A DNA stretch of 64,000 nt from Actinoplanes palleronii (GTDB lineage Bacteria > Actinomycetota > Actinomycetes > Mycobacteriales > Micromonosporaceae), in NCBI RefSeq assembly GCF_016862315.1, contig NZ_BOMS01000009.1, positions 1-64,000 on the forward strand, in the 5' to 3' direction. Below the pieces are notes generated by a model. It was not told the origin of the DNA. It saw only the letters and a list, made by a program, of their open reading frames with translations, and ran no database searches. Positions 1 to 64,000 of this stretch are shown here, in pieces (the stretch's first letter is position 1; every line of letters starts with the position of its first letter). The position numbers and the translations under genes were made by a program.

Positions 1-151
1 CGCCCGGGAGCCCGGTCGCGGCGGCGGCCCCTCGGTGCCGCCACGCCGCCGGACGTGCCGAATGCCATGAATCTCCGGTGTTGACAGCCCGCGCACAAGG
101 TCGAATGTGAGGATGTTCCGCGAAGCGCGGACGAGTGATCACGGGGGTTTC

Positions 152-1402
152 ATGCGGTCGATTCCTGCTGCCTGGGTGGCCGGCAGCACGATCTTGCTGC
201 TCACCGCATGCAACACGGCACCGCCGTACGCGTCCGGAGCCTCGGCACCGCCCTCGGCGGCCGCCTCACCGTCGGTGCCGGCCGGACCGGCCTGGGTGGC
301 GACCTGGGGTGTGGCGATGACCGACGGCGGGCAGGCGTTCGCCAAGCAGACGCTGCGGCAGATCGTGCACACCAGCGTCGGCGGGGACGGCGCCCGGCTG
401 AAGATCTCCAACGCGTTCGGGACGCAGCCGCTGGTCCTCGGCGGGGTGCGGATCGCCCAGCGGGTGAAGGACGCGGCCATCGACCCGGTCACCGACACCG
501 CGGTGACCTTCGGCGGGAAGACCACGGTGACGCTCGCACCGGGCGCCTCGGTGGTCAGCGACCGGGCCGAGTTCGCCGTCACGGCCGACACCGATCTCGC
601 GGTCAGCGTCTACCTCCCGGCCGCGACCGGCGAGACGACCCGGCATCCGCTCGGGACGCAGACCAACTTCATCGGTACGGGTGACCAGGCCGCCGCGACC
701 ACGATCAGCGGCGCCACCACGGCGAGCAGCTACTTCTTCCTGACCGCCCTGGACGTGGTGAACCAGGAGGCGGCCGGCACCGTCGTGGCGTTCGGCGCGT
801 CGATCACCGACGGGCGGGGCTCGACACCCGGGGCCAATCTGCGCTGGCCGGACCTGCTCGCCGACCGGCTGCGGGCCTCCGGCCGTACGTTCGGTGTGGT
901 CAACACCGGGATCAGCGGCAACCGGCTGACCAAGAACGGCAAGGACGGGCGCGGCGAGAGCGCGCCGAAACGCTTCCAGCGCGACGTGCTGGACCGCACC
1001 GGGGTGGCGTGGGTGCTCATCTCCGACGACCCGCTGAACGACCTGGGCAGCCGCAAGCCGGTCACCAGCGACCAGATCCTCGCGGTGCTGAAGCAGCTGA
1101 TCGCCCGCGCGCACGCGGCGGACATCCGGGTGATCTGCTCGACGCTGACGCCGTTCGAGGGCGCGGGGTATTGGTCGGCCCGGGGTGAGCAGGGGCGGAC
1201 CGCCTACAACGCGTTCGTGCGCAGCCCGGAGAGCGGCTGCGACCAGGTGCTCGCCCAGGACACCGCGACCCAGGACCCGGCCGACCCGACCCGGTTCTTG
1301 GCGGTGAACGACTCCGGCGACCACCTGCACCCTGGCGACAAGGGTATGCAGGCGATCGCCGGAGCTGTCGACCTCGACTGGTTCGGCCCGGCCACCAGGT
1401 GA
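152..1402 (+). CDS. SGNH/GDSL-family hydrolase, secreted lipoprotein
   Basis: Predicted extracytoplasmic esterase/lipase-like hydrolase of 416 residues. The chosen ATG (152) begins a signal peptide ending in a lipobox (Leu-Thr-Ala-Cys20); an in-frame ATG at 107 would put about 15 non-signal residues ahead of it. A Ser/Pro/Ala-rich linker follows the Cys. Block I is FGASITDG with the nucleophile Ser217, a GISGNRL block II follows, and block V carries Asp390-x-x-His393 (DHLHPGD), so the catalytic triad is present. Block III, usually GxND, reads DPLND: the Asn-Asp pair is kept but the Gly is replaced. The family is clear; the substrate cannot be read from sequence. No operon partner is evident, and the next gene is 333 bp downstream. 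Confidence 0.85.
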   Translation: MRSIPAAWVAGSTILLLTACNTAPPYASGASAPPSAAASPSVPAGPAWVATWGVAMTDGGQAFAKQTLRQIVHTSVGGDGARLKISNAFGTQPLVLGGVRIAQRVKDAAIDPVTDTAVTFGGKTTVTLAPGASVVSDRAEFAVTADTDLAVSVYLPAATGETTRHPLGTQTNFIGTGDQAAATTISGATTASSYFFLTALDVVNQEAAGTVVAFGASITDGRGSTPGANLRWPDLLADRLRASGRTFGVVNTGISGNRLTKNGKDGRGESAPKRFQRDVLDRTGVAWVLISDDPLNDLGSRKPVTSDQILAVLKQLIARAHAADIRVICSTLTPFEGAGYWSARGEQGRTAYNAFVRSPESGCDQVLAQDTATQDPADPTRFLAVNDSGDHLHPGDKGMQAIAGAVDLDWFGPATR

Positions 1403-1554
1403 CCGGCGACGCTCTCGGGTCGATGCGCCGACGGCTGGGCTAGCAGCCGGAACCAGGAAGTACGACGTTGGGGCAAGTCTTGAGGTGCAGGAATGCGCTT
1501 TCCGGGCCAACCTACGGCAACAATTTAGAAACGTCAATGCACTAAAACGAGGGC

Positions 1555-1675
1555 CGCCGGGACCACCGGATCCGGCCCGGCGGGGCGTCGCGGCCCGGTG
1601 CGGGCCGGGCGTCGCGTGGAGGCCCGGGAGCGGGCCGCTGCTTCTGTGACGGCAGCCAGGTCGTACCGAAAGGGT
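1555..1675. repeat. Hairpin-rich intergenic segment, possible relict of a dispersed palindrome
   Basis: This lies in the 333-bp gap 1403-1735. It holds a perfect 7-bp stem (CGGCCCG at 1591-1597 and CGGGCCG at 1601-1607, loop gtg) and a second one (1621-1636). It shares the string GCGGCCCGGTGCGGGC with the right arm of the long palindrome at 19670-19944, and it ends in TCGTACCGAAA, like the ends of the palindromes at 8172-8395 and 19670-19944. The relation is suggestive only, because GC-rich hairpins share words by chance. The rest of the gap (1403-1554) shows nothing recognisable. Confidence 0.35.
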
Positions 1676-1735
1676 CTGCGGCAGTGATCTGTCGCGGTCT
1701 GATGGGTAGTGTCGGACCCGGTGGCGGGAGGGCCG

Positions 1736-2530
1736 ATGAGTATCAGCAGCAACGAGATCGCCCGGTTGGCGGTGCTGGTCGACGCGGACAACGCGCAGCC
1801 GGCCATCGTCGAAGGGCTGCTCGCGGAGGTCGCAAAATACGGCACCGCGCACGTCAAGCGGGCCTACGGCGACTGGACCGGGACGAACCTGCGCGGCTGG
1901 AAGGAACATCTGCTGGCCTACAGCATCCAGCCGATCCAGCAGTTCGCGTACACGACCGGCAAGAACGCGACCGACGCGGCGATGGTCATCGATGCCATGG
2001 ATCTGCTGTACTCCGGGCGGCTCGACGGTTTCTGCATCGTGTCCAGCGACAGCGACTTCACCCGGCTGGCCGCGCGGATCCGGGAGTCCGGGCTGACCGT
2101 GTACGGCTTCGGTGAGCGCAAGACCCCGAAACCGTTCGTGGCGGCCTGCGACAAGTTCATCTACACCGAGAACCTGGCCGTGCACCACAGCCCGATCGAG
2201 CCGGCCGACACACCCGCCGCTCCGCGTCCGCCACTGCCCGCCGCACAGTTGAAATCGGACAGCGCGCTCGTCAACAAGCTGCGCAACGCGGTCGAGGCGG
2301 CGTCCGACGACGACGGCTGGGCGGCGCTCGCGGCGGTCGGGCACATCCTGACCAAGCAGAGCCCCGACTTCGACGCCCGCAACTGGGGTTACACCAAGCT
2401 CAGCGATCTGCTGCTGACCACCGGGCTGTTCGAGTCGGAACGGCGGCCCACCGAGCGCGGCAAGACCTCGGTGATCTACGTCCGGGACCGGCGCCGGCGC
2501 TCCGAGCGCAAGGCGGCCGAGCCGCTCTGA
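1736..2530 (+). CDS. NYN-domain RNase-like protein with C-terminal OST-HTH/LOTUS domain
   Basis: A 264-residue protein. Residues about 10-150 form a NYN (LabA/PIN-like) nuclease domain: VLVDADN carries Asp16 and Asp18, a central NATDAAMVIDAMD segment follows, and SSDSDF supplies further metal-binding acids. Residues about 185-255 (from LVNKLRNAV to LTTGLFES) match an OST-HTH/LOTUS RNA-binding domain. This two-domain order is standard for bacterial LabA-like proteins, thought to act on RNA in the cytoplasm. The ATG at 1736 was chosen because GGGAGG sits just upstream; an in-frame ATG nine codons earlier lacks this. It is monocistronic, convergent with the next gene. RNase activity is inferred from the family. 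Confidence 0.85.
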   Translation: MSISSNEIARLAVLVDADNAQPAIVEGLLAEVAKYGTAHVKRAYGDWTGTNLRGWKEHLLAYSIQPIQQFAYTTGKNATDAAMVIDAMDLLYSGRLDGFCIVSSDSDFTRLAARIRESGLTVYGFGERKTPKPFVAACDKFIYTENLAVHHSPIEPADTPAAPRPPLPAAQLKSDSALVNKLRNAVEAASDDDGWAALAAVGHILTKQSPDFDARNWGYTKLSDLLLTTGLFESERRPTERGKTSVIYVRDRRRRSERKAAEPL

Positions 2531-2540
2531 CGCCGGCGCG

Positions 2541-2822
2541 TCATTCCAGGTCGAGCTGCAGGTGGCCGGGCAGCTGGTAGCCGTGCGCGTCCAGGTGGCA
2601 GGCGGACCGGACCCGGGTGGTCCGGCCGGTCGGCAGGGTGACCAGCGAGCCGGGCGGGACGTCGGCGTCCGGCGGGCAGAACACGATCGTCCGGCGGTGG
2701 TCGACCACGCACGGGCCGACCAGGGTGGGTTCGGCGAACCGGTCGCCGTGCCGGGCCGAGACCCGCACGGTGGTCGGCGCCGACGTGTGCAGCAACGCGA
2801 ATTCCAGCCAGGTCATGGTCAT
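2541..2822 (-). CDS. Small protein of unknown function (93 aa)
   Basis: I do not recognise this gene. It encodes 93 residues beginning MTMTW. It has no signal peptide or membrane segment and is rich in Thr, Val and Arg, with three Cys. The start was set at the ATG at 2822; a second ATG two codons in (2816) is an alternative. It lies 35 bp downstream of the coiled-coil gene 2858-3256 on the same strand, so the two may be cotranscribed. Support is an intact frame with normal codon bias and a plausible start; there is no domain evidence. Confidence 0.5.
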   Translation of the reverse strand: MTMTWLEFALLHTSAPTTVRVSARHGDRFAEPTLVGPCVVDHRRTIVFCPPDADVPPGSLVTLPTGRTTRVRSACHLDAHGYQLPGHLQLDLE

Positions 2823-2857
2823 CTCATGCCCCGTCCGGGAACCGTCATGCCGATCAT

Positions 2858-3256
2858 TCAGTGCGTGTCCCGGTGCTGGCGCAGGCCCTCCAGCCGGGCC
2901 TGGGCGCGCTCGACGGCCGCGCGGGACCGGTCCAGGAACGCGTTGCTGCGGTCCAGCCGGGCCACCTCTCGGGCGAACGCGTCCTCGATTCCCTCGATCG
3001 GGTCGGCACCGGCGGTGTCCAGCTCCCGCTGGTCGAGGACTCGTTCCCGGGCCGACTGGACGGCCTCGCGCTCGTTGGCCCGGGCCTCCCGCTCGTCGGC
3101 GGCCTGGCTCTGCTCGTCGGCCACCCGCTCCCGGACGCCGACCAGGCGCTCGCGCTCCTCGACCGCCCACTCCCGCTGTGCCAGGGCGTTCTCCCACCGC
3201 TCGAGCTCCGCATGGCGGGCATCGAGCCGGTCTTCGCGGGGCTTCTCAGGGGGCAC
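2858..3256 (-). CDS. Coiled-coil protein of unknown function (132 aa)
   Basis: The 132-residue product is almost entirely charged helix: Arg, Glu, Ala and Gln dominate, with heptad-like spacing from residue about 5 to 125 (for example AQREWAVEERERLVGVRERV). There is no signal peptide, membrane span or catalytic motif. It reads as a cytoplasmic coiled coil that oligomerises or acts as a scaffold, which is inference from composition only. It lies upstream of, and on the same strand as, the 93-residue gene. It is 36 bp downstream of the PilZ gene, so all three could form one leftward unit. Confidence 0.6.
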   Translation of the reverse strand: MPPEKPREDRLDARHAELERWENALAQREWAVEERERLVGVRERVADEQSQAADEREARANEREAVQSARERVLDQRELDTAGADPIEGIEDAFAREVARLDRSNAFLDRSRAAVERAQARLEGLRQHRDTH

Positions 3257-3292
3257 CCCCCGATAATAGGAAACCTCGGGCCGTCGTAGTAG

Positions 3293-3883
3293 TCAGCTTC
3301 CGGTGACGAACGCGGCAAGAGCGCGGGCGTCGCCCGGATCGATCCACTCGAAAGTGCCGCGCAACCGGTCGGAACGCTGGTCGACGGTGGTGATGGCGGC
3401 GTTCATCTCCCCCCACGGCATGCTGACGTGCAGCAGGGTGCGCAGGATCGCGGACGGCAGGTGCGGGCTGGCGTCGTCGGCGGTGGCGCGCAGCAGCAGG
3501 CCGCTGGTGGAGACGTCCTGGACATGCCCGGAGAGGGCCACCAGACGCTGGGTGGCGCCGGTGTCGACCTGCGCGGTGCCGGTCGCCGGGTACGACCCGG
3601 GCCGCCGCGGCGAGTCCCGCCGCTGGACCACACCGGCCGGGGTGTCACCGAGCACGGTGATCAGCCCGTCGCGCAGTTCCGCCTCGACCCAGGTGACGCC
3701 GGCGCTGCTGGCCAGCTCGAGGATGCCGTACCGGCGGGTGCCCGGCTCGTCGAGGCTGAGCACCGGCATCGGCGGCAGCTCGGCGAGGAACGGCGCGCGG
3801 ACCTCGGACAGACAGACCAGCGGGATCGCCTCCATGTCCGGGCAGCGCAGGGTGAGGGTGCTCCCGGCGGGCACCGTGATCAT
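3293..3883 (-). CDS. PilZ-domain c-di-GMP receptor
   Basis: A 196-residue protein with an N-terminal beta-rich domain (about 1-85, YcgR-like position) and a C-terminal PilZ domain (about 86-195). The c-di-GMP contact motifs are intact: Arg89-x-x-x-Arg93 (RDSPR) and Asp123-x-Ser125-x-x-Gly128 (DVSTSG). It probably binds c-di-GMP in the cytoplasm and passes the signal to a partner by contact; the partner is unknown. It is divergent from the phosphoribosyltransferase gene at 3986. Two c-di-GMP turnover genes lie elsewhere in the window (17624 and 40932), but no operon link exists. Confidence 0.85.
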   Translation of the reverse strand: MITVPAGSTLTLRCPDMEAIPLVCLSEVRAPFLAELPPMPVLSLDEPGTRRYGILELASSAGVTWVEAELRDGLITVLGDTPAGVVQRRDSPRRPGSYPATGTAQVDTGATQRLVALSGHVQDVSTSGLLLRATADDASPHLPSAILRTLLHVSMPWGEMNAAITTVDQRSDRLRGTFEWIDPGDARALAAFVTGS

Positions 3884-3985
3884 CGCGATCGCCTCCTCCG
3901 GGCCGTCCGGCCCTGTCCTCTGACGTTCTCACGCGTGAGGGGCCGGGTTAGGGTTTGCCGCAAGATCGGGTGAACGGGAGCGCGA

Positions 3986-4465
3986 ATGACCGAGCGGGAG
4001 ACGCTGACCTGGGACGGTTTCGGCCGGGTGGGGCGGGAACTGGCGCAGGCGATCGCCGACGACGGGTTCCGGCCGGATCTGATCCTGGCGGTGGCCCGGG
4101 GCGGTCTGCTGGCCGCCGGGTCGATCAGCTACGCCCTCGACGTGAAGCGGGTGCACCTGATCAACGTCGAGTTCTACACCGGGGTCGACCAGCGGCTGGA
4201 CGTGCCGGTGCTGCTGTCCCCGGTCCCGGACGCGGGTGACCTGGACGGCGCGAGCGTGCTGATCGTCGACGACGTGGCCGACACCGGCGCGACGCTGAAG
4301 CTGGTCCGCGACTTCTGCGCCGGGCACGCGGCCACCGTGCGCACCGCGGTGATCTACGAGAAGCCGCACTCCGAGGTGCGGTGCGAATACGTCTGGGCCC
4401 GCACCGACAAGTGGATCAATTTCCCCTGGTCGAGCGAGCCTGCGGTCACCGCGGCGCCGGTCTGA
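3986..4465 (+). CDS. Type I phosphoribosyltransferase
   Basis: The 159-residue enzyme has the type I PRTase fold. The PRPP-binding loop is VLIVDDVADTGATLK (residues 91-105) with the Asp-Asp pair, and an earlier AVARGGLLAAGSISYAL segment supplies the PPi loop. Length and layout match the short hypoxanthine/xanthine-guanine phosphoribosyltransferases, so purine salvage (base + PRPP to nucleotide + PPi) is the likely reaction; the base specificity is not visible. It is monocistronic, divergent from the PilZ gene and convergent with the 63-residue gene at 4469. Confidence 0.85.
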   Translation: MTERETLTWDGFGRVGRELAQAIADDGFRPDLILAVARGGLLAAGSISYALDVKRVHLINVEFYTGVDQRLDVPVLLSPVPDAGDLDGASVLIVDDVADTGATLKLVRDFCAGHAATVRTAVIYEKPHSEVRCEYVWARTDKWINFPWSSEPAVTAAPV

Positions 4466-4468
4466 CGA

Positions 4469-4660
4469 TCAGGCGTCGCCGGACTTCTGCTCCGGTGCCT
4501 TCGCCATCAGCGCGTCGAGGTCCAGCTGCAGGGTGGAGAGCAGCCCGCCGTGCTTCTGGGTGTCGACGTCGTCGGGCAGTTGCTTGTCGACGAAATCCGC
4601 GCGGTGCGACAGGCCACGACCACGGAGTTCGGACAGGATGAGGTGCTTCGGAATGATCAT
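4469..4660 (-). CDS. Small protein of unknown function (63 aa)
   Basis: I do not recognise this gene. It encodes 63 residues starting MIIPKHL. The frame stays open upstream to 4771, but the upstream part reads as arginine-rich non-coding translation, so the ATG at 4660 was preferred. The product is soluble, with no signal peptide or membrane span, and has an acidic middle with PDDVD. It ends 3 nt after the convergent phosphoribosyltransferase stop. Confidence 0.45.
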   Translation of the reverse strand: MIIPKHLILSELRGRGLSHRADFVDKQLPDDVDTQKHGGLLSTLQLDLDALMAKAPEQKSGDA

Positions 4661-4774
4661 TTCGATGGTGCCTTTCCGACGATCGCGAAGCGCAACGCCG
4701 GCGCGCCGCGGAAAATGCGTGCCAAAACCAAGGCGGGCCGAAACTAGCACGTATCCCGGTTCGGCGCTCAATTG

Positions 4775-6373
4775 TCAACCAGGTGGCAGCATTCTTTCCT
4801 CATGGTCCAGCTCGCGTTCCAGCACCCGCAGGCCGGCGTCCGGCAGCCGGCCGGCGTCGCGCCAGCGCAGCAGTTCCTCCCGCTGCGCGTCGATGGTGAC
4901 GTGCCGCAGCCAGGCGCGGGTCTCGTAGCCCTCGGTATGACCCTCGATCTCCGCGCCGGCGGTCCGCAGCGACTCGATCCGGCCCTCGTACCGGCGTAAC
5001 CGGACCTGCAGCGCCTCCCGCATCTGCGCGATCTGCCGCGGGTCGAGCTCCGGTTCCTGGGCGCCGAGCTCGCCCAGCCGGATCAGGGCGGCGTGCACCG
5101 ACGCCGAGCGCGCCTCGTTGCGCAGCGCCGCCTGGTCGTCCGGGCTGGCGTGCAACCCGAGCAGGCGCACCAGCGGGGCGAGCGTCAGGCCCTGCCCGAG
5201 CAGGGTGACCAGCACCGCGGTCAGGGTGCAGAACACCAGCAGGTCGCGCAGCGGGAACGGCGAACCGTCCACGGTGGTCAGCGGCACGGCCAGCACGGCC
5301 GCCAGGCTGATCACCCCGCGGGTGCCGGTCCAACTGAGCGCGATCACCTCGCGGCCGGTGAGTGCGCCGGAACGCCAGCCGAGCCGGGCCGGCAGGGTGT
5401 GCGTGGCGAGCAGCCACAGTGGCCGGGACACCAGGACCACCCCGACGGTGACCGCCACGGCCGGGAGGATGACAGCCGCGTCGTACTGCCGCAGGTCACG
5501 CAGGATGGCCGGCAGCTGCTGGCCGATCAGCAGGAAGACCATGCCCTCCAGCAGGAAGTCGACGAGCCGCCAGACGGCGCTGGTCTGCAACCGGCTCGCG
5601 CCGGAGGCCCACCGCGGCGCGTCGTGCCCGACGATCAGCCCGGTCACCACGACCGCCAGCACGCCGGAGACGCCCGCCCACTCGGCCAACAGGTACGCGG
5701 CGAACGGCGTGGCCAGCGAGATCGCGTTGGCGGTGAGCGGGTCCCGGGCCAGGTGGCGCAGCCGGCGCACGCCGTACGCGACGAGCGCGCCGGCCACGAT
5801 CCCACCGGCCGCGGCGAGCAGGAGCCGGCCCAGCGCGGCCGGTCCGGAGAACCCGTGCCCGGCCGCCGCGGTGATCGCGACGCTGAGCAGGGTCAGCGCG
5901 GTGGCGTCGTTGAGCAGCCCCTCCCCCTGGATCACGGTGACCAACCGGACCGGCAGCCCGGACCGGCGGGCGACCCCGAGCGCGACGCCCGGGTCGTGCG
6001 GCGCCACCGCCGCGCCGATCGTCACCCCGGCCGCGAGGGTCGCCCCGCCGACGAACCAGGCGAACCCGGCGCCGATCGTCAACGCGGTGATCAGCACCAG
6101 CAGCACGGAGAGCCCGATCACGGTGACCAGGTAACGGCGGATCGCCAGCAGCGAGGAGTCCAGCGCCGCGCTGTAGAGCAGCGGCGGGATCAGGTAGGTC
6201 AGCACGAACTCGGGGTTGAGGACGACGTTCTGGCCGGGCAGCAGGGAGTAGCCGATGCCGGCCAGGGTGAGCAGGGCGGCGGAGGGCAGGCCGGTGCGTT
6301 CGGCGACCCAGCGCACCATCACCAGCACGACGAAGCCGGCAAGGACGAAAGTCAGTAACCGCTCGTGGCTCAC
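4775..6373 (-). CDS. Na+/H+ antiporter, CPA1 family
   Basis: An inner-membrane monovalent cation/proton antiporter of 532 residues. About 12 hydrophobic segments fill residues 5-400, followed by a charged cytoplasmic tail of about 130 residues with helical character. CPA1 signatures are present: APHDPGVALGVARRSGLP, the EGLLNDATAL segment carrying the Asn-Asp pair typical of electroneutral CPA1 exchangers, and the late SWTGTRGVISLAAVLAVP helix. The GTG at 6373 was chosen because GGGAG lies 9 nt upstream; the frame continues 17 codons further. It probably exports Na+ in pH or salt homeostasis. It is monocistronic and divergent from the next gene. Confidence 0.9.
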   Translation of the reverse strand: MSHERLLTFVLAGFVVLVMVRWVAERTGLPSAALLTLAGIGYSLLPGQNVVLNPEFVLTYLIPPLLYSAALDSSLLAIRRYLVTVIGLSVLLVLITALTIGAGFAWFVGGATLAAGVTIGAAVAPHDPGVALGVARRSGLPVRLVTVIQGEGLLNDATALTLLSVAITAAAGHGFSGPAALGRLLLAAAGGIVAGALVAYGVRRLRHLARDPLTANAISLATPFAAYLLAEWAGVSGVLAVVVTGLIVGHDAPRWASGASRLQTSAVWRLVDFLLEGMVFLLIGQQLPAILRDLRQYDAAVILPAVAVTVGVVLVSRPLWLLATHTLPARLGWRSGALTGREVIALSWTGTRGVISLAAVLAVPLTTVDGSPFPLRDLLVFCTLTAVLVTLLGQGLTLAPLVRLLGLHASPDDQAALRNEARSASVHAALIRLGELGAQEPELDPRQIAQMREALQVRLRRYEGRIESLRTAGAEIEGHTEGYETRAWLRHVTIDAQREELLRWRDAGRLPDAGLRVLERELDHEERMLPPG

Positions 6374-6564
6374 CGTCCGATTCTCCCGGACTGACCGGAT
6401 CACCGGGATGAGCCGGATCACCATCGGCTCCGACGTCGTTTTCCATGCTAAGGTTCGGCATTCCCGAACCGCTGACCTGCAGTTTTGTGCGTCCTACGGT
6501 TCCCGCGCCACGGATCAGTGATCGGCGCCACCTCATGCGAGAACCCCCCGTACCGGAGCCCGAC

Positions 6565-7254
6565 ATGCCGATCATCCCGTTCCCGACGCAGCGCGGGCCG
6601 TCCCGTCCGGAGCCGGCGTCACCCGGGCACCGCGCCCCGGCGATCCACGCCAGCCTGTCCAGCGTGCTGAGCCGGGTCGGCGCGTTCACCCTCGACCTGC
6701 GGAACACCACCGCGCCGGCGCACGTCCCGGACGCGGCCATGCTGCAGCCCGCCGACCTGCGTGGCGCGACCGGCGCCGCGGTGACCGGCGACCGGTGGGC
6801 CGGGCTGTGCCCGCCCCGGCCCGATCTGAGCAGCGCGTCGCCGCTGGCCGGGACAGTCGTCGCCGAGCGGGCGATGTCCGCGGTGGTGACCGTCGACGAC
6901 CGGCCCACCCTGGTCCTGGAGTACCTGTCCGTGCACGGACCGGACGACCCCGCCCGGTACCTGCGCGACCTGCGCGCCTCGCTGGAGCAGCACCTGGTCG
7001 TCGACGGCGGCGGTCACCTGTGGTCGATCACCGGCCGGGACGTGGCCGGCCCGGATTCGCTGCTGCTGCGGCTGCGCCGGCGGTTCCGGCACGACGGCGA
7101 CGTGGTGACCACGGATGTGCACGTGGCGGTCGCCGCGGCCGGCCGGGTGCTGGTGATGGTCGCCGACACCGGGTGGGAGACCACCGACGGCCGGCCCGCC
7201 CTGGTCCAGGAGTTGATCGCTCCTGCGGTCCAGCGGGCGCGCCGGCTGCGGTGA
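6565..7254 (+). CDS. Protein of unknown function (229 aa)
   Basis: I do not recognise this family. The product is soluble, Pro/Arg-rich at the N-terminus, then an alpha/beta region (about 50-225) with alternating short hydrophobic strands (VVTVDDRPTLVLEYL and VLVMVADTGWE). There is no signal peptide or membrane segment. The ATG at 6565 was chosen because GGAG lies 7 nt upstream; in-frame ATGs at 6535 and 6445 would add a low-complexity leader. It is convergent with the alginate lyase gene with only 7 bp between the stops. Confidence 0.6.
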   Translation: MPIIPFPTQRGPSRPEPASPGHRAPAIHASLSSVLSRVGAFTLDLRNTTAPAHVPDAAMLQPADLRGATGAAVTGDRWAGLCPPRPDLSSASPLAGTVVAERAMSAVVTVDDRPTLVLEYLSVHGPDDPARYLRDLRASLEQHLVVDGGGHLWSITGRDVAGPDSLLLRLRRRFRHDGDVVTTDVHVAVAAAGRVLVMVADTGWETTDGRPALVQELIAPAVQRARRLR

Positions 7255-7261
7255 GAAACGG

Positions 7262-8047
7262 TCAGCTGTGCTTGACGGTGAGGCTGTAGAACTTCACCTT
7301 CGCGCCGTTGCTGGTGCTCTCCGACGAGGACTGGTTGTACGAGCCGGCCTTGAAGTACTGCCGGTACGGGTTGAACGAGGACGGGATCGCGTAGCTGGTC
7401 CTCGTCCCGTTCACGGTCAGGTTGATCGTGTTGCCGGTCACGTTGATGACGTAGGTCCACTTCACACCGAGCGCCACGTTCCCGACCTTGTGCAGGGTCT
7501 GCCCGCCGGCCGGTGAGTTCTCGGTGCCCAGGTAGATATCGCCGTTCGGCCGGTAGTAGAGCTCCAGCAGCGGCTTGGTCGACGTGCCGCCGGAGCCGAG
7601 GTGCACCTGGCCGACCGCGACGTTCTTGGTCACCGACGGGATCCGCAGCTGCGCGGTGAGCGTGTGGTTGCCGGACAGGGTCCAGTCCGCGGCGCTGCCG
7701 TTGGTGTTCATCTCCCGGAACTCGGACCGGGCGTAGTTGGAGTTGGGCGTGGTGACGCCCTTCTCCGGCGCCCAGAAGGTCATCGAGCCGTCGTTCTTGT
7801 CGGTCCAGAAGTAGGTCGGGTTGCTGTAGCCGTTCGCGCCCTTGAGCTGCGCGGGCGAGATGGTGTCCGGCTTGCCGGGCGAGCCGGTCGGCAGCTGCAG
7901 CTGCCAGACCGGCAGGTCGAAGTTGCCGCCGGGCGCCACGGTGGGGTCGAGGGTGGCGGCCGCCGACGCGTTGGTGATACCGGCGACGCCGAGCCCGCCG
8001 ACGATCACGGTCGACACGGCGAGGGCCAGCAGGGTGCGCTTGCGCAT
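7262..8047 (-). CDS. Secreted alginate lyase-like polysaccharide lyase, family PL7
   Basis: A 261-residue secreted beta-jelly-roll lyase that should cleave uronate polysaccharide by beta-elimination. Residues 1-30 are a Sec signal peptide ending ASA-A. The three PL7 hallmark strands are present: RSEFRE (107-112), the catalytic Gln-Val-His (147-149), and YFKAGSYNQ (231-239) with the catalytic Tyr. QVH rather than QIH is generally associated with polymannuronate preference in PL7, so M-rich alginate is a guess at substrate. The start has GAGG 8 nt upstream. A 19-bp perfect palindrome lies 43 bp upstream, a probable operator. No uptake or catabolic genes for uronate are adjacent. Confidence 0.9.
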   Translation of the reverse strand: MRKRTLLALAVSTVIVGGLGVAGITNASAAATLDPTVAPGGNFDLPVWQLQLPTGSPGKPDTISPAQLKGANGYSNPTYFWTDKNDGSMTFWAPEKGVTTPNSNYARSEFREMNTNGSAADWTLSGNHTLTAQLRIPSVTKNVAVGQVHLGSGGTSTKPLLELYYRPNGDIYLGTENSPAGGQTLHKVGNVALGVKWTYVINVTGNTINLTVNGTRTSYAIPSSFNPYRQYFKAGSYNQSSSESTSNGAKVKFYSLTVKHS

Positions 8048-8089
8048 GGGGAAACCTCGATGCGATAGGGATTCACTCGCCGGGGGGAA

Positions 8090-8108
8090 TTGGCAAGTTA
8101 CTTGCCAA
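8090..8108. promoter_or_regulatory. Palindromic operator candidate upstream of the PL7 lyase
   Basis: TTGGCAAGTTACTTGCCAA is a perfect dyad with 9-nt arms (TTGGCAAGT / ACTTGCCAA) around a single central base. It sits 43 bp upstream of the lyase start, about where a promoter is expected. The dyad is the size of a dimeric repressor site. No regulator gene is adjacent, so the binding protein is unknown; a GntR- or LacI-type sugar repressor is conceivable. Confidence 0.6.
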
Positions 8109-8171
8109 TAAAGCAGGAGGTCGATGCCGGGTCAACCGTTTGTCCAGGTCAAAACCTTAAACAACCTTAAA

Positions 8172-8395
8172 TCGTACGACCTGGGTCGTCCCCAAACGCA
8201 GCGTGACCGTCCCGGGCCATCAACGCGACACCCCCGCCACCCCAGACCGCTGAGCGCGCGCCGGGGTGGTGCGGGTGGTCCGGGGAGGGGCCGCTACGCC
8301 CCGGCGGGCGCTCAGCGGCCGGGAGGGACGGCGGCGGTCGCGTCGTGCGGGCGGGACGGGGCGTTGCGGTGGGGGACCTGTCCCTTCGTACCGAA
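8172..8395. repeat. Long imperfect palindrome (copy B of a dispersed repeat)
   Basis: An imperfect inverted repeat of about 224 bp within the 389-bp gap 8048-8436. The best-conserved arms are 8247-8266 and 8299-8318, pairing at 19 of 20 positions with 11 consecutive perfect pairs (CCGCTGAGCGC). Weaker complementarity continues outwards to TCGTACGAC at 8172 and TTCGTACCGA at the right end. Its left half (from 8223, AACGCGAC through GACCGCTG) matches the palindrome at 19670-19944 at about 27 of 31 positions. It lies between the start of the leftward lyase and the start of the rightward dehydrogenase, so it is not simply a terminator. Confidence 0.7.
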
Positions 8396-8436
8396 GAATG
8401 GTTTTGATCTTGGGGTTGGCGGGGCAAGCGAGGCGC

Positions 8437-9810
8437 ATGACGAATGACGCGCAGACTCTGCTCATCCTGGGTGCCTCGGGGGATCTGACCGCGCGGTTGC
8501 TGCTGCCCGGCCTGGGCGCGCTGCTGGCGGCCGGGGACGCGCCGCCGCTGACGCTGGTCGGTGCCGGGATGGACGAGTGGGACGCGGACCATTGGCGCAA
8601 GCGGGTCGTCGACGCGTTCGGTGACCACGGCACTGCGGAGCAGGCCGCGAAGGTCATCGAGGAGAGCACGTATGCGCAGGCCGACGTGACCAAGGCCGAG
8701 GACCTGCGGCGGCTGCTGGACGGGGCCGAGCGGCCGGTGATCTTCTTCGCGCTGCCGCCGGCGATCACCGCGAAGGCGTGTGAGGCGCTGACCGAGGTGG
8801 ACCTGCCGGAGGGCACCCGGCTGGTGCTGGAGAAGCCGTTCGGCACCAGCGCGAGCAGTGCCGCCTCGCTGAACCGGCTGCTCACCCGGCTGGTGCCGGA
8901 GGAGCAGGTGCACCGGGTGGACCACTTCCTGGGCAAGTCGACGGTGCTCAACATCCTCGGCGTGCGGTTCGCCAACCGGATCTTCGAGCCGCTGCTCACC
9001 TCCGAGCACGTGGAGAGCGTGGAGATCGTCTTCGACGAGGACCTCGCGCTCGAGGGGCGGGCCGGGTACTACGACCACGCCGGCGCGATGTCCGACATGA
9101 TCCAGAGCCACCTGCTGCAGATCCTGGCGATGCTGACCATGGAGGCGCCGCTCACGCTCGACCCGCAGGAGTTCCGTGACAAGACGTCCGAGGCGCTGCG
9201 CGCCACCCGGCTCTGGGGCGGCGACGCCAAGGAGTCCAGCGTGCGGGCCCGGTACACGGCCGGCGAACTGAACGGCAGACAGCTTCCCGCGTACGCCGAG
9301 GAGAAGGGCGTCGACCCGTCCCGCGAGACCGAGACGCTCGCCGAGGTCACCCTGGCCGTGGACAACTGGCGCTGGGCCGGTGTCCCGTTCACGCTGCGGT
9401 CCGGCAAGGCCGTCGCGAACAGCCGCAAGGAAGCGATCATCACGTTCAAGGCGGCGCCGCGGGTGCCGGGCGGGCTGCACGGGCACGACGCGCCGAACCG
9501 GCTGCGGATCGGGTTCGGGCCGGACATGCTCGCGCTCGACTTCACCGTGAACGGCCCCGGCGACCCGCTCGAACTGGACCCGGTGACCTGGGACGTCGAC
9601 TTCGGCCCGGGTGACCTGCCGCCGTACGGCGAGGTGCTGCGCGGGGTGTTCGACAACGATCCGATGCTCTCGGTGCGGGGCGACGCCGCCGAGCAGTGCT
9701 GGCGGATCGTCGAGCCGGTCGCGGCGGCGTGGCGGGCCGGCGAGGTGCCGCTGCTGGAGTACCCGGCCGGGAGCGCCGGACCGGATTCACCCACCCGTAC
9801 GGATGGTTGA
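8437..9810 (+). CDS. Glucose-6-phosphate dehydrogenase homologue
   Basis: A 457-residue oxidoreductase of the G6PDH family (glucose 6-phosphate + NADP+ to 6-phosphogluconolactone, pentose phosphate entry). The Rossmann motif GASGDL is at 12-17, EKPFG at 132-136, and the substrate-binding motif RVDHFLGK at 160-167 carries the catalytic His and Lys. Canonical enzymes have RKLxPAL after GDLxx; here it is RLLLPGL, so the usual Lys is replaced by Leu. This and the shorter length suggest a divergent paralogue. The ATG at 8437 was chosen because sequence upstream is palindromic repeat. Neither a lactonase nor a transketolase/transaldolase gene is adjacent, unlike a classical zwf operon. Confidence 0.85.
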   Translation: MTNDAQTLLILGASGDLTARLLLPGLGALLAAGDAPPLTLVGAGMDEWDADHWRKRVVDAFGDHGTAEQAAKVIEESTYAQADVTKAEDLRRLLDGAERPVIFFALPPAITAKACEALTEVDLPEGTRLVLEKPFGTSASSAASLNRLLTRLVPEEQVHRVDHFLGKSTVLNILGVRFANRIFEPLLTSEHVESVEIVFDEDLALEGRAGYYDHAGAMSDMIQSHLLQILAMLTMEAPLTLDPQEFRDKTSEALRATRLWGGDAKESSVRARYTAGELNGRQLPAYAEEKGVDPSRETETLAEVTLAVDNWRWAGVPFTLRSGKAVANSRKEAIITFKAAPRVPGGLHGHDAPNRLRIGFGPDMLALDFTVNGPGDPLELDPVTWDVDFGPGDLPPYGEVLRGVFDNDPMLSVRGDAAEQCWRIVEPVAAAWRAGEVPLLEYPAGSAGPDSPTRTDG

Positions 9811-9848
9811 TCGTTGCCCGTGACCGGATGAGCGGAGAACCTCGTTCC

Positions 9849-10610
9849 GTGGCCGACTGGATTCTGGTGCCCTGCCTGGTGTCGTTGCGCACCGAGTTCG
9901 ACACCCTCGCACCGCACCGCGACCGCACCTCGGACGGCTCGATCGGCAATCAGGCGCACGCCCGGTCGAGTTCGGACCACAATCCGGACGAGACCGGGAA
10001 CACGCCGTCCGAGGACGCCGACCGGGTCAACGAGGTGCACGCCATCGACGTCGACGACGACCTGCGCAAGCCCGGCTGGACGATGGCCCGGGCCGTGCAG
10101 GTCATCGTCGGCCGGCACCGGGCCGGCCAGGACGACCGGCTGCAGAACGTGATCTTCGACCGGCAGGTCTGGTCGCGCAGCTGGGGCTGGACCGCCCGGG
10201 ACTACGCCGGGCCCAGCCCGCACACCGAGCACGCGCACTTCTCCGCCCGATACACCACCGCGCAGGAGCGGGACACCCGCCCGTGGGGACTCTTGGAGGA
10301 CGACATGACCGAAGCCGAGGTGATGGCCGCCGTGCTCAAGGCCCTGGAGTCCGATCGCGGTCAGAAAGCGGTCGGCGCCGGCTCGTGGAACCACGTCGAG
10401 ATCAACCCGGCCACCGGCAAGAAGGACTTCCGGATGGGTGGCTGGGCCCGTAACGACCTGGTCCGCAGCGCGGAGCGGATGGACGTGCTCACCTCCGGCC
10501 TGGACGAGATCCTGGCCGTGCTCGCCCAGCGCCCGGCCGGCGAGATCGCCGAGGTGCTGCGCCGCAGCCTGGGCGACCGCGCCGGCGAGGTCGGCCGGCT
10601 GCTGCAATAG
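9849..10610 (+). CDS. Endolysin-like M15-type metallopeptidase, prophage-like orphan
   Basis: A 253-residue protein whose first about 135 residues look like a phage cell-wall peptidase of the M15/D-Ala-D-Ala carboxypeptidase type. Candidate zinc ligands are His44 (SSDHNPDE), Asp67 (HAIDVDDD) and His128/His130 (HTEHAHFS). Residues 135-253 are a helical tail, with no recognised wall-binding domain. The GTG at 9849 with GGAG upstream is preferred; an ATG at 9828 is possible. No signal peptide is seen, as in holin-dependent lysins. No holin, terminase or tail genes are nearby, so this is either a domesticated lysin or a prophage remnant. It starts 38 bp after the dehydrogenase stop. Confidence 0.6.
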   Translation: MADWILVPCLVSLRTEFDTLAPHRDRTSDGSIGNQAHARSSSDHNPDETGNTPSEDADRVNEVHAIDVDDDLRKPGWTMARAVQVIVGRHRAGQDDRLQNVIFDRQVWSRSWGWTARDYAGPSPHTEHAHFSARYTTAQERDTRPWGLLEDDMTEAEVMAAVLKALESDRGQKAVGAGSWNHVEINPATGKKDFRMGGWARNDLVRSAERMDVLTSGLDEILAVLAQRPAGEIAEVLRRSLGDRAGEVGRLLQ

Positions 10611-10613
10611 TGC

Positions 10614-12212
10614 TCAGAGCGGCCCGGCCGGCAGGTCGCGGCGGACCACCTTGCCGGTGGCGTTGCGCGGCAGCTCGTCGATGAAGATCACGTCGCGCGG
10701 CACCTTGTAGCGCGCCAGCAGGGCCCGCACGTAGTCCCGGATCTCCTGCGGGTCCTGCGACGCGTCCGGGGTGGACACCACGAAGGCGCGCAGCCGGCTG
10801 CCGAACTCCGGGTCGTCGACGCCGATCACCGCGGCCTCGACCACGTCGTCGCGTTCGGCCAGCAGGTTCTCCACTTCGAGCGGGTAGACGTTCTCCCCAC
10901 CCGAGATGATCATGTCGTCGTCGCGGCCGTCGATGTAGAGCAGGCCGGCGTCGTCCAGGTGGCCGCGGTCGCCGGTGGCCATGAAACCGTCGATGACCTG
11001 CTTGCGCTGGCCGTCGGTGTAGCCCTCGAACGGGATGCCGGTGCGGACGAACACCCGGCCGGTGACGTGCGCCCGGGTGATCTTGGCGTCCTGGTCGTCG
11101 TAGAGCCCGACGTGCACGGTGACCGGCGGCCGGCCGACCGTGCCCGGCGCGCGGCGGGACTCGGCGGGCTGGGCCACCGAGGCGACGGCCACCTCGGTCG
11201 ACCCGTACACGTTGTAGATCACCTCGCCGAAGGTGTCCTGGAACCGGGTGGTCAGCTCCGGGGCGAGCGGGGAACCGGCCACGAAGACCGAGCGCAGCGA
11301 CGACGTGTCGTACTTGGCGATGACCTCCGGGCCGAGCGCCAGGATCCGGGTGAGCATGGTCGGGATCGCAACGAGCATCTGCGCCCGGTGCTCGGCGATC
11401 GCCCGCAGGATGGTCTCCGGGTCGAACCGGCGCAGCAGCACGGCGTGGTCGGCGAGCGACAACCCGACGGTCCAGGCCCCGAAGCCGGTGCTGTGGAACA
11501 GCGGCGAGGCGACCACGATCGCGCCCTGCCGGGGGAACGGGATCCGGTCCGCGATCAGGGCGCTGGCCAGCGGCGACACCTTGGTGCGCGGAGCGCCCTT
11601 GGGCAGCCCGGTGGTGCCGCTGGTCAGGATGATGAAACCGGGCGGGCGCTCCGGCATCGGCAGCGGGGTGATCGGCCGGCCGGCGATCAGCATGTCGATG
11701 GTCTTGTCGGCAGCGCCCTCGTCGGCCCAGGTCAGGTAGCGCGGCAGGTCACCCGGCAGCGCCTCGATCACCGGGGCGAACTCGCTGTCGTAGAGCACCG
11801 CGCGGACGTTCTCCCGCGCCACCACCTCGGCGAACTGCTGCGGCGCCAGGCCGGTGTTCATCAGGGCCAGGCGCAGGTTGGCGCGGGCCGCGGCGCTGAT
11901 CGTCAGCACCAGGCCGCGGTGGTCGCGGGCCAGCACCCCGATCACCGAGCGCTCCGGCAGGTTCAGCTCGCGCAGGGCGTGCGCCAGCGCGTTCGACTGC
12001 TCGTCGAGCTGACGGTAGTTGAGCGTGCCGCGCTCGTCGGTGAGTGCCGGCGCGTGGGGATGCTCGGCGGCCGCCTTCATGATCAGGGCGGCCTGCGGGC
12101 CGAGCCGGGCGTTGCGTTTCGCCGCGCCGAGCAGGTGGTCCGGGCGCAGCAGGTTGACGATGCCGATCTGGTGCATCCGCAGTACCGCGCGCAGGTTTTC
12201 CAGGGTGCTCAT
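10614..12212 (-). CDS. Acyl-CoA ligase (ANL superfamily, FadD-like)
   Basis: A 532-residue adenylate-forming enzyme that should activate a carboxylic acid to its acyl-AMP and then CoA thioester. The motifs in order are the P-loop-like LTSGTTGLPKG, the YGSTEVA adenine motif, a GDRG region with the ribose-binding Asp, the hinge GRDDDMI and the C-terminal ATGK with the catalytic Lys. Length and motifs fit mycobacterial-type FadD enzymes; chain length is not readable. It lies 2 bp downstream of the fusion gene on the same strand, so the two are almost certainly cotranscribed and act on the same substrate. Confidence 0.9.
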   Translation of the reverse strand: MSTLENLRAVLRMHQIGIVNLLRPDHLLGAAKRNARLGPQAALIMKAAAEHPHAPALTDERGTLNYRQLDEQSNALAHALRELNLPERSVIGVLARDHRGLVLTISAAARANLRLALMNTGLAPQQFAEVVARENVRAVLYDSEFAPVIEALPGDLPRYLTWADEGAADKTIDMLIAGRPITPLPMPERPPGFIILTSGTTGLPKGAPRTKVSPLASALIADRIPFPRQGAIVVASPLFHSTGFGAWTVGLSLADHAVLLRRFDPETILRAIAEHRAQMLVAIPTMLTRILALGPEVIAKYDTSSLRSVFVAGSPLAPELTTRFQDTFGEVIYNVYGSTEVAVASVAQPAESRRAPGTVGRPPVTVHVGLYDDQDAKITRAHVTGRVFVRTGIPFEGYTDGQRKQVIDGFMATGDRGHLDDAGLLYIDGRDDDMIISGGENVYPLEVENLLAERDDVVEAAVIGVDDPEFGSRLRAFVVSTPDASQDPQEIRDYVRALLARYKVPRDVIFIDELPRNATGKVVRRDLPAGPL

Positions 12213-12214
12213 GA

Positions 12215-14839
12215 TCAGGCCTTTCGCCGGAGGTCGTCGACGGTGCGGTGGGCACGGAGCAGAGCCTCCGCCGGGTGGGCGGCGATCGAGGCCGCGAGAT
12301 CAAGAGCTGTCTGGTACGCCGTGCCGGCCGGGGTGATCCGGTTGATCAGTCCGAGGTCGTGGAGGCGGCGGGCCGGGATCGGGTCACCGGTGAGCAGCAG
12401 TTCCATGGCGAGGGCGCGGGGCAGCAGGCCGGCCAGCCGCCGGAGCCCGCTCCCGGCGTCGTCGCTCTCCGGGACGCCGATCAGCGCGTCCTCGGCGGCG
12501 ACGATCAGGTCGGCGGCCAGCCCCGCTCCCCCGCCGTCGGCGGCCTCGACCGCGGCGATCAGCGGCTTGCCGGCGGCGAACGTGATCGTGCCGGCCGGGG
12601 CCGGGCCCGCGAGGACGGCGACCTTGGCGTCCGGGTCCGCGTCGAAGTCCTCGACGGCGTGGTGCAGTGCGTCGGCGGTTGCCGTCGCACCGAGCCGGAT
12701 CACGGTGACCGGGCCGCGCCACTCGACCAGCACCGCGGGCTCACCGGGCGGCGGGAGCGGCTTGCCCTCCGGCTGCACGTCGCCGGCCGGATCGACCCGG
12801 CGGACCACCCGGCTGCCGTCGTCCAGGATCTCCGTGACGATCCCGGCCTCCGGCTCACCGTCGCGGCGGTAGACGACGGTGCCGGCCTCGCGCACCCCCG
12901 CGCCGCCGGTGCGCACCGCGCGGGTGGGGCGGTGCAGGCGCAGGCCCGCGTTGACGTCGCGGAACGGCCGGTCCGGCGGCGACGCGGAGAACACCGTGGC
13001 GGCGTGCTTGGTGAGGTACCAGCCGACCGCGGTGGCGAGCCCGAGACCGTCCGGGTCGGCGCGCAGCCTCGGCACCAGGGTGGCCACCGCGTGACTCGCG
13101 TAGTTGTTGCCCGGCCCGCCGGCGAAGGTCAGTCCCCCGGTCACGGTGAGCGGCCGGTCCGGGTCGTCGATCGGCAGGCCCAGCTCGGCGGCGGCGATCT
13201 GGACCGCGGACGGGAAGCAGGCGTAGAGATCCAGGTGCCGGACGTCGCCGATGGTCCGGCCGGTGTGCGCGAGGACCGCCGTGCCGACCGCGTGCAGGGC
13301 CGGTGAGGTGGTCAGGTCGGCGCGTTCGGTGACGAACCAGGTGTCGGCGGCGTGCGCCCCGGCGTACGGAAAAATCCATCGGCCCTGCGGGACGCCGGCG
13401 TCGCGGGCCGCCTCGGCGCTGCACATGATCAGGCCGGCGGCCTGGTTGACCTGCAGGTTCGCGGTGAGCAGCTTGGTGTACGGCGCGCAGACCGGGCGGT
13501 TGCCGCCGTCCGGGGTGGCGAGCCCGGCCGCGGTGCGCGGTTGGCGCAACCAGGCGTAGGGGTTGGTCGCGGCGACCTCGGCGAAGCGCGCCCACAGCCC
13601 GGTGATCCGCTTCAGGTGATCGCTTTGGGACAGTCCGAGGCGGGCGCGGAGCGCGGACTCGATCAGGGCGTAGACGTGCAGCGGGGAGATCAGGCCGGCG
13701 GCGGTCTCCGCGGCGTTGTTCGGCTCGCGGTCGGCGCCGAGGGTGCGCGAGGGTGCCGTGCCGTCGGGTTGGGCAGGCCAGCCGAGCGGGCGGCCGGCGC
13801 GCTCGGCGGCGGCCGCGGTCGCGGCGGCCTCGGCACCGGCGATCAGGGCGACCGTGGTCTCGCCGCGAGTGATCGCGGCGGCGAGGTCGTTGATCAGCCG
13901 GAGCGGTCCGTCGCCCCCGAAGAGCCCGGTCTGCACGGTGGTCTGTGGCGCGGCGCCGACCTGCGCGGCGACGAGCGCCCCGCCGTCGGGGTATTGCCAG
14001 GACACACTGGCCACCCACCCGACGGTGTCCGCGTTCTTGAGGAGATCGGCGCTGCCGCCGTCCGTGTCGCTGCGCCGCCCTGCGCCGCCGTCCGTGCCGC
14101 TGGACCGCGCTGCGCCGCTTTCCGGCGCGCTTGCTGCGGCGCTGTCCTGTGCGGCGAGGCGCAGGGCGCGGACCGCGAGCGACACCGGGTCGCCGTCGCG
14201 GACGTCCGTGGTGTGGTCGCTGACCTGGCCCACGCCGACGATGACCGGGGTCCACGGGTCGAGGTCGCGCCCGCTCCGCTCATGCCGGATTTTTCCTGGC
14301 TTCTCGCGCTTTTTCTGAGGTCCGGGCACCGCGGCGACCGGCAGATCAGCGGCCGCCAGCCTCCGCAAGGAGCTCCGCAGCGCGTCCGCGAGACTCCGCG
14401 CCACCATCGGCCCGAGCGGTCCCGCCGTCGGCCCGCCCTGCACCCCGCCGTCCAGCCGCACCACCGTCCCGGCCCCACCCGGGCCCGTTTCCAGCGACAG
14501 GTAGACACCGACCTCGATGCCCATCGGCCCGGTCCCGTCCAACCAGAGATACCGCGGCCCGTCCGCCCCGGCGACCGTCCAGCGCACCTCGACCGGCGTA
14601 CCCATCAGCTTGACCCGCTCGGCGAACCGCGCACCGGCCGACAGCACCGGAGGCGGCTCGGCCGGCCAGCCGGTGTGCATCACCAGCCAGTCCGCCATCC
14701 GGGCCGGCGTCGCCAGATAGCCGAACACCCGCTCGACCGGCGCGGCGACCGCCACGGACAGCGCCCACGGCCGGGCCAGCACGCGCGGCGGCGGCACGGC
14801 GGGCGGTGCGGCGGGCTCGGATCGGCGGCGAAGACGCAT
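12215..14839 (-). CDS. SRPBCC / thiolase-like / enoyl-CoA hydratase three-domain fusion
   Basis: An 874-residue fusion. Residues about 20-185 form an SRPBCC (polyketide-cyclase-like) domain. Residues about 194-640 form a thiolase-like domain (DPWTPVIVGVGQV through GNNYASHAV), followed by an OB-like segment as in type 1 thiolase-like proteins. Residues about 700-874 are a crotonase-fold enoyl-CoA hydratase/isomerase. Where a thiolase should have its nucleophilic Cys, the sequence reads TGLFGGDGPL, so classical thiolysis is unlikely. The hydratase part is short and its oxyanion-hole region abbreviated. It is cotranscribed with the acyl-CoA ligase and divergent from a TetR regulator, pointing to breakdown or modification of an acyl-CoA substrate. 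One continuous frame supports a real fusion. Confidence 0.8.
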   Translation of the reverse strand: MRLRRRSEPAAPPAVPPPRVLARPWALSVAVAAPVERVFGYLATPARMADWLVMHTGWPAEPPPVLSAGARFAERVKLMGTPVEVRWTVAGADGPRYLWLDGTGPMGIEVGVYLSLETGPGGAGTVVRLDGGVQGGPTAGPLGPMVARSLADALRSSLRRLAAADLPVAAVPGPQKKREKPGKIRHERSGRDLDPWTPVIVGVGQVSDHTTDVRDGDPVSLAVRALRLAAQDSAAASAPESGAARSSGTDGGAGRRSDTDGGSADLLKNADTVGWVASVSWQYPDGGALVAAQVGAAPQTTVQTGLFGGDGPLRLINDLAAAITRGETTVALIAGAEAAATAAAAERAGRPLGWPAQPDGTAPSRTLGADREPNNAAETAAGLISPLHVYALIESALRARLGLSQSDHLKRITGLWARFAEVAATNPYAWLRQPRTAAGLATPDGGNRPVCAPYTKLLTANLQVNQAAGLIMCSAEAARDAGVPQGRWIFPYAGAHAADTWFVTERADLTTSPALHAVGTAVLAHTGRTIGDVRHLDLYACFPSAVQIAAAELGLPIDDPDRPLTVTGGLTFAGGPGNNYASHAVATLVPRLRADPDGLGLATAVGWYLTKHAATVFSASPPDRPFRDVNAGLRLHRPTRAVRTGGAGVREAGTVVYRRDGEPEAGIVTEILDDGSRVVRRVDPAGDVQPEGKPLPPPGEPAVLVEWRGPVTVIRLGATATADALHHAVEDFDADPDAKVAVLAGPAPAGTITFAAGKPLIAAVEAADGGGAGLAADLIVAAEDALIGVPESDDAGSGLRRLAGLLPRALAMELLLTGDPIPARRLHDLGLINRITPAGTAYQTALDLAASIAAHPAEALLRAHRTVDDLRRKA

Positions 14840-14933
14840 CGACTCCTCTTAACAGTCTCGCGTGACGGTAATTCAGTGACGTGCATCACGACAAGACCGA
14901 AAACGGTCGGGAAAGTTCGGTCATGGACGCCAC

Positions 14934-14955
14934 TAACCGTCACGTCGTACGGTAA
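14934..14955. promoter_or_regulatory. Candidate TetR operator in the divergent promoter region
   Basis: TAACCGT and ACGGTAA flank an 8-bp spacer, pairing at all but one position, just upstream of the tetR GTG start. The 121-bp divergent region also has GACCG-AAAA-CGGTC at 14895-14908 and TCGGTC at 14917-14922. TetR repressors usually bind such dyads in the shared promoter region and repress both directions. Assignment rests on position and symmetry only. Confidence 0.4.
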
Positions 14956-14960
14956 GTGCC

Positions 14961-15581
14961 GTGAGGCGGACCCAGGCCCAGCGCAGCGAGGCCACCCGAG
15001 AGCGGATCCTCGACGCGACGTGCCAGTCCCTGGTCGAGCGCGGTTACGCGGAGACCACCACGGCCGAGGTCCTGGCCCGTGCCGACGTGCCCCGCGGCAC
15101 GCTGCTGCACCACTTCCCCACCAAGGTCGACCTGCTGGTCGCCTCGGTCCAGCACGTCGCCCGGCGGCGGCTGGACGCGCTGGTCGCCGAGCTCGACGCG
15201 GTGCCCGGCGACGGCGCCGAGCTGGACGCGTTCGTCGACATCGTCTGGCGGCACTTCTCCGCCCCGCTGTTCTGGGCCGCGCTCGAGCTGTGGAACGCCG
15301 CCCGTACCGACACCGAGCTGCGGGCCGCGCTGATGCCGGTGGAGAAGGAGGTGTTCGGGGTGCTGCACGACCGGGGCGTGGCGCTGCTCGGGGACGATCC
15401 GCGGGTGCCCACCGTCGTACAGATGACTTTTGAGGTGATGACGGGCCTGGTGATGACCGGCATCGTGAGCGGGGAGCTGGGGCGCCGGGAATTGCTGATC
15501 CGCCGGTGGAAACGGGCGGCCGCGGTCCTGCTCGGGCGGCGTGCCCCGGACACCCTCGTCGAACGCGCGAAGGGACACTGA
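14961..15581 (+). CDS. TetR-family transcriptional repressor
   Basis: A 206-residue regulator. The N-terminal helix-turn-helix spans about residues 8-55 (RERILDATCQSLVERGYAET, then TTAEVLARADVPRGTLLHHF), the classic TetR pattern; the rest is the helical ligand-binding and dimerisation domain. The start is GTG. It is divergent from the fusion/ligase operon and sits 2 nt upstream of an acyl-CoA dehydrogenase in the same direction. It probably represses both and is relieved by an acyl-CoA or related ligand, which is inference from context. Confidence 0.9.
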   Translation: MRRTQAQRSEATRERILDATCQSLVERGYAETTTAEVLARADVPRGTLLHHFPTKVDLLVASVQHVARRRLDALVAELDAVPGDGAELDAFVDIVWRHFSAPLFWAALELWNAARTDTELRAALMPVEKEVFGVLHDRGVALLGDDPRVPTVVQMTFEVMTGLVMTGIVSGELGRRELLIRRWKRAAAVLLGRRAPDTLVERAKGH

Positions 15582-15583
15582 CC

Positions 15584-16735
15584 ATGTACGAGGACCCGTT
15601 CGAGACCGCGGAACGCGTCACGTTGCGCGCGTCGATGACCCGGTTCGTCCAGCGGGAGATCACCCCGCACCTGGCCGACTGGGAACGCGCCGGCGAGATC
15701 CCCCGCGAGCTGCACCTCAGCGCGGCCAAGGCCGGCCTCTACGCCATCAGCTTCCCGGAACAGGTCGGTGGCGACGGCGGCGACACGGTCGACATGGTGG
15801 TGGCCACCGAGGCGTTCCTGGAGGCGGGCGGCTCGTCCGGCTGCCACGCCGCGCTGTTCACCCACGGCATCGCGCTGCCGCACATGGTCGCGACCGGCGA
15901 TCCCGGCCTGATCGAGCGGTTCGTCCGCCCGGCGCTGGCCGGTGAGAAACTCTGCTCGCTGGGCGTCACCGAGCCGGACGCCGGGTCGGACGTCGGCGCG
16001 CTGCGCACCACGGCGGTCCGCGACGGCGACGACTACGTGGTCAACGGCGCCAAGCTGTTCATCACCACCGGCACCCGGGCCGACTTCGTGACCACCGCGG
16101 TCCGTACCGGCGGCCCGGGCGCGGCCGGGATCAGCCTGCTGGTGATCGAGCGCGGCACGCCCGGTTTCGCGGTCTCCCGCAAACTCGACAAGATGGGCTG
16201 GCTCTGCTCGGACACCGCCGAGCTGTCGTTCACCGACTGCCGGGTCCCGGCCGCGAACCTGGTCGGGCCGGAGAACGGCGGGTTCCCGCTGATCGGGCAG
16301 GTGTTCGTACCGGAAAGAATCGTCACGGCGGTACACGGCTACGCGATCGCCCAGCGCTGTCTCGACCTGACCCTGGAGCACGTGCGCCGGCGGGAGACGT
16401 TCGGCCGACCGCTGATCAGCCGGCAGGTGGTCCGGCACAAGCTGGTCGAGATGCGCCAGCGGATCGAGCTGGCCCGCGCCTTCACCCGGCGGGTCGCGGC
16501 CCGGCACGCCGCCGGCGAGTGGGTGGCCGGCGAGGTCTGCCTGGCCAAGAACGCCGCGGTCGAGGCGTGCAAACACGTCGTCGACGAGGCGGTCCAGCTG
16601 CACGGCGGCATGGGCTACCTGCGCGAGTCCGAGGTCGAACGCCACTACCGCGACACCCGCATCCTCGGCATCGGCGCCGGCACCACCGAGGTCATGACCG
16701 ACCTGGCCGCCAAACTCTTCCACTACGACCGCTGA
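15584..16735 (+). CDS. Acyl-CoA dehydrogenase
   Basis: A 383-residue FAD enzyme introducing a 2,3-double bond into an acyl-CoA. Family features are visible in order: the N-terminal helical domain, LGVTEPDAGSDVG (FAD/substrate loop), the beta-domain ending in SFTDCRVP, and the C-terminal helical domain with LHGGMGYLRE and GAGTTEVM, the Glu being at the usual catalytic position. It starts 2 nt after the tetR stop, hence a two-gene operon. With the divergent ligase and hydratase it supplies the oxidation step of a beta-oxidation-like route. The substrate is unknown. Confidence 0.9.
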   Translation: MYEDPFETAERVTLRASMTRFVQREITPHLADWERAGEIPRELHLSAAKAGLYAISFPEQVGGDGGDTVDMVVATEAFLEAGGSSGCHAALFTHGIALPHMVATGDPGLIERFVRPALAGEKLCSLGVTEPDAGSDVGALRTTAVRDGDDYVVNGAKLFITTGTRADFVTTAVRTGGPGAAGISLLVIERGTPGFAVSRKLDKMGWLCSDTAELSFTDCRVPAANLVGPENGGFPLIGQVFVPERIVTAVHGYAIAQRCLDLTLEHVRRRETFGRPLISRQVVRHKLVEMRQRIELARAFTRRVAARHAAGEWVAGEVCLAKNAAVEACKHVVDEAVQLHGGMGYLRESEVERHYRDTRILGIGAGTTEVMTDLAAKLFHYDR

Positions 16736-16820
16736 TCCGGACAGTTGCCTTCCTGGGGCAGGAACGATAGACAGTTGTGGTTCTTGGCAGAGTGTCCGAT
16801 GGGGATCGTGGAGGGCTGGC

Positions 16821-17627
16821 GTGACGGAGCCGATCGAGTGGGTGCCGGCCGGGATCGACGTGAATCGGCCGAGTGCGGCGCGCGTCTACGACTACTTCCT
16901 GGGTGGGGCGCACAACTTCGCGGTCGACCGGGCGCTCGCCGAGCAGATCGCCGCGATGACGCCGAACATCGGTGAGACCATGCGGTCCAACCGGGTCTTC
17001 CTGCGCCGGGCGGTGCGCTACCTGGCCGGGCAGGGCATCCGCCAGTTCCTGGACATCGGCTCGGGCATCCCGACGGCCGGCAACGTGCACGAGATCGCGC
17101 TGGCGGCGGCGCCCGGCGCGAGCGTCGTCTACGTCGACATCGACCCGGTGGCGGTCGAGCACAGCCGGGCGATCCTGGCCGGCGTGGACCGGACCGGGGT
17201 GATCTGTGCCGACGTGCGCGACGCCGACCGGGTGCTCGCCGAGGCGGAGAAGCTCGGCCTGGACTTCACCCGGCCGGTCGCGGTGCTGCTGGCCGGGGTG
17301 CTGCACTTCGTACCGGACGCCGACGATCCGGCCTCGGCGGTGGCGGCGCTGGGTGCGGCCGTCGCGCCGGGCAGCTACCTGCTGATCTCGCACGCCACCG
17401 GGGACGGGCAGCCGGCCGAGGTGATCGAGGCGCAGAAGCTGTCCGGGCGGACGGCCACCGAGATCGTGCTGCGCCCGGCGGCCGCGGTCACCTCGTACTT
17501 CCAAGGGTTTGATCTGGTCGAACCGGGCCTGGTCTTCATCCCGCAGTGGCGGCCGGACCCACAGGATCCGGTCGACGAGCACCCCGAGCGAGTGGGAGCG
17601 TACGCCGGCGTCGGCCGCAAGGGATGA
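16821..17627 (+). CDS. SAM-dependent methyltransferase, DUF574/Methyltransf_19 family
   Basis: A 268-residue cytoplasmic protein of the actinobacterial S-adenosylmethionine methyltransferase family once called DUF574. The signature opening NRPSAARVYDYFLGGAHNF, the SAM-binding loop LDIGSGIPTAGNVHE and the acidic strand VYVDIDPVAVEHS are all present. The methyl acceptor is not known for this family. The GTG start at 16821 follows GGAGGG. Its stop overlaps the start of the PAS-GGDEF-EAL gene in an ATGA, so the two are translationally coupled. Confidence 0.85.
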   Translation: MTEPIEWVPAGIDVNRPSAARVYDYFLGGAHNFAVDRALAEQIAAMTPNIGETMRSNRVFLRRAVRYLAGQGIRQFLDIGSGIPTAGNVHEIALAAAPGASVVYVDIDPVAVEHSRAILAGVDRTGVICADVRDADRVLAEAEKLGLDFTRPVAVLLAGVLHFVPDADDPASAVAALGAAVAPGSYLLISHATGDGQPAEVIEAQKLSGRTATEIVLRPAAAVTSYFQGFDLVEPGLVFIPQWRPDPQDPVDEHPERVGAYAGVGRKG

Positions 17628-19663
17628 CCGACTTCGTCCAGCTCTGGCTGCAAAAGATTCCCCGGGAGGGCTTCGTCCCTCTGGACGGAGCCGGCCTGGA
17701 AGCCCTGCTGCAGCGGCTCGCCGACCGGCTCCACCAGGGCACCGACGGCCGGGAGGTCGGCGCGGAACTGGTCCGGGCTCACCTGACCGATCCGGAGGTG
17801 CTGGCGCAGACCCTCCCGCTGATCGCCGACCGGGAGCTCGCGGGCGCGGTCGCCGCCGGGTACGCCCAGGCGCTGCGCCAGGCCACCATGGCCGAGCAGG
17901 AGCAGCTGACCCGGGCCGTGCTGCAGGGGCACGCCTCGGTCGAGCGGGCGTTGCGGGCCAGCGAGTCCCGGCTGCGGGCGATCTTCCACCACGCCGCGAT
18001 CGGCATCGGGGTGAGCACCATGGACGGCCGGATCGTCCGGGTCAACCAGGCGTTCGCCGACCTGCTCGGCTACACCGTCGACGAGATGTGCACGATGACC
18101 GTGCCGCAGCTGGCCCACCCGAGCGACCCGCCCGGCATGTGGCAGCTGTACGAGGAGATGATCCGCGGCGAGCGCGACCACGTGCGGCTGGAGAAGGCCT
18201 ACCCGCGCTCGGACGGCGGGGCGGTCTGGACCGACCTGACGTCGTCGCTGATCCGCGACGAGCAGGGCGCGCCGGAGTTGACCATCGTGATGGTGCACGA
18301 CATCACCGAGCCCCGGCGGCTGCAGGAGAGTCTGGAGCACCAGGCCACCCACGACCCGCTGACCGGCCTGCCGAACCGGACGATGATCGCCGCGCACCTG
18401 GAACGGATCTTCAAGACGGCGGGGCGGGTCGGCCTGTGCTACCTCGACCTGGACGGCTTCAAACGGATCAACGACACGCTCGGCCACCTGGTCGGCGACG
18501 CGCTGCTGGTGGCGGTCGCCGAGCGGCTGGCCGGGTGCGCCGACGAGCCGTGCCGGGTGGCCGGCCGGATGAGCGGTGACGAGTTCGTGCTCGCGGTCCG
18601 GGACCCGTCCGGGCCGGACGAGATGCGCGCGCTGGCCGAGCGGATGCTGGCCGAGCTGACCCGGCCGTACGAAATCGGTCGTCACCATCTGCGCGTCTCG
18701 GCGAGCATCGGGGTGGTGGACAGCGACGTCGGCGCCACCACGCCCGCCGAGCTGATGAAGGCCGCCGACCTCACCCTCTACGTCGCGAAGTCCGAGGGCC
18801 GCGCCCGCTACGTCATGTACGACGCCGACCGCAACGCCCGGCAGTCCGCCCGCTACGCCCTGGCCGCCGCGATGCCGGACGCCCTCGATCGCGGCGAGTT
18901 CAGCGTCGTCTACCAGCCGCTCGTCTCGCTCGCCGACGAGCGCACGCGCGGCGTGGAGGCGCTGGTCCGCTGGCGGCATCCGCTGCTCGGCGAACTCTCC
19001 CCCAGCACGTTCATCCCGCTCGCCGAGGAGACCGGCGTGATCGTCGCGCTCGGCCGGCACGTGCTGGAACAGGCCTGCGCCCAGGCCGCCGACTGGGCCC
19101 GCCGCCTCCCGGACACGCCGATCTTCGTGAGCGTCAACATCACCGTCGCCCAGGCCCACGAGCCGGCGTTCCCCTCCGAAGTCGCCAAGATCCTCGCGGA
19201 CACCGGCCTCGACCCGCGCCTGCTCGTCCTGGAACTCACCGAGAGCGCGATCATGGATACCGACGGCGCGCCGCTCGCCGCCCTCGACGGCCTCGCCGAC
19301 CGCGGCATCCGGATCGCCATCGACGACTTCGGCACCGGCTACTCCAACCTCGCCTACCTGCGCCGGCTCCCGATCCACATCCTCAAACTGGCCGGCCCGT
19401 TCGTCGACGGACTCCGCAATCCGGCGTCCGCCTCGGAGGGCGCCGCCGTCGACGAGCAGATCGTCGAGACGATCGTCCGGCTCGCACACGCCCTCAACAT
19501 CACGGTCACCGCCGAGGCCGTCGAGACCCGCCTCCAGGCCGACCGCCTGCGCCAACTGGGCTGCGACACCGGCCAGGGCTATCTGTTCTCCCGGCCGCTG
19601 CCGCCCGACGCCATCCTCCCCTTGCTGCACAAGTCCGGCCCCAGGTTCGCCGCCCACCCCTGA
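17624..19663 (+). CDS. PAS-GGDEF-EAL cyclic-di-GMP turnover protein
   Basis: A 679-residue cytoplasmic protein. An alpha-helical N-terminal region (1-105) precedes a PAS sensor (about 112-228), a GGDEF domain (about 235-400) and an EAL domain (about 410-665). The GGDEF active-site loop reads Ser317-Gly-Asp-Glu-Phe, a first-position change that often, not always, lowers cyclase activity. The EAL side keeps EALVRWRHP, the Asn of NIT, ELTES, IDDFGTGYSN, the Lys of LKL and QGYLFSRP, so phosphodiesterase activity is expected; the usual Asp after LKI is replaced. No membrane segment is visible. It is coupled by ATGA to the upstream methyltransferase. A long palindrome follows the stop. Confidence 0.9.
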   Translation: MTDFVQLWLQKIPREGFVPLDGAGLEALLQRLADRLHQGTDGREVGAELVRAHLTDPEVLAQTLPLIADRELAGAVAAGYAQALRQATMAEQEQLTRAVLQGHASVERALRASESRLRAIFHHAAIGIGVSTMDGRIVRVNQAFADLLGYTVDEMCTMTVPQLAHPSDPPGMWQLYEEMIRGERDHVRLEKAYPRSDGGAVWTDLTSSLIRDEQGAPELTIVMVHDITEPRRLQESLEHQATHDPLTGLPNRTMIAAHLERIFKTAGRVGLCYLDLDGFKRINDTLGHLVGDALLVAVAERLAGCADEPCRVAGRMSGDEFVLAVRDPSGPDEMRALAERMLAELTRPYEIGRHHLRVSASIGVVDSDVGATTPAELMKAADLTLYVAKSEGRARYVMYDADRNARQSARYALAAAMPDALDRGEFSVVYQPLVSLADERTRGVEALVRWRHPLLGELSPSTFIPLAEETGVIVALGRHVLEQACAQAADWARRLPDTPIFVSVNITVAQAHEPAFPSEVAKILADTGLDPRLLVLELTESAIMDTDGAPLAALDGLADRGIRIAIDDFGTGYSNLAYLRRLPIHILKLAGPFVDGLRNPASASEGAAVDEQIVETIVRLAHALNITVTAEAVETRLQADRLRQLGCDTGQGYLFSRPLPPDAILPLLHKSGPRFAAHP

Positions 19664-19669
19664 CCACAT

Positions 19670-19944
19670 TTTTCTGGTACGGCTCCGGAGCGCCCGCCCG
19701 CAGGCTACGAGCCAAGCCCCGCCCGTGAGGCGAACGCGACGCCGCTGCCACCCCGGACCGCTGCGCGCCACCAGGTCCCCGGCTGGCTCCTGGGGGTGTC
19801 TCACGGATGCGGAGACACCCCTGAGGACCAGCCGGGGCCGGGAGGCGCGTGGCGGCCCGGTGCGGGCTGCCGCCTCGCGGTCGCCTCACGGGCGGGACTC
19901 GGCTCGTAGCCTGCGGCGGAGCGCTCCGTGTTCGTACCGGAAAA
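19670..19944. repeat. 275-bp imperfect palindrome (copy A of a dispersed repeat)
   Basis: Two 133-bp arms (19670-19802 and 19812-19944) are inverted copies around a 9-nt loop. By eye they pair at about 70% without any gap; perfect stretches include CCGCAGGCTACGAGCC (19698-19713) and the apical GGGTGTCTC/GAGACACCC. The outer ends read TTTTCTGGTAC and GTACCGGAAAA. It fills most of the 309-bp gap between the converging genes at 19663 and 19973, so it may end transcription from both sides. Related sequence occurs at 8172-8395, which argues for a dispersed element over a simple terminator. No coding capacity is evident. Confidence 0.8.
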
Positions 19945-19972
19945 GGGGTGACCGGAAGCGGACAGCGGATCG

Positions 19973-21058
19973 TCAGTCGAGGATGCGTTTGCGGTGCCGG
20001 GCGAGGCGGACGGCCTGGCCGGTGGCGAGGGGGAGCAGGACGCCGGTGATCAGGACGCCGAGCAGGCCGGCGATGACCACCTGGCGCTCGTAGTCGTGGG
20101 AGCCGACGAGCCGGCTGATCGTGGAGAACGGGGCGATGTCGTTCAGGCGCATCGCCTCCATCAGGGTCATCGGGGTGAGCAGGATCAGCAGGGTCCAGGC
20201 GCCGCGCGCCCGGCCGGCCACGGCGTCGCGCAGCGCCAGCAGGACGGCGGCGGTCAGCAGGGCCAGGGCGATCATGTGCAGGATGTACATGGTGGGCGTG
20301 ATGTAGCCGCAGCAGAAGCGGTAACCCCAGGTCGTGGTGTCCCAGACGTTGCCGACCGGCTCGTCGACGCCCACCGCGAGCGAGGTCAGTGGCAGGTGTG
20401 CACCGCCCGCCAGGAACGTCGCGACGGCGGCGGCGAGCGGCAGGAGCCGGACCGGCCAGGACGGGGTGCTCGGCGCGGCGAGGGCCAGCACGGCCAGGGC
20501 GACCAGTGGGAGCAGGAGGTAACCGGGCATCGAGACGACCGGGATGCCGACCGTCGCCCGGACCAGCAGCACGGCCGTGACCAGCAGCAGAGCGACGACC
20601 GCGACCACACGGGCGAACCGGCCGGGCCGCGCGGCGAAGGCCAGCACGGCCAGCAGGCAGGCGAGATAGGCGAGCGCGGCCGGCGTGCGGAACGGGCCGA
20701 GCGGCAGGTTCATCTGGGTCGCGTTCGGCCAGAGGTGCTGCACCTCGACGGTGGACAGGAAATAGACCGAGAGCGCGCCGAGGGTGGTGAGTGCCAGCAC
20801 ACCGGCCGCGGAGACCCCGTCGGCGAGGCCGCCGAGGCCGATGGTGCGCAGGCGTTCGCGCAGGCCGCCGCGGATCAGGTCGGCGGTGTCGGCGAACCCG
20901 GGGCGAGTCCGGTCGCCGGCCATCTCCAGGTAGAGGTCGACGAGCTCGGGGCCGCGTTCGCGCCGGTAGCGGCTCGGGTAGGCGAAGAGGAGTCGCTGGT
21001 AGGCGGCGGCGAGATCGACGGTCGGGGTGGTCGACGGCTCGGTGGGGGTGTCGGTCAT
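19973..21058 (-). CDS. Integral membrane protein paired with PadR regulator
   Basis: A 361-residue membrane protein. A soluble N-terminal part (about 1-80) includes AAAYQRLLFAYPSRYRRERGPELVDLYLE, a motif common to actinobacterial membrane proteins encoded beside PadR regulators. It is followed by about eight hydrophobic helices (from LADGVSAAGVLALTTLG to the C-terminus). No catalytic motif is seen. Its ATG overlaps the padR stop (ATGA at 21055-21058), so the pair is one operon. Its function is unknown; envelope stress or transport is a guess from the usual company of such pairs. Confidence 0.75.
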   Translation of the reverse strand: MTDTPTEPSTTPTVDLAAAYQRLLFAYPSRYRRERGPELVDLYLEMAGDRTRPGFADTADLIRGGLRERLRTIGLGGLADGVSAAGVLALTTLGALSVYFLSTVEVQHLWPNATQMNLPLGPFRTPAALAYLACLLAVLAFAARPGRFARVVAVVALLLVTAVLLVRATVGIPVVSMPGYLLLPLVALAVLALAAPSTPSWPVRLLPLAAAVATFLAGGAHLPLTSLAVGVDEPVGNVWDTTTWGYRFCCGYITPTMYILHMIALALLTAAVLLALRDAVAGRARGAWTLLILLTPMTLMEAMRLNDIAPFSTISRLVGSHDYERQVVIAGLLGVLITGVLLPLATGQAVRLARHRKRILD

Positions 21059-21405
21059 GCGAAGCTCACCCCTGCCTGCGTGGCGCCGCCGATCGGGCCC
21101 AGTTTTGCGGTGGCCGCCGCGACGTGCCGGCGCATCCGGTCGGTCTCGGCGCGCAGGGCACGCTCCCCGTCCGGGGTGATCCGGTAGTAGCGGCGCAGCC
21201 GGCCGTCGACGACCTCCTCGCGGTCCCGGGCGACCAGGCCCTCGTCGGCGAGCCGGTCCAGCGCGCCGTAGAGCGTGCCGGGTTTGAGGGCGACTCGGCC
21301 CTCGGAGAGCCGGCTCACCTCGGTGATCAGGCCGTATCCGTGCCGGGCCTCGTCGGCCAGCGCGGTCAGAATCAGGAACGTCGGTTCCCGCATGGGATCT
21401 GCCAT
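21055..21405 (-). CDS. PadR-family transcriptional regulator
   Basis: A 116-residue winged-helix regulator. The PadR pattern is complete: EPTFLILTALADEARHGYGLI, then LKPGTLYGALDRLADEGLV (recognition helix) and the wing RRYYRITPDGERAL, with a C-terminal dimerisation helix. The ATG at 21405 was chosen by family alignment; the frame runs 19 codons further upstream across the operator and is not coding there. The strong dyad at 21411-21441 lies immediately upstream, implying autorepression of this gene and the overlapping membrane-protein gene. Confidence 0.9.
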   Translation of the reverse strand: MADPMREPTFLILTALADEARHGYGLITEVSRLSEGRVALKPGTLYGALDRLADEGLVARDREEVVDGRLRRYYRITPDGERALRAETDRMRRHVAAATAKLGPIGGATQAGVSFA

Positions 21406-21410
21406 GATCA

Positions 21411-21441
21411 CCACTATATCTTGATCACCAAGATATGGTGG
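21411..21441. promoter_or_regulatory. PadR operator candidate
   Basis: CCACTATATCTTG and CAAGATATGGTGG form 13-bp arms with a single mismatch around ATCAC. The inner ATATCTTG/CAAGATAT pairing is perfect and resembles the TATCTTG-type dyads reported for PadR regulators. It begins 6 bp upstream of the padR start codon and 48 bp upstream of the divergent lipoprotein gene, so it could control both. Confidence 0.7.
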
Positions 21442-21488
21442 CGGCCATGCAGTGGTGACCATCCGGCGGCGCTCTCGTTGACCCGGAC

Positions 21489-21929
21489 ATGTCTCGCACG
21501 CTTGCCATCGCCGCCACCCTCGCCGCTCTGACCGTCTGCGTCACCGGATGCTCCAGCGGATCCGAGTCGACGATCGCCCCGGCCGCACAGGACTCACCGG
21601 TCGCCGTCGGCACCGGGGCGGAACCGGGGCTCAAGGCCAGCGCCGAAGCGCAGCTCGGGTTCCCGCCGAAGCCGGACGCGGCGACCACGCAGTCGTACCT
21701 CGCGGATCTGAAGGCGATCGACCCGGCGCTCGTCGCCACCACCGACCCGGAAGCGCTGGTGAACCGTGGCCGGGACCAGTGCCGCGACATCAAGGCCCGC
21801 CCGGAGAAGGAGTGGACGAAGGTCGCCGGCCAGCGGTTCACCACGGCGAAGACCCCGGACGGGCTGGCCGATGCCACCGCTTCGCAGGTCATCAAGGTGG
21901 TGCGGGCGCGGTTGTGCCCGACGTACTGA
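21489..21929 (+). CDS. Small lipoprotein of unknown function
   Basis: A 146-residue exported lipoprotein: a short signal peptide (1-20) ends in the lipobox Val-Thr-Gly-Cys21, followed by a Ser/Thr/Ala-rich linker. A compact helical domain (about 60-146) contains two further Cys (QCRDIKA and LCPTY) that could form a disulfide. The layout resembles DUF732-type small exported proteins of actinobacteria, but I cannot confirm that family. It is divergent from padR, sharing the operator region. Confidence 0.65.
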   Translation: MSRTLAIAATLAALTVCVTGCSSGSESTIAPAAQDSPVAVGTGAEPGLKASAEAQLGFPPKPDAATTQSYLADLKAIDPALVATTDPEALVNRGRDQCRDIKARPEKEWTKVAGQRFTTAKTPDGLADATASQVIKVVRARLCPTY

Positions 21930-22020
21930 CCTCGATCGCCCGGACGGGCATCGACCCTCGCCCGGACGGTGTCGGCGCGAACTCGTTTGACTAACCGGTC
22001 TCGATGGATGAGGGTCGGTT

Positions 22021-23043
22021 ATGACCTCGTCCAGGGTGACCATGGAGTCGATCGCGCAGGTCGCCGGAGTGTCCGTGCCGACCGTGTCCCGGGTGCTGAA
22101 CGGCCGGGACGGCGTGTCGCCGTCGACCCGGTCCCGGGTGGAGGATCTGCTGCGGGAGCACGGATACCGGGCCCGGAACTCGCTGCGGGCCGGCTCCTCG
22201 CTCGCCCTGTTCGACGTGATCTTCCCGGAGATCGAGTGTGCCTGGGAGACCGAGCACATCCGGGGCATCGAGGAGGTCGCCCGGGACGCCGGTGTCGGCA
22301 TCGTGGTGTCCTCGCTCAGCGGCGGTGCCACCGCGACCGAGCAGCTGCTCCGGCGGCTGCGGATCGGCCGCACCGACGGCGTGATCCTCGCCGCGAACAC
22401 CGGCGACGAACCCATGCGATCCGCCCTGAGCAGCCTGAACGTCCCGGTGGTGGCACTCGACCCGGCGATCCGGATGCCGGGCGAGGTCCCCACTGTCGAC
22501 GCCGCGAACTGGGCCGGCGCCCACGCCGCGACCCGGCACCTGCTCGACCTCGGCCACCGCCGGATCGCGACGATCACCGGAGATCCGGGCCTGCGCTGCA
22601 GTCAGGCCCGGTTCGACGGATATCGGGCCGCGCTGGAGGAGGCCGGGCTCGCTGGTGGTGCCGGGCTCTCCGGCGGCCTTGTCGAGTGCGGGGACTTCCT
22701 GCACCGGTCCGGCCTGGACGCGGGGCTGCGCCTGCTGACCCGCGACCAGCCGCCGACCGCGATCTTCGCCGCCAACGACCACATGGCCCTGGGCGTCTAC
22801 GAGGCGGCCCGCCGCCTGCGCGTCGGCATCCCGGAGCAGCTCAGCGTCGTCGGCTTCGACGACCTGCCCGGGGCGGGGTGGGCGTCGCCGCCGCTGACCA
22901 CGGTCCGGCAGCCGCTGCAGGACATGGGCCGCAGCGCCGCCGAGACGCTGCTGGCCCTGGCCCGGGGCGAAACCCTGGACACCCCGCACGTCCGGATGAC
23001 CACGAGCCTGGTGGTCAGGGAGAGCACCCGGCAGGTCAGCTAG
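22021..23043 (+). CDS. LacI-family transcriptional regulator
   Basis: A 340-residue sugar-type repressor. The N-terminal helix-turn-helix and hinge (MESIAQVAGVSVPTVSRVLN, then a VSPSTRSRV stretch) span residues 8-55; residues 65-340 form the periplasmic-binding-protein-like effector domain (AIFAANDHMALGVYEAARRL and SVVGFDDLPGAGWASPPLTTV). The ATG follows GAGGG by a few bases. No sugar operon is adjacent, so the target is unclear. Its stop overlaps the end of the convergent gene 23036-23362 by 8 bp. Confidence 0.9.
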   Translation: MTSSRVTMESIAQVAGVSVPTVSRVLNGRDGVSPSTRSRVEDLLREHGYRARNSLRAGSSLALFDVIFPEIECAWETEHIRGIEEVARDAGVGIVVSSLSGGATATEQLLRRLRIGRTDGVILAANTGDEPMRSALSSLNVPVVALDPAIRMPGEVPTVDAANWAGAHAATRHLLDLGHRRIATITGDPGLRCSQARFDGYRAALEEAGLAGGAGLSGGLVECGDFLHRSGLDAGLRLLTRDQPPTAIFAANDHMALGVYEAARRLRVGIPEQLSVVGFDDLPGAGWASPPLTTVRQPLQDMGRSAAETLLALARGETLDTPHVRMTTSLVVRESTRQVS

Positions 23044-23362
23044 TGCCGGGTCGCGGGAGGGCGAGCAGGTGTCGCACCCGCGCCTCGTCCGAGGCCGCGG
23101 CGGTCAGCCGCGCGGCGAGATCCTCCAGGGCGGCCCGGTCGGGGCCGTAGGCGGAATACGCCCCGGCCTCCGGGTCGGGTTTGAAGCGGCCCGCGAGATG
23201 CGGCGCCTCGTGCGCCACGATCCGGTCGACCACGCCGTCCCAGAAATAGCCGTTGGGCAGGTGCCCGAGCTCCGCGATGACCTCGTTGACATCGTTCATG
23301 TCGGCCTCCAGCCACAGGCTGAACTCGCCGGGCCGCAGCTCGCGGACGTTGATCGCTTTCAT
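23036..23362 (-). CDS. Imm51-like immunity family protein (orphan)
   Basis: A 108-residue soluble acidic protein. The pattern FSLWLEADMNDVNEVIAEL, then GHLPNGYFWDGVV, a GRFKPDPEAGAYSAY segment and a helical tail matches what I recall of immunity protein family 51 from polymorphic toxin systems. The ATG at 23362 was chosen over one seven codons upstream. No toxin with RHS, WXG or LXG features is encoded nearby, so it would be an orphan immunity gene, or a family member with a different role. It is convergent with lacI. Confidence 0.6.
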   Translation of the reverse strand: MKAINVRELRPGEFSLWLEADMNDVNEVIAELGHLPNGYFWDGVVDRIVAHEAPHLAGRFKPDPEAGAYSAYGPDRAALEDLAARLTAAASDEARVRHLLALPRPGTS

Positions 23363-23383
23363 ACCCGGAAGGCTAGTCGCCAC

Positions 23384-24139
23384 CTACGACAAAAATGCCG
23401 CGTCCAGTTCCTCGAAGAGCCCGACCGGTACGGACGGCACCAGCCGCACCCAGTACCCACGCCCGCAGACCCACGCCGCGGCGAGCGCCGGGGTCACCGA
23501 TGCGGCATCAGCGGTCACCCGGTGCAGGGCAGCCACCACGTCCGGAGGCAGGTCGGTCTCCGCGGCCCGGGACGGCGTGAGCCAATGCCGGGTACGCCCC
23601 TCCGCCAGCCGGGCCATCCACAGCAGATGCCGCTGCACGTGCGCCAGCGCGTCCACCGCCCGCAGCAGCTCACCCCGCGCCGCCACCCGGTACGCCAGCA
23701 CCAGCCAGTTCGCGAACCGCCCGCACAACTCCCCCACGTCGTCCGGCAGCACCGGCTCCGCGGGCAGCGAGTCGAGAGCCACCCGCAGCGCCCCGGTCCG
23801 ATCCACGACGACCATGTGCTCGGCCGGCGCGCCCCGAGCCGGCCACGTCCCCACCGAGGCGATCTCCGCAGTGCCGGCGAAGTGGAACTCCCCGCTGACC
23901 AGCCCGGGGAAGAACACCACGTGCGCGCCGAACTCGTTGACGACCACGTGCCGGGCCGGCCCGATCGCGTCCAGCCAGGCGAGCGGATCCACCGGCTCGT
24001 CGGAGAACAGCCAGAACTCGACGTCGCTGTGCTCGTCGGCCTCCCCGGTGACGAACGAGCCGTAGATCAGCGCCGCGCTCAGCCGGGCGTCCTCCCGGCA
24101 GAGTTCCCGGACCCGGGCGATGAGCCGCTCCTGGAGCAC
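23384..24139 (-). CDS. Lincosamide nucleotidyltransferase-like protein (Lnu(F)-like)
   Basis: A 251-residue nucleotidyltransferase. The N-terminus has the polymerase-beta-type motif Gly27-Ser28 then Asp39-x-Glu41 (YGSFVTGEADEHSDVEF). Blocks FGAHVVFF, GEFHFAGTAE, MVVVDRTGAL and RHLLWMARLAEG run in the same order as in Lnu(F)-type enzymes that adenylylate lincosamides. Whether it acts on an antibiotic is unproven; environmental actinobacteria carry many such homologues. The start is GTG at 24139, overlapping the TAG stop of the Asp23 gene by one base (TAGTG), so the two are coupled. Confidence 0.75.
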   Translation of the reverse strand: MLQERLIARVRELCREDARLSAALIYGSFVTGEADEHSDVEFWLFSDEPVDPLAWLDAIGPARHVVVNEFGAHVVFFPGLVSGEFHFAGTAEIASVGTWPARGAPAEHMVVVDRTGALRVALDSLPAEPVLPDDVGELCGRFANWLVLAYRVAARGELLRAVDALAHVQRHLLWMARLAEGRTRHWLTPSRAAETDLPPDVVAALHRVTADAASVTPALAAAWVCGRGYWVRLVPSVPVGLFEELDAAFLS

Positions 24140-24597
24140 TACGACATCAGGATGTCGTCGACCTTGACCGTGCAGTTGTTGACGTGCACGCCGTACTTCT
24201 CGACGGCCTCGATCACCCGGCTGCGCACCTCTTTGGTCACCTCGGCGACCACCTCGCCGGCCCGCAGGCAGAGCACCACGGTGAGGTCCACGTCGATGCC
24301 GTCCACCTTGGCCGTCACGCCGCGGCGGGCGTCGCCGACCTCGTCCAGGCCGACCTTGTCGAGCACGGCGTTGAAGAACCGCGCCACGTCCCCGCCCAGC
24401 TCGGCGACACCGGGCACCGACCGCGCCGCGGCGCCGGCCAGCTTCTCGATCACCTCGCGCTCGAAGACGGTGTCGCCCCGGTAGGCGGCCGCCTCGACCA
24501 CCTCGGCCCCGCCGTGCTGCGGAGGCACCGGCTGCGCCGTCGCGCGAAGGGTGATCTCCTGGGTACGGTCCGCGTGGAACCCGGACTCGTCGTTCAT
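24139..24597 (-). CDS. Asp23/Gls24 family envelope stress protein
   Basis: A 152-residue cytoplasmic protein of the Asp23/Gls24 (DUF322) family: GDTVFEREVIEKLAGAAARSVPGV is the signature opening, followed by GVTAKVDGIDVDLTVVLCLRAG and the C-terminal YGVHVNNCTVKVDDI. Members sit under the membrane and respond to envelope stress. The first 35 residues are a variable polar tail. It overlaps the downstream nucleotidyltransferase gene by one base. Confidence 0.85.
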   Translation of the reverse strand: MNDESGFHADRTQEITLRATAQPVPPQHGGAEVVEAAAYRGDTVFEREVIEKLAGAAARSVPGVAELGGDVARFFNAVLDKVGLDEVGDARRGVTAKVDGIDVDLTVVLCLRAGEVVAEVTKEVRSRVIEAVEKYGVHVNNCTVKVDDILMS

Positions 24598-24676
24598 CGG
24601 CTGGATCCCTCGGCTTGCGTTCGGCGGTGTGTCGAGGGCGAGCCTACAAGAGGGATCGATCCGCTTCGGTCCGAGA

Positions 24677-25729
24677 TCACGGCTCGCCGAACAGCAGCAC
24701 CGGCTTGATCGTCCGGCCGTCGAGGGCGTCCTGCGCCGCCGCCTCGATCGCGCCGAACGGATACGTGGTGACCAGCCGTTCCAGCGGGAACCGCCCGGCC
24801 TGCTGCAACGCGATCAGCTCGGGGAGCAGCCGGAACGGATCGGCGTCCCCCTCGATCACTCCGCGGATCCGGATACCACCGGCCAGTACGGTCATGATGT
24901 CGACACTTGCGCTGCCGCCGATGCCGACGAGGGCGAGTGTGCCCCGCCGCCGCAGCGCGGTCACCGCCCGGGCGATCGTGTCCGGCCGCCCGGTGGTGTC
25001 GATCGCGTGGTGGGCGATCTGCCGCAGCTCCACGCCCGGCTCGACCGTCTCCGCCGCGCCGAGCGCCCGGGCCAGCTCCCGTCGCGCGGGCTGCGGCTCG
25101 ACCACGATCACCCGGCAGTCCCGGGTGCGTGCGGCGAGCAGTGCGCTGAGCCCGACCCCACCGGCCCCGAAGATCACCACGGTGTCACCGGGCGACGGGT
25201 CGAGGACGGTGAACACGGTCCCCGCCCCGGTCTGCACCCCGCACCCGAGCGGCGCGGCGAGCGCGGCGGGAAAGTCCGCGGGGATCGGTACGGTGTTGCT
25301 CGGGTACGTGATCGCGTACGTCGCGAAGCTGGACTGCCCGAAGAAGCCACCGAACACCGGCCGCCCGGCCCGGCTCAGCGTCGTGCTGACCCCTCGCGTG
25401 TTCACCGCACTGTCCAGGCAGTACGCCGGCTGCCCGGCCGAGCACTCCGAGCACGTGCCGCAGCTGCGGAAACTCAGGCAGACGTGATCGCCGGGCCGGA
25501 CCGTGACGACCGCGTCGCCGGCCGCCTCGACGATCCCGGCGCCCTCGTGCCCGAAGACCATCGGCAGCCGCGCGGCCGGCCAGCGGCCCCGCATGATCAG
25601 GTCGGTGTGGCAGATCCCGGCCGCGGAGATCCGCACCAGGATCTCGTCCGCCCGCGGTTCCGCGATCTCCACGTCCCGCAGCACGAACGGTCCACCGGGC
25701 TGCTCGACGAGGGCCGCCTCGATCCGCAC
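24677..25729 (-). CDS. Zinc-dependent alcohol dehydrogenase (MDR superfamily)
   Basis: A 350-residue medium-chain dehydrogenase. GHEGAGIVEAAGDAV is the catalytic-domain signature; the structural-zinc loop CGTCSECSAGQPAYC has the four spaced Cys. VIFGAGGVGLSALLAA is the NAD(P)-binding Rossmann loop. Length and layout fit the aryl-alcohol/benzyl-alcohol dehydrogenase branch. The reaction is alcohol to aldehyde with NAD+; the substrate is unknown. Its start is 1 nt from the stop of the DUF4334 gene on the same strand, so they form an operon and may share a substrate. Confidence 0.9.
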   Translation of the reverse strand: MRIEAALVEQPGGPFVLRDVEIAEPRADEILVRISAAGICHTDLIMRGRWPAARLPMVFGHEGAGIVEAAGDAVVTVRPGDHVCLSFRSCGTCSECSAGQPAYCLDSAVNTRGVSTTLSRAGRPVFGGFFGQSSFATYAITYPSNTVPIPADFPAALAAPLGCGVQTGAGTVFTVLDPSPGDTVVIFGAGGVGLSALLAARTRDCRVIVVEPQPARRELARALGAAETVEPGVELRQIAHHAIDTTGRPDTIARAVTALRRRGTLALVGIGGSASVDIMTVLAGGIRIRGVIEGDADPFRLLPELIALQQAGRFPLERLVTTYPFGAIEAAAQDALDGRTIKPVLLFGEP

Positions 25730-25730
25730 G

Positions 25731-26192
25731 TCAGCCGGGGTCGCGGTCGAGGCGGAAGTAGTAGTACCGTCCCTGGTCGCGGACGCCCTTGCCGTTCATC
25801 ACCCCGAGCAGGGTGTGCTCACCGGCCCGTTTGAAGTGGTCGAGCACCGGCTGGCCGTCGTAGATCATGGTCGCCGTCGGCTCGCCGCGGAACTCGACGG
25901 TCCACAGGCTCGCCCGGCCCTTGGCCATCTCGATGTTGTCGTAGAGCGCGCCGTCCGGCCGGCGGCAGACGATCGGGGACACGTCGGTCAGCGAGGTGAA
26001 GATCTTCCCGTACCAGTCGATCCTGGCCAGGGTGCCCTCGAACCGGTGCCCGGTGACGAATTCGCTGCCCCGCCAGGCCCCGAGGATCTCCTCGGGACGG
26101 ACGGTGGGCAGGGCCGCCCAGATCTCGTCCAGCTCGTCGAACGTGAACTTGTCACCAGCCCCGAGCCGGGCCCGGGCTTGATCGGCGTCCAT
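25731..26192 (-). CDS. DUF4334 / GXWXG-motif protein
   Basis: A 153-residue soluble protein. The N-terminal GXWXG motif appears as GAWRGSEF (about residue 38), and the C-terminal block (LLGVMNGKGV, then RYYYFRLDRD) matches DUF4334. The two domains together define a widespread actinobacterial family of unknown function often found beside oxidoreductases. Here it immediately precedes the zinc alcohol dehydrogenase, with which it is probably cotranscribed. Confidence 0.8.
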   Translation of the reverse strand: MDADQARARLGAGDKFTFDELDEIWAALPTVRPEEILGAWRGSEFVTGHRFEGTLARIDWYGKIFTSLTDVSPIVCRRPDGALYDNIEMAKGRASLWTVEFRGEPTATMIYDGQPVLDHFKRAGEHTLLGVMNGKGVRDQGRYYYFRLDRDPG

Positions 26193-26250
26193 CGCTCGAC
26201 TCTAGAGCGAACGAGGTCTCGACTCCAGAGAAGGACGTAAGGTCGATGAG

Positions 26251-26601
26251 GTGACGCAACCGCTGTCGGGACTGCCGGACGAGCAGCTGGCCGAGCTGGC
26301 CCGCGGCCGCGGCCCGCAGCGCGCCCCCGCCGTCCTCGAGCTGATCACGCGGGCCGGCCGGGACGAGATCGCCGACCTGCTGGGCGAGCTGAGCCGGCTG
26401 CCGCTGCTGCGCGAGGACCGGCTGTTCCACCTGGTCTCGGTCGCCTGGGCGGCGATCATCGGGCTGCTCGCCGCCGAGACCCCGCACGCACGCGAGGTGG
26501 CCTATGCCGCCTACGCCGATCTGCCGCAGCGTGACCAGGAGTTACTGCTGATCTACCTGCGCGCCGGCCGCATCGAGGACGCCCACCCGGTGCTCGACTG
26601 A
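26251..26601 (+). CDS. Protein of unknown function with a TTA codon (116 aa)
   Basis: I do not recognise the family. The 116-residue product is all-helical and Leu-rich with no signal peptide; one moderately hydrophobic stretch (HLVSVAWAAIIGLLAAE) is probably a buried helix. The start is GTG. Leu98 is encoded by TTA (26542-26544), a codon that in many filamentous actinobacteria depends on the scarce bldA-type tRNA, so translation may be growth-phase dependent. It lies 60 bp upstream of the MazG-like gene. Confidence 0.6.
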   Translation: MTQPLSGLPDEQLAELARGRGPQRAPAVLELITRAGRDEIADLLGELSRLPLLREDRLFHLVSVAWAAIIGLLAAETPHAREVAYAAYADLPQRDQELLLIYLRAGRIEDAHPVLD

Positions 26602-26661
26602 CTGGTCGCCGCGCCTACCATCGCGCTGACCACCACCGCGACCCTGAGGCCGGGAAACGTC

Positions 26662-27018
26662 TTGTCGAGCATCGCTGAGCTGACCGAAAAGGTGCGCGCG
26701 TTCGCGCGGGAGCGGGACTGGGAGCAGTTCCACACGCCGAAGAACCTGGCGATGGCGCTGGCCGGCGAGGTCGGCGAGCTCCTGGCCGAGCTGCAGTGGC
26801 TGACGCCCGAGCAGTCCGCGACCGTGATGACCGATCCGGATCTCGGGCCGCGGGTGCGCGCGGAGATCGGCGACGTCACGATCTACCTGGTGCGGCTCGC
26901 CGACGTGCTCGGGATCGACCTGGTCGAGGCCGCGACCGACAAACTCGCCGAGGCCGGGCGCCGCTACACGGTCGAGGCCGCCCGCGGCTCCGCCGACAAG
27001 ATCAACACCAAAATTTGA
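26662..27018 (+). CDS. MazG-like nucleotide pyrophosphohydrolase
   Basis: A 118-residue all-alpha NTP pyrophosphatase of the MazG/RS21-C6 type. The metal-binding helices carry the expected acids: GEVGELLAELQW (about 35-46) and EIGDVTIYLVRLAD (about 72-85). The DWEQFHTPKNLAMAL opening fits dCTP pyrophosphatase-like members. It would hydrolyse non-canonical or excess dNTPs to dNMP + PPi, cleaning the nucleotide pool. The start appears to be TTG at 26662, since no ATG or GTG gives the conserved N-terminus. Confidence 0.85.
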   Translation: MSSIAELTEKVRAFARERDWEQFHTPKNLAMALAGEVGELLAELQWLTPEQSATVMTDPDLGPRVRAEIGDVTIYLVRLADVLGIDLVEAATDKLAEAGRRYTVEAARGSADKINTKI

Positions 27019-27028
27019 CCGTACGGAA

Positions 27029-27673
27029 TCAGCCGTCCCCCGGCCGGTCCCGCTCCGGGTCCACCCGCACCACGTCGACGCCCGCGAGGGCCACCACCTC
27101 GTCGACGGCCGGGACGCTGCCGCTGAGGCCGGCCCACGGCGGGTCGACGTCGTTGGCGACGCACCACGCACGGTCGGCCGGCCAGATGAACCCGGGATCG
27201 GGCATGGCGAACCGCGGCTGGCCGGGCCACATCTCGGCCCCGCCCCAGTCCCCGAAGTCGGTCAGCGCCCCGCAGAACAGGTAGTACGCCCGCCCCCAGA
27301 GTTGCAGCCTCGGCCCGTCGAGCACCTCGGGCGGGAACGCCGGCGCCACGGTGGCGCTGCCGTGGATGTCGCTGCCCCACCCGTCCCACAGCGCGAACCA
27401 GCACGCGTCCGGCGTCGTGGTGTGCCCTGCCAGCACGGTCAGCACCGTCCGCAACTGCTCAGTCTCGGACGGCACCTCGTCGGCGACGTCGGCCGCGTCC
27501 GGCCCGGGGTACTCCGGCTCCGGCAGGAACCGCAGCCGCGCGTACGCCGGGAAGCCGGCCGGGCCGACGGTGAGCAGTTGGAACCCCCACGGCTGGGGAT
27601 CGTCCATCAGCCAGCGGGCGGCCGACAGATCGGTGCAGGGGGTGAGCGTCACCGGCACATCCTGCCAAGACAC
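27029..27673 (-). CDS. Protein of unknown function (214 aa)
   Basis: I do not recognise a named domain. The 214-residue product is soluble, acidic and unusually rich in Trp (WFALWDGWG, GDWGGAEMWPG, DPPWAGL), with no signal peptide or membrane span. It is convergent with the MazG-like gene, 10 bp from its stop. The frame and codon bias are normal, so the gene is probably real; its role is open. Confidence 0.6.
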   Translation of the reverse strand: MSWQDVPVTLTPCTDLSAARWLMDDPQPWGFQLLTVGPAGFPAYARLRFLPEPEYPGPDAADVADEVPSETEQLRTVLTVLAGHTTTPDACWFALWDGWGSDIHGSATVAPAFPPEVLDGPRLQLWGRAYYLFCGALTDFGDWGGAEMWPGQPRFAMPDPGFIWPADRAWCVANDVDPPWAGLSGSVPAVDEVVALAGVDVVRVDPERDRPGDG

Positions 27674-27713
27674 AGCGGCGCCACCTGGCCGGGTGACGCC
27701 GCTGTGCGCTGGG

Positions 27714-29606
27714 CTACTTGACGACGAACTTCTGGAACTGGGTCTTCACGTCCTTGGCGTTGACCTTGACGTCCATGTGGCTGGGCGGGCCGAGGTCGCT
27801 GCCGAGCGTCGAGGTGTACGACACCGTCGACGGGCAGCTCGAGCCGCCGAACTGCATGGTCTTGTTGAACACCACCCGGCCGGTGCGGATCTCGTACGCC
27901 TTCACCGCGACCTTGACCTTGTGGAACGTCACCTTGTAGCTCGGGCCGGTGCCGAAGTTGCTCCGGTAGCTGCACGACTGGACCGAGGCGCCCCGGGTGT
28001 CGTCGCCGATGCAGACCACCAGGGTCGCATTGGTGACGTCACTGGCCGACCAGGTCTTGGGCAGCCGACCCGACTCGGTGTCGTTGCCGAAGAACAACGC
28101 CTTGTTGACACCCTTGCCGTACGCCTTGGCCGCGCTGTACTTCGCCGGGCTGCCGCAGTACGCCGGCTGGGAATTCGTCCCGGTGCCCTCCAGCTTCTCC
28201 CGGACGGTGGCCAGCTCGATGGCCAGGTCGGCCTTGGCGATCCCGGCGACGGCCTTGGCCTTGCCCGCGTCGGCCGGGTACGCCTGGATCAGCGACTGGT
28301 ACGACGCCTTCGCCGAGGTCCACTGCTCAGCCGCCATGTACTTGTCGCCGCAGCCGAGCAGCGCGGCCGGCTCGTGCTTGGCCACCGCCTCGACGGACCG
28401 GTCGAGGGTGTTGCCGGTCTTCGGCCGCTTGGTGATCCAGTCGGTGATCGTCACGGTGGTGCAGGGATCCTGGACCGGCAGCCCGGCGAGGAACCCGTCG
28501 ACGACCGCGTCGGCCATCTTCTCGTGCCCGGGCCGGGTGGCGAGCACCGTGCCGATCTGGTTGAAGCCGGTGTTCAGGTCGGTGACGTCACCGGACAGGC
28601 CGTCGGTGAGCTTCGTGCCGGCGGCGGTCAGCTCCCGGCACGCGGAGACGGTGTCGTCACCCTCGGCCGCCAGCGGCGCGTCGGCGATGCGCAGGCCGAG
28701 CCACACCTTGTCGAGGCTGTCCATGGCGTGCTTGCAGTCGCCGCTGGCCTTGGCGTCCGCCACGGTCTGGCCGATGTCACCGGCCTGCACCCGCAGCAGG
28801 CCGAGGACCAGCAGCGCGGCGACCGCGGCGGCGATGCCCACCCCCCGCTGGCGGAGCTTGGCGGCCGGCTCGACCGGGCCCTTGGCCAGGAAGAAGCCGT
28901 GCACGATCAGCGCGAGCCACCAGAGGACCGCGACGATCTCGATCAGCACGGTGTGCACCGACGGCACGACGAAGAACAGCAGGACGAACGAGACGATCAG
29001 GGTCAGGAACCCCCACCCACCGCGCCGGGCCATGAAGTAGCCGACGCTCAGGAACGAGGCGTTGCCGGCCGCGATCGCGAGCCGGTCGGACTTCTTGGGC
29101 TCGCGCGGCGGCGCGGGCACCACCGGCGGTGGTGGCGTCAACGGCGGCTGCCAGCCCTGCTGAGGCGGCTGTGGCGGCCAGCCACCCTGCTGGGGAACCG
29201 CCTGCTGCGGCCACCCGGGCGGCGCCGGCTGCTGCTGCCACCCGGGCGGTGGCACCTGTTGCTGCCAGCCCTCCGGCGGTGGCGGCTGCTGCTGCCAGCC
29301 CGCCGGAGGAGGTGGCTGTTGCTGCCAGCTCGCCGGTGCGGGCGGCTGCTGCCAGGGGTCCTGCGGCTGGGGCCAGCCCGCCGGCGGGACCGGCGGTTGC
29401 TGCGGCTGGCCTTCCGGCGGAGGCACCGGCTGAGGCCGGCCCTCCGGCGGGGGCGCCGACCCTTGCTGCGGGACCGGCGGCCCCTGCTGCGGGACCGGCG
29501 GCGTCGGTGACGGCGGCTGAGGTTGTGGTTGCTGCGGCATCTGCGGAGGCTGCCCGTCATCCTGCGACGGCTGCTCCGGTTGCCCACCCGACGGCGGCTG
29601 AGTCAT
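27714..29606 (-). CDS. Large membrane protein with Pro/Gln-rich N-terminal tail
   Basis: A 630-residue protein. Residues 1-185 are a low-complexity Pro/Gln/Gly/Trp-rich tail with repeated GWQQQ and PPP units. Residues about 195-330 hold four hydrophobic helices, with a charged break near AKLRQRG. Residues about 330-630 are a soluble domain containing a TPR-like helical segment (AAEQWTSAKASYQSLIQAYP), two Cys-Ser motifs and a C-terminal beta-rich block. The ATG at 29606 was chosen because the upstream frame is arginine-rich and non-coding. It is divergent from 29808-32123, another Pro-tailed membrane protein. Its function is unknown; the tail may bind SH3-like or cytoskeletal partners (inference). 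Confidence 0.65.
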   Translation of the reverse strand: MTQPPSGGQPEQPSQDDGQPPQMPQQPQPQPPSPTPPVPQQGPPVPQQGSAPPPEGRPQPVPPPEGQPQQPPVPPAGWPQPQDPWQQPPAPASWQQQPPPPAGWQQQPPPPEGWQQQVPPPGWQQQPAPPGWPQQAVPQQGGWPPQPPQQGWQPPLTPPPPVVPAPPREPKKSDRLAIAAGNASFLSVGYFMARRGGWGFLTLIVSFVLLFFVVPSVHTVLIEIVAVLWWLALIVHGFFLAKGPVEPAAKLRQRGVGIAAAVAALLVLGLLRVQAGDIGQTVADAKASGDCKHAMDSLDKVWLGLRIADAPLAAEGDDTVSACRELTAAGTKLTDGLSGDVTDLNTGFNQIGTVLATRPGHEKMADAVVDGFLAGLPVQDPCTTVTITDWITKRPKTGNTLDRSVEAVAKHEPAALLGCGDKYMAAEQWTSAKASYQSLIQAYPADAGKAKAVAGIAKADLAIELATVREKLEGTGTNSQPAYCGSPAKYSAAKAYGKGVNKALFFGNDTESGRLPKTWSASDVTNATLVVCIGDDTRGASVQSCSYRSNFGTGPSYKVTFHKVKVAVKAYEIRTGRVVFNKTMQFGGSSCPSTVSYTSTLGSDLGPPSHMDVKVNAKDVKTQFQKFVVK

Positions 29607-29807
29607 GCGATCCCCCGACTCGAAAACGTGCGGCCGATGCTCTAGGAGTCGAGCAAGCCATCGACCATGACCGCAGCGTACCGTCCGGGTGCGACAGAAT
29701 TTCGGCTCGCACCCGCCGGCCGCCGAACGTGCCAAATCGTCGTTCCGATCCGCCGGTTATCGACTCTCTTCACTAGGATCGTCCGGGCACGGACCGGGAG
29801 GTTGTGG

Positions 29808-32123
29808 ATGGATCCGGAGGGCGACGACGCGGAACGGGCACCCAACCCCGGCCCGTGGGACACACCCCCGCGCAAAACCGACCCCGCTCCCGCGCGCAAA
29901 CCCGGTCACAGCCCACCGCGCAGGACCGACCCCACTCCCCCGCGCCCGGCCGATTCACCGCCGCCGGGCCGCACCCGGCCGGTGCCGGCGCGCTCGGCAG
30001 AGCCCCAGCCGCCCGCCGGGGATCCTGCGAAGGTCACCGACGCCGAGCCACCACAACCGACGGTCGTCTCGAGGGAATCGCCATCCCCCGCCACCCCGCG
30101 CATGTCCAACCCGTGGGCGACACCGGTTCGCCCGCAGACCCGGAAACCGGTCGCCCCGCCGCGCACCCCGGAACCGGTCGCCCCGCCGCCCCGCGCTCCC
30201 GACCCGGTGACCCCACCCGCCGCACCGGTGCCGCAGCAGCACCAGCCGCTCTTCACCCCCGCCCGGCGCCCGCCGCCCGCTCCCCCGCAACCCGCACGAG
30301 CGACACCCGGCGGGGCACCGCCCGCGCCGTCGGCGATCGGGCACGGACCGGCGGCGGCTCCTGTCGTACCCGAGGAGAAACGCGCGGCCGAAAGGTCGCC
30401 CCGCGGAGCTGGCCTGCTGATCGGCGTCGCGTTGGCTTTGGCGCTCGCCGCCACTCTCGGCCTTTTCTATTTGCAGACCCGGCCGGCCACGACGCCGGAT
30501 TCCGCGGCGGCCGCCGCGCAGGCCGCGACGGCGCTGCGCGACCGGGACACCGCGTCGCTCGAGGTGAGTTTCTTCGACCAGGCCGGCGTTGATGTCACCG
30601 GCGACCTGACGGTCACGAAAGACGGATTCGCGATAGGCACGCTGACCGACGCGGGCGGCGGGAAAGCGGATTATCACGCCTCCGGCGACACCATTGCGGT
30701 ACGCGGTGACAGCGCCTGGTGGTCCCGTCGCGACCCGGCCCGCACCGGCATCGTCACCGACCTTTGGGTACGACCGGACGAACCCCCGTTCCCGGTCGAC
30801 GACAGCAAGCTGGCACCGGCCGCCCTGGCCGGAATGCTCGACTGGATGGGCGACGGCGGCACCCCGGTCACCGACGCGGAAACCGTCGCCGGCACCTCGG
30901 TGGTCGGATTGCGCCGCAACGGCTGGACCGCAATGGTCAGCAGCGCGGAACCGCATCGACTGGTGTGGTTCGGCGGCCCGATGCAGGACGGCACCCCGCT
31001 CGGCACGCCGCTGGGCCTGGAATCCCGGCCGCTGGTGACCCCGTCCTATGTGAGCGTGCTGGTGAATCCGACACCGGAGAATGCCCGCCAGCCCCGCACC
31101 CCGCAGGAGTCGGTACCGATCGGCAAGGTGCCGGCGAAACGGCCCGCCTTCGACACGACCGTCCGGGCCACCACCTGCCGCACGGTGACCTGCACCTGGT
31201 CAGTGACGGTGCGCAACACCGGCACGGCGGCCGGCGACGCCTCGGTGATCGCCTCGGTGGCGCCCGGGATGACGCAGACCCAGGTCAAGAACCTCGGTTC
31301 CATCGCACCCGGGAAATCGGCGACCACACCGGCGATGAGTTTCCCGAATCCGGCGCCGACCAACAAGAACGTCACCGCCGACTATCAGGCGCAGGTGTTC
31401 AACCGGGAACTGCACGGCTCGACCCTCGGACTGATGCGCCGGCTGCAGGAGAACGGCATCGTCCCGGGCCGCTCGAAAGTCCTCGGCGCCCTGGGCCCGG
31501 CACCGACCGAGACGGTGCTCTTCGCGCTGGACGCCATGCGCCGCGCACGCGGATTCGACGCCGCCAAAGCGATAGCGGCGATGGAGGACGTCGTCACCGC
31601 GGGCGCGCTGCCGGAGGTCGGCGAGCTGGTCCGCTCCACCCGGCTGACGAACCCGGAAATCCTGTACACGAAACTGCCGGACCTGATTTTCGAGTACGAC
31701 ACCGGAACACCCGCAACGCCGGTGAACGAGCAGATCGGGCACCGCCGGGAATTGCAGATCGCCGCCGGGATGCTGCGCGAGGACCCGGCCGCGAAGCTGA
31801 CGATCGGATCGGATTCCGGCCTCGTCGTGCGCAGCGGCCCGCGCACCTCCACCGTGCAGCTCAGATCGGTCAGCGGCGACGCGGTGTCCGCCAATCTGGA
31901 AAGCGCGCTGAAGGACCTCGAGAAGGCCACCGGTACCCGGACCGTGCTGCTCTATGTGGATCCCTCGGCCGGGTACACCTACGTGGCCGCCCGCGACCAT
32001 TTCGACAGCTACGTCAAACCGGTCTGGTGCTCCGGCAACGGCAACCGCGCCGACGAGGTCGTGGTGACGAACCAGACCGGCACCCAGCGCTGGGCCAAGA
32101 AGGACTTCCCCGGCTGCGCCTGA
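29808..32123 (+). CDS. Single-pass membrane protein with Pro-rich cytoplasmic tail and large exterior domain
   Basis: A 771-residue protein. Residues 1-200 are Pro/Arg/Thr-rich and disordered; residues about 205-228 form one transmembrane helix (GLLIGVALALALAATLGLF). The remaining about 540 residues should be exterior, with beta-rich segments, a CARDB-like stretch around TCTWSVTVRNTGTAAGDAS, and a C-terminal alpha/beta region ending in two Cys. GGGAGG precedes the ATG at 29808. It shares the 201-bp divergent region with the other Pro-tailed membrane protein. I cannot assign a function; the two proteins may be partners. Confidence 0.65.
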   Translation: MDPEGDDAERAPNPGPWDTPPRKTDPAPARKPGHSPPRRTDPTPPRPADSPPPGRTRPVPARSAEPQPPAGDPAKVTDAEPPQPTVVSRESPSPATPRMSNPWATPVRPQTRKPVAPPRTPEPVAPPPRAPDPVTPPAAPVPQQHQPLFTPARRPPPAPPQPARATPGGAPPAPSAIGHGPAAAPVVPEEKRAAERSPRGAGLLIGVALALALAATLGLFYLQTRPATTPDSAAAAAQAATALRDRDTASLEVSFFDQAGVDVTGDLTVTKDGFAIGTLTDAGGGKADYHASGDTIAVRGDSAWWSRRDPARTGIVTDLWVRPDEPPFPVDDSKLAPAALAGMLDWMGDGGTPVTDAETVAGTSVVGLRRNGWTAMVSSAEPHRLVWFGGPMQDGTPLGTPLGLESRPLVTPSYVSVLVNPTPENARQPRTPQESVPIGKVPAKRPAFDTTVRATTCRTVTCTWSVTVRNTGTAAGDASVIASVAPGMTQTQVKNLGSIAPGKSATTPAMSFPNPAPTNKNVTADYQAQVFNRELHGSTLGLMRRLQENGIVPGRSKVLGALGPAPTETVLFALDAMRRARGFDAAKAIAAMEDVVTAGALPEVGELVRSTRLTNPEILYTKLPDLIFEYDTGTPATPVNEQIGHRRELQIAAGMLREDPAAKLTIGSDSGLVVRSGPRTSTVQLRSVSGDAVSANLESALKDLEKATGTRTVLLYVDPSAGYTYVAARDHFDSYVKPVWCSGNGNRADEVVVTNQTGTQRWAKKDFPGCA

Positions 32124-32211
32124 GACCCGGCACGGACCGCATCGACACGACCACCTAGCGTGTAGGGGGTCCGTGCTCGATCCCCGGTCCGGCTGAAGGA
32201 GAACTGCCTCG

Positions 32212-35200
32212 GTGCTGCACGAGGAACCCGGCACCATCCGTACCCGGGCCGCGAGCCTGACCGAATATCTCCTCGCGGTGCGGGCGCAGATGGAGAAGCC
32301 GACCCGGACCGTGCCGGCCGAGGCCCGGGTGTGGCAGCACCAGCTGCCCGCGCATCCGCAGTGCCGGCTCGGGCCGCAGGGCGACGAGGCCGCCTGGCTG
32401 CAGGTCGGACGGCCGCCGAAGGTGCGGGCGCTGGAACCGCCCCGGCGCCTCGCCGAGGCGCTGCGGGAGCCGGTCGTCGCGGATCAGGAGCCGGTCTTCC
32501 GGGCGCCGCCCGGCGTGGACCCGGACCGGGCCGCCGCACTGGAGACCGAGGTCGCGGAGTGGCGTGAGCGGGTCTGGCGGCCGTGGGCGGCCGAGACCCG
32601 GCCGGTGGACGCGACCCGGGAGCTGCACGCCCGGCTGAGCGAGATGCGCAGCCGGCTGGACATGAACACCGCGGCCGAGGAACTCGTCTGGGGGCACGGG
32701 GTCGTCCACCTGACCGTCGCCGATCAGCGGGTCGCCTATCCGCTGCTGGTCACGCCGGTGACAATCGACTACGACGCGGACCTCTCGGTGGTCAGCGTGT
32801 CGCCGCAGGGGCCGCCCCGGCTGCAGACCGACGCGCTGATCGGCATCGACGACCGGCACCTGCGCCAGCTGCTCGCGCTCGGCGACGGCGGCCTGGTCAG
32901 CGTCGACCTCTGGGACGACCTGGAGCGCCGGGAGCTGTTCGAGCGGGCGCTGCGCCGGCTGGGCCACGACCCGGTGCTGCGCGACGCCACCGGGCCGGCC
33001 GTCGACGGGCCGCACGTGCACGACACCGGGGTGCTGTTCGTCCGCCCCCGGCAGCGGATGCTGCGGCGCTTCCTGGAGCAGCTGCGGGACCGGCTCGCGG
33101 CCGGTGACCTGAACAGCGTCGGCGCGCTGGCCTCGATCGTCGCGCACGAACCGAGCCGGTTGGCGATGCCCGGCGACGAGCCGGAACGCTGGAAACCGGT
33201 CGGTGGGCGGCTGCTGATGCCGCTGCCGACGAACGAGGCGCAGGAGTCGATCGCGCGCCGGCTGGCCGGCAACCGGAACGTCGCGGTGCAGGGTCCGCCC
33301 GGCACCGGCAAGACGCACACCATCCGGAACCTGATCTCGCACCTGATGGCGCACGGCAAGCGGGTCCTGGTGGTGGCGCAGAAGGAGGATCCGCTGCGGG
33401 TGCTGCGCGACGGGCTGCCGGCCGAGATCCGGGCGCTGTGCCTCGCCGTGCTGGGCCGCTCCGCCGACCAGCTGACCCAGTTGCAGCACGCGGCCCGGGA
33501 GCTGTCCGACCGGGCGGCGACGCTGGACCAGCACCGGGAGCAGCAGCGGATCGACGCGCTGACCGGTCAGGTGGAGGAGACCGAGCGGGAGCTGGGCCGG
33601 GCGCTCGCGGCGTTGCGGTCGATCGCCGAGAACGACGCGCGCACCTACCGCATCGACGGCGCCCCGCTGAGCCCCGCGGACGTGGGTGAGTGGCTGGTGG
33701 CGCGGGAGGCCGCGTTCGGCGACATCCCGGACGCCGTACCGGAGGATCAGCCGCCGCCGCTGAGCGCCGACGAGTTCGCGCAGTTGCTGCGGCTGGCGGC
33801 GACGCTGGATCCGGCTGACCGCGTACAAGCGAAAAGACATCTGCCGCCGGCCGCGGAACTGCCGCAAGCAGCGGCGATGCTCGCGAATCGGCGCCGGCAG
33901 GCGGCACTTGCCGCGGACCTCGCGGCGCTGGCGGACGCCGGGGTGCACCTCGCCGCGGTCCGTCGGTCCGGTCCGGACGGGTTGTCGCAGCTCACCCGGC
34001 GGTTGCACGACACCGTGGGGCTGTTGCGGCGGCGCGAGGGCGCGTGGGTGGACCGGCTCGGGCGGCAGCTGGCCGACCCGCAGTGGGCACAGCAGTGGCA
34101 GCAGCACGTCGCCGGGTGCCAGGCCGCGCTGGTGCAGCTGGCCGAGGCCGCCGGCGCGATCGGCGGGCACACCGTGACCGTTCCGGACAGCCACCTCGGG
34201 CAGCCCCGGCAGTTGCAGGCCGAGTTGGCCGAGCTGCGGCAGCGGTTCGCCGCCGGCAAGGGGGTGAGCCGGGTCTTCCAGAGCGGGCTGGCCCGGCTCG
34301 CCGCGGAGTGCCTGGTGGACGGCGAGCCGTTGCGCACCGCCGACGACGTCGTTCTGGTGATCGCCTACGTGACCCGGGTCCAGGTCCGGAGCCAGCTGGC
34401 CGGGCGGTGGACCGACTGGGCGCAGTGGCTGCACATCCCGGCCGATCAGTTCACCGGGTTCCCGGAGCTGTGGGCGAGCGGGCTGATCGAGCAGGCCCGG
34501 ATCGCGGTGCGGTGGGACCACGACGAGTGGCCCGCGCTCTACGACGAGTTGCGGCTGGTGCTGCCTCAGCTGGAGCCCCGGGCCGAGAGCGCGGTGCTGG
34601 CGCAGGCGGCCGAGCTGCTGGGCCGGGTCGCGGTGCTGTTCGAGCACGATCACCTGACCGAGACGGATCAGCGGATCGTGGCCTACCTGCAGGACGGCAT
34701 GTCGCAGCCCGACGCCAGCGACCTGTGGCGGCTGCTCGACATGCAGTGGCAGGACGCCGACCTGGCCGGTTGGGACGGCACGTGCGCGGAGATCCGCCGG
34801 CTGGCCGCGCTGCGCCCGGACGCGCTGGCGTACACGGAATTCTCCGCGCGGCTCGGCGCCGCGGCGCCGACCTGGACCGCGGAGATCGGCGCGGGAACCG
34901 CGGCCGCCCTGCACGGCAGCGGAGCCGACTGCCTGCAACGATGGCGGTGGCGGCAGGCGCAGACCTGGTTCGACGAGGTGATCGGCGACCTGGACGTCGA
35001 GACGCTGGGCCGGCGGGTGGAGCGGGCCCGGCAGGCGATCCGGCAGCTCACCCACGAGCTGGTCGTCGCGTCCACGTGGCTGGCCGTCTCCCGCGCGCTC
35101 GACGACCGGAAACGCGCGGCGCTCGCCGACTGGGCCACCTCGCTCCGCAAGATCGGCAAGGGTACCGGGAAGAAGGCCTCGCACTGGCAGGCCGAGGCGC

Positions 35201-36519
35201 AGCGGCAGATGTCGGCGGCGGTCGACGCCGTGCCGGTCTGGGTCATGTCGATCGACCGGGCGATCGAGCAGTTCGCCGGCGGCGCGCGCTTCGACGTGAT
35301 CATCGTGGACGAGGCGTCGCAGGCCGACATGTTCGCGCTGCCGGTGCTGAGCCTGGCCGAACGCGCCGTGGTGGTCGGCGACGACCAGCAGATCGGCCCG
35401 CAACTGACGTTCCTCGGCGACGTGCAGGGCCTGATCGAGGCGCACCTGCCGGACGTGCCGTCGGCGAACCAGTTCGACCCGGAGGGCAGCCTCTACGACC
35501 ACGCGGTGCGCCGCTCCGAGCGGATCCTGCTGACCGAGCACTTCCGCTGCGTGCCGCAGATCATCGAGTTCTCCAGCGCCACCTACTACGAACACCGGAT
35601 CGAACCGTTGCGCACCGATCGACCGGCCGGGATCGGTGAGCCGGTGCGCGCGGTGCACGTACCGGACGGGACGCGGCAGGCGATCGCCGCCTTCGGCGAC
35701 GTCAATGTCGCGGAGGCGGAAAGGTTGCTGACCCAGGTCCAGACGATCGTCGAGGATCCGGCGTACGACGGGAAGAGCCTCGGCGTGATCAGCCTGCTCA
35801 GCGGCAGCGACCAGGGGATGTATCTCCTGCAACGGCTGCAGGCCACGATCGGGCTGGAGGAGATGGAGCGGCGGCGGCTGCGGGTCGGCGACTCGTACAC
35901 GTTCCAGGGCGACGAGCGGGACGTGGTGCTGCTGTCGACGGTGGTGTCCGCGAACGACGGGCGGATCGCGGCGTTCACCAAGCGCGACTACCACCGGCGG
36001 ATCAACGTGGCGGCGTCCCGGGCCCGCGACCAGCTGTGGGTGTTCCACTCGTTCCAGCCCGGTGACGTGCCGGGCGACGACGCGCGCGGGCAGCTGCTGA
36101 CGTACTGCCAGAACGTGGGGACGGCGACCGAGTCGTACGGCGACCTGGAACAGCGCTGTGACAGCGACTTCGAGCGGGCGGTGCTGAAACGGATGCTGCT
36201 GCGCGGGCTGCGGCCGCTGCCCCAGTTCAAGATCGGCAGCTATCGGATCGACTTCGTCCTCCCGACGGGTGACGGGCGGCGGCTGGCGATCGAGTGCGAC
36301 GGAGACGCGTATCACGGGCCGGACCGCTGGGAGGACGACATCCGGCGCCAGGCGCTGCTGGAGCGGGTGGGCAACTGCGTTTTCGTACGGATCAGGGGCA
36401 GTGTCTTCAGCCGTGACCCGGAGAAGGCGCTCGCGCCGTTGTGGCGGCGGATCGAGGAGATGGGTGGGGTAGCTATCGTCCCTTTTAGCACGTCAACGGC
36501 CGACCAGCGCGTACGTTAA
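32212..36519 (+). CDS. SF1 DNA/RNA helicase with C-terminal DUF559 nuclease domain
   Basis: A 1435-residue protein. After a 300-residue N-terminal region comes an SF1 (Dna2/Upf1-like) helicase: Walker A GPPGTGKT (361-368), a long coiled insertion (about 420-950), Walker B VDEASQAD (Asp1033), GDDQQIGPQ, EHFRC, a QGDERDVVLLS motif V and NVAASRARDQLW. Residues about 1325-1430 form a PD-(D/E)XK-like DUF559/Vsr domain with Asp1347 and Glu1361-x-Asp1363 (IECDGDAYHG). GTG start; AAGGAG lies 10 nt upstream. Helicase-nuclease fusions of this type are common in phage-defence loci, but no partner gene is adjacent, so it would have to act alone. Confidence 0.85.
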   Translation: MLHEEPGTIRTRAASLTEYLLAVRAQMEKPTRTVPAEARVWQHQLPAHPQCRLGPQGDEAAWLQVGRPPKVRALEPPRRLAEALREPVVADQEPVFRAPPGVDPDRAAALETEVAEWRERVWRPWAAETRPVDATRELHARLSEMRSRLDMNTAAEELVWGHGVVHLTVADQRVAYPLLVTPVTIDYDADLSVVSVSPQGPPRLQTDALIGIDDRHLRQLLALGDGGLVSVDLWDDLERRELFERALRRLGHDPVLRDATGPAVDGPHVHDTGVLFVRPRQRMLRRFLEQLRDRLAAGDLNSVGALASIVAHEPSRLAMPGDEPERWKPVGGRLLMPLPTNEAQESIARRLAGNRNVAVQGPPGTGKTHTIRNLISHLMAHGKRVLVVAQKEDPLRVLRDGLPAEIRALCLAVLGRSADQLTQLQHAARELSDRAATLDQHREQQRIDALTGQVEETERELGRALAALRSIAENDARTYRIDGAPLSPADVGEWLVAREAAFGDIPDAVPEDQPPPLSADEFAQLLRLAATLDPADRVQAKRHLPPAAELPQAAAMLANRRRQAALAADLAALADAGVHLAAVRRSGPDGLSQLTRRLHDTVGLLRRREGAWVDRLGRQLADPQWAQQWQQHVAGCQAALVQLAEAAGAIGGHTVTVPDSHLGQPRQLQAELAELRQRFAAGKGVSRVFQSGLARLAAECLVDGEPLRTADDVVLVIAYVTRVQVRSQLAGRWTDWAQWLHIPADQFTGFPELWASGLIEQARIAVRWDHDEWPALYDELRLVLPQLEPRAESAVLAQAAELLGRVAVLFEHDHLTETDQRIVAYLQDGMSQPDASDLWRLLDMQWQDADLAGWDGTCAEIRRLAALRPDALAYTEFSARLGAAAPTWTAEIGAGTAAALHGSGADCLQRWRWRQAQTWFDEVIGDLDVETLGRRVERARQAIRQLTHELVVASTWLAVSRALDDRKRAALADWATSLRKIGKGTGKKASHWQAEAQRQMSAAVDAVPVWVMSIDRAIEQFAGGARFDVIIVDEASQADMFALPVLSLAERAVVVGDDQQIGPQLTFLGDVQGLIEAHLPDVPSANQFDPEGSLYDHAVRRSERILLTEHFRCVPQIIEFSSATYYEHRIEPLRTDRPAGIGEPVRAVHVPDGTRQAIAAFGDVNVAEAERLLTQVQTIVEDPAYDGKSLGVISLLSGSDQGMYLLQRLQATIGLEEMERRRLRVGDSYTFQGDERDVVLLSTVVSANDGRIAAFTKRDYHRRINVAASRARDQLWVFHSFQPGDVPGDDARGQLLTYCQNVGTATESYGDLEQRCDSDFERAVLKRMLLRGLRPLPQFKIGSYRIDFVLPTGDGRRLAIECDGDAYHGPDRWEDDIRRQALLERVGNCVFVRIRGSVFSRDPEKALAPLWRRIEEMGGVAIVPFSTSTADQRVR

Positions 36520-36531
36520 GTAACACCTGTA

Positions 36532-36549
36532 CGGCCCGCACGCGGGCCG
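36532..36549. terminator. Short perfect hairpin between the SF1 helicase and DEAD-box genes
   Basis: CGGCCCG and CGGGCCG pair perfectly around CACG, 13 bp after the SF1 helicase stop and 27 bp before the DEAD-box start. There is no U-run. It could end upstream transcription or act as a 5' leader structure of the RNA helicase gene, where cold-sensitive leader folds are known in other bacteria. Confidence 0.35.
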
Positions 36550-36576
36550 CCAGAACGGCTCCGTATCCTTGCTTCC

Positions 36577-38250
36577 ATGGACGAAGACCTCGCTACCAGC
36601 ACCGATGGAGGCTTCGCCGGACTGGGACTGCGGCCCGAGCTGCTCCGCGCCCTTTCCGATCTCGGTTACGAGGAGCCCACGCCGATCCAGCGGGAGGCAA
36701 TCGCCCCGCTCATCGCGGGCCACGACCTGGTCGGTCAGGCTGCCACCGGCACCGGCAAGACCGCCGCCTTCGCGCTACCCCTGCTGCAGAGCCTGACCAC
36801 CGGCGGCACCAGCCCCGCCGCGCTGGTCCTGGTGCCGACCCGCGAGCTCGCCGAGCAGGTGTCGCAGGCCGTGCACCGGTACGGGCGGGACCTGAACGTG
36901 CGGGTGCTGCCGGTCTACGGCGGCCAGCCGATCAGCCGGCAGCTGCAGGTGCTGCGCCGCGGCGTCGACGTGGTCGTCGGCACCCCGGGCCGGATCCTGG
37001 ACCACATCGAGCGGGAGACCCTGCAGCTCGACGCGGTGCGCACCGTCGTGCTCGACGAGGCCGACGAGATGCTCGACATGGGCTTCGCCGAGGACATCGA
37101 GGCGATCCTGGCCGAGACGCCCGCGGAGCGGCAGACCGTGCTGTTCTCGGCCACCATGCCGCCACGGATCGACGCCATCGCTCGCCGGCACCTGCGGGAT
37201 CCGCTGCGGATCCGGATGGGCAAGGACACCTCCGCCGCCGACGGACTGCCGACGGTGCGCCAGAGTGCGTACCTGGTCGCCCGCGCGCACAAGACCGCGG
37301 CGCTCGGCCGGGTCCTGGACGTCGAGGCGCCCACCGCGGCGATCGTCTTCTGCCGTACGCGGGAAGAGGTCGACGAGGTCACCGAGAGCCTGAACGGTCG
37401 CGGGTACCGGGCCGAGGCCCTGCACGGCGGTCTCAGCCAGGACCAGCGTGACCGGGTGATGGGCCGGCTGCGCGGCGGCGCCACCGAGCTGCTGGTGGCC
37501 ACGGACGTGGCGGCCCGCGGCCTGGACGTGGAGCAGCTGACCCACGTCATCAACTACAACGTGCCGTCGGCGCCCGAGGCCTACGTGCACCGGATCGGCC
37601 GCGTGGGCCGGGCCGGGCGTACCGGTGCGGCGATCACCCTCGCCGAGCCGCGTGAGCAGCGGATGCTCAAGGCCATCGAGCGGCTGACCGGCCAGCGGAT
37701 CGCCCTGGAGAAGCTGCCCACGGTCACCGACCTGCGCGCCCGCCGCCTCGAGGTGGTCCGGACGACGGTGCAGGAAGCGCTGACGGCCGAGGATCTCGAG
37801 CGGTTCCGGGCGGTGCTGGACTCGCTGACCGACGAGTCGGACATCGAGCTGGTCGCCCTGGCGGCGCTGAAGCTGCTGCACGAGGCGAACGGCGGCGACG
37901 TCGACGAGGCGGAGATCCCGACGATCTCCCCGGTCCGCGAGCGCGACGAGCGGGGCCGTCCGGCGGGTGGTCCGGGTACCGGACCGCGCCGGGGCCGCGC
38001 CGACGGCGGCGCGGTGACCCGGGTGTTCGTCGGCCTGGGACGCCGGGCCGGGGTGCGGCCGCAGGACCTGGTCGGCGCGATCGCGGGTGAGGCCGGGCTG
38101 TCGGCCCGCGACGTCGGTGCCATCCAGATCACCGACCGGTTCTCGCTGGTCGAGGTGCCCGAGGCGGAAGCGGAGAAGGTGATCCGGGCGCTGAGCCACA
38201 GCACGATCCGCGGCCGCCGCCCCACGGTCCGCCGCGACCGCCCCAACTGA
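36577..38250 (+). CDS. DEAD-box ATP-dependent RNA helicase with DbpA-type RNA-binding domain
   Basis: A 557-residue helicase. The Q motif (PTPIQREAI), motif I (ATGTGKT), PTRELA, the DEAD box in LDEADEMLD, SAT, and the C-terminal RGLDVEQ and HRIGRVGRAG motifs are complete. Residues about 475-550 are a DbpA-type RNA-recognition domain (VTRVFVGLGRRAGVRPQDLVG). It unwinds structured RNA, typically in ribosome assembly or cold adaptation (CsdA/DeaD-like). Residues 445-475 form an Arg/Gly-rich linker. A strong terminator follows 20 bp after the stop. Confidence 0.95.
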   Translation: MDEDLATSTDGGFAGLGLRPELLRALSDLGYEEPTPIQREAIAPLIAGHDLVGQAATGTGKTAAFALPLLQSLTTGGTSPAALVLVPTRELAEQVSQAVHRYGRDLNVRVLPVYGGQPISRQLQVLRRGVDVVVGTPGRILDHIERETLQLDAVRTVVLDEADEMLDMGFAEDIEAILAETPAERQTVLFSATMPPRIDAIARRHLRDPLRIRMGKDTSAADGLPTVRQSAYLVARAHKTAALGRVLDVEAPTAAIVFCRTREEVDEVTESLNGRGYRAEALHGGLSQDQRDRVMGRLRGGATELLVATDVAARGLDVEQLTHVINYNVPSAPEAYVHRIGRVGRAGRTGAAITLAEPREQRMLKAIERLTGQRIALEKLPTVTDLRARRLEVVRTTVQEALTAEDLERFRAVLDSLTDESDIELVALAALKLLHEANGGDVDEAEIPTISPVRERDERGRPAGGPGTGPRRGRADGGAVTRVFVGLGRRAGVRPQDLVGAIAGEAGLSARDVGAIQITDRFSLVEVPEAEAEKVIRALSHSTIRGRRPTVRRDRPN

Positions 38251-38270
38251 TCCGACCGTTTCTGATCGCT

Positions 38271-38303
38271 AACGAGGCCCCCGTGAGGGGGCCTCGTTTT
38301 TGT
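38271..38303 (+). terminator. Rho-independent terminator of the DEAD-box helicase gene
   Basis: AACGAGGCCCCC and GGGGGCCTCGTT pair perfectly over 12 bp around the tetraloop GTGA, followed by a T-rich tract (TTTTTGTTGCTTTG). It lies 20 bp past the helicase stop and 27 bp before the convergent lipoprotein stop, so it can also help to end the leftward transcript. Confidence 0.9.
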
Positions 38304-38329
38304 TGCTTTGTCGTGCGCACCGCTGCGGG

Positions 38330-38935
38330 TCAGGGCAGGTAGATGCTCGTCAGGCTGACGATTTCGCCGCCCTTCACCGTCAAGGCGAACAGGGTGCTGT
38401 TGTCCTTGTCGGCGAGGTAGCCGGGCAGCTTCGCGAACGAGCTCGGGACCGGGTTGACCGAGTCGCCGGACCCGGCCTTGATCACCGACACGCTGACCGA
38501 GCCGGAGACCGGCAACGTCCGCTTCAACTTGTTGTCGTTGACCAGGACGTAGTCGTTCGGCGGGCCGTCGGTCTCGCCGGGGTTCTGCTCCTGGTACTTC
38601 TTCCGGGCGGCCTCGCCGGTCAGCATCTCGACCTTGTCGAAGGTGATCGTGCGCTTGCTCGTGTCGACCTTGGTCAGGTAGGCATCGTGCTTGCCGTCGG
38701 CCAGCGCGGTGCCATCGGCGCCCGCGGTACCGCTGCTGCTCGGCGTGCCCGTCACCGAGCCGGTGGCGGTGCCGGTCGGGGCGGTGGTGGTGCTCGTCGG
38801 GGCGGTCGCCGGGGCCGCCGGGGCCGGGTTGCCGGACGAGGCGCCCGCACTGCAGGCGCTCAGGGTCAGGACACCGGCCACCACCAGCGGAACCAGGCCG
38901 GTGCGGGCAGGGCGGCGGACGTTTCGTTGAGCCAC
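38330..38935 (-). CDS. Lipoprotein of unknown function
   Basis: A 201-residue exported lipoprotein. GTG start at 38935 with GGAG 8 nt upstream; the signal peptide (1-27) ends in a Leu-Ser-Ala-Cys lipobox. A long Thr/Ser/Pro/Ala-rich linker follows (to about 75), then a globular domain (about 80-201) with mixed strands, ending VKGGEIVSLTSIYLP. That last block resembles the end of small actinobacterial lipoproteins of unknown function. It is convergent with the DEAD-box helicase gene across the shared terminator. Confidence 0.75.
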   Translation of the reverse strand: MAQRNVRRPARTGLVPLVVAGVLTLSACSAGASSGNPAPAAPATAPTSTTTAPTGTATGSVTGTPSSSGTAGADGTALADGKHDAYLTKVDTSKRTITFDKVEMLTGEAARKKYQEQNPGETDGPPNDYVLVNDNKLKRTLPVSGSVSVSVIKAGSGDSVNPVPSSFAKLPGYLADKDNSTLFALTVKGGEIVSLTSIYLP

Positions 38936-39074
38936 TTCTTCGTCTCCTCTGAGTGCCAGCCATTCCGCCGGATCGCCATCAACGTAGTGACTCACGGCAG
39001 TCCGTGTGATCACGGATTCGCGCCATCCCGGTCAGCCCTTGTCGCGGGCACCTGGTCGTGCGTACAGTTGTCGC

Positions 39075-39959
39075 ATGTCACCCATCCCTGGGGATTGCGG
39101 TCCCGGCGCTGCCCCGGCGCGAGATTACGACGGCTTGTACAAGGCGCTGATGGAGGCGCATCCGAAGGACGCTTTGCGGCTCCTGTGCCGAGTCGAGGTC
39201 GGCGATCACACGGTGGTCGCCGACGGGCCGACCGAGCAGGTCCGGCAGCGCAGCCTGCAGCGCGACAAGGTGTTCATGGTGTCCCGGCCGGACGGCACAG
39301 TCGACGTGCACCACATCGAAGTGCAGGTGAAGCGGACCGGCGATTTCCCGGCACGGATGGCGGCGTATTGGGCGGGACTGGCCATCAAATACGAGGATCC
39401 CCGTCACCAGATCCATCAGACCGCGGTGTGGCCGGTCGGTGGCGGTAGTCCCGGATCCCTCCGGCGGAACCGTATGCACCTGGAATGGGACTCGGTGAAC
39501 GTCCCGGACGACCTCGACCCGGATGCCCTGCTGGCGAGTCCGCTCGCCCCGCTCGTGCTGTGGTCGAGCCGGCGGCCGGCCGATTTCGCCGACCGGATCG
39601 GCGGGCGGATCGGCGAGCTGCCGAACCGCGAGCAACAGTTGGTTCTCGTCGACCTTTGTATGCTGGCCGAGGAAGGTCTCGCAGCTCAGGTCGTCACTGC
39701 GTTGAGGAGCAGAGGAATGGGCAACGTTCTCGAAGGAACAGAAGCCGGCCGTGAGATCGCCCAGAAAAACCTGAACCGAGGCCTCGAACAAGGCCTCGAA
39801 CAAGGCCTGGTGCGCTCGATGCGCCTGCTGCTGCAGACCCGGTTCGGTGACATCCCCGACCTGGACGACCTGGCAAGGAAACTCGTGGCGGAAGACCACG
39901 ACGCCAACATGGTGAAAGTCGTCAGCGGAGTCCCCCTGACCGAACTTCAACAACTCTGA
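39075..39959 (+). CDS. Rpn-like PD-(D/E)XK nuclease (large form)
   Basis: A 294-residue protein of the Rpn/transposase-like nuclease type. Residues 1-210 form the nuclease domain, with Asp in LQRDKVFMV, then HHIEVQVKRTGDFPARMAAYW giving the E-x-Q variant of the D...ExK motif. Residues 215-294 form a helical tail with a GLEQGLEQGL linker coded by a 12-bp repeat. An internal ATG at 39717 (Met215) has GAGGAG exactly 7 nt upstream and would yield the tail alone (80 aa). In E. coli, Rpn large forms are toxic DNases with antiphage activity, restrained by intragenic small forms. A near-copy of the tail is encoded again at 40005. Confidence 0.8.
   Translation: MSPIPGDCGPGAAPARDYDGLYKALMEAHPKDALRLLCRVEVGDHTVVADGPTEQVRQRSLQRDKVFMVSRPDGTVDVHHIEVQVKRTGDFPARMAAYWAGLAIKYEDPRHQIHQTAVWPVGGGSPGSLRRNRMHLEWDSVNVPDDLDPDALLASPLAPLVLWSSRRPADFADRIGGRIGELPNREQQLVLVDLCMLAEEGLAAQVVTALRSRGMGNVLEGTEAGREIAQKNLNRGLEQGLEQGLVRSMRLLLQTRFGDIPDLDDLARKLVAEDHDANMVKVVSGVPLTELQQL
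39717..39959 (+). CDS. Candidate intragenic small Rpn product (80 aa)
   Basis: In-frame internal start within the Rpn-like gene: ATG at 39717 preceded by GAGGAG with 7-nt spacing and by AGAGGA directly. The product would be the 80-residue C-terminal helical domain beginning MGNVLEGTEAGREIAQK. The same ribosome-binding sequence and start are kept in the neighbouring duplicate gene, where this small protein is the only possible product, supporting use of the internal start here. By analogy with E. coli RpnS it may bind and inhibit the large form. Expression is inferred, not shown. Confidence 0.55.
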   Translation: MGNVLEGTEAGREIAQKNLNRGLEQGLEQGLVRSMRLLLQTRFGDIPDLDDLARKLVAEDHDANMVKVVSGVPLTELQQL

Positions 39960-39988
39960 TCACAAAGTCACCGTCGATCAGCGCGACC

Positions 39989-40271
39989 GTAGAGGAGCAG
40001 AGGGATGGGCAACTTCCTCGAAGAAACGGAAGCCGGCCGTGAAATCGCCCAGAAATACCTGGAGCGAGGCATCAAAGAAGGCCTCAAGCAACAATTTGAG
40101 CAAGGCTACAAACAGAGTCTCGTGCGCTCAATGCGCCTGGTGCTGCAGACCCGGTTCGGTGACATCCCCGGCCTGGATGAGCTCGCCGCCGCCCTCGTGG
40201 CCGCGGACCATGACGCCAACCTGGTCAGAGTCGTCAACGGAGTGCCGCTGGACCAACTCCAGCAGCCTTGA
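39989..40271 (+). repeat. Tandem partial duplication of the Rpn 3' end
   Basis: 39989-40271 is a diverged copy of 39701-39959, beginning at GTTGAGGAGCAGAGG / GTAGAGGAGCAGAGG and running to the stop codons. It differs by a 24-bp insertion in the linker. The large gene's Leu210 codon TTG aligns with TAG (39990-39992) in the copy, five codons before its ATG, so the copy cannot be read from further upstream. Homology upstream of the ribosome-binding site is not evident. Confidence 0.85.
40005..40271 (+). CDS. Stand-alone small Rpn-like protein (88 aa)
   Basis: An 88-residue helical protein nearly matching the C-terminal 80 residues of the Rpn-like nuclease: both start MGN-LE-TEAGREIAQK and share LVRSMRL-LQTRFGDIP, then a VA-DHDAN segment ending in VPL--LQQ. 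The copy has eight extra linker residues (EQGYKQSL region). GAGGAG lies 7 nt before the ATG. It starts 45 bp after the nuclease stop, so the two are probably cotranscribed. It could be a second, separately encoded antitoxin, or the remnant of a paralogue that lost its nuclease part; the conserved ribosome-binding site favours a live gene. Confidence 0.75.
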   Translation: MGNFLEETEAGREIAQKYLERGIKEGLKQQFEQGYKQSLVRSMRLVLQTRFGDIPGLDELAAALVAADHDANLVRVVNGVPLDQLQQP

Positions 40272-40350
40272 CCCCGAAAAATACTGAAAACGCCGCCGGG
40301 TCGCCCCTCCGCCTGACAAGGTGTTTGGGGCGACGCAGCTCTAGCGTCGG

Positions 40351-40818
40351 CTAACTCTCCTCGGCCACTGCCACCGGCTCGACGGCCAACTCGCCGTCCC
40401 AGGCGAACGCCAGGTCAGTGGCTTCGCCGCTGACCGTCACGCCGTCGGTCGACGCCAGCGCGGTCTGGACCTTGCGCCATTTGGCAGCGAACCGCTTGCG
40501 TTCCACACCCAGATCGACGAGATACGTCGCGATCTGGCCGCGGGTCATCGGCGTGCCGTTCTCTCCCAGCACCCGCAGCACGATCCCCAACGGATCGGCC
40601 TCGAAATCGGCGCGCACCGCTTCGGCATCAACGAACGATGCGAACCGCAGCGAGTCACGCGGGGCCAGAAGTTCGTACTCGCCGGGCTTGATCTCTTCCT
40701 CGGCTCCGTCGTCCCACCGGACCAGATAGAGCTCTCCCTCTTGCGTCAGGACGGTACCGACCCTGATCGGCCTGCCAGGCAGGTAGGGGACTCGAACAAC
40801 GCTCAAATCATGCTCCAC
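40351..40818 (-). CDS. Protein of unknown function (155 aa)
   Basis: I do not recognise the family. The N-terminal half (about 1-60) has a small-beta-barrel pattern (VGTVLTQEGELYLVRWDDGAEEEI), like Tudor/KOW-type folds. Residues about 75-140 look like a winged-helix (MTRGQIATYLVDLGVERKRFAAKWRKVQTAL). This suggests nucleic-acid binding, which is inference from pattern only. There is no signal peptide. It lies on the same strand as, and 113 bp downstream of, the diguanylate cyclase gene. Confidence 0.6.
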   Translation of the reverse strand: MEHDLSVVRVPYLPGRPIRVGTVLTQEGELYLVRWDDGAEEEIKPGEYELLAPRDSLRFASFVDAEAVRADFEADPLGIVLRVLGENGTPMTRGQIATYLVDLGVERKRFAAKWRKVQTALASTDGVTVSGEATDLAFAWDGELAVEPVAVAEES

Positions 40819-40931
40819 AGGTGCGACTCTATCGGGCGCCCAGGCAGAGCCTCAAAGACTCGACCACATCCCGATCCCCCACAAGTGTGCAATCAGCGAG
40901 TAATGTCCACTTTTTCGCGCATAACCGCTGG

Positions 40932-42074
40932 TCACGCCGTATGGGCCGACCCGGCGACCGCATACCCGCCCTTGTTGGCCTGCTTCACCCGGTACATCGC
41001 CTCGTCCGCCTCGCGGAGCAGCAGATCGCCGTCGACGACGTCCGCACCGACCGCGACACCGACGCTGGCGCCGATGTGGACCGTGGTGCCGGCGATGTGG
41101 AACGGCTCTCCGATCTGGTCGACGATGCGTTCGGCGACGTGGACGGCGGCCGCCGCGTCGCCGTCCTGGACGAACACCGCGAACTCGTCGCCGCCGAGCC
41201 GGACCACGCTGTCACCCTCCCGGACGCAGCGGTGCAGCCGCCGGGCGACGGTGACGAGCAGTTCGTCGCCGGCGGCGTGGCCGAGCTGGTCGTTGACCGG
41301 CTTGAAATCGTCCAGGTCGACGAGGAGCAGGGCTTGCCGTCCGCCGCCCGCCAGCAGCGCGCTGAGCGCCCGGCGATTGGGCAGCCCGGTCAGCGGGTCG
41401 TGCAGCGCCTGGTGGCGTACCAGCGCCTCGTGCTCGGTGAGCGTCTCCAGCGCGATCGACTGCTGGTGCAGCATCTCGTCGGTGACCCGCCGCGCGATGC
41501 GGTGCTCGCGTTCGAATCGGTACAGCAGCAGCCCGATCAGGCCGGCCACCGCGATCATGGCCAGCGCGAGGGTCAGGTCGGCGATGTTCTTCGCCACTCC
41601 GGCCGCGGTCATCTCGGCCTCGCCGAGCTGGTCGAGTTCGGCGGCCAGCGCGACGAAGGCCGGCTCGGTCCGCTGCTGTTCCAGGGCCAGCGCGTCCGCG
41701 GTCTTGCCGACGCCGAGCAGGCCGAGTTCGGTGTCCAGCACGGCGTGGTAGTCGGCGACCTGCTTGCGCAGCGCGTCGTTGACCCCCAACTCCTCCTGGA
41801 TCTTCTTCTCCTGTGAGCGGATCGCGCCGAGTTCGCGCGCCACCCGTACCGGAGTGTTGCCTTTGGCCAGGGTCTTCCACTGCAGCGAGCTCTCCTCGTG
41901 CAGCAGCATGTCGAGTTGGCTGAGCCGGGACCGGGCGAGTTCGTGGTCGCCGCTGCGCCCGTGCAGCACGAAGTTGGCGACCGTCACGCTGGCGAGCAGG
42001 AGCATCGTCAGCACCAGGATGCGCGGCCACCGCCACGACTCCGAGGTCCCCCGTCCGCCGGTCATGGTCCTCAT
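40932..42074 (-). CDS. Membrane-bound diguanylate cyclase (GGDEF)
   Basis: A 380-residue inner-membrane protein. One transmembrane helix (about 17-38) and a second (about 158-182) bracket an exterior four-helix-type sensor of about 120 residues. After a short coiled linker (EHEALVRHQALHDPLTGLPN) comes a GGDEF domain with an intact LGGDEF active site; the RxxD inhibitory site is not obvious. It should convert two GTP to c-di-GMP in response to an external signal. The ATG at 42074 was used; one three codons in is possible. It is divergent from the sugar-binding protein gene with 72 bp between starts, hinting at a shared signal. Confidence 0.9.
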   Translation of the reverse strand: MRTMTGGRGTSESWRWPRILVLTMLLLASVTVANFVLHGRSGDHELARSRLSQLDMLLHEESSLQWKTLAKGNTPVRVARELGAIRSQEKKIQEELGVNDALRKQVADYHAVLDTELGLLGVGKTADALALEQQRTEPAFVALAAELDQLGEAEMTAAGVAKNIADLTLALAMIAVAGLIGLLLYRFEREHRIARRVTDEMLHQQSIALETLTEHEALVRHQALHDPLTGLPNRRALSALLAGGGRQALLLVDLDDFKPVNDQLGHAAGDELLVTVARRLHRCVREGDSVVRLGGDEFAVFVQDGDAAAAVHVAERIVDQIGEPFHIAGTTVHIGASVGVAVGADVVDGDLLLREADEAMYRVKQANKGGYAVAGSAHTA

Positions 42075-42146
42075 ATCGGCGGGCGGAGGCGTCCGGCCAA
42101 GCGTTTTCCCGCTCAGCGGTCGCCGGGCACGGCCGATGAGGCTGAT

Positions 42147-43493
42147 ATGACGAGGCGTCTCCCTGCCGTCGCGACGATGGTTGTTCTGCTGCTGCTGACC
42201 GCGTGCGGGACCGCGCCCTCCCCGTCGCGCGGGGGCGTCGGTTACCCCACCGGCCAGCCGTCCGTCACTCTCGACTTCTGGTACATGCCCTACGGCGGCC
42301 CGATTCAGGACCGTGCGGTGCTCCAGGAGGCCGAGAAGTTCCACGAGGCCCACCCCAACATCACCATCAATCCGGTACGCATCGAGTGGAGCGAGGCGCT
42401 GACCCGCCTGAGCACGGCCACGACGAGCGGCGAGGGCCCGGACGTCACCGTGATGGGCACGACCTGGGTCGGCGGGTTCAGCGCGCTGGGCGCTCTGCGT
42501 CCGTACACCGAATCGGAAGTCGCCGCGGTCGGCGGCCCGGACGTGTTCGCGGCCGCGAGTTGGAGTGCCAGCCATCAGCTCGGCTCGGCCGAGATCACCG
42601 CGCTGCCCTGGCTGACCGACGTCCGCGCGCTGTTCTACCGCAAGGACGTCCTCAAGCAGGCCGGCGTCGACCCGGCGACCGCGTTCACCGACTGGCCCGC
42701 GTTCGAGAAAACCCTCAAAAAAATCAAAGACTCCCACGGTACGGTGTGGCCGCTGGCGATCGGCAACGAGAACAATTTCGGCATCATCCACAACGTCGCC
42801 CCGTTCATCTGGGGCTCCGGCGGCGACCTGCTCAACGGCACCGGCGACCATTCCCTGCTGGCCGAACCCCCCGCCGTCGACGGTGTGGCCTACTACCAGC
42901 GCCTGGTCGGCCTCTACGACGACCCCAAGGCGATGAAGCTGACCTCCAGCGACGTCCCGGAAGCGTTCGCGAACGGCATCGGCGCCATCACCATCGACAA
43001 TTCCCAGTCCGTCGGGGATTACTTGTCGGAACCGAACCGCCCGGGCTTGCGAAACGGGTGGGGAACGGCCCCGATGCCGGCGGGAAAGACCGGCCGCTTC
43101 GGCTTCCTGGGCGGTTCCGGCCTGGCGATCCTGAAGTCGGCGCAGCACCCGGACGCCGCTTTCGAGTGGGTGAAGTATCTGACGAGCGAGGAAAGCCAGC
43201 GCCGCTATGGAGTGACGTCGGGCTTGTGGCCGTCGCGGACCGCGGCGATCAAGGGCACCCGCCTGGAGACGGACCCGGCCTACGCGGCGTTCCGAGAGAT
43301 GATCCCGGCCGGCAAAATGTACCCCTCGATCCCAGCGTGGATCGTGGTCGAGAGCATCATCGCCAAGGACCTGGCCGACCTGTGGCAGTCCGATGGAGCC
43401 CTGACCCGCCCCCAGATCCAGGCCATCCTGACAAAGGCCAGCGCCGACATCGACACGGCCCTGAAGGACCCTTCACAGACCGGCATCAAGTAG
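42147..43493 (+). CDS. Extracellular solute (sugar)-binding lipoprotein, ABC family 1
   Basis: A 448-residue exported lipoprotein: the signal peptide ends in the lipobox Leu-Thr-Ala-Cys (about residue 20). The family 1 binding-protein pattern follows (VTLDFWYMPYGG, an EALTRLSTATTSGEGPDVTVM segment, then a GIGAITIDNSQS-type ligand strand and hydrophobic hinge segments). It would capture a sugar or oligosaccharide at the cell surface. No permease or ATPase genes are adjacent, so the transporter is encoded elsewhere or the protein acts as a sensor partner for the divergent diguanylate cyclase (inference). Confidence 0.85.
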   Translation: MTRRLPAVATMVVLLLLTACGTAPSPSRGGVGYPTGQPSVTLDFWYMPYGGPIQDRAVLQEAEKFHEAHPNITINPVRIEWSEALTRLSTATTSGEGPDVTVMGTTWVGGFSALGALRPYTESEVAAVGGPDVFAAASWSASHQLGSAEITALPWLTDVRALFYRKDVLKQAGVDPATAFTDWPAFEKTLKKIKDSHGTVWPLAIGNENNFGIIHNVAPFIWGSGGDLLNGTGDHSLLAEPPAVDGVAYYQRLVGLYDDPKAMKLTSSDVPEAFANGIGAITIDNSQSVGDYLSEPNRPGLRNGWGTAPMPAGKTGRFGFLGGSGLAILKSAQHPDAAFEWVKYLTSEESQRRYGVTSGLWPSRTAAIKGTRLETDPAYAAFREMIPAGKMYPSIPAWIVVESIIAKDLADLWQSDGALTRPQIQAILTKASADIDTALKDPSQTGIK

Positions 43494-43511
43494 CCGCCGG
43501 GCCTGTCCCGA

Positions 43512-44468
43512 TCAGAGCCAACCAGTGACTCGACCGGTCCAACCGGTGGCTTTCAGGTCCTCGGGCGGAGCCTCATAGTTTTCGATATGCAGCAACTCGC
43601 CACCGCTGGTGACATGCGGCAAAGCAGTGCGATCGACCCGGATGTCGCGGACCACCACGAGATCCGCCCCGTACGGGCACGCACGAAAGTGCTGAATCTC
43701 GTTCGGGGTGTAATTGACGTCGCCGCCCGCGCCGGTCGTGCCCTTCACCTCGACGTGCTTCTCCTCGCCCGTCACCTTGGTGCAAACCAGATCATAAGGC
43801 TTACCAAGGGTCCGGATTTCATCCCATCCGCGGCGGCGGTAATGCTCGATCGCCATGGCAACGGCGTGATCCTCCAGCGCCTTGTTGAAGGCCGCGTCCT
43901 GAGACCGCCCCTGCCCCGCACTTCGCCGACCAGGTCGCTCCGGAATGACGTCACCAGCGGTGCGACTGAGGTCGACAACCCCGCTCGGGGTGACATCAGC
44001 CCTCAGAACCCGGTGCAGATCACCGAGATCCGCGCGGAATCGGACACCGCGGTTACCTGCACCGGAAAGACGCAACGCCTCACTTCCAGCCAATCCGAGC
44101 GGTCCGGCTGCATCGGTGGCTACGCCGGTGGCGGAGCCGATCACGGTCATGCCGACACGGCATGGATAAATGATCTTGTTCTGTGAGATCTCGTCTTCCC
44201 AGTGCGGTGCATGGCCTGTGTAGAAATCGCCGCTGACCTCACAGAGAAGAATGTCGACGACACCCTTTTGCCAGTCAGCGGCCTGCTGACGCGGCCCGCC
44301 GCTGCTGTGCGAGTAGCCGAACAGGATCCACCGGATCGAGTTGCGGTAGTCGGGTTCGAAACTCTTGAATCCCCAGGTCCGAGTCCTGAGACCTTCTTCG
44401 AAGTTGCGTGATCCGTTTGGACTGGAGGAGGACCAAACTGCCAAAACGTCGTCAGCCACGAAGCGCAC
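43512..44468 (-). CDS. EVE-like domain fused to DUF3883 nuclease-like domain
   Basis: A 318-residue protein. Residues 1-115 resemble the EVE/PUA-like fold that reads modified bases: an opening AVWSSSS strand, NFEEGLRTRTWGFK, RWILFGYSHSSG and the HWEDEISQNKIIYPCRV block typical of the family's end. After a linker (about 115-210), residues 210-300 match DUF3883, a PD-(D/E)XK-like domain, with Asp in KPYDLVC and Glu-Val-Lys in KHVEVKGTTG. Such reader-nuclease fusions are candidates for modification-dependent (type IV-like) restriction. The GTG at 44468 was chosen where the domain begins; the frame opens further upstream. It lies in a lower-GC patch. Confidence 0.65.
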   Translation of the reverse strand: MRFVADDVLAVWSSSSPNGSRNFEEGLRTRTWGFKSFEPDYRNSIRWILFGYSHSSGGPRQQAADWQKGVVDILLCEVSGDFYTGHAPHWEDEISQNKIIYPCRVGMTVIGSATGVATDAAGPLGLAGSEALRLSGAGNRGVRFRADLGDLHRVLRADVTPSGVVDLSRTAGDVIPERPGRRSAGQGRSQDAAFNKALEDHAVAMAIEHYRRRGWDEIRTLGKPYDLVCTKVTGEEKHVEVKGTTGAGGDVNYTPNEIQHFRACPYGADLVVVRDIRVDRTALPHVTSGGELLHIENYEAPPEDLKATGWTGRVTGWL

Positions 44469-44620
44469 CGTTCGCCGTCGGTTCGATCCGGTCACGCTAG
44501 ATCGGCACTGGATAGCGGCATGACAGGTTGTCACCGAGCTAGCGGGCGACACCCCAGATCGGCAGCCCGAGGACCTACGACCCCACGTGAAAATCCACGA
44601 ACGCCATTACCATCCGGACG

Positions 44621-45574
44621 CTACTGAACAACAGAAACGAAGCGGCTCCGCTCGGAAATCACTCGACGAGCAGCTGGGAGATCCGCAAGGCGAGCCGCGA
44701 GAGTAGCCACAGCCAGCCGTTCCGGCAACGCCCTACTGGATTTGAGCCCCTCCAGCGCTCTTCGATTGATCTCGGGCAGGCAGAGCCGTGTCTCCGCATC
44801 AGATGTCAAGGCGCGCCATGCATCCGGTGTGAGATCTTCACGCAGCCGGATGTACAGGTCATCGAATTTGTGACCGGGATCAGTCACCTCGCTGAGAGTG
44901 GCATTCGCCCGGAGACCCGCCCACGTCCACCATTTCAGATCGCCGTTCTTCTCGCGCACGATGACGTTCCCGCCGGGATGCACGAGCGACGAGGACTCTT
45001 CGCGCTCGTCGGCCAGCCGGTCGACGGCGCGGCGGGTCATCTTCACCGGCGGGTCCGCTCCCAGCAGCACATCTCGCATGGCTCTGGTCAGTTCAAAACC
45101 CGTGCCGGCCATGTCGCTCGATGTCCATCGAGCACGGCCACCCGAGTCGACCGGCTCGACGAAGCAGCGCCGCCGCTTCCAGACGATGTAGCTGACCTGC
45201 CAGCTCCGCCCGGACAGAAGCAGCCGACGTGGACCCATGACTTCCTCGACCAGCAACGAGGGATCGATTCTTCCGAGCTCATTGCGGCCGGCCAGAACCG
45301 TGAACTCGGGTGCACCGAGAAAGACCGCCATCATGTCCATGAAGTGTCGATACCCGAATCGCTTCTCCGCCTCAGGCCCGATGAAGTACATGCCGCCGTC
45401 ACTGTCCAGGTCTGATGATCGCATGCCCTCGTAGCATCTCGCCAAGTTCTTCGACGGTCTGCCGCGCTTCGCAGAAGACCAACCGTTCTCGCCGATATGC
45501 AACCCGGAAATGATCTTGGCGCCAGCCGAGCACATCCTTGGAACCATTCCCGAACTAGTTCTTCTGGGCCACAA
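44621..45574 (-). pseudogene. C-terminal remnant of an Lhr-like DEAD/DEAH helicase
   Basis: Residues from about 51 (MRSSDLDSDGGMYFIG, 45424) match the C-terminal region of large Lhr-like helicases: FGYRHFMDMMAVFLG, then TVLAGRNELGRIDPSLL, then GPRRLLLSGRSWQVSYIVWKRR and EPVDSGGRARW. The helicase motor that should precede it (over 1000 residues) is missing; upstream sequence to 46100 shows none of its motifs on this strand. The first 50 codons have no good start. I read this as a truncated, probably non-functional gene, though a stand-alone domain protein from 45424 is possible. GC content is clearly lower than in the neighbours. Confidence 0.65.
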
Positions 45575-46100
45575 GACACTACGGGAAAGACGGAGCCCCG
45601 CAGGGCGCCGCGAAGTTAACCGACTCGCCGACCATCGAGCGCTGTCGCAAGGTGCTGATTGGGCTGTATGCCCAGAGCGAAGATTTCAATCTTTCTTTCA
45701 CGCGGGAAATCGCATCGAACACGCGGGAAATCGCATCGAACAATGGATTCGAGTAGCGGTGCCTCGTTCCTCACAGATCGCCGGACGTTCGGTCCGAGCC
45801 ACCGGGCTCCGGACCGTCACGCACACACTGACCGCCTTGGCGATCACGGGCGCTCCTGGCGCGGTGTTGCTGTCACCGCTGGCGCTGGCACGACCCGGCC
45901 GAGGTTGCATGGGACAGCAGCACCAACCGCTCCACCGGCGAGCCGAAAAGCAGCGAAACCGAGAGGCTTGGGGCACCGGCACAGCCTCGGTCCGCGCGTT
46001 ACGCACCTCGTCGGCCCTTGCCGCCGGAGCCCTCATCGGTTTCGCCGCAGCGCGGCTGCTTCGCGATAGGACGCAGGGCCGGGGTCGGTAGGTCACCGTT
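45575..46100. other. Gap of about 526 bp with no convincing gene
   Basis: No gene is supported on either strand. An open frame on the plus strand (45510-46091) has a hydrophobic stretch (LTALAITGAPGAVLLSPLAL) and an Arg-rich membrane-like end (ALAAGALIGFAAARLL), but lacks a credible start and has ordinary translation-noise composition before that. No motif of the missing helicase N-terminus was found on the minus strand. The segment contains the 21-bp tandem repeat at 45700-45741 and is a likely deletion scar. Confidence 0.5.
45700..45741. repeat. 21-bp perfect tandem direct repeat (two copies)
   Basis: ACGCGGGAAATCGCATCGAA plus C occurs twice with no spacer (45700-45720, 45721-45741). It lies in the gene-free stretch beside the truncated helicase. 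It could mark slippage or a recombination scar; two copies without a spacer do not make a CRISPR. Confidence 0.85.
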
Positions 46101-46688
46101 TCAGGACAGGGTGTCGAGGAGGTCGAGGTAGCCGTGGGTGGCGTCCCACAAGTGGTTCTCCGGGTAGGTGCCGCCGCCCCGGTTGTCCCGGCGCCACTCG
46201 CGCTCCCAGTAGCTCCCCTCGACGCGACGTAGGTGGGCGAGGCTCGTCGCCAGCTCTGCGGTGAGCTGCTCCCGCAACTCGGCGGCGTCCGGAGCCGCCG
46301 GCCGCAACTCCTCCGCCTCTCCGCGGCGAAGCGCGTCCAGAGCGACAGCGTCCGGCCCGCCCTCGCGAGACCAGATCCGCAGGGGCCGGACGATCCGGTG
46401 GTTGGACACCGGCCTCGACGCGGAGCGCCAGAACCAGTCCACCCCACCCTTGTCGATCTGCAGGAAGTACGGCATGCTGCTGCAGCTCTGGGGTTGCGTG
46501 TGCCACGGCAGATCGTCCGGCGGCAGGTCGAGGACGAAGGCGACCTGCACGAAGTCCAGGTCGCCTGGTTCGTCGAGGACCGCACCGAACGCATACGCTC
46601 CGACCAGCAGGAGCTCGTCCAGGTCACCCACGTGCTGGCAGCGGCCGGCGATGGTCTGCAGCCGCTTCACCGCGGTCCCGTACTTCAT
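46101..46688 (-). CDS. Protein of unknown function, DUF7711-like (195 aa)
   Basis: A 195-residue soluble protein. The opening helix and strand (MKYGTAVKRLQTIAG, then LDELLLVGAYAFGAVLD) precede LDFVQVAFVLDLPPDDLPW and a Trp-rich middle (GGVDWFWRSASRP), followed by a helical C-terminus. This matches my recollection of the actinobacterial family DUF7711, of unknown function. The LLLVGAYAFGAVLD-LDFVQVAFVLD part loosely recalls a nucleotidyltransferase-like strand order, but the Gly-Ser motif is absent. No partners are evident. Confidence 0.6.
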   Translation of the reverse strand: MKYGTAVKRLQTIAGRCQHVGDLDELLLVGAYAFGAVLDEPGDLDFVQVAFVLDLPPDDLPWHTQPQSCSSMPYFLQIDKGGVDWFWRSASRPVSNHRIVRPLRIWSREGGPDAVALDALRRGEAEELRPAAPDAAELREQLTAELATSLAHLRRVEGSYWEREWRRDNRGGGTYPENHLWDATHGYLDLLDTLS

Positions 46689-46830
46689 CCGGAAATTCTT
46701 GCGTACCGGACGGTCATGAGGCGAGCCTCATGGCGGACTTCAGCGATTCCGGGTCGCGGATGAGGCATGGACCCGCAGAACGAGTACCCGGGGGAAGGCT
46801 ACTTCGACCTGATCCCCGGCCTGAGCCGGG

Positions 46831-47979
46831 CTATTCGACGACGCGGGCCAGGGGGCTGTCGTCGTAGACGGCGGTCTCCACCGCTTCCAGTGCCCGGTCG
46901 AGCAGCTCCGGCGCCGCGCCCGTCGTCGACGCCAGCCACCGGATCCACTCCGGCAGCGTGGCGAGCAGCAACGACCCGTACTCCTCGTCGTAGTCGTCGT
47001 GGATGTACTGCTTCGTGTACGCCACCCGGTGCGGCGAGAAAGCACCGAAGCCGATGTCCCGCACCCCGCCCCAGATCTCGGTCAGCGACCCCGCGACGTC
47101 GTGCACGTCGTCGGTGCTGAGGGTGGTCCCCCGCTCGGTCAGCCACGCCGTGAACGAGGACGCCGCGCCGGCCGGCTCGGCGGGCGATGCCACCGGCAGC
47201 TCCAGCAACGACTCGGCCAGTCGTCGGCAGCGGTGGTACTCGGCGAACTGGTCGACGGTCTCGCCACCCATCCGGAGATCACCCTCGGACACCGGCAGCA
47301 GCTTCTGCAGCAGCGTGCGGTCGTCGATCTCGCCCCACGTCGTGCCGGCCGAGGCGAACGCGCCCACGCCCTGCTGCCATGCGGCCAGGGCGTCCGCCGC
47401 GGTCGGGTAGAAGCCGCTGTGCACGGTGGCCACCAGGAGAGCGCAGGCGTCGACGTCCCACAGATACCAGCGCTCCCCGTCACCGGCCGGGAACGACGCG
47501 GTGATGCCGTACCGGCTCCCGTACCGGTCCCGGGTCCACCGGGTCTCGCCGACCGGCGGGGCGGCCGCGCCGGTGAACGACTGGGGCAGCACCCCGGCCA
47601 GGGCGGACAGCACACGCGGCGCGTCCGGGCCGTCATTCGCCGTGGCCGCTTGGGCCAGCACCCCGGCGAAGATGTCCGGGCTGATCATCCGGATGGCCGG
47701 CCTGCGGGCGTCGAGTTCGGAGAGCAGCGGTCCGAGCCGCGCGCAGAGCTCGTCCGCCAGCTCGACGTCCGACCGTGACGCGGCGAGCGCCGTCAACTCC
47801 GCGACCAGGGCGGCCGCCGGCGCGACCGAGGCGTCACGACGGGCCGCGTCGAATCGCTCCCGATCGGTCCGGACCCGGCTGTCGACGTCAACCATCGACT
47901 CCGCCGGACGCTGCGCCCGGAGCCGGGCGGCCTTCGCCGCCGCGTTGGGCTTGCTGGGCTTCTTCCGCTTCTTCGACAC
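46831..47979 (-). CDS. Protein of unknown function (382 aa)
   Basis: I do not recognise a named domain. The product begins with a Lys/Arg-rich tail (VSKKRKKPSKPNAAAK), reminiscent of nucleic-acid-binding tails on SEC-C-type proteins, then is mainly helical and acidic with no signal or membrane segment. GTG starts at 47979 or 47985 are both possible. It is divergent from the gene at 48052 with about 70 bp between them. Confidence 0.6.
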   Translation of the reverse strand: MSKKRKKPSKPNAAAKAARLRAQRPAESMVDVDSRVRTDRERFDAARRDASVAPAAALVAELTALAASRSDVELADELCARLGPLLSELDARRPAIRMISPDIFAGVLAQAATANDGPDAPRVLSALAGVLPQSFTGAAAPPVGETRWTRDRYGSRYGITASFPAGDGERWYLWDVDACALLVATVHSGFYPTAADALAAWQQGVGAFASAGTTWGEIDDRTLLQKLLPVSEGDLRMGGETVDQFAEYHRCRRLAESLLELPVASPAEPAGAASSFTAWLTERGTTLSTDDVHDVAGSLTEIWGGVRDIGFGAFSPHRVAYTKQYIHDDYDEEYGSLLLATLPEWIRWLASTTGAAPELLDRALEAVETAVYDDSPLARVVE

Positions 47980-48051
47980 CGGCACCCGCGCAGCATAAAA
48001 CGCCGCAGTCCGCACTCGGCCTGAGCCCCACCCGGATGGTGGAATGGGTCC

Positions 48052-49401
48052 ATGGTCAAGGCACCGAAAGCAGATCTCCGGGACTATCTGCGCGCGATCG
48101 GGCCGGACGCCCTCGTCGAGCTGGTGATGGAGCTGGTCGAGGCCGATCCGGGGTTGCGGCGGACGCTGACGCTGCGGGCCGCCACCCACGGCACCCCCGA
48201 CGTCAAGGAATTACGGCGGGTGCTCGGCGCCCTGCGTGGTCGCGGATTTCTTTCGTACGGGCGCAGCTTCGACTACGCGCGCAAAGCCGGCGAGGTGCTG
48301 GACGCCCTCGACGTGGCGGCCGCGCAGTCCCCGCAGGAGATCGGGCCGCTCTACCGCACGGCCATCCAGCACCTGACCAAGACGACCGAGCAGGCCGACG
48401 ACTCCTCCGGGATGATCGGGGACGCGATCCGCCGGGCCGTCGCCGGCTATGCGAAGGCGTGCCGGGCCGCACCGCCCGCCGACCCGGCCGAGCTCGCCAC
48501 CTGGATGATCGATTTCCAGGTCAACGGGCCGGGGTGGCCGGAGGTTCCGATCGGCGACTTCGCCGACGGGCTCGGGGAGAGCGGCCTGGCGGTGTACTGG
48601 CAGCACCTCACCGACCTCGCCGGAACGCGGCTCGGATCCGCCGGCCAGTGGGCCGTGCGGCACCTGCGCGAGGAGTACCTGAAAGCGATCGCGAAGGACC
48701 CGGACGCCCTGGTCGCGGTGTATGCCGAGGAGCTGCCGCAGGCCTATCGGTACGTCCAGATCGGCGAGGTGCTCCGGGACGCCGGGCGGCCGGTGGAGGC
48801 CATCGCCTGGCTGCGGCGCGGGCTGGCCGAGGCGGACCAGCGCGATCACCGCATCGATCTGCTGCTCGCCGAGTTGCTCACCGGCGAAGGCGACGACGCC
48901 GCGGCCGCCGAGGTCCGGTGGATGCTGTTCGCCGAACGCCCGGACAGCCCCGGTCACCGTGCCCTGCTCGACGCGGCCGAACGCGCCGGAACGCTGACCG
49001 AGGTGGCCGAACGCGCCAACACCCACCTGCACGGCCGCGCGGCGCACGGCGGCTACCACGCCGATGCGCTGGTCCAGATCCTGCTGGACGGCGGAGACGT
49101 CGACGCCGCGTGGGCGGCCGCCGGGAAGTACCAGTGCAGCACCGGGAAGCTGTATCAGGTCGCCGAGGAACGCGCGAAGACGCATCCTGCGGATGCGATC
49201 CCGGCCTTCGCCCACCGGGTCGAGGCCGCTGTCGACCGCAAGGACAAGAAGGGGTACGCCGAGGCCGCGCGCCTGCTGGCCGACCTCCGTGACCTGCACG
49301 AGCGAGCCGGCCGCGACTACCCGGCCTTCCTCGCCGGCGTCAAGGAGACGCACGCCCGCAAGACCACCTTCCTCGCGACCCTGGCCCGCGCCGGCCTGTG
49401 A
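48052..49401 (+). CDS. Helical-repeat protein of unknown function, DUF6880-like
   Basis: A 449-residue soluble, all-helical protein. The opening LRDYLRAIGPDALVELVMEL and the later tetratricopeptide-like stretches (GEVLRDAGRPVEAIAWLRRGL, then YHADALVQILLDGGDVDAAW) resemble DUF6880, which is often seen near zinc-finger SWIM proteins; none is adjacent here. Leu54 in VKELRRV is coded by TTA, rare in this genome. It ends 78 bp before the Wadjet-like operon in the same direction; a functional link is unproven. Confidence 0.55.
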   Translation: MVKAPKADLRDYLRAIGPDALVELVMELVEADPGLRRTLTLRAATHGTPDVKELRRVLGALRGRGFLSYGRSFDYARKAGEVLDALDVAAAQSPQEIGPLYRTAIQHLTKTTEQADDSSGMIGDAIRRAVAGYAKACRAAPPADPAELATWMIDFQVNGPGWPEVPIGDFADGLGESGLAVYWQHLTDLAGTRLGSAGQWAVRHLREEYLKAIAKDPDALVAVYAEELPQAYRYVQIGEVLRDAGRPVEAIAWLRRGLAEADQRDHRIDLLLAELLTGEGDDAAAAEVRWMLFAERPDSPGHRALLDAAERAGTLTEVAERANTHLHGRAAHGGYHADALVQILLDGGDVDAAWAAAGKYQCSTGKLYQVAEERAKTHPADAIPAFAHRVEAAVDRKDKKGYAEAARLLADLRDLHERAGRDYPAFLAGVKETHARKTTFLATLARAGL

Positions 49402-49479
49402 TCACCCGCCCGGGGTATTGACGAAGGTGCGACGAGGAAGGGTGGATAGGGTGGGTTGAAGATCTTCGGGAGGGGTGGG

Positions 49480-51057
49480 ATGGCCGGGCAGCGGAGTGGG
49501 TCGTTCGGTCTCGACGACTTCGGGGTCGATGATCGGCTGCGGCTGTTCAGCTACGTCAACGCGGACAACCGGCTCGCGTATCTCTGGCTGTTGCGCGCCT
49601 TCGAGGCCGCCCGCACCAGCTACCAGGTCGTGCTGCACACCTCCGATGTGCACGCCGCCCTGGCCGGGCTCAGCGCGGCCCACGCCGAATGCCCCGATCC
49701 GGCCACTCTGGAGCTCGCCCGGCTGCTGGACGCGCTCGTCGACTGGGGTGTACTCGACCGCGGTCAGGACGGCACCCGGGCCGCGACCCTCGCCGAGTAC
49801 CGCAACCGGCACTCCGTCTACCAGTTCACCGAGGCCGGCTACCGCGCGCACCGGGCCGTCGAGAGTGTCCTGGCCGCCGGGATCGAGGACAGCACCCTCT
49901 CCCGGCTGGTCTTCGCGGACCTGCTCGCCGACCTCAAGGCGCTCAGGGACGCCAACGAGAGCGGCGACGCCGAAGAGGTCTACCGCAAGCTCAACCGCCT
50001 CGACCGGGCGCTCGCCGACGTCGCCGAACGGGCCGCGCGGTTCTATCACATGCTCGGTGACCTGGGCCGGACCCACGACATCCGGCCCGAGGTGTTCCTC
50101 GCCCACAAGGATGCGCTGCTGGTGCACCTGCGGGACTTCCACGACGAGTTGCAGCGGTACACGCCGCGGCTGCGCGAGGCCGTGCACGAGGTCGAGGCGA
50201 CCGGTCTCGACCGGATGATCGAGGCGGCCGCGGAGGCCGACGAGCGGCTGTTCGCGACGCCGGCCGAGCGGATCAGCGACTGGGCGCGGCGATGGCAGGG
50301 GCTGCGGTCGTGGCTCGCGCCGAGCACCGACGTGCCGAGCGAGGCGGAACGGCTGTCCGGGGCGACGATGGCGGCGATCGGGGACGTCCTCGCGCTGCTG
50401 CGCCGGGTGACCGAGGCGCGCCGGGGCGGGGTGAGCCGGGAGTCGCAGTTGCGGCACCTGGCCGCCTGGTTCACCGGCGCCGGGTCGGCGGAGGCCGCGC
50501 ACGCGCTGTTCGAGGTGGTGTTCGGGCTGGGCGCGCCCCGGCACGCCGGGGTGGCGTACCCGGATCCGGAGGCGATCGCGAGCCGGTTGTCCTGGTGGGA
50601 GGCGCCGGCCGTGGAGTTGTCCCGGTCGCTGGTGCAGTCCGGGCGGATGCCCGGGCAGGGCAACGGGCGACCGGCCCGGATCGACCGGTCCGAGGCGCCG
50701 CGGCGGGTGCTGCGGGAGCGGCAGCTGGCCGACGAACGCCGCCAGACCGAGGCCGCGGCGGGCCTTGTCGAACACCAGGGATTGACCGGGGAGAAGGACA
50801 GCAACCTGAGCAACGACCAGACCGCCGCGCTGCGCCGGCTGCTGGACATCGCCCTCTCGGCGCGGGCGGCCGGCCGCCGGGATGCGCCGTTGGCCGCGGC
50901 GGCTTTCGGCGTACGCCTGACGTTGCACCCGTGCCCGGGCCGCTTCAGCACGGTCACCACCGACGCGGGCCGCCTGCACCTGGACGGCTACGAACTGACG
51001 GTGACCACTGCCGAGCACACCACGGCCCGTCGCCCGGCGGAAGCCGTCACCGCATGA
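49480..51057 (+). CDS. jetA: Wadjet-like JetA, kleisin-type subunit (TIGR02677/DUF2397)
   Basis: A 525-residue protein. The opening (LRLFSYVNADNRLAYLWLLRAFEAA) and the HTSDVHAAL and VYQFTEAGYRAHRAVESVL blocks match TIGR02677, the first gene of the four-gene SMC system now called Wadjet; winged-helix segments at both ends fit a kleisin role. It should bridge the SMC heads and KITE subunit and help to recognise small circular DNA. The ATG at 49480 follows GGGAGGGG and was preferred to a TTG at 49456. Its stop overlaps the jetB start (ATGA). Residues about 410-470 hold a charged linker. Confidence 0.85.
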   Translation: MAGQRSGSFGLDDFGVDDRLRLFSYVNADNRLAYLWLLRAFEAARTSYQVVLHTSDVHAALAGLSAAHAECPDPATLELARLLDALVDWGVLDRGQDGTRAATLAEYRNRHSVYQFTEAGYRAHRAVESVLAAGIEDSTLSRLVFADLLADLKALRDANESGDAEEVYRKLNRLDRALADVAERAARFYHMLGDLGRTHDIRPEVFLAHKDALLVHLRDFHDELQRYTPRLREAVHEVEATGLDRMIEAAAEADERLFATPAERISDWARRWQGLRSWLAPSTDVPSEAERLSGATMAAIGDVLALLRRVTEARRGGVSRESQLRHLAAWFTGAGSAEAAHALFEVVFGLGAPRHAGVAYPDPEAIASRLSWWEAPAVELSRSLVQSGRMPGQGNGRPARIDRSEAPRRVLRERQLADERRQTEAAAGLVEHQGLTGEKDSNLSNDQTAALRRLLDIALSARAAGRRDAPLAAAAFGVRLTLHPCPGRFSTVTTDAGRLHLDGYELTVTTAEHTTARRPAEAVTA

Positions 51058-52379
51058 GGTTCGCCGCCGACGTCGCCGACCTGGAGATCGCCGACTACCA
51101 GCGCGCCGTCCGCCTGGTGCTGCGCCACCCGCTGATCACCGCCACGTTCCCGGACGAGAAGGCCCTCCCCCGCGTCCGCCGGTTCGCCGCCGAACTGCGC
51201 ACCGACCTGTCCGAGGCGTTCGGCTACCGGCTGGAGCTGCACGGCGCCACCGCCCGCCTGGTCCGCACCGCCGACCGGCTCGACCCGGACCGCGGCGCGG
51301 TGTCCCGGACCGGCCGCCCGTTCGACCGCCAGCGCTACGCGTACCTGTCGTTGTGCCTGGGCACGCTGGGCCGGGCGGGCATCCAGATCACCCTGAGCGA
51401 GCTCGCCGAGTCGGTCGGCGGTGACGCGAACCGGATCACCGGGCTGGGCCTGGACCCGGACGTCGGCGCGGACCGGCGCGCGTTCGTCGACGCGGTCGCC
51501 TGGCTCGAGGAACGCGGCGTGCTGCGGCTCGCCGACGGGTCCAGCTCGGCCTGGGCCAGTGACCCGGGCGCCGGCGAGGCGCTCTACGACGTCGCCCGCG
51601 ACGCGGTGTTCGCGCTGTTCCGCCCGCCGCGCGTGCTGCAGCACATCGACTCGGTCGGCGCGCTGCTGGAACGGTCGCCGATCAGCAGCGGCAACGCCGA
51701 GCGGCGGGCCGCGGCGCAGGCCGCCCGGCGGGCCGTGCTGGAGCGCCCGGTGGTCTACTTCGACGACGTGCCGGTCGAGGTCGGCAACCATCTGCGCGGG
51801 CAGACGCTCGCCGCCGACCTGCAGCGGCTGACCGGCCTGCGCCTGGAACGCCGGGCCGAGGGTGTGCTGCTCGTCGACACGGCCGGCTGGTCGTCCGAAC
51901 GGTTCCCGGGCACCGGGTCGGTGGCGCAGGCCGCGGTGCTGCTCGCGGTCGCGATCGCCGAGCGGGTGTCCGACCCGGACGGTCGCAAGGCGCGCCGGAT
52001 GCCGATGCCGGACCCGGGTGAGGTACGGGCCAAGCTGGCCGGGCAGATCGACGCGGGTCTGCCGGCCGGCGTCCCGCTGCTGCTCGACGAGCCGGACCCG
52101 GTGGACCCGGCCGGCGATCCGGACGAGACCGATCAGCGGAGACTGCCCCTGATCACCGACAGTTTCCTGCGGGAGGCGACGGCCGAGGTGCTGTCGGCGT
52201 ACGGGTCGGCGTTCGGTACCGCCTGGCACGCGGATCCGGAGCGCCTGCGCACCGAGGCGGTGGCCCTGCTCGTCCGTTTCGACGCGGTCGTGGTGGTCCC
52301 CGGCGGGGTGCTGGCCCGCCCGTTGATCGGCCGGTACCGCAGCACGGTCGCGCAGGTCAAACAGCGCACGCTCTTCTGA
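51054..52379 (+). CDS. jetB: Wadjet-like JetB, KITE-type subunit (TIGR02678/DUF2398)
   Basis: A 441-residue protein. IADYQRAVRLVLRHPLITATFPDEKALPRV and FGYRLELHGATARLVR form the first winged helix, and RPFDRQRYAYLSLCLGTLGRAGIQITLSEL the second, as expected of TIGR02678 KITE subunits. The C-terminal third (from about 290) has helical and Arg-rich parts. It would bind the kleisin and modulate the SMC motor. Its start overlaps jetA by ATGA, and jetC follows after 22 nt. Confidence 0.85.
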   Translation: MRFAADVADLEIADYQRAVRLVLRHPLITATFPDEKALPRVRRFAAELRTDLSEAFGYRLELHGATARLVRTADRLDPDRGAVSRTGRPFDRQRYAYLSLCLGTLGRAGIQITLSELAESVGGDANRITGLGLDPDVGADRRAFVDAVAWLEERGVLRLADGSSSAWASDPGAGEALYDVARDAVFALFRPPRVLQHIDSVGALLERSPISSGNAERRAAAQAARRAVLERPVVYFDDVPVEVGNHLRGQTLAADLQRLTGLRLERRAEGVLLVDTAGWSSERFPGTGSVAQAAVLLAVAIAERVSDPDGRKARRMPMPDPGEVRAKLAGQIDAGLPAGVPLLLDEPDPVDPAGDPDETDQRRLPLITDSFLREATAEVLSAYGSAFGTAWHADPERLRTEAVALLVRFDAVVVVPGGVLARPLIGRYRSTVAQVKQRTLF

Positions 52380-52401
52380 GACCGTCGAACGAAGGACGCA
52401 C

Positions 52402-55400
52402 GTGGCACGCTTCGCACCCACCCGGGCCGGGATCATCAACCTGTGGGACTACCGGGACGAGGAGTTCCTGTTCGTCGACGGCTGGCTGGTGCTGCGCGGG
52501 CCGAACGGCTCCGGCAAGACGAAGGCCCTCGAGGTGCTGTTCCCGTTCGTGCTGGACGGGCGGATCGAGCCGCGCCGGCTGAACCCGTTCGCCGGCGAGG
52601 ACCGGACGATGAAGTCGAACCTGCTCTACCGGGGGCAGGACTCCGCGTACGCGTACGTGTGGATGGAGTTCGGCGACGGCGCGTCGTTCGTGACGATCGG
52701 GATCGGGCTGCGGGCGCACCGGCACAACGACCGGGTGACCCGCTGGCACTTCGTCGCGGACGGCCGGGTCGGCGTGGACCTGTCGCTGCTGGACGCGGAC
52801 GACCGGCCGGTGTCCCGCCGTGACCTGATCGACCGGCTCGGCGCGGAGGCGGTCCGCGACTCGGCCGAGGAGTACCGGCACCTGGTCGACGCGCGGCTGT
52901 TCCAGCTCGGCCCGGCCCGCTACGAGCAGCTGCTGGACCTGGTGCTGACGTTGCGCAAGCCGCAGCTGGCGAAGGATCTCAACCCGGTGGAGCTGTCCCG
53001 CACCCTGCAGCGGGGCCTGCGGCCGGTGGAGGACCAGCTGCTGGTCGAGGCGGCGCGCTCGTTCGACGACATGGAGGCGGTGGCCCGTACCCTCGAGGGG
53101 TTGATCGCGGCGGACGCCGCGACCGGCGCGTTCCTCGGGGTCTACGCCACCTACCTGCGGACCCACGCGCGCGCCGCCGCGGACGCGCTCACCGCACGCC
53201 GGGACGCGGCCGCGGAACGCCACGCGACCCTGGAAGCGGCCCGGCATGCGGCGGAGGGCGCGCAGCAGCGGGCCGGCGAGGCCACCGAGCGGCTGCGCGC
53301 CGCCGAGGGGGAACCCGGCCGGCTGCGCGCGCACCTGGAACGACTCAAGGGCTCGGCCGCCTACCGCTCGCACGAGCAGCTCGCCGACCTGGAGCGGCAC
53401 GTCACCGACCTGGCGAAGGCCGCCCGCGACGCCGACGAGCTGGCCGACGGCGAACGGGCGACCGCCGGGAAACGACAGTCCGAATCGGTCAAGGCGGCGA
53501 CAGCGGCGCAGGACGGCCGGGCCCGGACCGGGCGGATCGCCGCCGCCCTCGCGGCCGAGGCGGAGTCCGGCGGCCTCGACTGGCACACCGCGGACGCCGC
53601 GCCGGACGGGCTGGCCACCCGCCTGGCCGCCCGGTCCGAGACCCGCCGCGCCGACGTGCGGGCGGTGCGGGGGCTCGCGGATCGGCTCGCCGAGGCGGAG
53701 CGGGACCACGTGCGGTCCGCCGACGCGGACCGCGACGCCCGGGCCGCCGTGGACGACGCGATCACCGCGGAGCGGGGCGCGGCCGAGGCGCTGGGCGTGG
53801 CCCGGCGGGAAACCGCCGCCGCGGTGCGTGCCTGGGGCGTCCAGCACACCGCCCTGCTGACCGATCTGGACCTGCCACATCTGCCGGAGCAGCTGGCGGC
53901 GACGCTCACCGAACCGGACGCCGCCCCGGAACCGGCGCGCCCGGCCGGACCGGACGACAGCCGGACCGGCGACGCGATCTCGCTGCGCGATCTCTACACC
54001 GAGCAGGTCGCGGTCCCGGTCGCGGCGATCCGCGACGAGGTCGCCGCGCTCGGCGCCGAGGCAGACCGGCGAGGCCGCGAGCGGGACGAGGTGGCGGCGG
54101 AGCGGGCCGCGATCGCCGCCGAACACGACGACGCCCCGCCGGCCTCACCGACCCGGCCGGCACCGCGAACCGGCCGCTCCGGCGCGCCGTTCTGGCGGTT
54201 GGTCCGGTTCGCCGACGGCATTCCGGACGCCGAGGCAGCGGGCATCGAAGCCGCTCTGCACGCGGCGGGTCTGCTCGACGCCTGGGTTCACCCGGCGGAC
54301 ACGGACACCGAGACCGCGCTCGGCCGGGGCGCACAGGACGCATTCCTGCGCACGACCGGCGGGCAGCCCACACCTCCGGCCGGGGAAAAGGCCGCGGACC
54401 AGGCGGCGCCGCCGATCGGCGGCGCCACGCTCGCGACCGTGCTGGTCCCGGAGGATCAGGAGATGGTGCCGACCGCGCGGATCACCGAGATCCTGAGCGG
54501 GATCGCGCTCGGCGCGCTCACCGGGGCGTCCGGGGTGGCCGGTGACGGGCGCTGGGCGCAGGGCAGCGGCGTCGGCCGGTTCGTCAAGGACCGCTGCGAG
54601 TACATCGGCGCGACCGCCCGGGCCGCCCGGCGCGCGGCCCGGATCGCCGCCTGCGACGAGCGGATCGCCGACCTGGACACCGAGATCGCGCGGGTCGAGG
54701 CGGTCCGGCAGGCGCGGCGGGGCATGCTGGCCGAGGTCGCCGCCGCGGGCGCGGCGTTGCCGCCGCGCACCGCGATCCATCAGGCCGAGAGGCTGGTGGA
54801 CCGGGCCGCGACACTGCTCCGGGTACGACGGGAAGCCGCGTCCGAGGCAGCCGGCCGCCTCGACAGCGCGGTCGCCGAGCAGGCGTCGGCCGGAGCCGCG
54901 CTGCGCCGGGCGGTCGCCGAACGATCACTCCCGGTCGACCGGGTCGAGCAGACCGCGGCGGCGCTGGACCGGTTCGACAGGTTCGGTCTCGAACTCACGC
55001 ACGCCTACGAGACCGCGGAGCGGGCGGCCGTCCTCGCCGACGAGGCCGCCGAGCGCCACGCCGAGGCCGAGGAGCGGGCCGAGTCCGCCGCGCGGACCGC
55101 CCGGGAGAGCCGGCAGCGGCACGGCGAGAAGGACGAGGAGCTGCGCACCCTCGCGGCGGCGATCGGTGCCGAGGCGACCCAGATCCTGGCCGAGGTCAAG
55201 GACACCGAGCAGGCCGTGACGGTGGCCGAGTCCGCGCTGCGGGACGCCCAGGCCGCACAGAGCGTGGCGCTGCAGGAGAAGGCCGGCGCGACCGCCCGGG
55301 TGGAGCTCGGTGAGCAGGCCGTGGCGGAGGCGGCCGCGGAGACGGCACGGGAGGCGGTGCGGCTGCGCCCGTACGCTCAAGCTGATCTTCTGGGGCTGAT

Positions 55401-56544
55401 GCGCTGCCCGCCGCACCTGCGGTGGCCCACCGCCGGCCTCGCGGATCTGGATCTTGACCCGGCGGTGGTGGCGCTGCACGAGGCGGTGCTGACCGCGACC
55501 CGCGAGCTGAGCCCGACCGAGTCCTCGCTGAAGCAGTCCGCGACCCGGCTGACCGGCGCGCTCACCGAGTTGCAGGCGCAGCTGCCGGCGGCCGGGCTCG
55601 ACCACCGGCCGGAGTGGGACACCGACGAGGGCGTGATCGTGGTCCGGGTCGCCGACGAGCAGGGGATGACCCCGGTCGCGCACTTCGCGGAACGGATCGC
55701 GGGTGAACGCCGCGACCAGGAGCAGTTGCTGACCGAAGCGGAACAGCGGGTCTTCGAGGACGCACTGCTCGGTCAGCTGGCCGGGCAGATCCACCGCCGG
55801 ACGATCGAGGCACGGGACCTGGTCGACGCGATGGACACCCAGATGCGGGCCCGGCGGATGTCGTCCGGGCTGACCGTCGGGGTCGGCTGGCGGCTCGCCG
55901 ACGACCTCGACCCGGACCAGCGCGAGGTCTGCAAGCTGCTGGAACGGGACCCGGCGCGGCTCGGCCCGGCGCAGCTGACCATGCTGCGGCGGCACTTCGC
56001 GACCCGGATCAAGGCGGCCCGGGCGCAGGCGGCGGAGAAGCCGTACCGGGAGTTGCTGGCCGAGGTGCTCGACTACCGGCAGTGGCGGGTGTTCGCGTTC
56101 ACCCTGCACCGCCCGGGTGGCACCACCGAGCCGCTGACCCGGGCCCGGCACAGCCAGCTCTCCGGTGGCGAGCAGTCGGTGTCGCTGCACCTGCCGCTGT
56201 TCGCCGCCGCGAACGCGCTGTTCGGCTCGGCCCGCCCGGACGCGCCGCGGCTGCTCGGGCTGGACGAGGCGTTCGCGGGCGTCGACGACAACGGCCGCGG
56301 CGAGCTGATGTCCCTCGCGAAGCAGTTCGACCTGGACCTGTTCATGACCGGGTACGACCTGTGGGCCACCCATCCCGCGGTGACCGGTTGCGCCCACTAC
56401 GACCTGTCGCACTCCACTGTCGAGCACACCGTCTCCACGGTGCTGCTGGTCTGGGACGGCACGATGAACGTCGCCGACTTCGACGGTACCCTGGCCCGCG
56501 CGCTCGGCTCGCCGGAGACCCGCCGGGTGCCCGCCGATGCCTGA
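52402..56544 (+). CDS. jetC: Wadjet-like JetC, SMC-type ATPase (TIGR02680)
   Basis: A 1380-residue SMC-like motor. Walker A GPNGSGKT is at 33-40, the C-terminal signature LSGGEQ at 1253-1258 and Walker B LLGLDEAF with Asp1288/Glu1289. Between them lie two very long Ala/Arg/Glu coiled-coil arms (about 220-440 and 730-990) around a hinge-like region (about 590-720). Motor activity would extrude DNA loops and sense plasmid-sized circles. The start is GTG. The stop overlaps the jetD start by 8 nt. Length and motif order match TIGR02680 members. Confidence 0.9.
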   Translation: MARFAPTRAGIINLWDYRDEEFLFVDGWLVLRGPNGSGKTKALEVLFPFVLDGRIEPRRLNPFAGEDRTMKSNLLYRGQDSAYAYVWMEFGDGASFVTIGIGLRAHRHNDRVTRWHFVADGRVGVDLSLLDADDRPVSRRDLIDRLGAEAVRDSAEEYRHLVDARLFQLGPARYEQLLDLVLTLRKPQLAKDLNPVELSRTLQRGLRPVEDQLLVEAARSFDDMEAVARTLEGLIAADAATGAFLGVYATYLRTHARAAADALTARRDAAAERHATLEAARHAAEGAQQRAGEATERLRAAEGEPGRLRAHLERLKGSAAYRSHEQLADLERHVTDLAKAARDADELADGERATAGKRQSESVKAATAAQDGRARTGRIAAALAAEAESGGLDWHTADAAPDGLATRLAARSETRRADVRAVRGLADRLAEAERDHVRSADADRDARAAVDDAITAERGAAEALGVARRETAAAVRAWGVQHTALLTDLDLPHLPEQLAATLTEPDAAPEPARPAGPDDSRTGDAISLRDLYTEQVAVPVAAIRDEVAALGAEADRRGRERDEVAAERAAIAAEHDDAPPASPTRPAPRTGRSGAPFWRLVRFADGIPDAEAAGIEAALHAAGLLDAWVHPADTDTETALGRGAQDAFLRTTGGQPTPPAGEKAADQAAPPIGGATLATVLVPEDQEMVPTARITEILSGIALGALTGASGVAGDGRWAQGSGVGRFVKDRCEYIGATARAARRAARIAACDERIADLDTEIARVEAVRQARRGMLAEVAAAGAALPPRTAIHQAERLVDRAATLLRVRREAASEAAGRLDSAVAEQASAGAALRRAVAERSLPVDRVEQTAAALDRFDRFGLELTHAYETAERAAVLADEAAERHAEAEERAESAARTARESRQRHGEKDEELRTLAAAIGAEATQILAEVKDTEQAVTVAESALRDAQAAQSVALQEKAGATARVELGEQAVAEAAAETAREAVRLRPYAQADLLGLMRCPPHLRWPTAGLADLDLDPAVVALHEAVLTATRELSPTESSLKQSATRLTGALTELQAQLPAAGLDHRPEWDTDEGVIVVRVADEQGMTPVAHFAERIAGERRDQEQLLTEAEQRVFEDALLGQLAGQIHRRTIEARDLVDAMDTQMRARRMSSGLTVGVGWRLADDLDPDQREVCKLLERDPARLGPAQLTMLRRHFATRIKAARAQAAEKPYRELLAEVLDYRQWRVFAFTLHRPGGTTEPLTRARHSQLSGGEQSVSLHLPLFAAANALFGSARPDAPRLLGLDEAFAGVDDNGRGELMSLAKQFDLDLFMTGYDLWATHPAVTGCAHYDLSHSTVEHTVSTVLLVWDGTMNVADFDGTLARALGSPETRRVPADA

Positions 56545-57730
56545 CCCGGGCGCCGAACCGGGCTGGCAGCGGTTGCTCGCCGCGGCCCGGCGCAGCCTGG
56601 AACGCACCGGCGGCAGCCTGGCCGGCTCGGTCTCGCTCGCCGCGCCCGACGAGGCCGAACGCCGCGTCGTCATCGGGGTGACCGGGGTGCACCGGCCGGC
56701 CGGGGTCGCCCGGGTCACCGTGCGGCTCGCCGAACTGGACGCGTTCCTGCGCGCGGCACACGGCGCCGGCCTGGCCGAGACGGTCGGCCCGTTCCGGGAC
56801 CGGCCGGGGGAACGCGCCCGCGAGGCGGTCGGCCGGGACGCGGCGCTGTCTCTCGCGGGGGAGAGCCGGCACGCCGCCCAGCCCTGGTATCTCGACTTCG
56901 TGGCATCGCTGCGCCGGGACGGCACGCTGACCCGGATCGTCCGGGCCGGACTGCCGCTGCCCGCCGTGGTGGCGGTACTGGACGCGCTGCCGGCAGCCGG
57001 CGAGCCGATGCCGGTCTTCGCCGAACGGGTGCTCGGCGACACCAAGGCCCTCACCGACGGCCCGGTACGCGGACTGGTGCTGCGCGCGCTGGCCGGCTGG
57101 CACCAGGTGCCGATCCCGGCCGGCGCGGAGCAGGAACGGGCGCTGTGGGAGCTGGCCGGGGTGGTGCCCGACGACCTGGCCAGTCAGGTGCTGGTGCTGA
57201 ACCTGCCGGCCGGCGGCGGCCTGCTCGGCGAGTGGCTGACCGGGGCCGCGGCGGCGCACGTGCCGTTCCGGGTCACCCTGCACCAGTTGCGGCTGACACC
57301 GCCGGTGCTGGCCGTACCGGAGATCTTCGTCTGTGAGAACCCGGCGGTGCTGCGCGCGGTGACCGGGCGGGCCACCGCGCCGCTGGTCTGCACCGAGGGT
57401 GTGCCGTCGGCGGCGGTGCACCTGCTGCTCGGCGCCGCCGGGCCGGGCACGGTGATCCGCTGGCGCAACGACTTCGACTGGACCGGGGTGCGGCTGACCG
57501 GGTCGGCGCTGGCCCGGTACCCGTCGGCGATGCCGTGGCGGATGGGCGCCGCCGACTACGCGGGCGCCGCGGGTACGGGTCCGGGCCTGCTCGGCGCGGT
57601 CGCGGTGACACCGTGGGACCCCGCGCTGGGCGAGCTGATGACCCGGGAGGGCCGGTCGGTGATGGAGGAACGGCTGATCGACACGCTCGCGGACGACCTG
57701 TGCGGGCGCTCGCCCGGGGCGGTCGCGTAA
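56537..57730 (+). CDS. jetD: Wadjet-like JetD, Toprim-type nuclease subunit (TIGR02679; DUF3323/DUF2399)
   Basis: A 397-residue protein with an N-terminal DUF3323 part (about 1-200) and a C-terminal DUF2399 Toprim-like part. The predicted metal-binding acids are intact: Glu267 in FVCENPAV and Asp312-x-Asp314 in RNDFDWTGV, followed by PWRMGAADY, typical of the family. In studied Wadjet systems this subunit cuts the extruded plasmid. It overlaps jetC by 8 nt. The next gene begins only 9 nt after its stop. Confidence 0.9.
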   Translation: MPDPGAEPGWQRLLAAARRSLERTGGSLAGSVSLAAPDEAERRVVIGVTGVHRPAGVARVTVRLAELDAFLRAAHGAGLAETVGPFRDRPGERAREAVGRDAALSLAGESRHAAQPWYLDFVASLRRDGTLTRIVRAGLPLPAVVAVLDALPAAGEPMPVFAERVLGDTKALTDGPVRGLVLRALAGWHQVPIPAGAEQERALWELAGVVPDDLASQVLVLNLPAGGGLLGEWLTGAAAAHVPFRVTLHQLRLTPPVLAVPEIFVCENPAVLRAVTGRATAPLVCTEGVPSAAVHLLLGAAGPGTVIRWRNDFDWTGVRLTGSALARYPSAMPWRMGAADYAGAAGTGPGLLGAVAVTPWDPALGELMTREGRSVMEERLIDTLADDLCGRSPGAVA

Positions 57731-57739
57731 ATTCTGCGG

Positions 57740-59773
57740 GTGCCGGTTTCCGAGGCGTCCCGCGCGGCGCTCATCACCCACCTGACAGGCCTGTCCGCCC
57801 GGCAGCTCGCCGAGCTGACCGCGGTCCGGCCGGAACTCACCGCCGCCCCGGCGCCCCGCACCCCGGCGAAACGGGCCGAGCGGCTGCTGGACGGCGAGGC
57901 GATCGAGCTCACCTGCTCGGTGCTGACGTTGCCCGGGTTGCAGGTGGCCGAGGCCGTCACGGCGCTCGGCGACGGCTGGACGATGGACCGGCTGGCCGCG
58001 CTCCTCGGCGTACCGGAAAATGACGCGGCCTTGCGCACGACGGTCGCGCACCTGTCCGAGCGAACCCTGATCTGGCCGATCGGTGACGGTTTCGCCGCCG
58101 GGCATCTCGACGTGATGTGGCCGAACCCGCTCGGTCTCGGTGCCGGGGCCGCCGAGATGCTCAACGGGCTGGCCACCGCGCAGCTGCGGGAGATGGCGCA
58201 GGATCTCGGGGTGACCGCCGGGCGGTTGAAGGGCGACGTGGTGGCCGCGCTGACCGCGTGGTTGTCGATTCCGGACAACGTGCGGGGGGTGGTCGCGCAC
58301 GCGCCGGCCGAGGTCCGCCGGCGGTTGCAGGACGTGGCACTGGAACCCGTGGACCTCTACACGTTCAACGGCTTCGCCTACGGCGGTGTCGTGCCGGCCC
58401 CGCCGTGGGCGACCCAGCGCGGCCTCATGGTCCAGGCCGGCTGGGGCAGCGGCGGCCGGATGCCCCGGGAGGTGGCGCTGGCCCTGCGTGGCGCCGACTA
58501 CCACGCGCCGTTCGACGGCGAGGCGCCCGCGCTGCCGGCCGTCGCCGTCGCGGCGCAGGCGGTGGCCCGGGACGCGGCCGCCGCGGCCACCGAGACCCTG
58601 GCGGCGGTCACCGCCGTGCTGGAGACGATCAGCAAGGCGCCGGTCGCGACCCTCAAGACCGGCGGGCTGGGTGTCCGCGAGCTCCGCAGGATCGTCAAGG
58701 CGGCCGGGCACACCGAGGACCGCACCCGGCTCACCCTCGAACTGGCCGCGGCCGGCGGGCTGATCGCGGTGCAGGACACCGTCACGGTGTCCGAGGCCTA
58801 TGACGACTACGCCACCATGGCGCCCGGCGGGCAACTGCTGGACGCCGTCGAGACGTGGCTGGAGATGCCGGCCTGCCCGCTCGCGCCGGGACGGCCCGGT
58901 GACCCGGCGGAACGCGCGATCTACTGGGACGCGAACGAGCACGCGCTCCTGACCGCGTTGCGGACGGCCCTGCTGCGGACGGTCGTGGCGATGGTGCCGG
59001 AGGGCCAGGCGGTCACCGCGGACGACATGGCCGGGCAGATCGCCTGGCGGCTCCCGGCGCTCGCCGAAGCGGCCGGGTACGACCTCGGCCGCTTCCTGAC
59101 CGGGATCTGGCGCGAGGCCCACGCGATCGGGCTGCTGGCCCACGGCACGCCGACCGTGCTGTGCCGGCTCCTGCTGGCCGGCTCGGATGAGCCCGGCGAC
59201 GAGACCGCCACGGCCCTCGAAGCCCAGGCCGACGCCATGGTCCCGGCCACCCGGGCCACCGCCCTGCTGCAGAACGACCTCACCGCGGTCGCCACCGGCA
59301 CCCCGTCCGCGGCGCTGCTCGCGCTGCTCGACAGCGCCGCCGATCCGGAGTCCCGCAGCGGCGCCTGGACCTGGCGGTTCTCCCCGGCCAGCGTGCTGCG
59401 GGCGGTCGACGCCGGGATCGAGGGCGCGGACCTGCTGGCCCGGCTGCGCCAGGTCGCCGAGGGCGGCCGGTTCCCGCAGCCGCTGACCTACCTGATCGAG
59501 GACACCGTGCGGCGGCACGGCCGGGTCCAGGTACGCCCGGTGGCCTGCTGCCTGTGCAGCGACGACGAGCCGCTGCTCACCGAGATCCTGCACACCAAGT
59601 CGCTGCGCGCGCTCGCGCTGACCCGGCTCGCGCCGACCGTGCTGGCCAGCGCGAAACCGCAGGCCGAGACGCTGGCCGCGCTGCGGGCGGCCGGGTTCGC
59701 CCCGGCCGGGGTGCGCGCGGACGGCACCCCGGCGATCGAGCGCCTGCCCCGCCACCGGGCACCGGCGGTCTGA
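57740..59773 (+). CDS. Helicase-associated-domain protein, possible fifth Wadjet-operon gene
   Basis: A 677-residue soluble protein. The C-terminal about 120 residues match the XPB-type helicase-associated domain Helicase_C_3 (LTYLIEDTVRRHGRVQV, a CSDDEPLLTEIL block, then LAPTVLAS and LRAAGFAP). Residues 1-450 are helical with possible winged-helix units (MLNGLATAQLREMAQDLGVT). There is no Walker A, so it is not a helicase itself. In actinobacteria such proteins usually sit beside an XPB helicase gene; here none is present. The GTG start is 9 nt after jetD, so it is cotranscribed and may be an accessory factor. Confidence 0.8.
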   Translation: MPVSEASRAALITHLTGLSARQLAELTAVRPELTAAPAPRTPAKRAERLLDGEAIELTCSVLTLPGLQVAEAVTALGDGWTMDRLAALLGVPENDAALRTTVAHLSERTLIWPIGDGFAAGHLDVMWPNPLGLGAGAAEMLNGLATAQLREMAQDLGVTAGRLKGDVVAALTAWLSIPDNVRGVVAHAPAEVRRRLQDVALEPVDLYTFNGFAYGGVVPAPPWATQRGLMVQAGWGSGGRMPREVALALRGADYHAPFDGEAPALPAVAVAAQAVARDAAAAATETLAAVTAVLETISKAPVATLKTGGLGVRELRRIVKAAGHTEDRTRLTLELAAAGGLIAVQDTVTVSEAYDDYATMAPGGQLLDAVETWLEMPACPLAPGRPGDPAERAIYWDANEHALLTALRTALLRTVVAMVPEGQAVTADDMAGQIAWRLPALAEAAGYDLGRFLTGIWREAHAIGLLAHGTPTVLCRLLLAGSDEPGDETATALEAQADAMVPATRATALLQNDLTAVATGTPSAALLALLDSAADPESRSGAWTWRFSPASVLRAVDAGIEGADLLARLRQVAEGGRFPQPLTYLIEDTVRRHGRVQVRPVACCLCSDDEPLLTEILHTKSLRALALTRLAPTVLASAKPQAETLAALRAAGFAPAGVRADGTPAIERLPRHRAPAV

Positions 59774-59788
59774 TCAGACCGCTGGTGA

Positions 59789-60712
59789 TCAGGCGGTGGC
59801 GGCGACCGGGCGCAGCCGGCGCCGGAGACCGCGGAACCACGCGGTGAGGGTCAGCCACACCACCCGCAGCAGGCTGGTGCCGTTGAGCAGCGTCTCCCCG
59901 GCACAGGCGGAGACCCGGTCGAGCACCAGCAGCGCCTGTGCCAGGTCCTCCGGGTCGTCCCGCAGGCGCCAGAGGATCTCGGCCTGCTCCCAGGCCAGGG
60001 CCCGGGTCGCGCGGACCAGGATGCTCTGGCTCCAGTCGTCCAGGTCGCCGACGCAGCGGTCGATCTCGAGCTGCCAGGCGGTGGCGAACCGGCGGCGCAG
60101 GATCGGGATCTGCTGGTAGAAGATCCGGTTCACCAGCAGGTAGTCCGGGTGCTGCGGACCGTCGCCGGGGAAGCCGAGGCGTTCCCAGGTGGCGATCACG
60201 GCGAGCGCCAGGTCGTGGTTGATGTGCGCGTTGACGCCGAGGACCGCGGCGTCCATCACGGTCATCGAGTCGTCGTGGGCGCGGCGGAACAGCACTTCCC
60301 AGGCGTCGGCCGGGTTCCGGCCGCTGACACCCCAGTCGCCGAGCGCCCGGAAGTAGAGCCGGGCGAACTCGACGTCGAGCGTCTCCAGCCACTCCGGGTC
60401 GGTGCACTCCGGCGTGGTCAGGCTGTCGGCGACCTTCTCGGTGATGGTCAGGTAGAGGGTGTTGAACGCCGCGACCCGATTGGTCCCGGGGCTCGGTGGC
60501 AGCGAATCAAGGATTTTTTGTACGACCCTGAGCCGCTCGATCACGCCGGCGATGTCGTCCGGCGCGTTCTCGACGGCGGTGAGCATCTCCTGCTGGGCCG
60601 GCGACCAGTCGTGCGCCGTGGTGGCCACGGCACGCGCCAGCCGCTTGCGGCCCTGGGCGAGCAGCTCGGCGCTGGACTCCGCCCGTACTCGATCGAATGT
60701 CACGTTCACCAT
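59789..60712 (-). CDS. DUF5995 family protein
   Basis: A 307-residue soluble protein. FNTLYLTITEKVADSL, a LDVEFARLYFRALGDWG segment, the WEVLFRRAHDDSMTVMDAAVLGVNAHINHDLALAV block and DYLLVNRIFYQQIP are DUF5995 hallmarks. The conserved His/Asn/Asp cluster in NAHINHDL could bind metal, but the family's activity is unknown. The ATG at 60712 was chosen over one ten codons upstream. It is convergent with the Wadjet-operon end, 15 bp from its stop, and divergent from the roadblock genes. Confidence 0.8.
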   Translation of the reverse strand: MVNVTFDRVRAESSAELLAQGRKRLARAVATTAHDWSPAQQEMLTAVENAPDDIAGVIERLRVVQKILDSLPPSPGTNRVAAFNTLYLTITEKVADSLTTPECTDPEWLETLDVEFARLYFRALGDWGVSGRNPADAWEVLFRRAHDDSMTVMDAAVLGVNAHINHDLALAVIATWERLGFPGDGPQHPDYLLVNRIFYQQIPILRRRFATAWQLEIDRCVGDLDDWSQSILVRATRALAWEQAEILWRLRDDPEDLAQALLVLDRVSACAGETLLNGTSLLRVVWLTLTAWFRGLRRRLRPVAATA

Positions 60713-61016
60713 GCTGACGCGCGTCCGACGTACGCGAAACATCCCCGCGCCGTCGGATCTCTGACGTATCAGCCCGCCTATCGGTTATTTCGGATAATTG
60801 CCCCGGTAGGCGGTTCTCGAATTGTCTCGTCCCTGGTGCGACGCCCCGCCGGACGGTTCGGGAAATGTCCATCCTTCGTTGCGCCCCTTTCCGGCTCGAT
60901 CCAGGCCACCGGCCGCCGGATCTTCGGCCCGACCTGGCTTGGTTCAGTGCCCTTGCAAATATCGCGTGTCACTGTTGGCAGCGCCTGATCATGTCGGTCG
61001 AAATGGAGTACGTGCA
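60713..61016. promoter_or_regulatory. 304-bp divergent region with an 11-bp-arm inverted repeat
   Basis: CCGCCTATCGG (60774-60784) and CCGGTAGGCGG (60803-60813) pair at 10 of 11 positions around an 18-nt spacer. A weaker GC-rich hairpin lies at about 60723-60757. These are near the DUF5995 start and could be an operator for that gene, for the roadblock pair, or for both. The rest of the region shows no open frame or clear promoter boxes. Confidence 0.45.
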
Positions 61017-61388
61017 GTGAATATCGAGACGGCGCTCAAGGAAGCGATGACCATCGAGGGCGCTATCGGCGTCGCTCTGGTGGACTACACCAGCGGGCTC
61101 ACCCTGGGCGTGCTCGGCGGCGGCCCGACCATGGACATGAACATCGCGGCGGCCGGCAACACCGACGTGATCCGTGCCAAGGTACGCACCCTCGGGATGC
61201 TCGGGCTGCAGGACGGCATCGAGGACATCCTGATCACCCTGGACAGCCAGTACCACCTGATCCGCCTGTTGCAGAACAAGCGCAACGGCGAGTCGTTCTT
61301 CCTCTACCTGTCGCTGCGCAAGGACCGGGCCAACCTGGGGCTGGCCCGCCACCAGCTCCGCCGGATCGAAGCGGAACTCGACGTCTGA
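61017..61388 (+). CDS. Roadblock/LC7-like protein, first of a pair
   Basis: A 123-residue alpha/beta protein of roadblock/LC7-like size and pattern (MTIEGAIGVALVDYTSGLTLG, then HLIRLLQNKRNGESFFLYLSL). Such proteins regulate small Ras-like GTPases in bacteria and gliding or differentiation systems. The GTG start was chosen from the conserved N-terminus. Its stop overlaps the next ATG (TGATG), so the two are coupled and likely form a heterodimer. Confidence 0.75.
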   Translation: MNIETALKEAMTIEGAIGVALVDYTSGLTLGVLGGGPTMDMNIAAAGNTDVIRAKVRTLGMLGLQDGIEDILITLDSQYHLIRLLQNKRNGESFFLYLSLRKDRANLGLARHQLRRIEAELDV

Positions 61389-61789
61389 TGCCCACCCAGG
61401 AGGATCTCGACGCCTCCGTCCTGGCTGAGCTCGCCACGCTGCGCCTGCAGGTGCCCGGCGTCGCGGGCTGCGTGGTGGCCGGTGTGGACGGCCTGCTCAT
61501 GCTGTACGACACCACCATCGGCACGGAGCCGCACGACGTCGCCGCGCTGGCGGCCGGCGCGCACGGGATCAGCCGCACGACCGGTGCGGTTCTCGGGCAG
61601 GGCGGCTTCTCCGACGTCACCATCCACAACCAGAACGGCTACCTGACGGTCTACGCGATCGGGGACCTGGCCCTGCTGGTGGTGATCGGTGAGGGTGGTC
61701 TGAACATCGCCCGGCTGCACCTGGAAGCCCGCTCGGTGACCGCGAAGCTGTCCGGCATGCTGAAGATCCGGCCCGCGCACCACATGTGA
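61388..61789 (+). CDS. Roadblock/LC7-domain protein, second of a pair
   Basis: A 133-residue roadblock/LC7 protein: VPGVAGCVVAGVDGLLMLYDT is the first strand-turn-strand, followed by a helix with HDVAALAAGAHGISRTTG, then YLTVYAIGDLALLVVIGEGGLN. Compared with actinobacterial conservons (histidine kinase, roadblock, DUF742, GTPase), the kinase, DUF742 and GTPase genes are absent, so the pair acts on a partner encoded elsewhere. A perfect 16-bp hairpin follows. Confidence 0.85.
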   Translation: MPTQEDLDASVLAELATLRLQVPGVAGCVVAGVDGLLMLYDTTIGTEPHDVAALAAGAHGISRTTGAVLGQGGFSDVTIHNQNGYLTVYAIGDLALLVVIGEGGLNIARLHLEARSVTAKLSGMLKIRPAHHM

Positions 61790-61797
61790 AACGGCTT

Positions 61798-61831
61798 ACG
61801 CCCTCTGATCCGGCTCCGGATCAGAGGGCGT
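61798..61831. terminator. Bidirectional terminator hairpin
   Basis: ACGCCCTCTGATCCGG and CCGGATCAGAGGGCGT are perfect 16-nt inverted copies separated by CT. It sits between the converging ends of the roadblock gene (61789) and the metallopeptidase gene (61841). There is no U-run on either side, as is common in actinobacterial terminators. Confidence 0.8.
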
Positions 61832-61840
61832 CGTCGTGTG

Positions 61841-63979
61841 TCAGGACAACGTGACGAAACCGTCCACGTTGAGCCGGCTGGCGCGGTTCACGAACCGGAC
61901 CGTGTGCGTGCCGGACCCCGACCAGGTCAGGGTGTAGACGACCGACCGGTTCCCGGCCGTCGCACTGGCCAGGTTGACGCTGCTGAACTTCGTGCCGTCG
62001 ACGTAGACGTCCGCGACGCCGCTGGACTTGTCGCGGGTGCCGACCAGCCCGACCGAACGGCCGGTGAACGTGTAGGACACCGCCGCGTCCTTCGCCACCG
62101 TGGTCTGCTCACTGCCACCGAGCCGGGTGCTTCCGCTCGTCGTCGACCAGGCCCCGGTGTACGTGCCCCCGCGCACCTCGACCGCCGTGGTCGCCCACTC
62201 CCCCAGGACCTTGCCGGCGTGCCCGAGCTTGTCGGCGACCGCGAGATCCCAGCGGGTCCGTACGCCGGGCTTCGCCGTCGCCGCGAACTGCCGCGCCGCC
62301 GGTGCCAGGGTCGTCGCGCCGCTGCCGGTGCTCGCCGTGATCTTCTGCTGGGCGACGCCGTTCGGGTCGGTCAGGTCCCAGCGCACCGACACCGGCACCC
62401 CGCTCGCGCTGACCGTGCCCCCGGCCCGCAGGTACGCGGCCGGCACCGGGCTGCCCACCGGCGCGTTGCCGTCCGCCTTGATCGTGATCGCGGCGGTCCG
62501 GCTGGTGTTGCCGTACGGGTCGGCCGCGACCGCCTGCAGCTTGTGCGTCCCGTCCGGGATCGCCGCCGCCACCGACGTCGCGGTCCCCGGGGCGGTCGCC
62601 ACCACCACGCCGTCGACAAGTACCGACACCGACGTGACAGCGGAGTCGTCGGTGACCCGGCTCCAGGTCACCGTGGCCTTCGCGGTGGTGATCGACGCAT
62701 TGGCCTTCGGGGCGGTCAGCGCGAACGCGGACGGCGCCTTGGTGTCGACGACCTTGCTGATCGTCACCGGCAGCCCGGCTGCCGTCGCCGTGCCGGTCCG
62801 GATCGCCATGGTGCCGGCCGGATCGTTCCAGCCCTCGCCGGGCAGCAGCACCGGCACCGCCGGGTGGTACGACAGCAGCTGGTGGTCGTGGGCGTACTCG
62901 CTGGCCAGCCCGCTGTCCACGAAGCGGACGGCCAGCCCGGTGCCGGCCTTGGCCATGGGCTGGTCGAGGCGCCCGCCGGTGCGGTACTCGAGGAACCAGG
63001 TGCGGGTCCCGCTGGTCCAGGTGACCTGCCGCAGACCCTTGCCGCCGGAGAGTGGCGCGAGCACGACCTGCTTGCCCGCCGTCGCCGGCTGGGTGCCACC
63101 GGCGCCCAGCACCCCGAGCGCGTCGAGGTGCGCCGCGGTCAGCTCGCCGGCCGCCCGGTTGCCCATGATGTCCCACGGGTCGGCGTACCCCTCGACGGCA
63201 CAGGTCGCGGAGAGCGGCACCGTCGTCTTGCGCGTGGCGTCGGCGTAGCAGTGGTAGCCGTCGCTGTGCCACAGGCCCAGGTTGTGACCGAGCTCGTGCC
63301 CGGCCACCTGGGTGGAGTCGTAGCCGTTGAGCCAGACGAAGCTGTCGCCGTACTGGCCGGCGCCGATGGTGCCGAGACCGGCCCAGGAGCAGGCGGCCAG
63401 CCGGGGGAACCAGACGACGACGTGGTGGAACCGGTCCTTCACGGTGGTGCCGGCGATCGCCCGGGCGGCCGTCTCGATCGCCTTGTGGTCGCAGCCGCTG
63501 ATCGCCGTGCTCAGCCTGGTCACCGCGGTGACCTTGTCGACGGTGAACCGGATCGCGCCGCCGCTGACCGTGTCGTAGTACTTGTCGACCTGCTTGCCGA
63601 GCGCGGCGAAGTCCGGCACCGGCGCGAGCGCGGCCTGCCAGTGGACGGGGACGACGACCAGGTGGTGTGTCCCGGCCACCGACGTGGTCGCGGCGGTTCG
63701 CATCCGCCCGCCGACCTCGCTGACCGTCCCGTCCGCCGCCCGGTCCACGGTCACCGTCGCGCCGGAGGTGATCCCCTCCGCCAGGTCCGCCGGCACCGCG
63801 ATCGCCGTCCCGGCGCTGGTCACCACCTCGGTGCGGGTGACGTCCGCGCCACCCGGGAACGCGTCGGCGACGGTGCGCTGCAGCACCCCGGTGAGCGTGG
63901 TCCCGGCCGGCGCGGCCTGCGCGACGGCGGGAGTGGCGCACAGCAGTGCGGCGGTGAACAACGCAACCGGTCGGATCAT
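61841..63979 (-). CDS. Secreted zinc metallopeptidase (gametolysin/M11-like) with C-terminal beta domains
   Basis: A 712-residue secreted protease. Residues 1-22 are a Sec signal peptide (AVAQA-AP). The metzincin zinc motif is complete: His228-Glu-x-x-His232-x-x-Gly-x-x-His238 (HELGHNLGLWH), with a Met-turn in DIMGNRAAG. The N-terminal about 110 residues look like a propeptide or adaptor. After the catalytic domain (about 105-400) lie an Ig-like domain (about 415-500) and C-terminal beta-rich modules to 712 that probably bind substrate. It should hydrolyse protein outside the cell. It is the last gene in the window and intact. Confidence 0.9.
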   Translation of the reverse strand: MIRPVALFTAALLCATPAVAQAAPAGTTLTGVLQRTVADAFPGGADVTRTEVVTSAGTAIAVPADLAEGITSGATVTVDRAADGTVSEVGGRMRTAATTSVAGTHHLVVVPVHWQAALAPVPDFAALGKQVDKYYDTVSGGAIRFTVDKVTAVTRLSTAISGCDHKAIETAARAIAGTTVKDRFHHVVVWFPRLAACSWAGLGTIGAGQYGDSFVWLNGYDSTQVAGHELGHNLGLWHSDGYHCYADATRKTTVPLSATCAVEGYADPWDIMGNRAAGELTAAHLDALGVLGAGGTQPATAGKQVVLAPLSGGKGLRQVTWTSGTRTWFLEYRTGGRLDQPMAKAGTGLAVRFVDSGLASEYAHDHQLLSYHPAVPVLLPGEGWNDPAGTMAIRTGTATAAGLPVTISKVVDTKAPSAFALTAPKANASITTAKATVTWSRVTDDSAVTSVSVLVDGVVVATAPGTATSVAAAIPDGTHKLQAVAADPYGNTSRTAAITIKADGNAPVGSPVPAAYLRAGGTVSASGVPVSVRWDLTDPNGVAQQKITASTGSGATTLAPAARQFAATAKPGVRTRWDLAVADKLGHAGKVLGEWATTAVEVRGGTYTGAWSTTSGSTRLGGSEQTTVAKDAAVSYTFTGRSVGLVGTRDKSSGVADVYVDGTKFSSVNLASATAGNRSVVYTLTWSGSGTHTVRFVNRASRLNVDGFVTLS

Positions 63980-64000
63980 GCTCAGCCGGATCGGCCGCCC

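Follow-up and report, generated by a model that had tools for sequence, protein, structure and literature searches.

A divergent Rpn-type gene of Actinoplanes palleronii with an internal start, and the stand-alone copies of its tail module in the genus

When a small gene that repeats the tail of a toxin gene lies directly behind it, does it provide a second antitoxin, and does it mark a step in the separation of an antitoxin from the gene that contains it? The question is raised by a locus of Actinoplanes palleronii (genome of 11.2 Mb in 234 contigs) located in the stretch of DNA analyzed here, referred to as the window, which comprises the first 64,000 nucleotides of contig NZ_BOMS01000009.1. 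The first-pass annotation of this stretch described an Rpn-like nuclease gene with an internal small-form start, followed by a diverged copy of the small form alone, and proposed that the antitoxin exists twice, a possible step in the split of an intragenic antitoxin into a separate one. Its coordinates and motifs, including both open reading frames, both GAGGAG sites at 7 nt spacing and the TAG codon, were all confirmed (Table 1). The window contains two instances of AGGAGNNGAGGNATG, and 100 shuffles contain none. The genome encodes one more large form, 80% identical, on a different contig.

Table 1. Features of the rpn locus, in window positions.
Feature	Position	Strand	Details
Likely promoter of the large gene	39039..39074	+	TTGTCG, 18 nt, TACAGT, 6 nt, ATG; no Shine-Dalgarno (SD) site
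Large form, Rpn-type PD-(D/E)XK nuclease, 294 aa	39075..39959	+	ATG 39075, TGA 39957-39959
Internal SD site GAGGAG	39704..39709	+	7 nt spacing to ATG 39717
Embedded small form, 80 residues	39717..39959	+	In-frame ATG within the large gene
Four-residue units of the embedded module	39771..39806	+	LNRG LEQG LEQG; module core length 32
In-frame TAG	39990..39992	+	Five codons 5′ of the stand-alone ATG
SD site GAGGAG of the stand-alone gene	39992..39997	+	7 nt spacing to ATG 40005
Stand-alone small form, 88 aa	40005..40271	+	Homologous to large-form residues 215-293
Five four-residue units of the stand-alone module	40059..40118	+	LERG IKEG LKQQ FEQG YKQS; core length 40

The large gene and its family

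The product of the large gene is, judging from its invariant catalytic residues and the four-residue variation of its tail, a divergent Rpn-type nuclease of Actinoplanes, as the first-pass annotation had supposed. The window protein itself scores 16.7 bits against the Rpn model TIGR01784 (COG5464), below the cut-off of 52.1, while the model matches all 28 aligned large proteins at E≤0.1 (best 9.3e-9). Residues D64, E82, Q84 and R94 are invariant in these 28 proteins, which were picked as full-length matches and all keep the tail module. They correspond to D63, E82, Q84 and R94 of E. coli RpnA, with which the family also shares an internal start for a small form. As described by Kingston 2017 (PMC5350276), the RpnA mutants D63A, E82A and Q84K lost all three phenotypes, and Q84A and R94A lost recombination while keeping toxicity. 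The window tail (80 aa) is longer than that of RpnA, and the available text of PMC5350276 and Zhong et al. 2023 mentions no stand-alone rpnA copy.

The Pfam search returned no family at E≤1 for either window protein, DUF4351 (PF14261) included, and the PADLOC search returned none for either at E≤0.01. Among the 28 members, PDDEXK_2 matches 13 (best 4.4e-4) and DUF2887 matches 10, with unrelated Pfam families scoring similarly, and FliH models match up to seven, presumably via charged repeats. A search of solved structures with the large-form alignment gave no match, and a further sequence search of solved structures gave one chance match, to a designed protein. The AF2 model of the large form (pLDDT 86.5) is best matched by EndoMS at Z 7.5, a value that does not stand alone; McrC, XisH and Card1 are also listed. 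We take these four to be PD-(D/E)XK proteins.

A tacagtTGtcgc/tacagttgacgc box directly 5′ of the large ATG is common to five other large genes (L006, L030, L031, L011 and L065). Large-gene starts in the window's clade have no SD site, whereas those in other clades do. Because the TACAGT box lies so close to the ATG and an SD site is absent, the toxin mRNA may be leaderless, with the small form translated from an SD-led start. A generic sigma-70 promoter scan of the region found no match.

In the genome collections searched, the family is patchy and restricted to the genus. Matches were found in 28 of 354 genomes, all within one of 44 genera, and a sample of the phylum yielded 1 match in 396 genomes, the window's own; all 23 named loci encoding relatives are from Actinoplanes or Paractinoplanes. 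A phage source was rejected: the phage collection contained no relative of the window small form at E≤0.01, and in viral_contigs 72 stretches matched a pattern with 0 confirmed. The E. coli YpaA protein matched seven phage-collection records. A plasmid source was likewise rejected, as the 1,197 bases of the locus had no plasmid match. The GC content is 0.652 in the large gene and 0.603 in the small gene against 0.717 in the window, in keeping with horizontal acquisition.

Two neighboring genes may be recorded here. A 155-aa ORF (40351-40818, minus strand) directly past the gene pair has nothing above cut-off in Pfam, NCBIfam or PADLOC. Less than 3 kb upstream of the Rpn gene, a helicase-like protein of 1,435 aa (32212-36519, plus strand) matches the PADLOC candidate defence model PDC-S37 (E 1.5e-46) as well as MkoC/MkoA models, so that this could be a defence neighbourhood.

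The internal start and the stand-alone gene

Evidence for the internal start from the window sequence alone is weak, since an SD site followed by ATG is common by chance: four instances of AGGAG, 4-8 nt and ATG were found in the window where 4.2 are expected, which is not unusual, and 2 of 36 rough gene models of the window, a set that excludes the large gene, contain an internal ATG in frame that is preceded by a 5-nt SD core. It is the comparison among relatives that makes the case strong. Of the 28 aligned large genes, 27 have Met at the internal start and the remaining one has Val, encoded by GTG. Codon conservation peaks at residues 212-216, which rank first among 289 windows (observed 0.84, expected 0.35). 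The two codons before Gly214 are AGG or AGA in 21 of 21 and 21 of 22 cases of Arg, as opposed to 39 of 857 at other positions of these genes, a bias whose binomial P is too small because the genes are related. From this pattern, the start at 39717 is under selection, in agreement with the embedded small form that had been annotated. A second peak of synonymous conservation lies just before the repeats, at residues 222-230 (39738-39764), and includes GREIA, encoded by GGC CGC GAG ATC GCC.

The stand-alone ORF lies on the large gene's strand, 45 nt past the toxin stop, with an SD site of its own. Its homology to the parent reaches no further than 17 nt 5′ of the ATG on one side and the stop codon on the other, and the two modules are 74% identical. 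In the module tree, the window large form, its paralogue and this copy form a group with 100% support. The codon model, our own implementation with tree and branch lengths from IQ-TREE, gives it an omega of 0.165, with 2dlnL against omega 1 of 14.2 and 14.0. The 16 cleanest stand-alone tips have an omega of 0.156, and fixing omega at 1 costs 143 in 2dlnL; the corresponding values are 0.149 and 39.1 for four copies that the tree places beside a module of their own genome, as its sister or nested with it. Where a copy arose by deletion, some of its branch is older than the deletion, so that omega may there reflect the parent. By the substitution pattern of its codons, then, the downstream ORF is a real coding gene kept by selection, and the dN/dS analysis suggested by the first-pass annotation bears it out as a gene.

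The RpnS fold, represented by RpnA-S (PDB 7TH0), is a three-helix bundle with a long first helix. The AF2 model of the 88-aa protein has three helices (residues 9-51, 57-77 and 82-85), the first of 43 residues. A structure search with the small form was uninformative (Z 4.2 at best), and 7TH0 was absent among its matches.

The arrangement of a nuclease gene followed by a small gene is known from E. coli and is not new. Stand-alone small genes behind rpnE (ypaA) and rpnC have been described in a preprint (Zhong et al. 2023, PMC10327210), whose available text covers the intragenic antitoxin and the repeats as well as RpnS genes that stand alone and have arisen independently. The window locus resembles rpnE/rpnES (ypaA) and rpnC/rpnCS in its internal start, in a stand-alone gene directly 3′ that is kin to its own parent, and in four-residue repeats in the first helix; unlike these systems, its sequences are distant. 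In K-12, ypaA exceeds the rpnE tail by one unit, whereas the window copy exceeds the embedded module by two; K-12 RpnE is inactive according to RefSeq, whereas the window nuclease retains its catalytic residues. K-12 ypaA (L122, 1017-1202) is a RefSeq pseudogene, yet its product has been detected after tagging, as reported in PMC10327210. The same source equates stand-alone DUF4351 (PF14261) proteins with RpnS; the window protein is likewise a small stand-alone Rpn tail, but unlike them has no Pfam match at E≤1. A literature search from which subscription journals were mostly absent returned no description of Actinoplanes Rpn genes or of nuclease-deleted rpn genes.

Stand-alone small genes elsewhere in the genus

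The tail modules were compared in a set of 53 from 24 genomes, comprising 28 intact large genes, 4 damaged ones and 21 stand-alone or nuclease-less copies. Kept apart from this set were broken, partial or ambiguous copies (L049, L052, L053, L055, L057, L058, L059, L060 and the second copy of L041), L114/L025, and the decayed fragments found downstream in L032 and L108; short matches in G015, G044 (C60), G045 and G027 (1843348) were also set aside. What is new here is that stand-alone small genes recur in the genus, in 21 copies, with deletions that remove the nuclease as a probable route to many of them. On the tree, where many nodes are weak, these copies lie scattered, with 18 parsimony changes against 16.7 in shuffles, and a single old family of stand-alone genes was rejected on that account. 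In 3 of the 24 genomes (G039, G048 and G063) stand-alone copies are present and no large gene has a module.

Seven of the 21 copies sit behind a large gene, so the tandem arrangement for which the first-pass annotation had suggested a search is present in relatives. One more, L054b, is the second of two small copies and follows L054a; at this locus (3976-4932) a nuclease fragment is followed by two successive stand-alone small ORFs whose repeat numbers are ten units apart. Twelve of the remaining 13 copies look like the products of internal deletions in which the nuclease was removed and the internal start kept, since they carry a piece of the large-gene front directly upstream; L041a is the one without. 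The front-piece matches reach E≤5e-11 in BLAST in 11 cases and 2e-4 in L040. In at least 10 of these 12 the piece also covers sequence 5′ of the large start, and homology to the large gene resumes 2-51 nt before the internal ATG. By our own reading of the loci, 12 internal deletions have their end no more than 17 codons from M215, as against 5 ending elsewhere (L051L, L055, L058, L059 and L060), giving P 2.7e-10 for 12 of 17 with uniform ends as the null; L021 and the second copy of L041 stand outside these counts. With L057 the figure is 12 of 18 (P 7.4e-10), and with the front-truncated L052, L053 and L063 added it is 12 of 21 (P 9.4e-9). A bias toward losing the nuclease and keeping the module was rejected as a statistical claim: our own count is 12 versus 1 (sign test P 0.0017), and P becomes 0.097 once domain length is weighed.

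A GGAG core precedes 18 of the 21 stand-alone starts, compared with 391 of 4990 ATGs of the loci; the SD site has been lost in L038, L047S and L051S. In L034 and L038 a residual leader ORF stops on the small-form ATG itself, as ATGA, an overlap that would allow coupled translation; L038 is without an SD site.

There is no sign in the genus sequences of a completed split. Were a stand-alone gene able to take over, an active large gene without the embedded module would be expected. A near-complete nuclease domain without such a module was seen once in the loci read, in L114, which occupies the same place as L025. Its motifs read HIVVQV for HIEVQV (E82 gone), CSGAF for RDKVF (D64 gone) and FQEWM for FQERM (R94 gone). 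As D64, E82 and R94 are lost, this single case is not one of an active toxin that has handed over its antitoxin, and the proposed step in such a split finds no support in the genus.

Repeat number and the partners of the stand-alone protein

As in known Rpn tails, the module tail varies in four-residue units. Of 53 modules, 52 have a core length divisible by four, with repeats beginning at about residue 19; repeats of variable number 8-20 residues after the small start, a feature of Rpn proteins, are thus found in the window family. In the window, the stand-alone module is two units longer than the embedded one. All eight pairs of large and small neighbors differ, by +2 (window), +1, -5, +3, +5, -3, +10 and -2 units, one of these large genes being damaged and one small copy lying upstream. 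Adding one unit to RpnC-S abolished its ability to counteract RpnC, and adding one to both proteins restored it, according to the text available of Zhong et al. 2023 (PMC10327210). If this one-repeat rule holds here, the 88-aa protein is not the antidote of the adjoining toxin. The claim that the antitoxin exists twice is therefore unproven.

We lean somewhat toward reading the locus as a divergent Rpn gene-within-gene toxin-antitoxin accompanied by a stand-alone RpnS-like gene that pairs poorly with the adjoining toxin, one of a kind that recurs in the genus. The large protein would cut DNA, as its fold and invariant catalytic residues suggest. By analogy with E. coli Rpn, the 80-residue protein would bind the tail shared with the large form and block it. 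Duplication of the tail module would have placed an RpnS-like gene behind the large gene, and its 88-residue product is, from the sequence, probably made and retained by selection. With a first helix two units longer, this product would pair poorly with its neighbor, and its partner would rather be another copy of itself or a large form whose length matches. Across the genus, such genes would have originated repeatedly, either through duplication of the tail or through deletions that removed the nuclease but spared the large-gene front and the internal start, leaving toxin-free, antitoxin-like genes whose specificity may drift from that of the parent.

A competing explanation is that repeat number hardly matters for binding and turns over neutrally, in which case the mismatch would say nothing about partners. 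Much in the counts is compatible with this, and we give it appreciable weight while judging it short of probable. Matches are close to chance expectation in both genera: 2 of 18 stand-alone copies match any large form of their own genome, with 3.0 expected, and E. coli rpnE/ypaA mismatches in 16 of 16 computed strains (11 combinations, 0 matches, 0.9 expected, P 0.32), with L127, the one of the 17 strains outside the computed set, mismatched by eye. Selection for or against equal repeat number was accordingly rejected as not significant in either Actinoplanes or E. coli. Of 13 pairs of embedded modules that share a genome, 12 differ, and two large genes of one genome with 94% DNA identity, L031 (core length 40) and L045L (28), are three units apart. 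As the mismatch is within chance, rapid repeat turnover accounts for it equally well; it is the repeat-swap experiment in E. coli, as far as PMC10327210 describes it, that speaks against binding being indifferent to repeat number.

The 88-aa protein could also neutralize the adjoining large form despite its longer helix and simply raise the antitoxin dose, as its placement and SD site, its identity to the embedded module and the occurrence of the same arrangement in E. coli would allow. The two extra units, where one abolished neutralization of RpnC, and the unmatched repeat numbers of neighbors make this rather unlikely. A duplicated cognate antitoxin is doubtful, and what deserves attention is the series of nuclease-free small genes together with the mismatch in repeats. 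We think it very improbable that the downstream copy is a functionless remnant, left when a tandem duplicate lost its nuclease part. Broken rpn copies are indeed frequent in the genus (for example L049, L052, L053, L057 and L059), and the first-pass annotation had named, as evidence against itself, relatives in which the downstream copy is a full-length decayed nuclease gene; this is borne out in part, as L045S and L048S do have nuclease-domain remnants just upstream, but the window copy has none. Its low omega, that of the four copies kin to modules of their own genomes, and the retention of the SD site in most stand-alone copies argue against decay.

A further idea, which we hold as speculative and improbable, is that the RpnS genes that stand alone make up a drifting bank of toxin-free antitoxins, cut loose by tail duplication or by a nuclease-removing deletion that spares the large-gene front and the internal start, and then shifted in repeat number, that would act against other Rpn alleles, incoming or carried by rivals, rather than against their own parent.

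These findings extend the idea of a gene-within-gene toxin-antitoxin to an actinomycete family whose window members are missed by Pfam and PADLOC, and place evolutionary evidence behind the internal start in the Actinoplanes Rpn family. They also provide a natural series of nuclease-deleted small genes, together with the prediction that partners of unequal repeat number would be non-cognate, which bears on the role of stand-alone RpnS genes, ypaA of E. coli among them.
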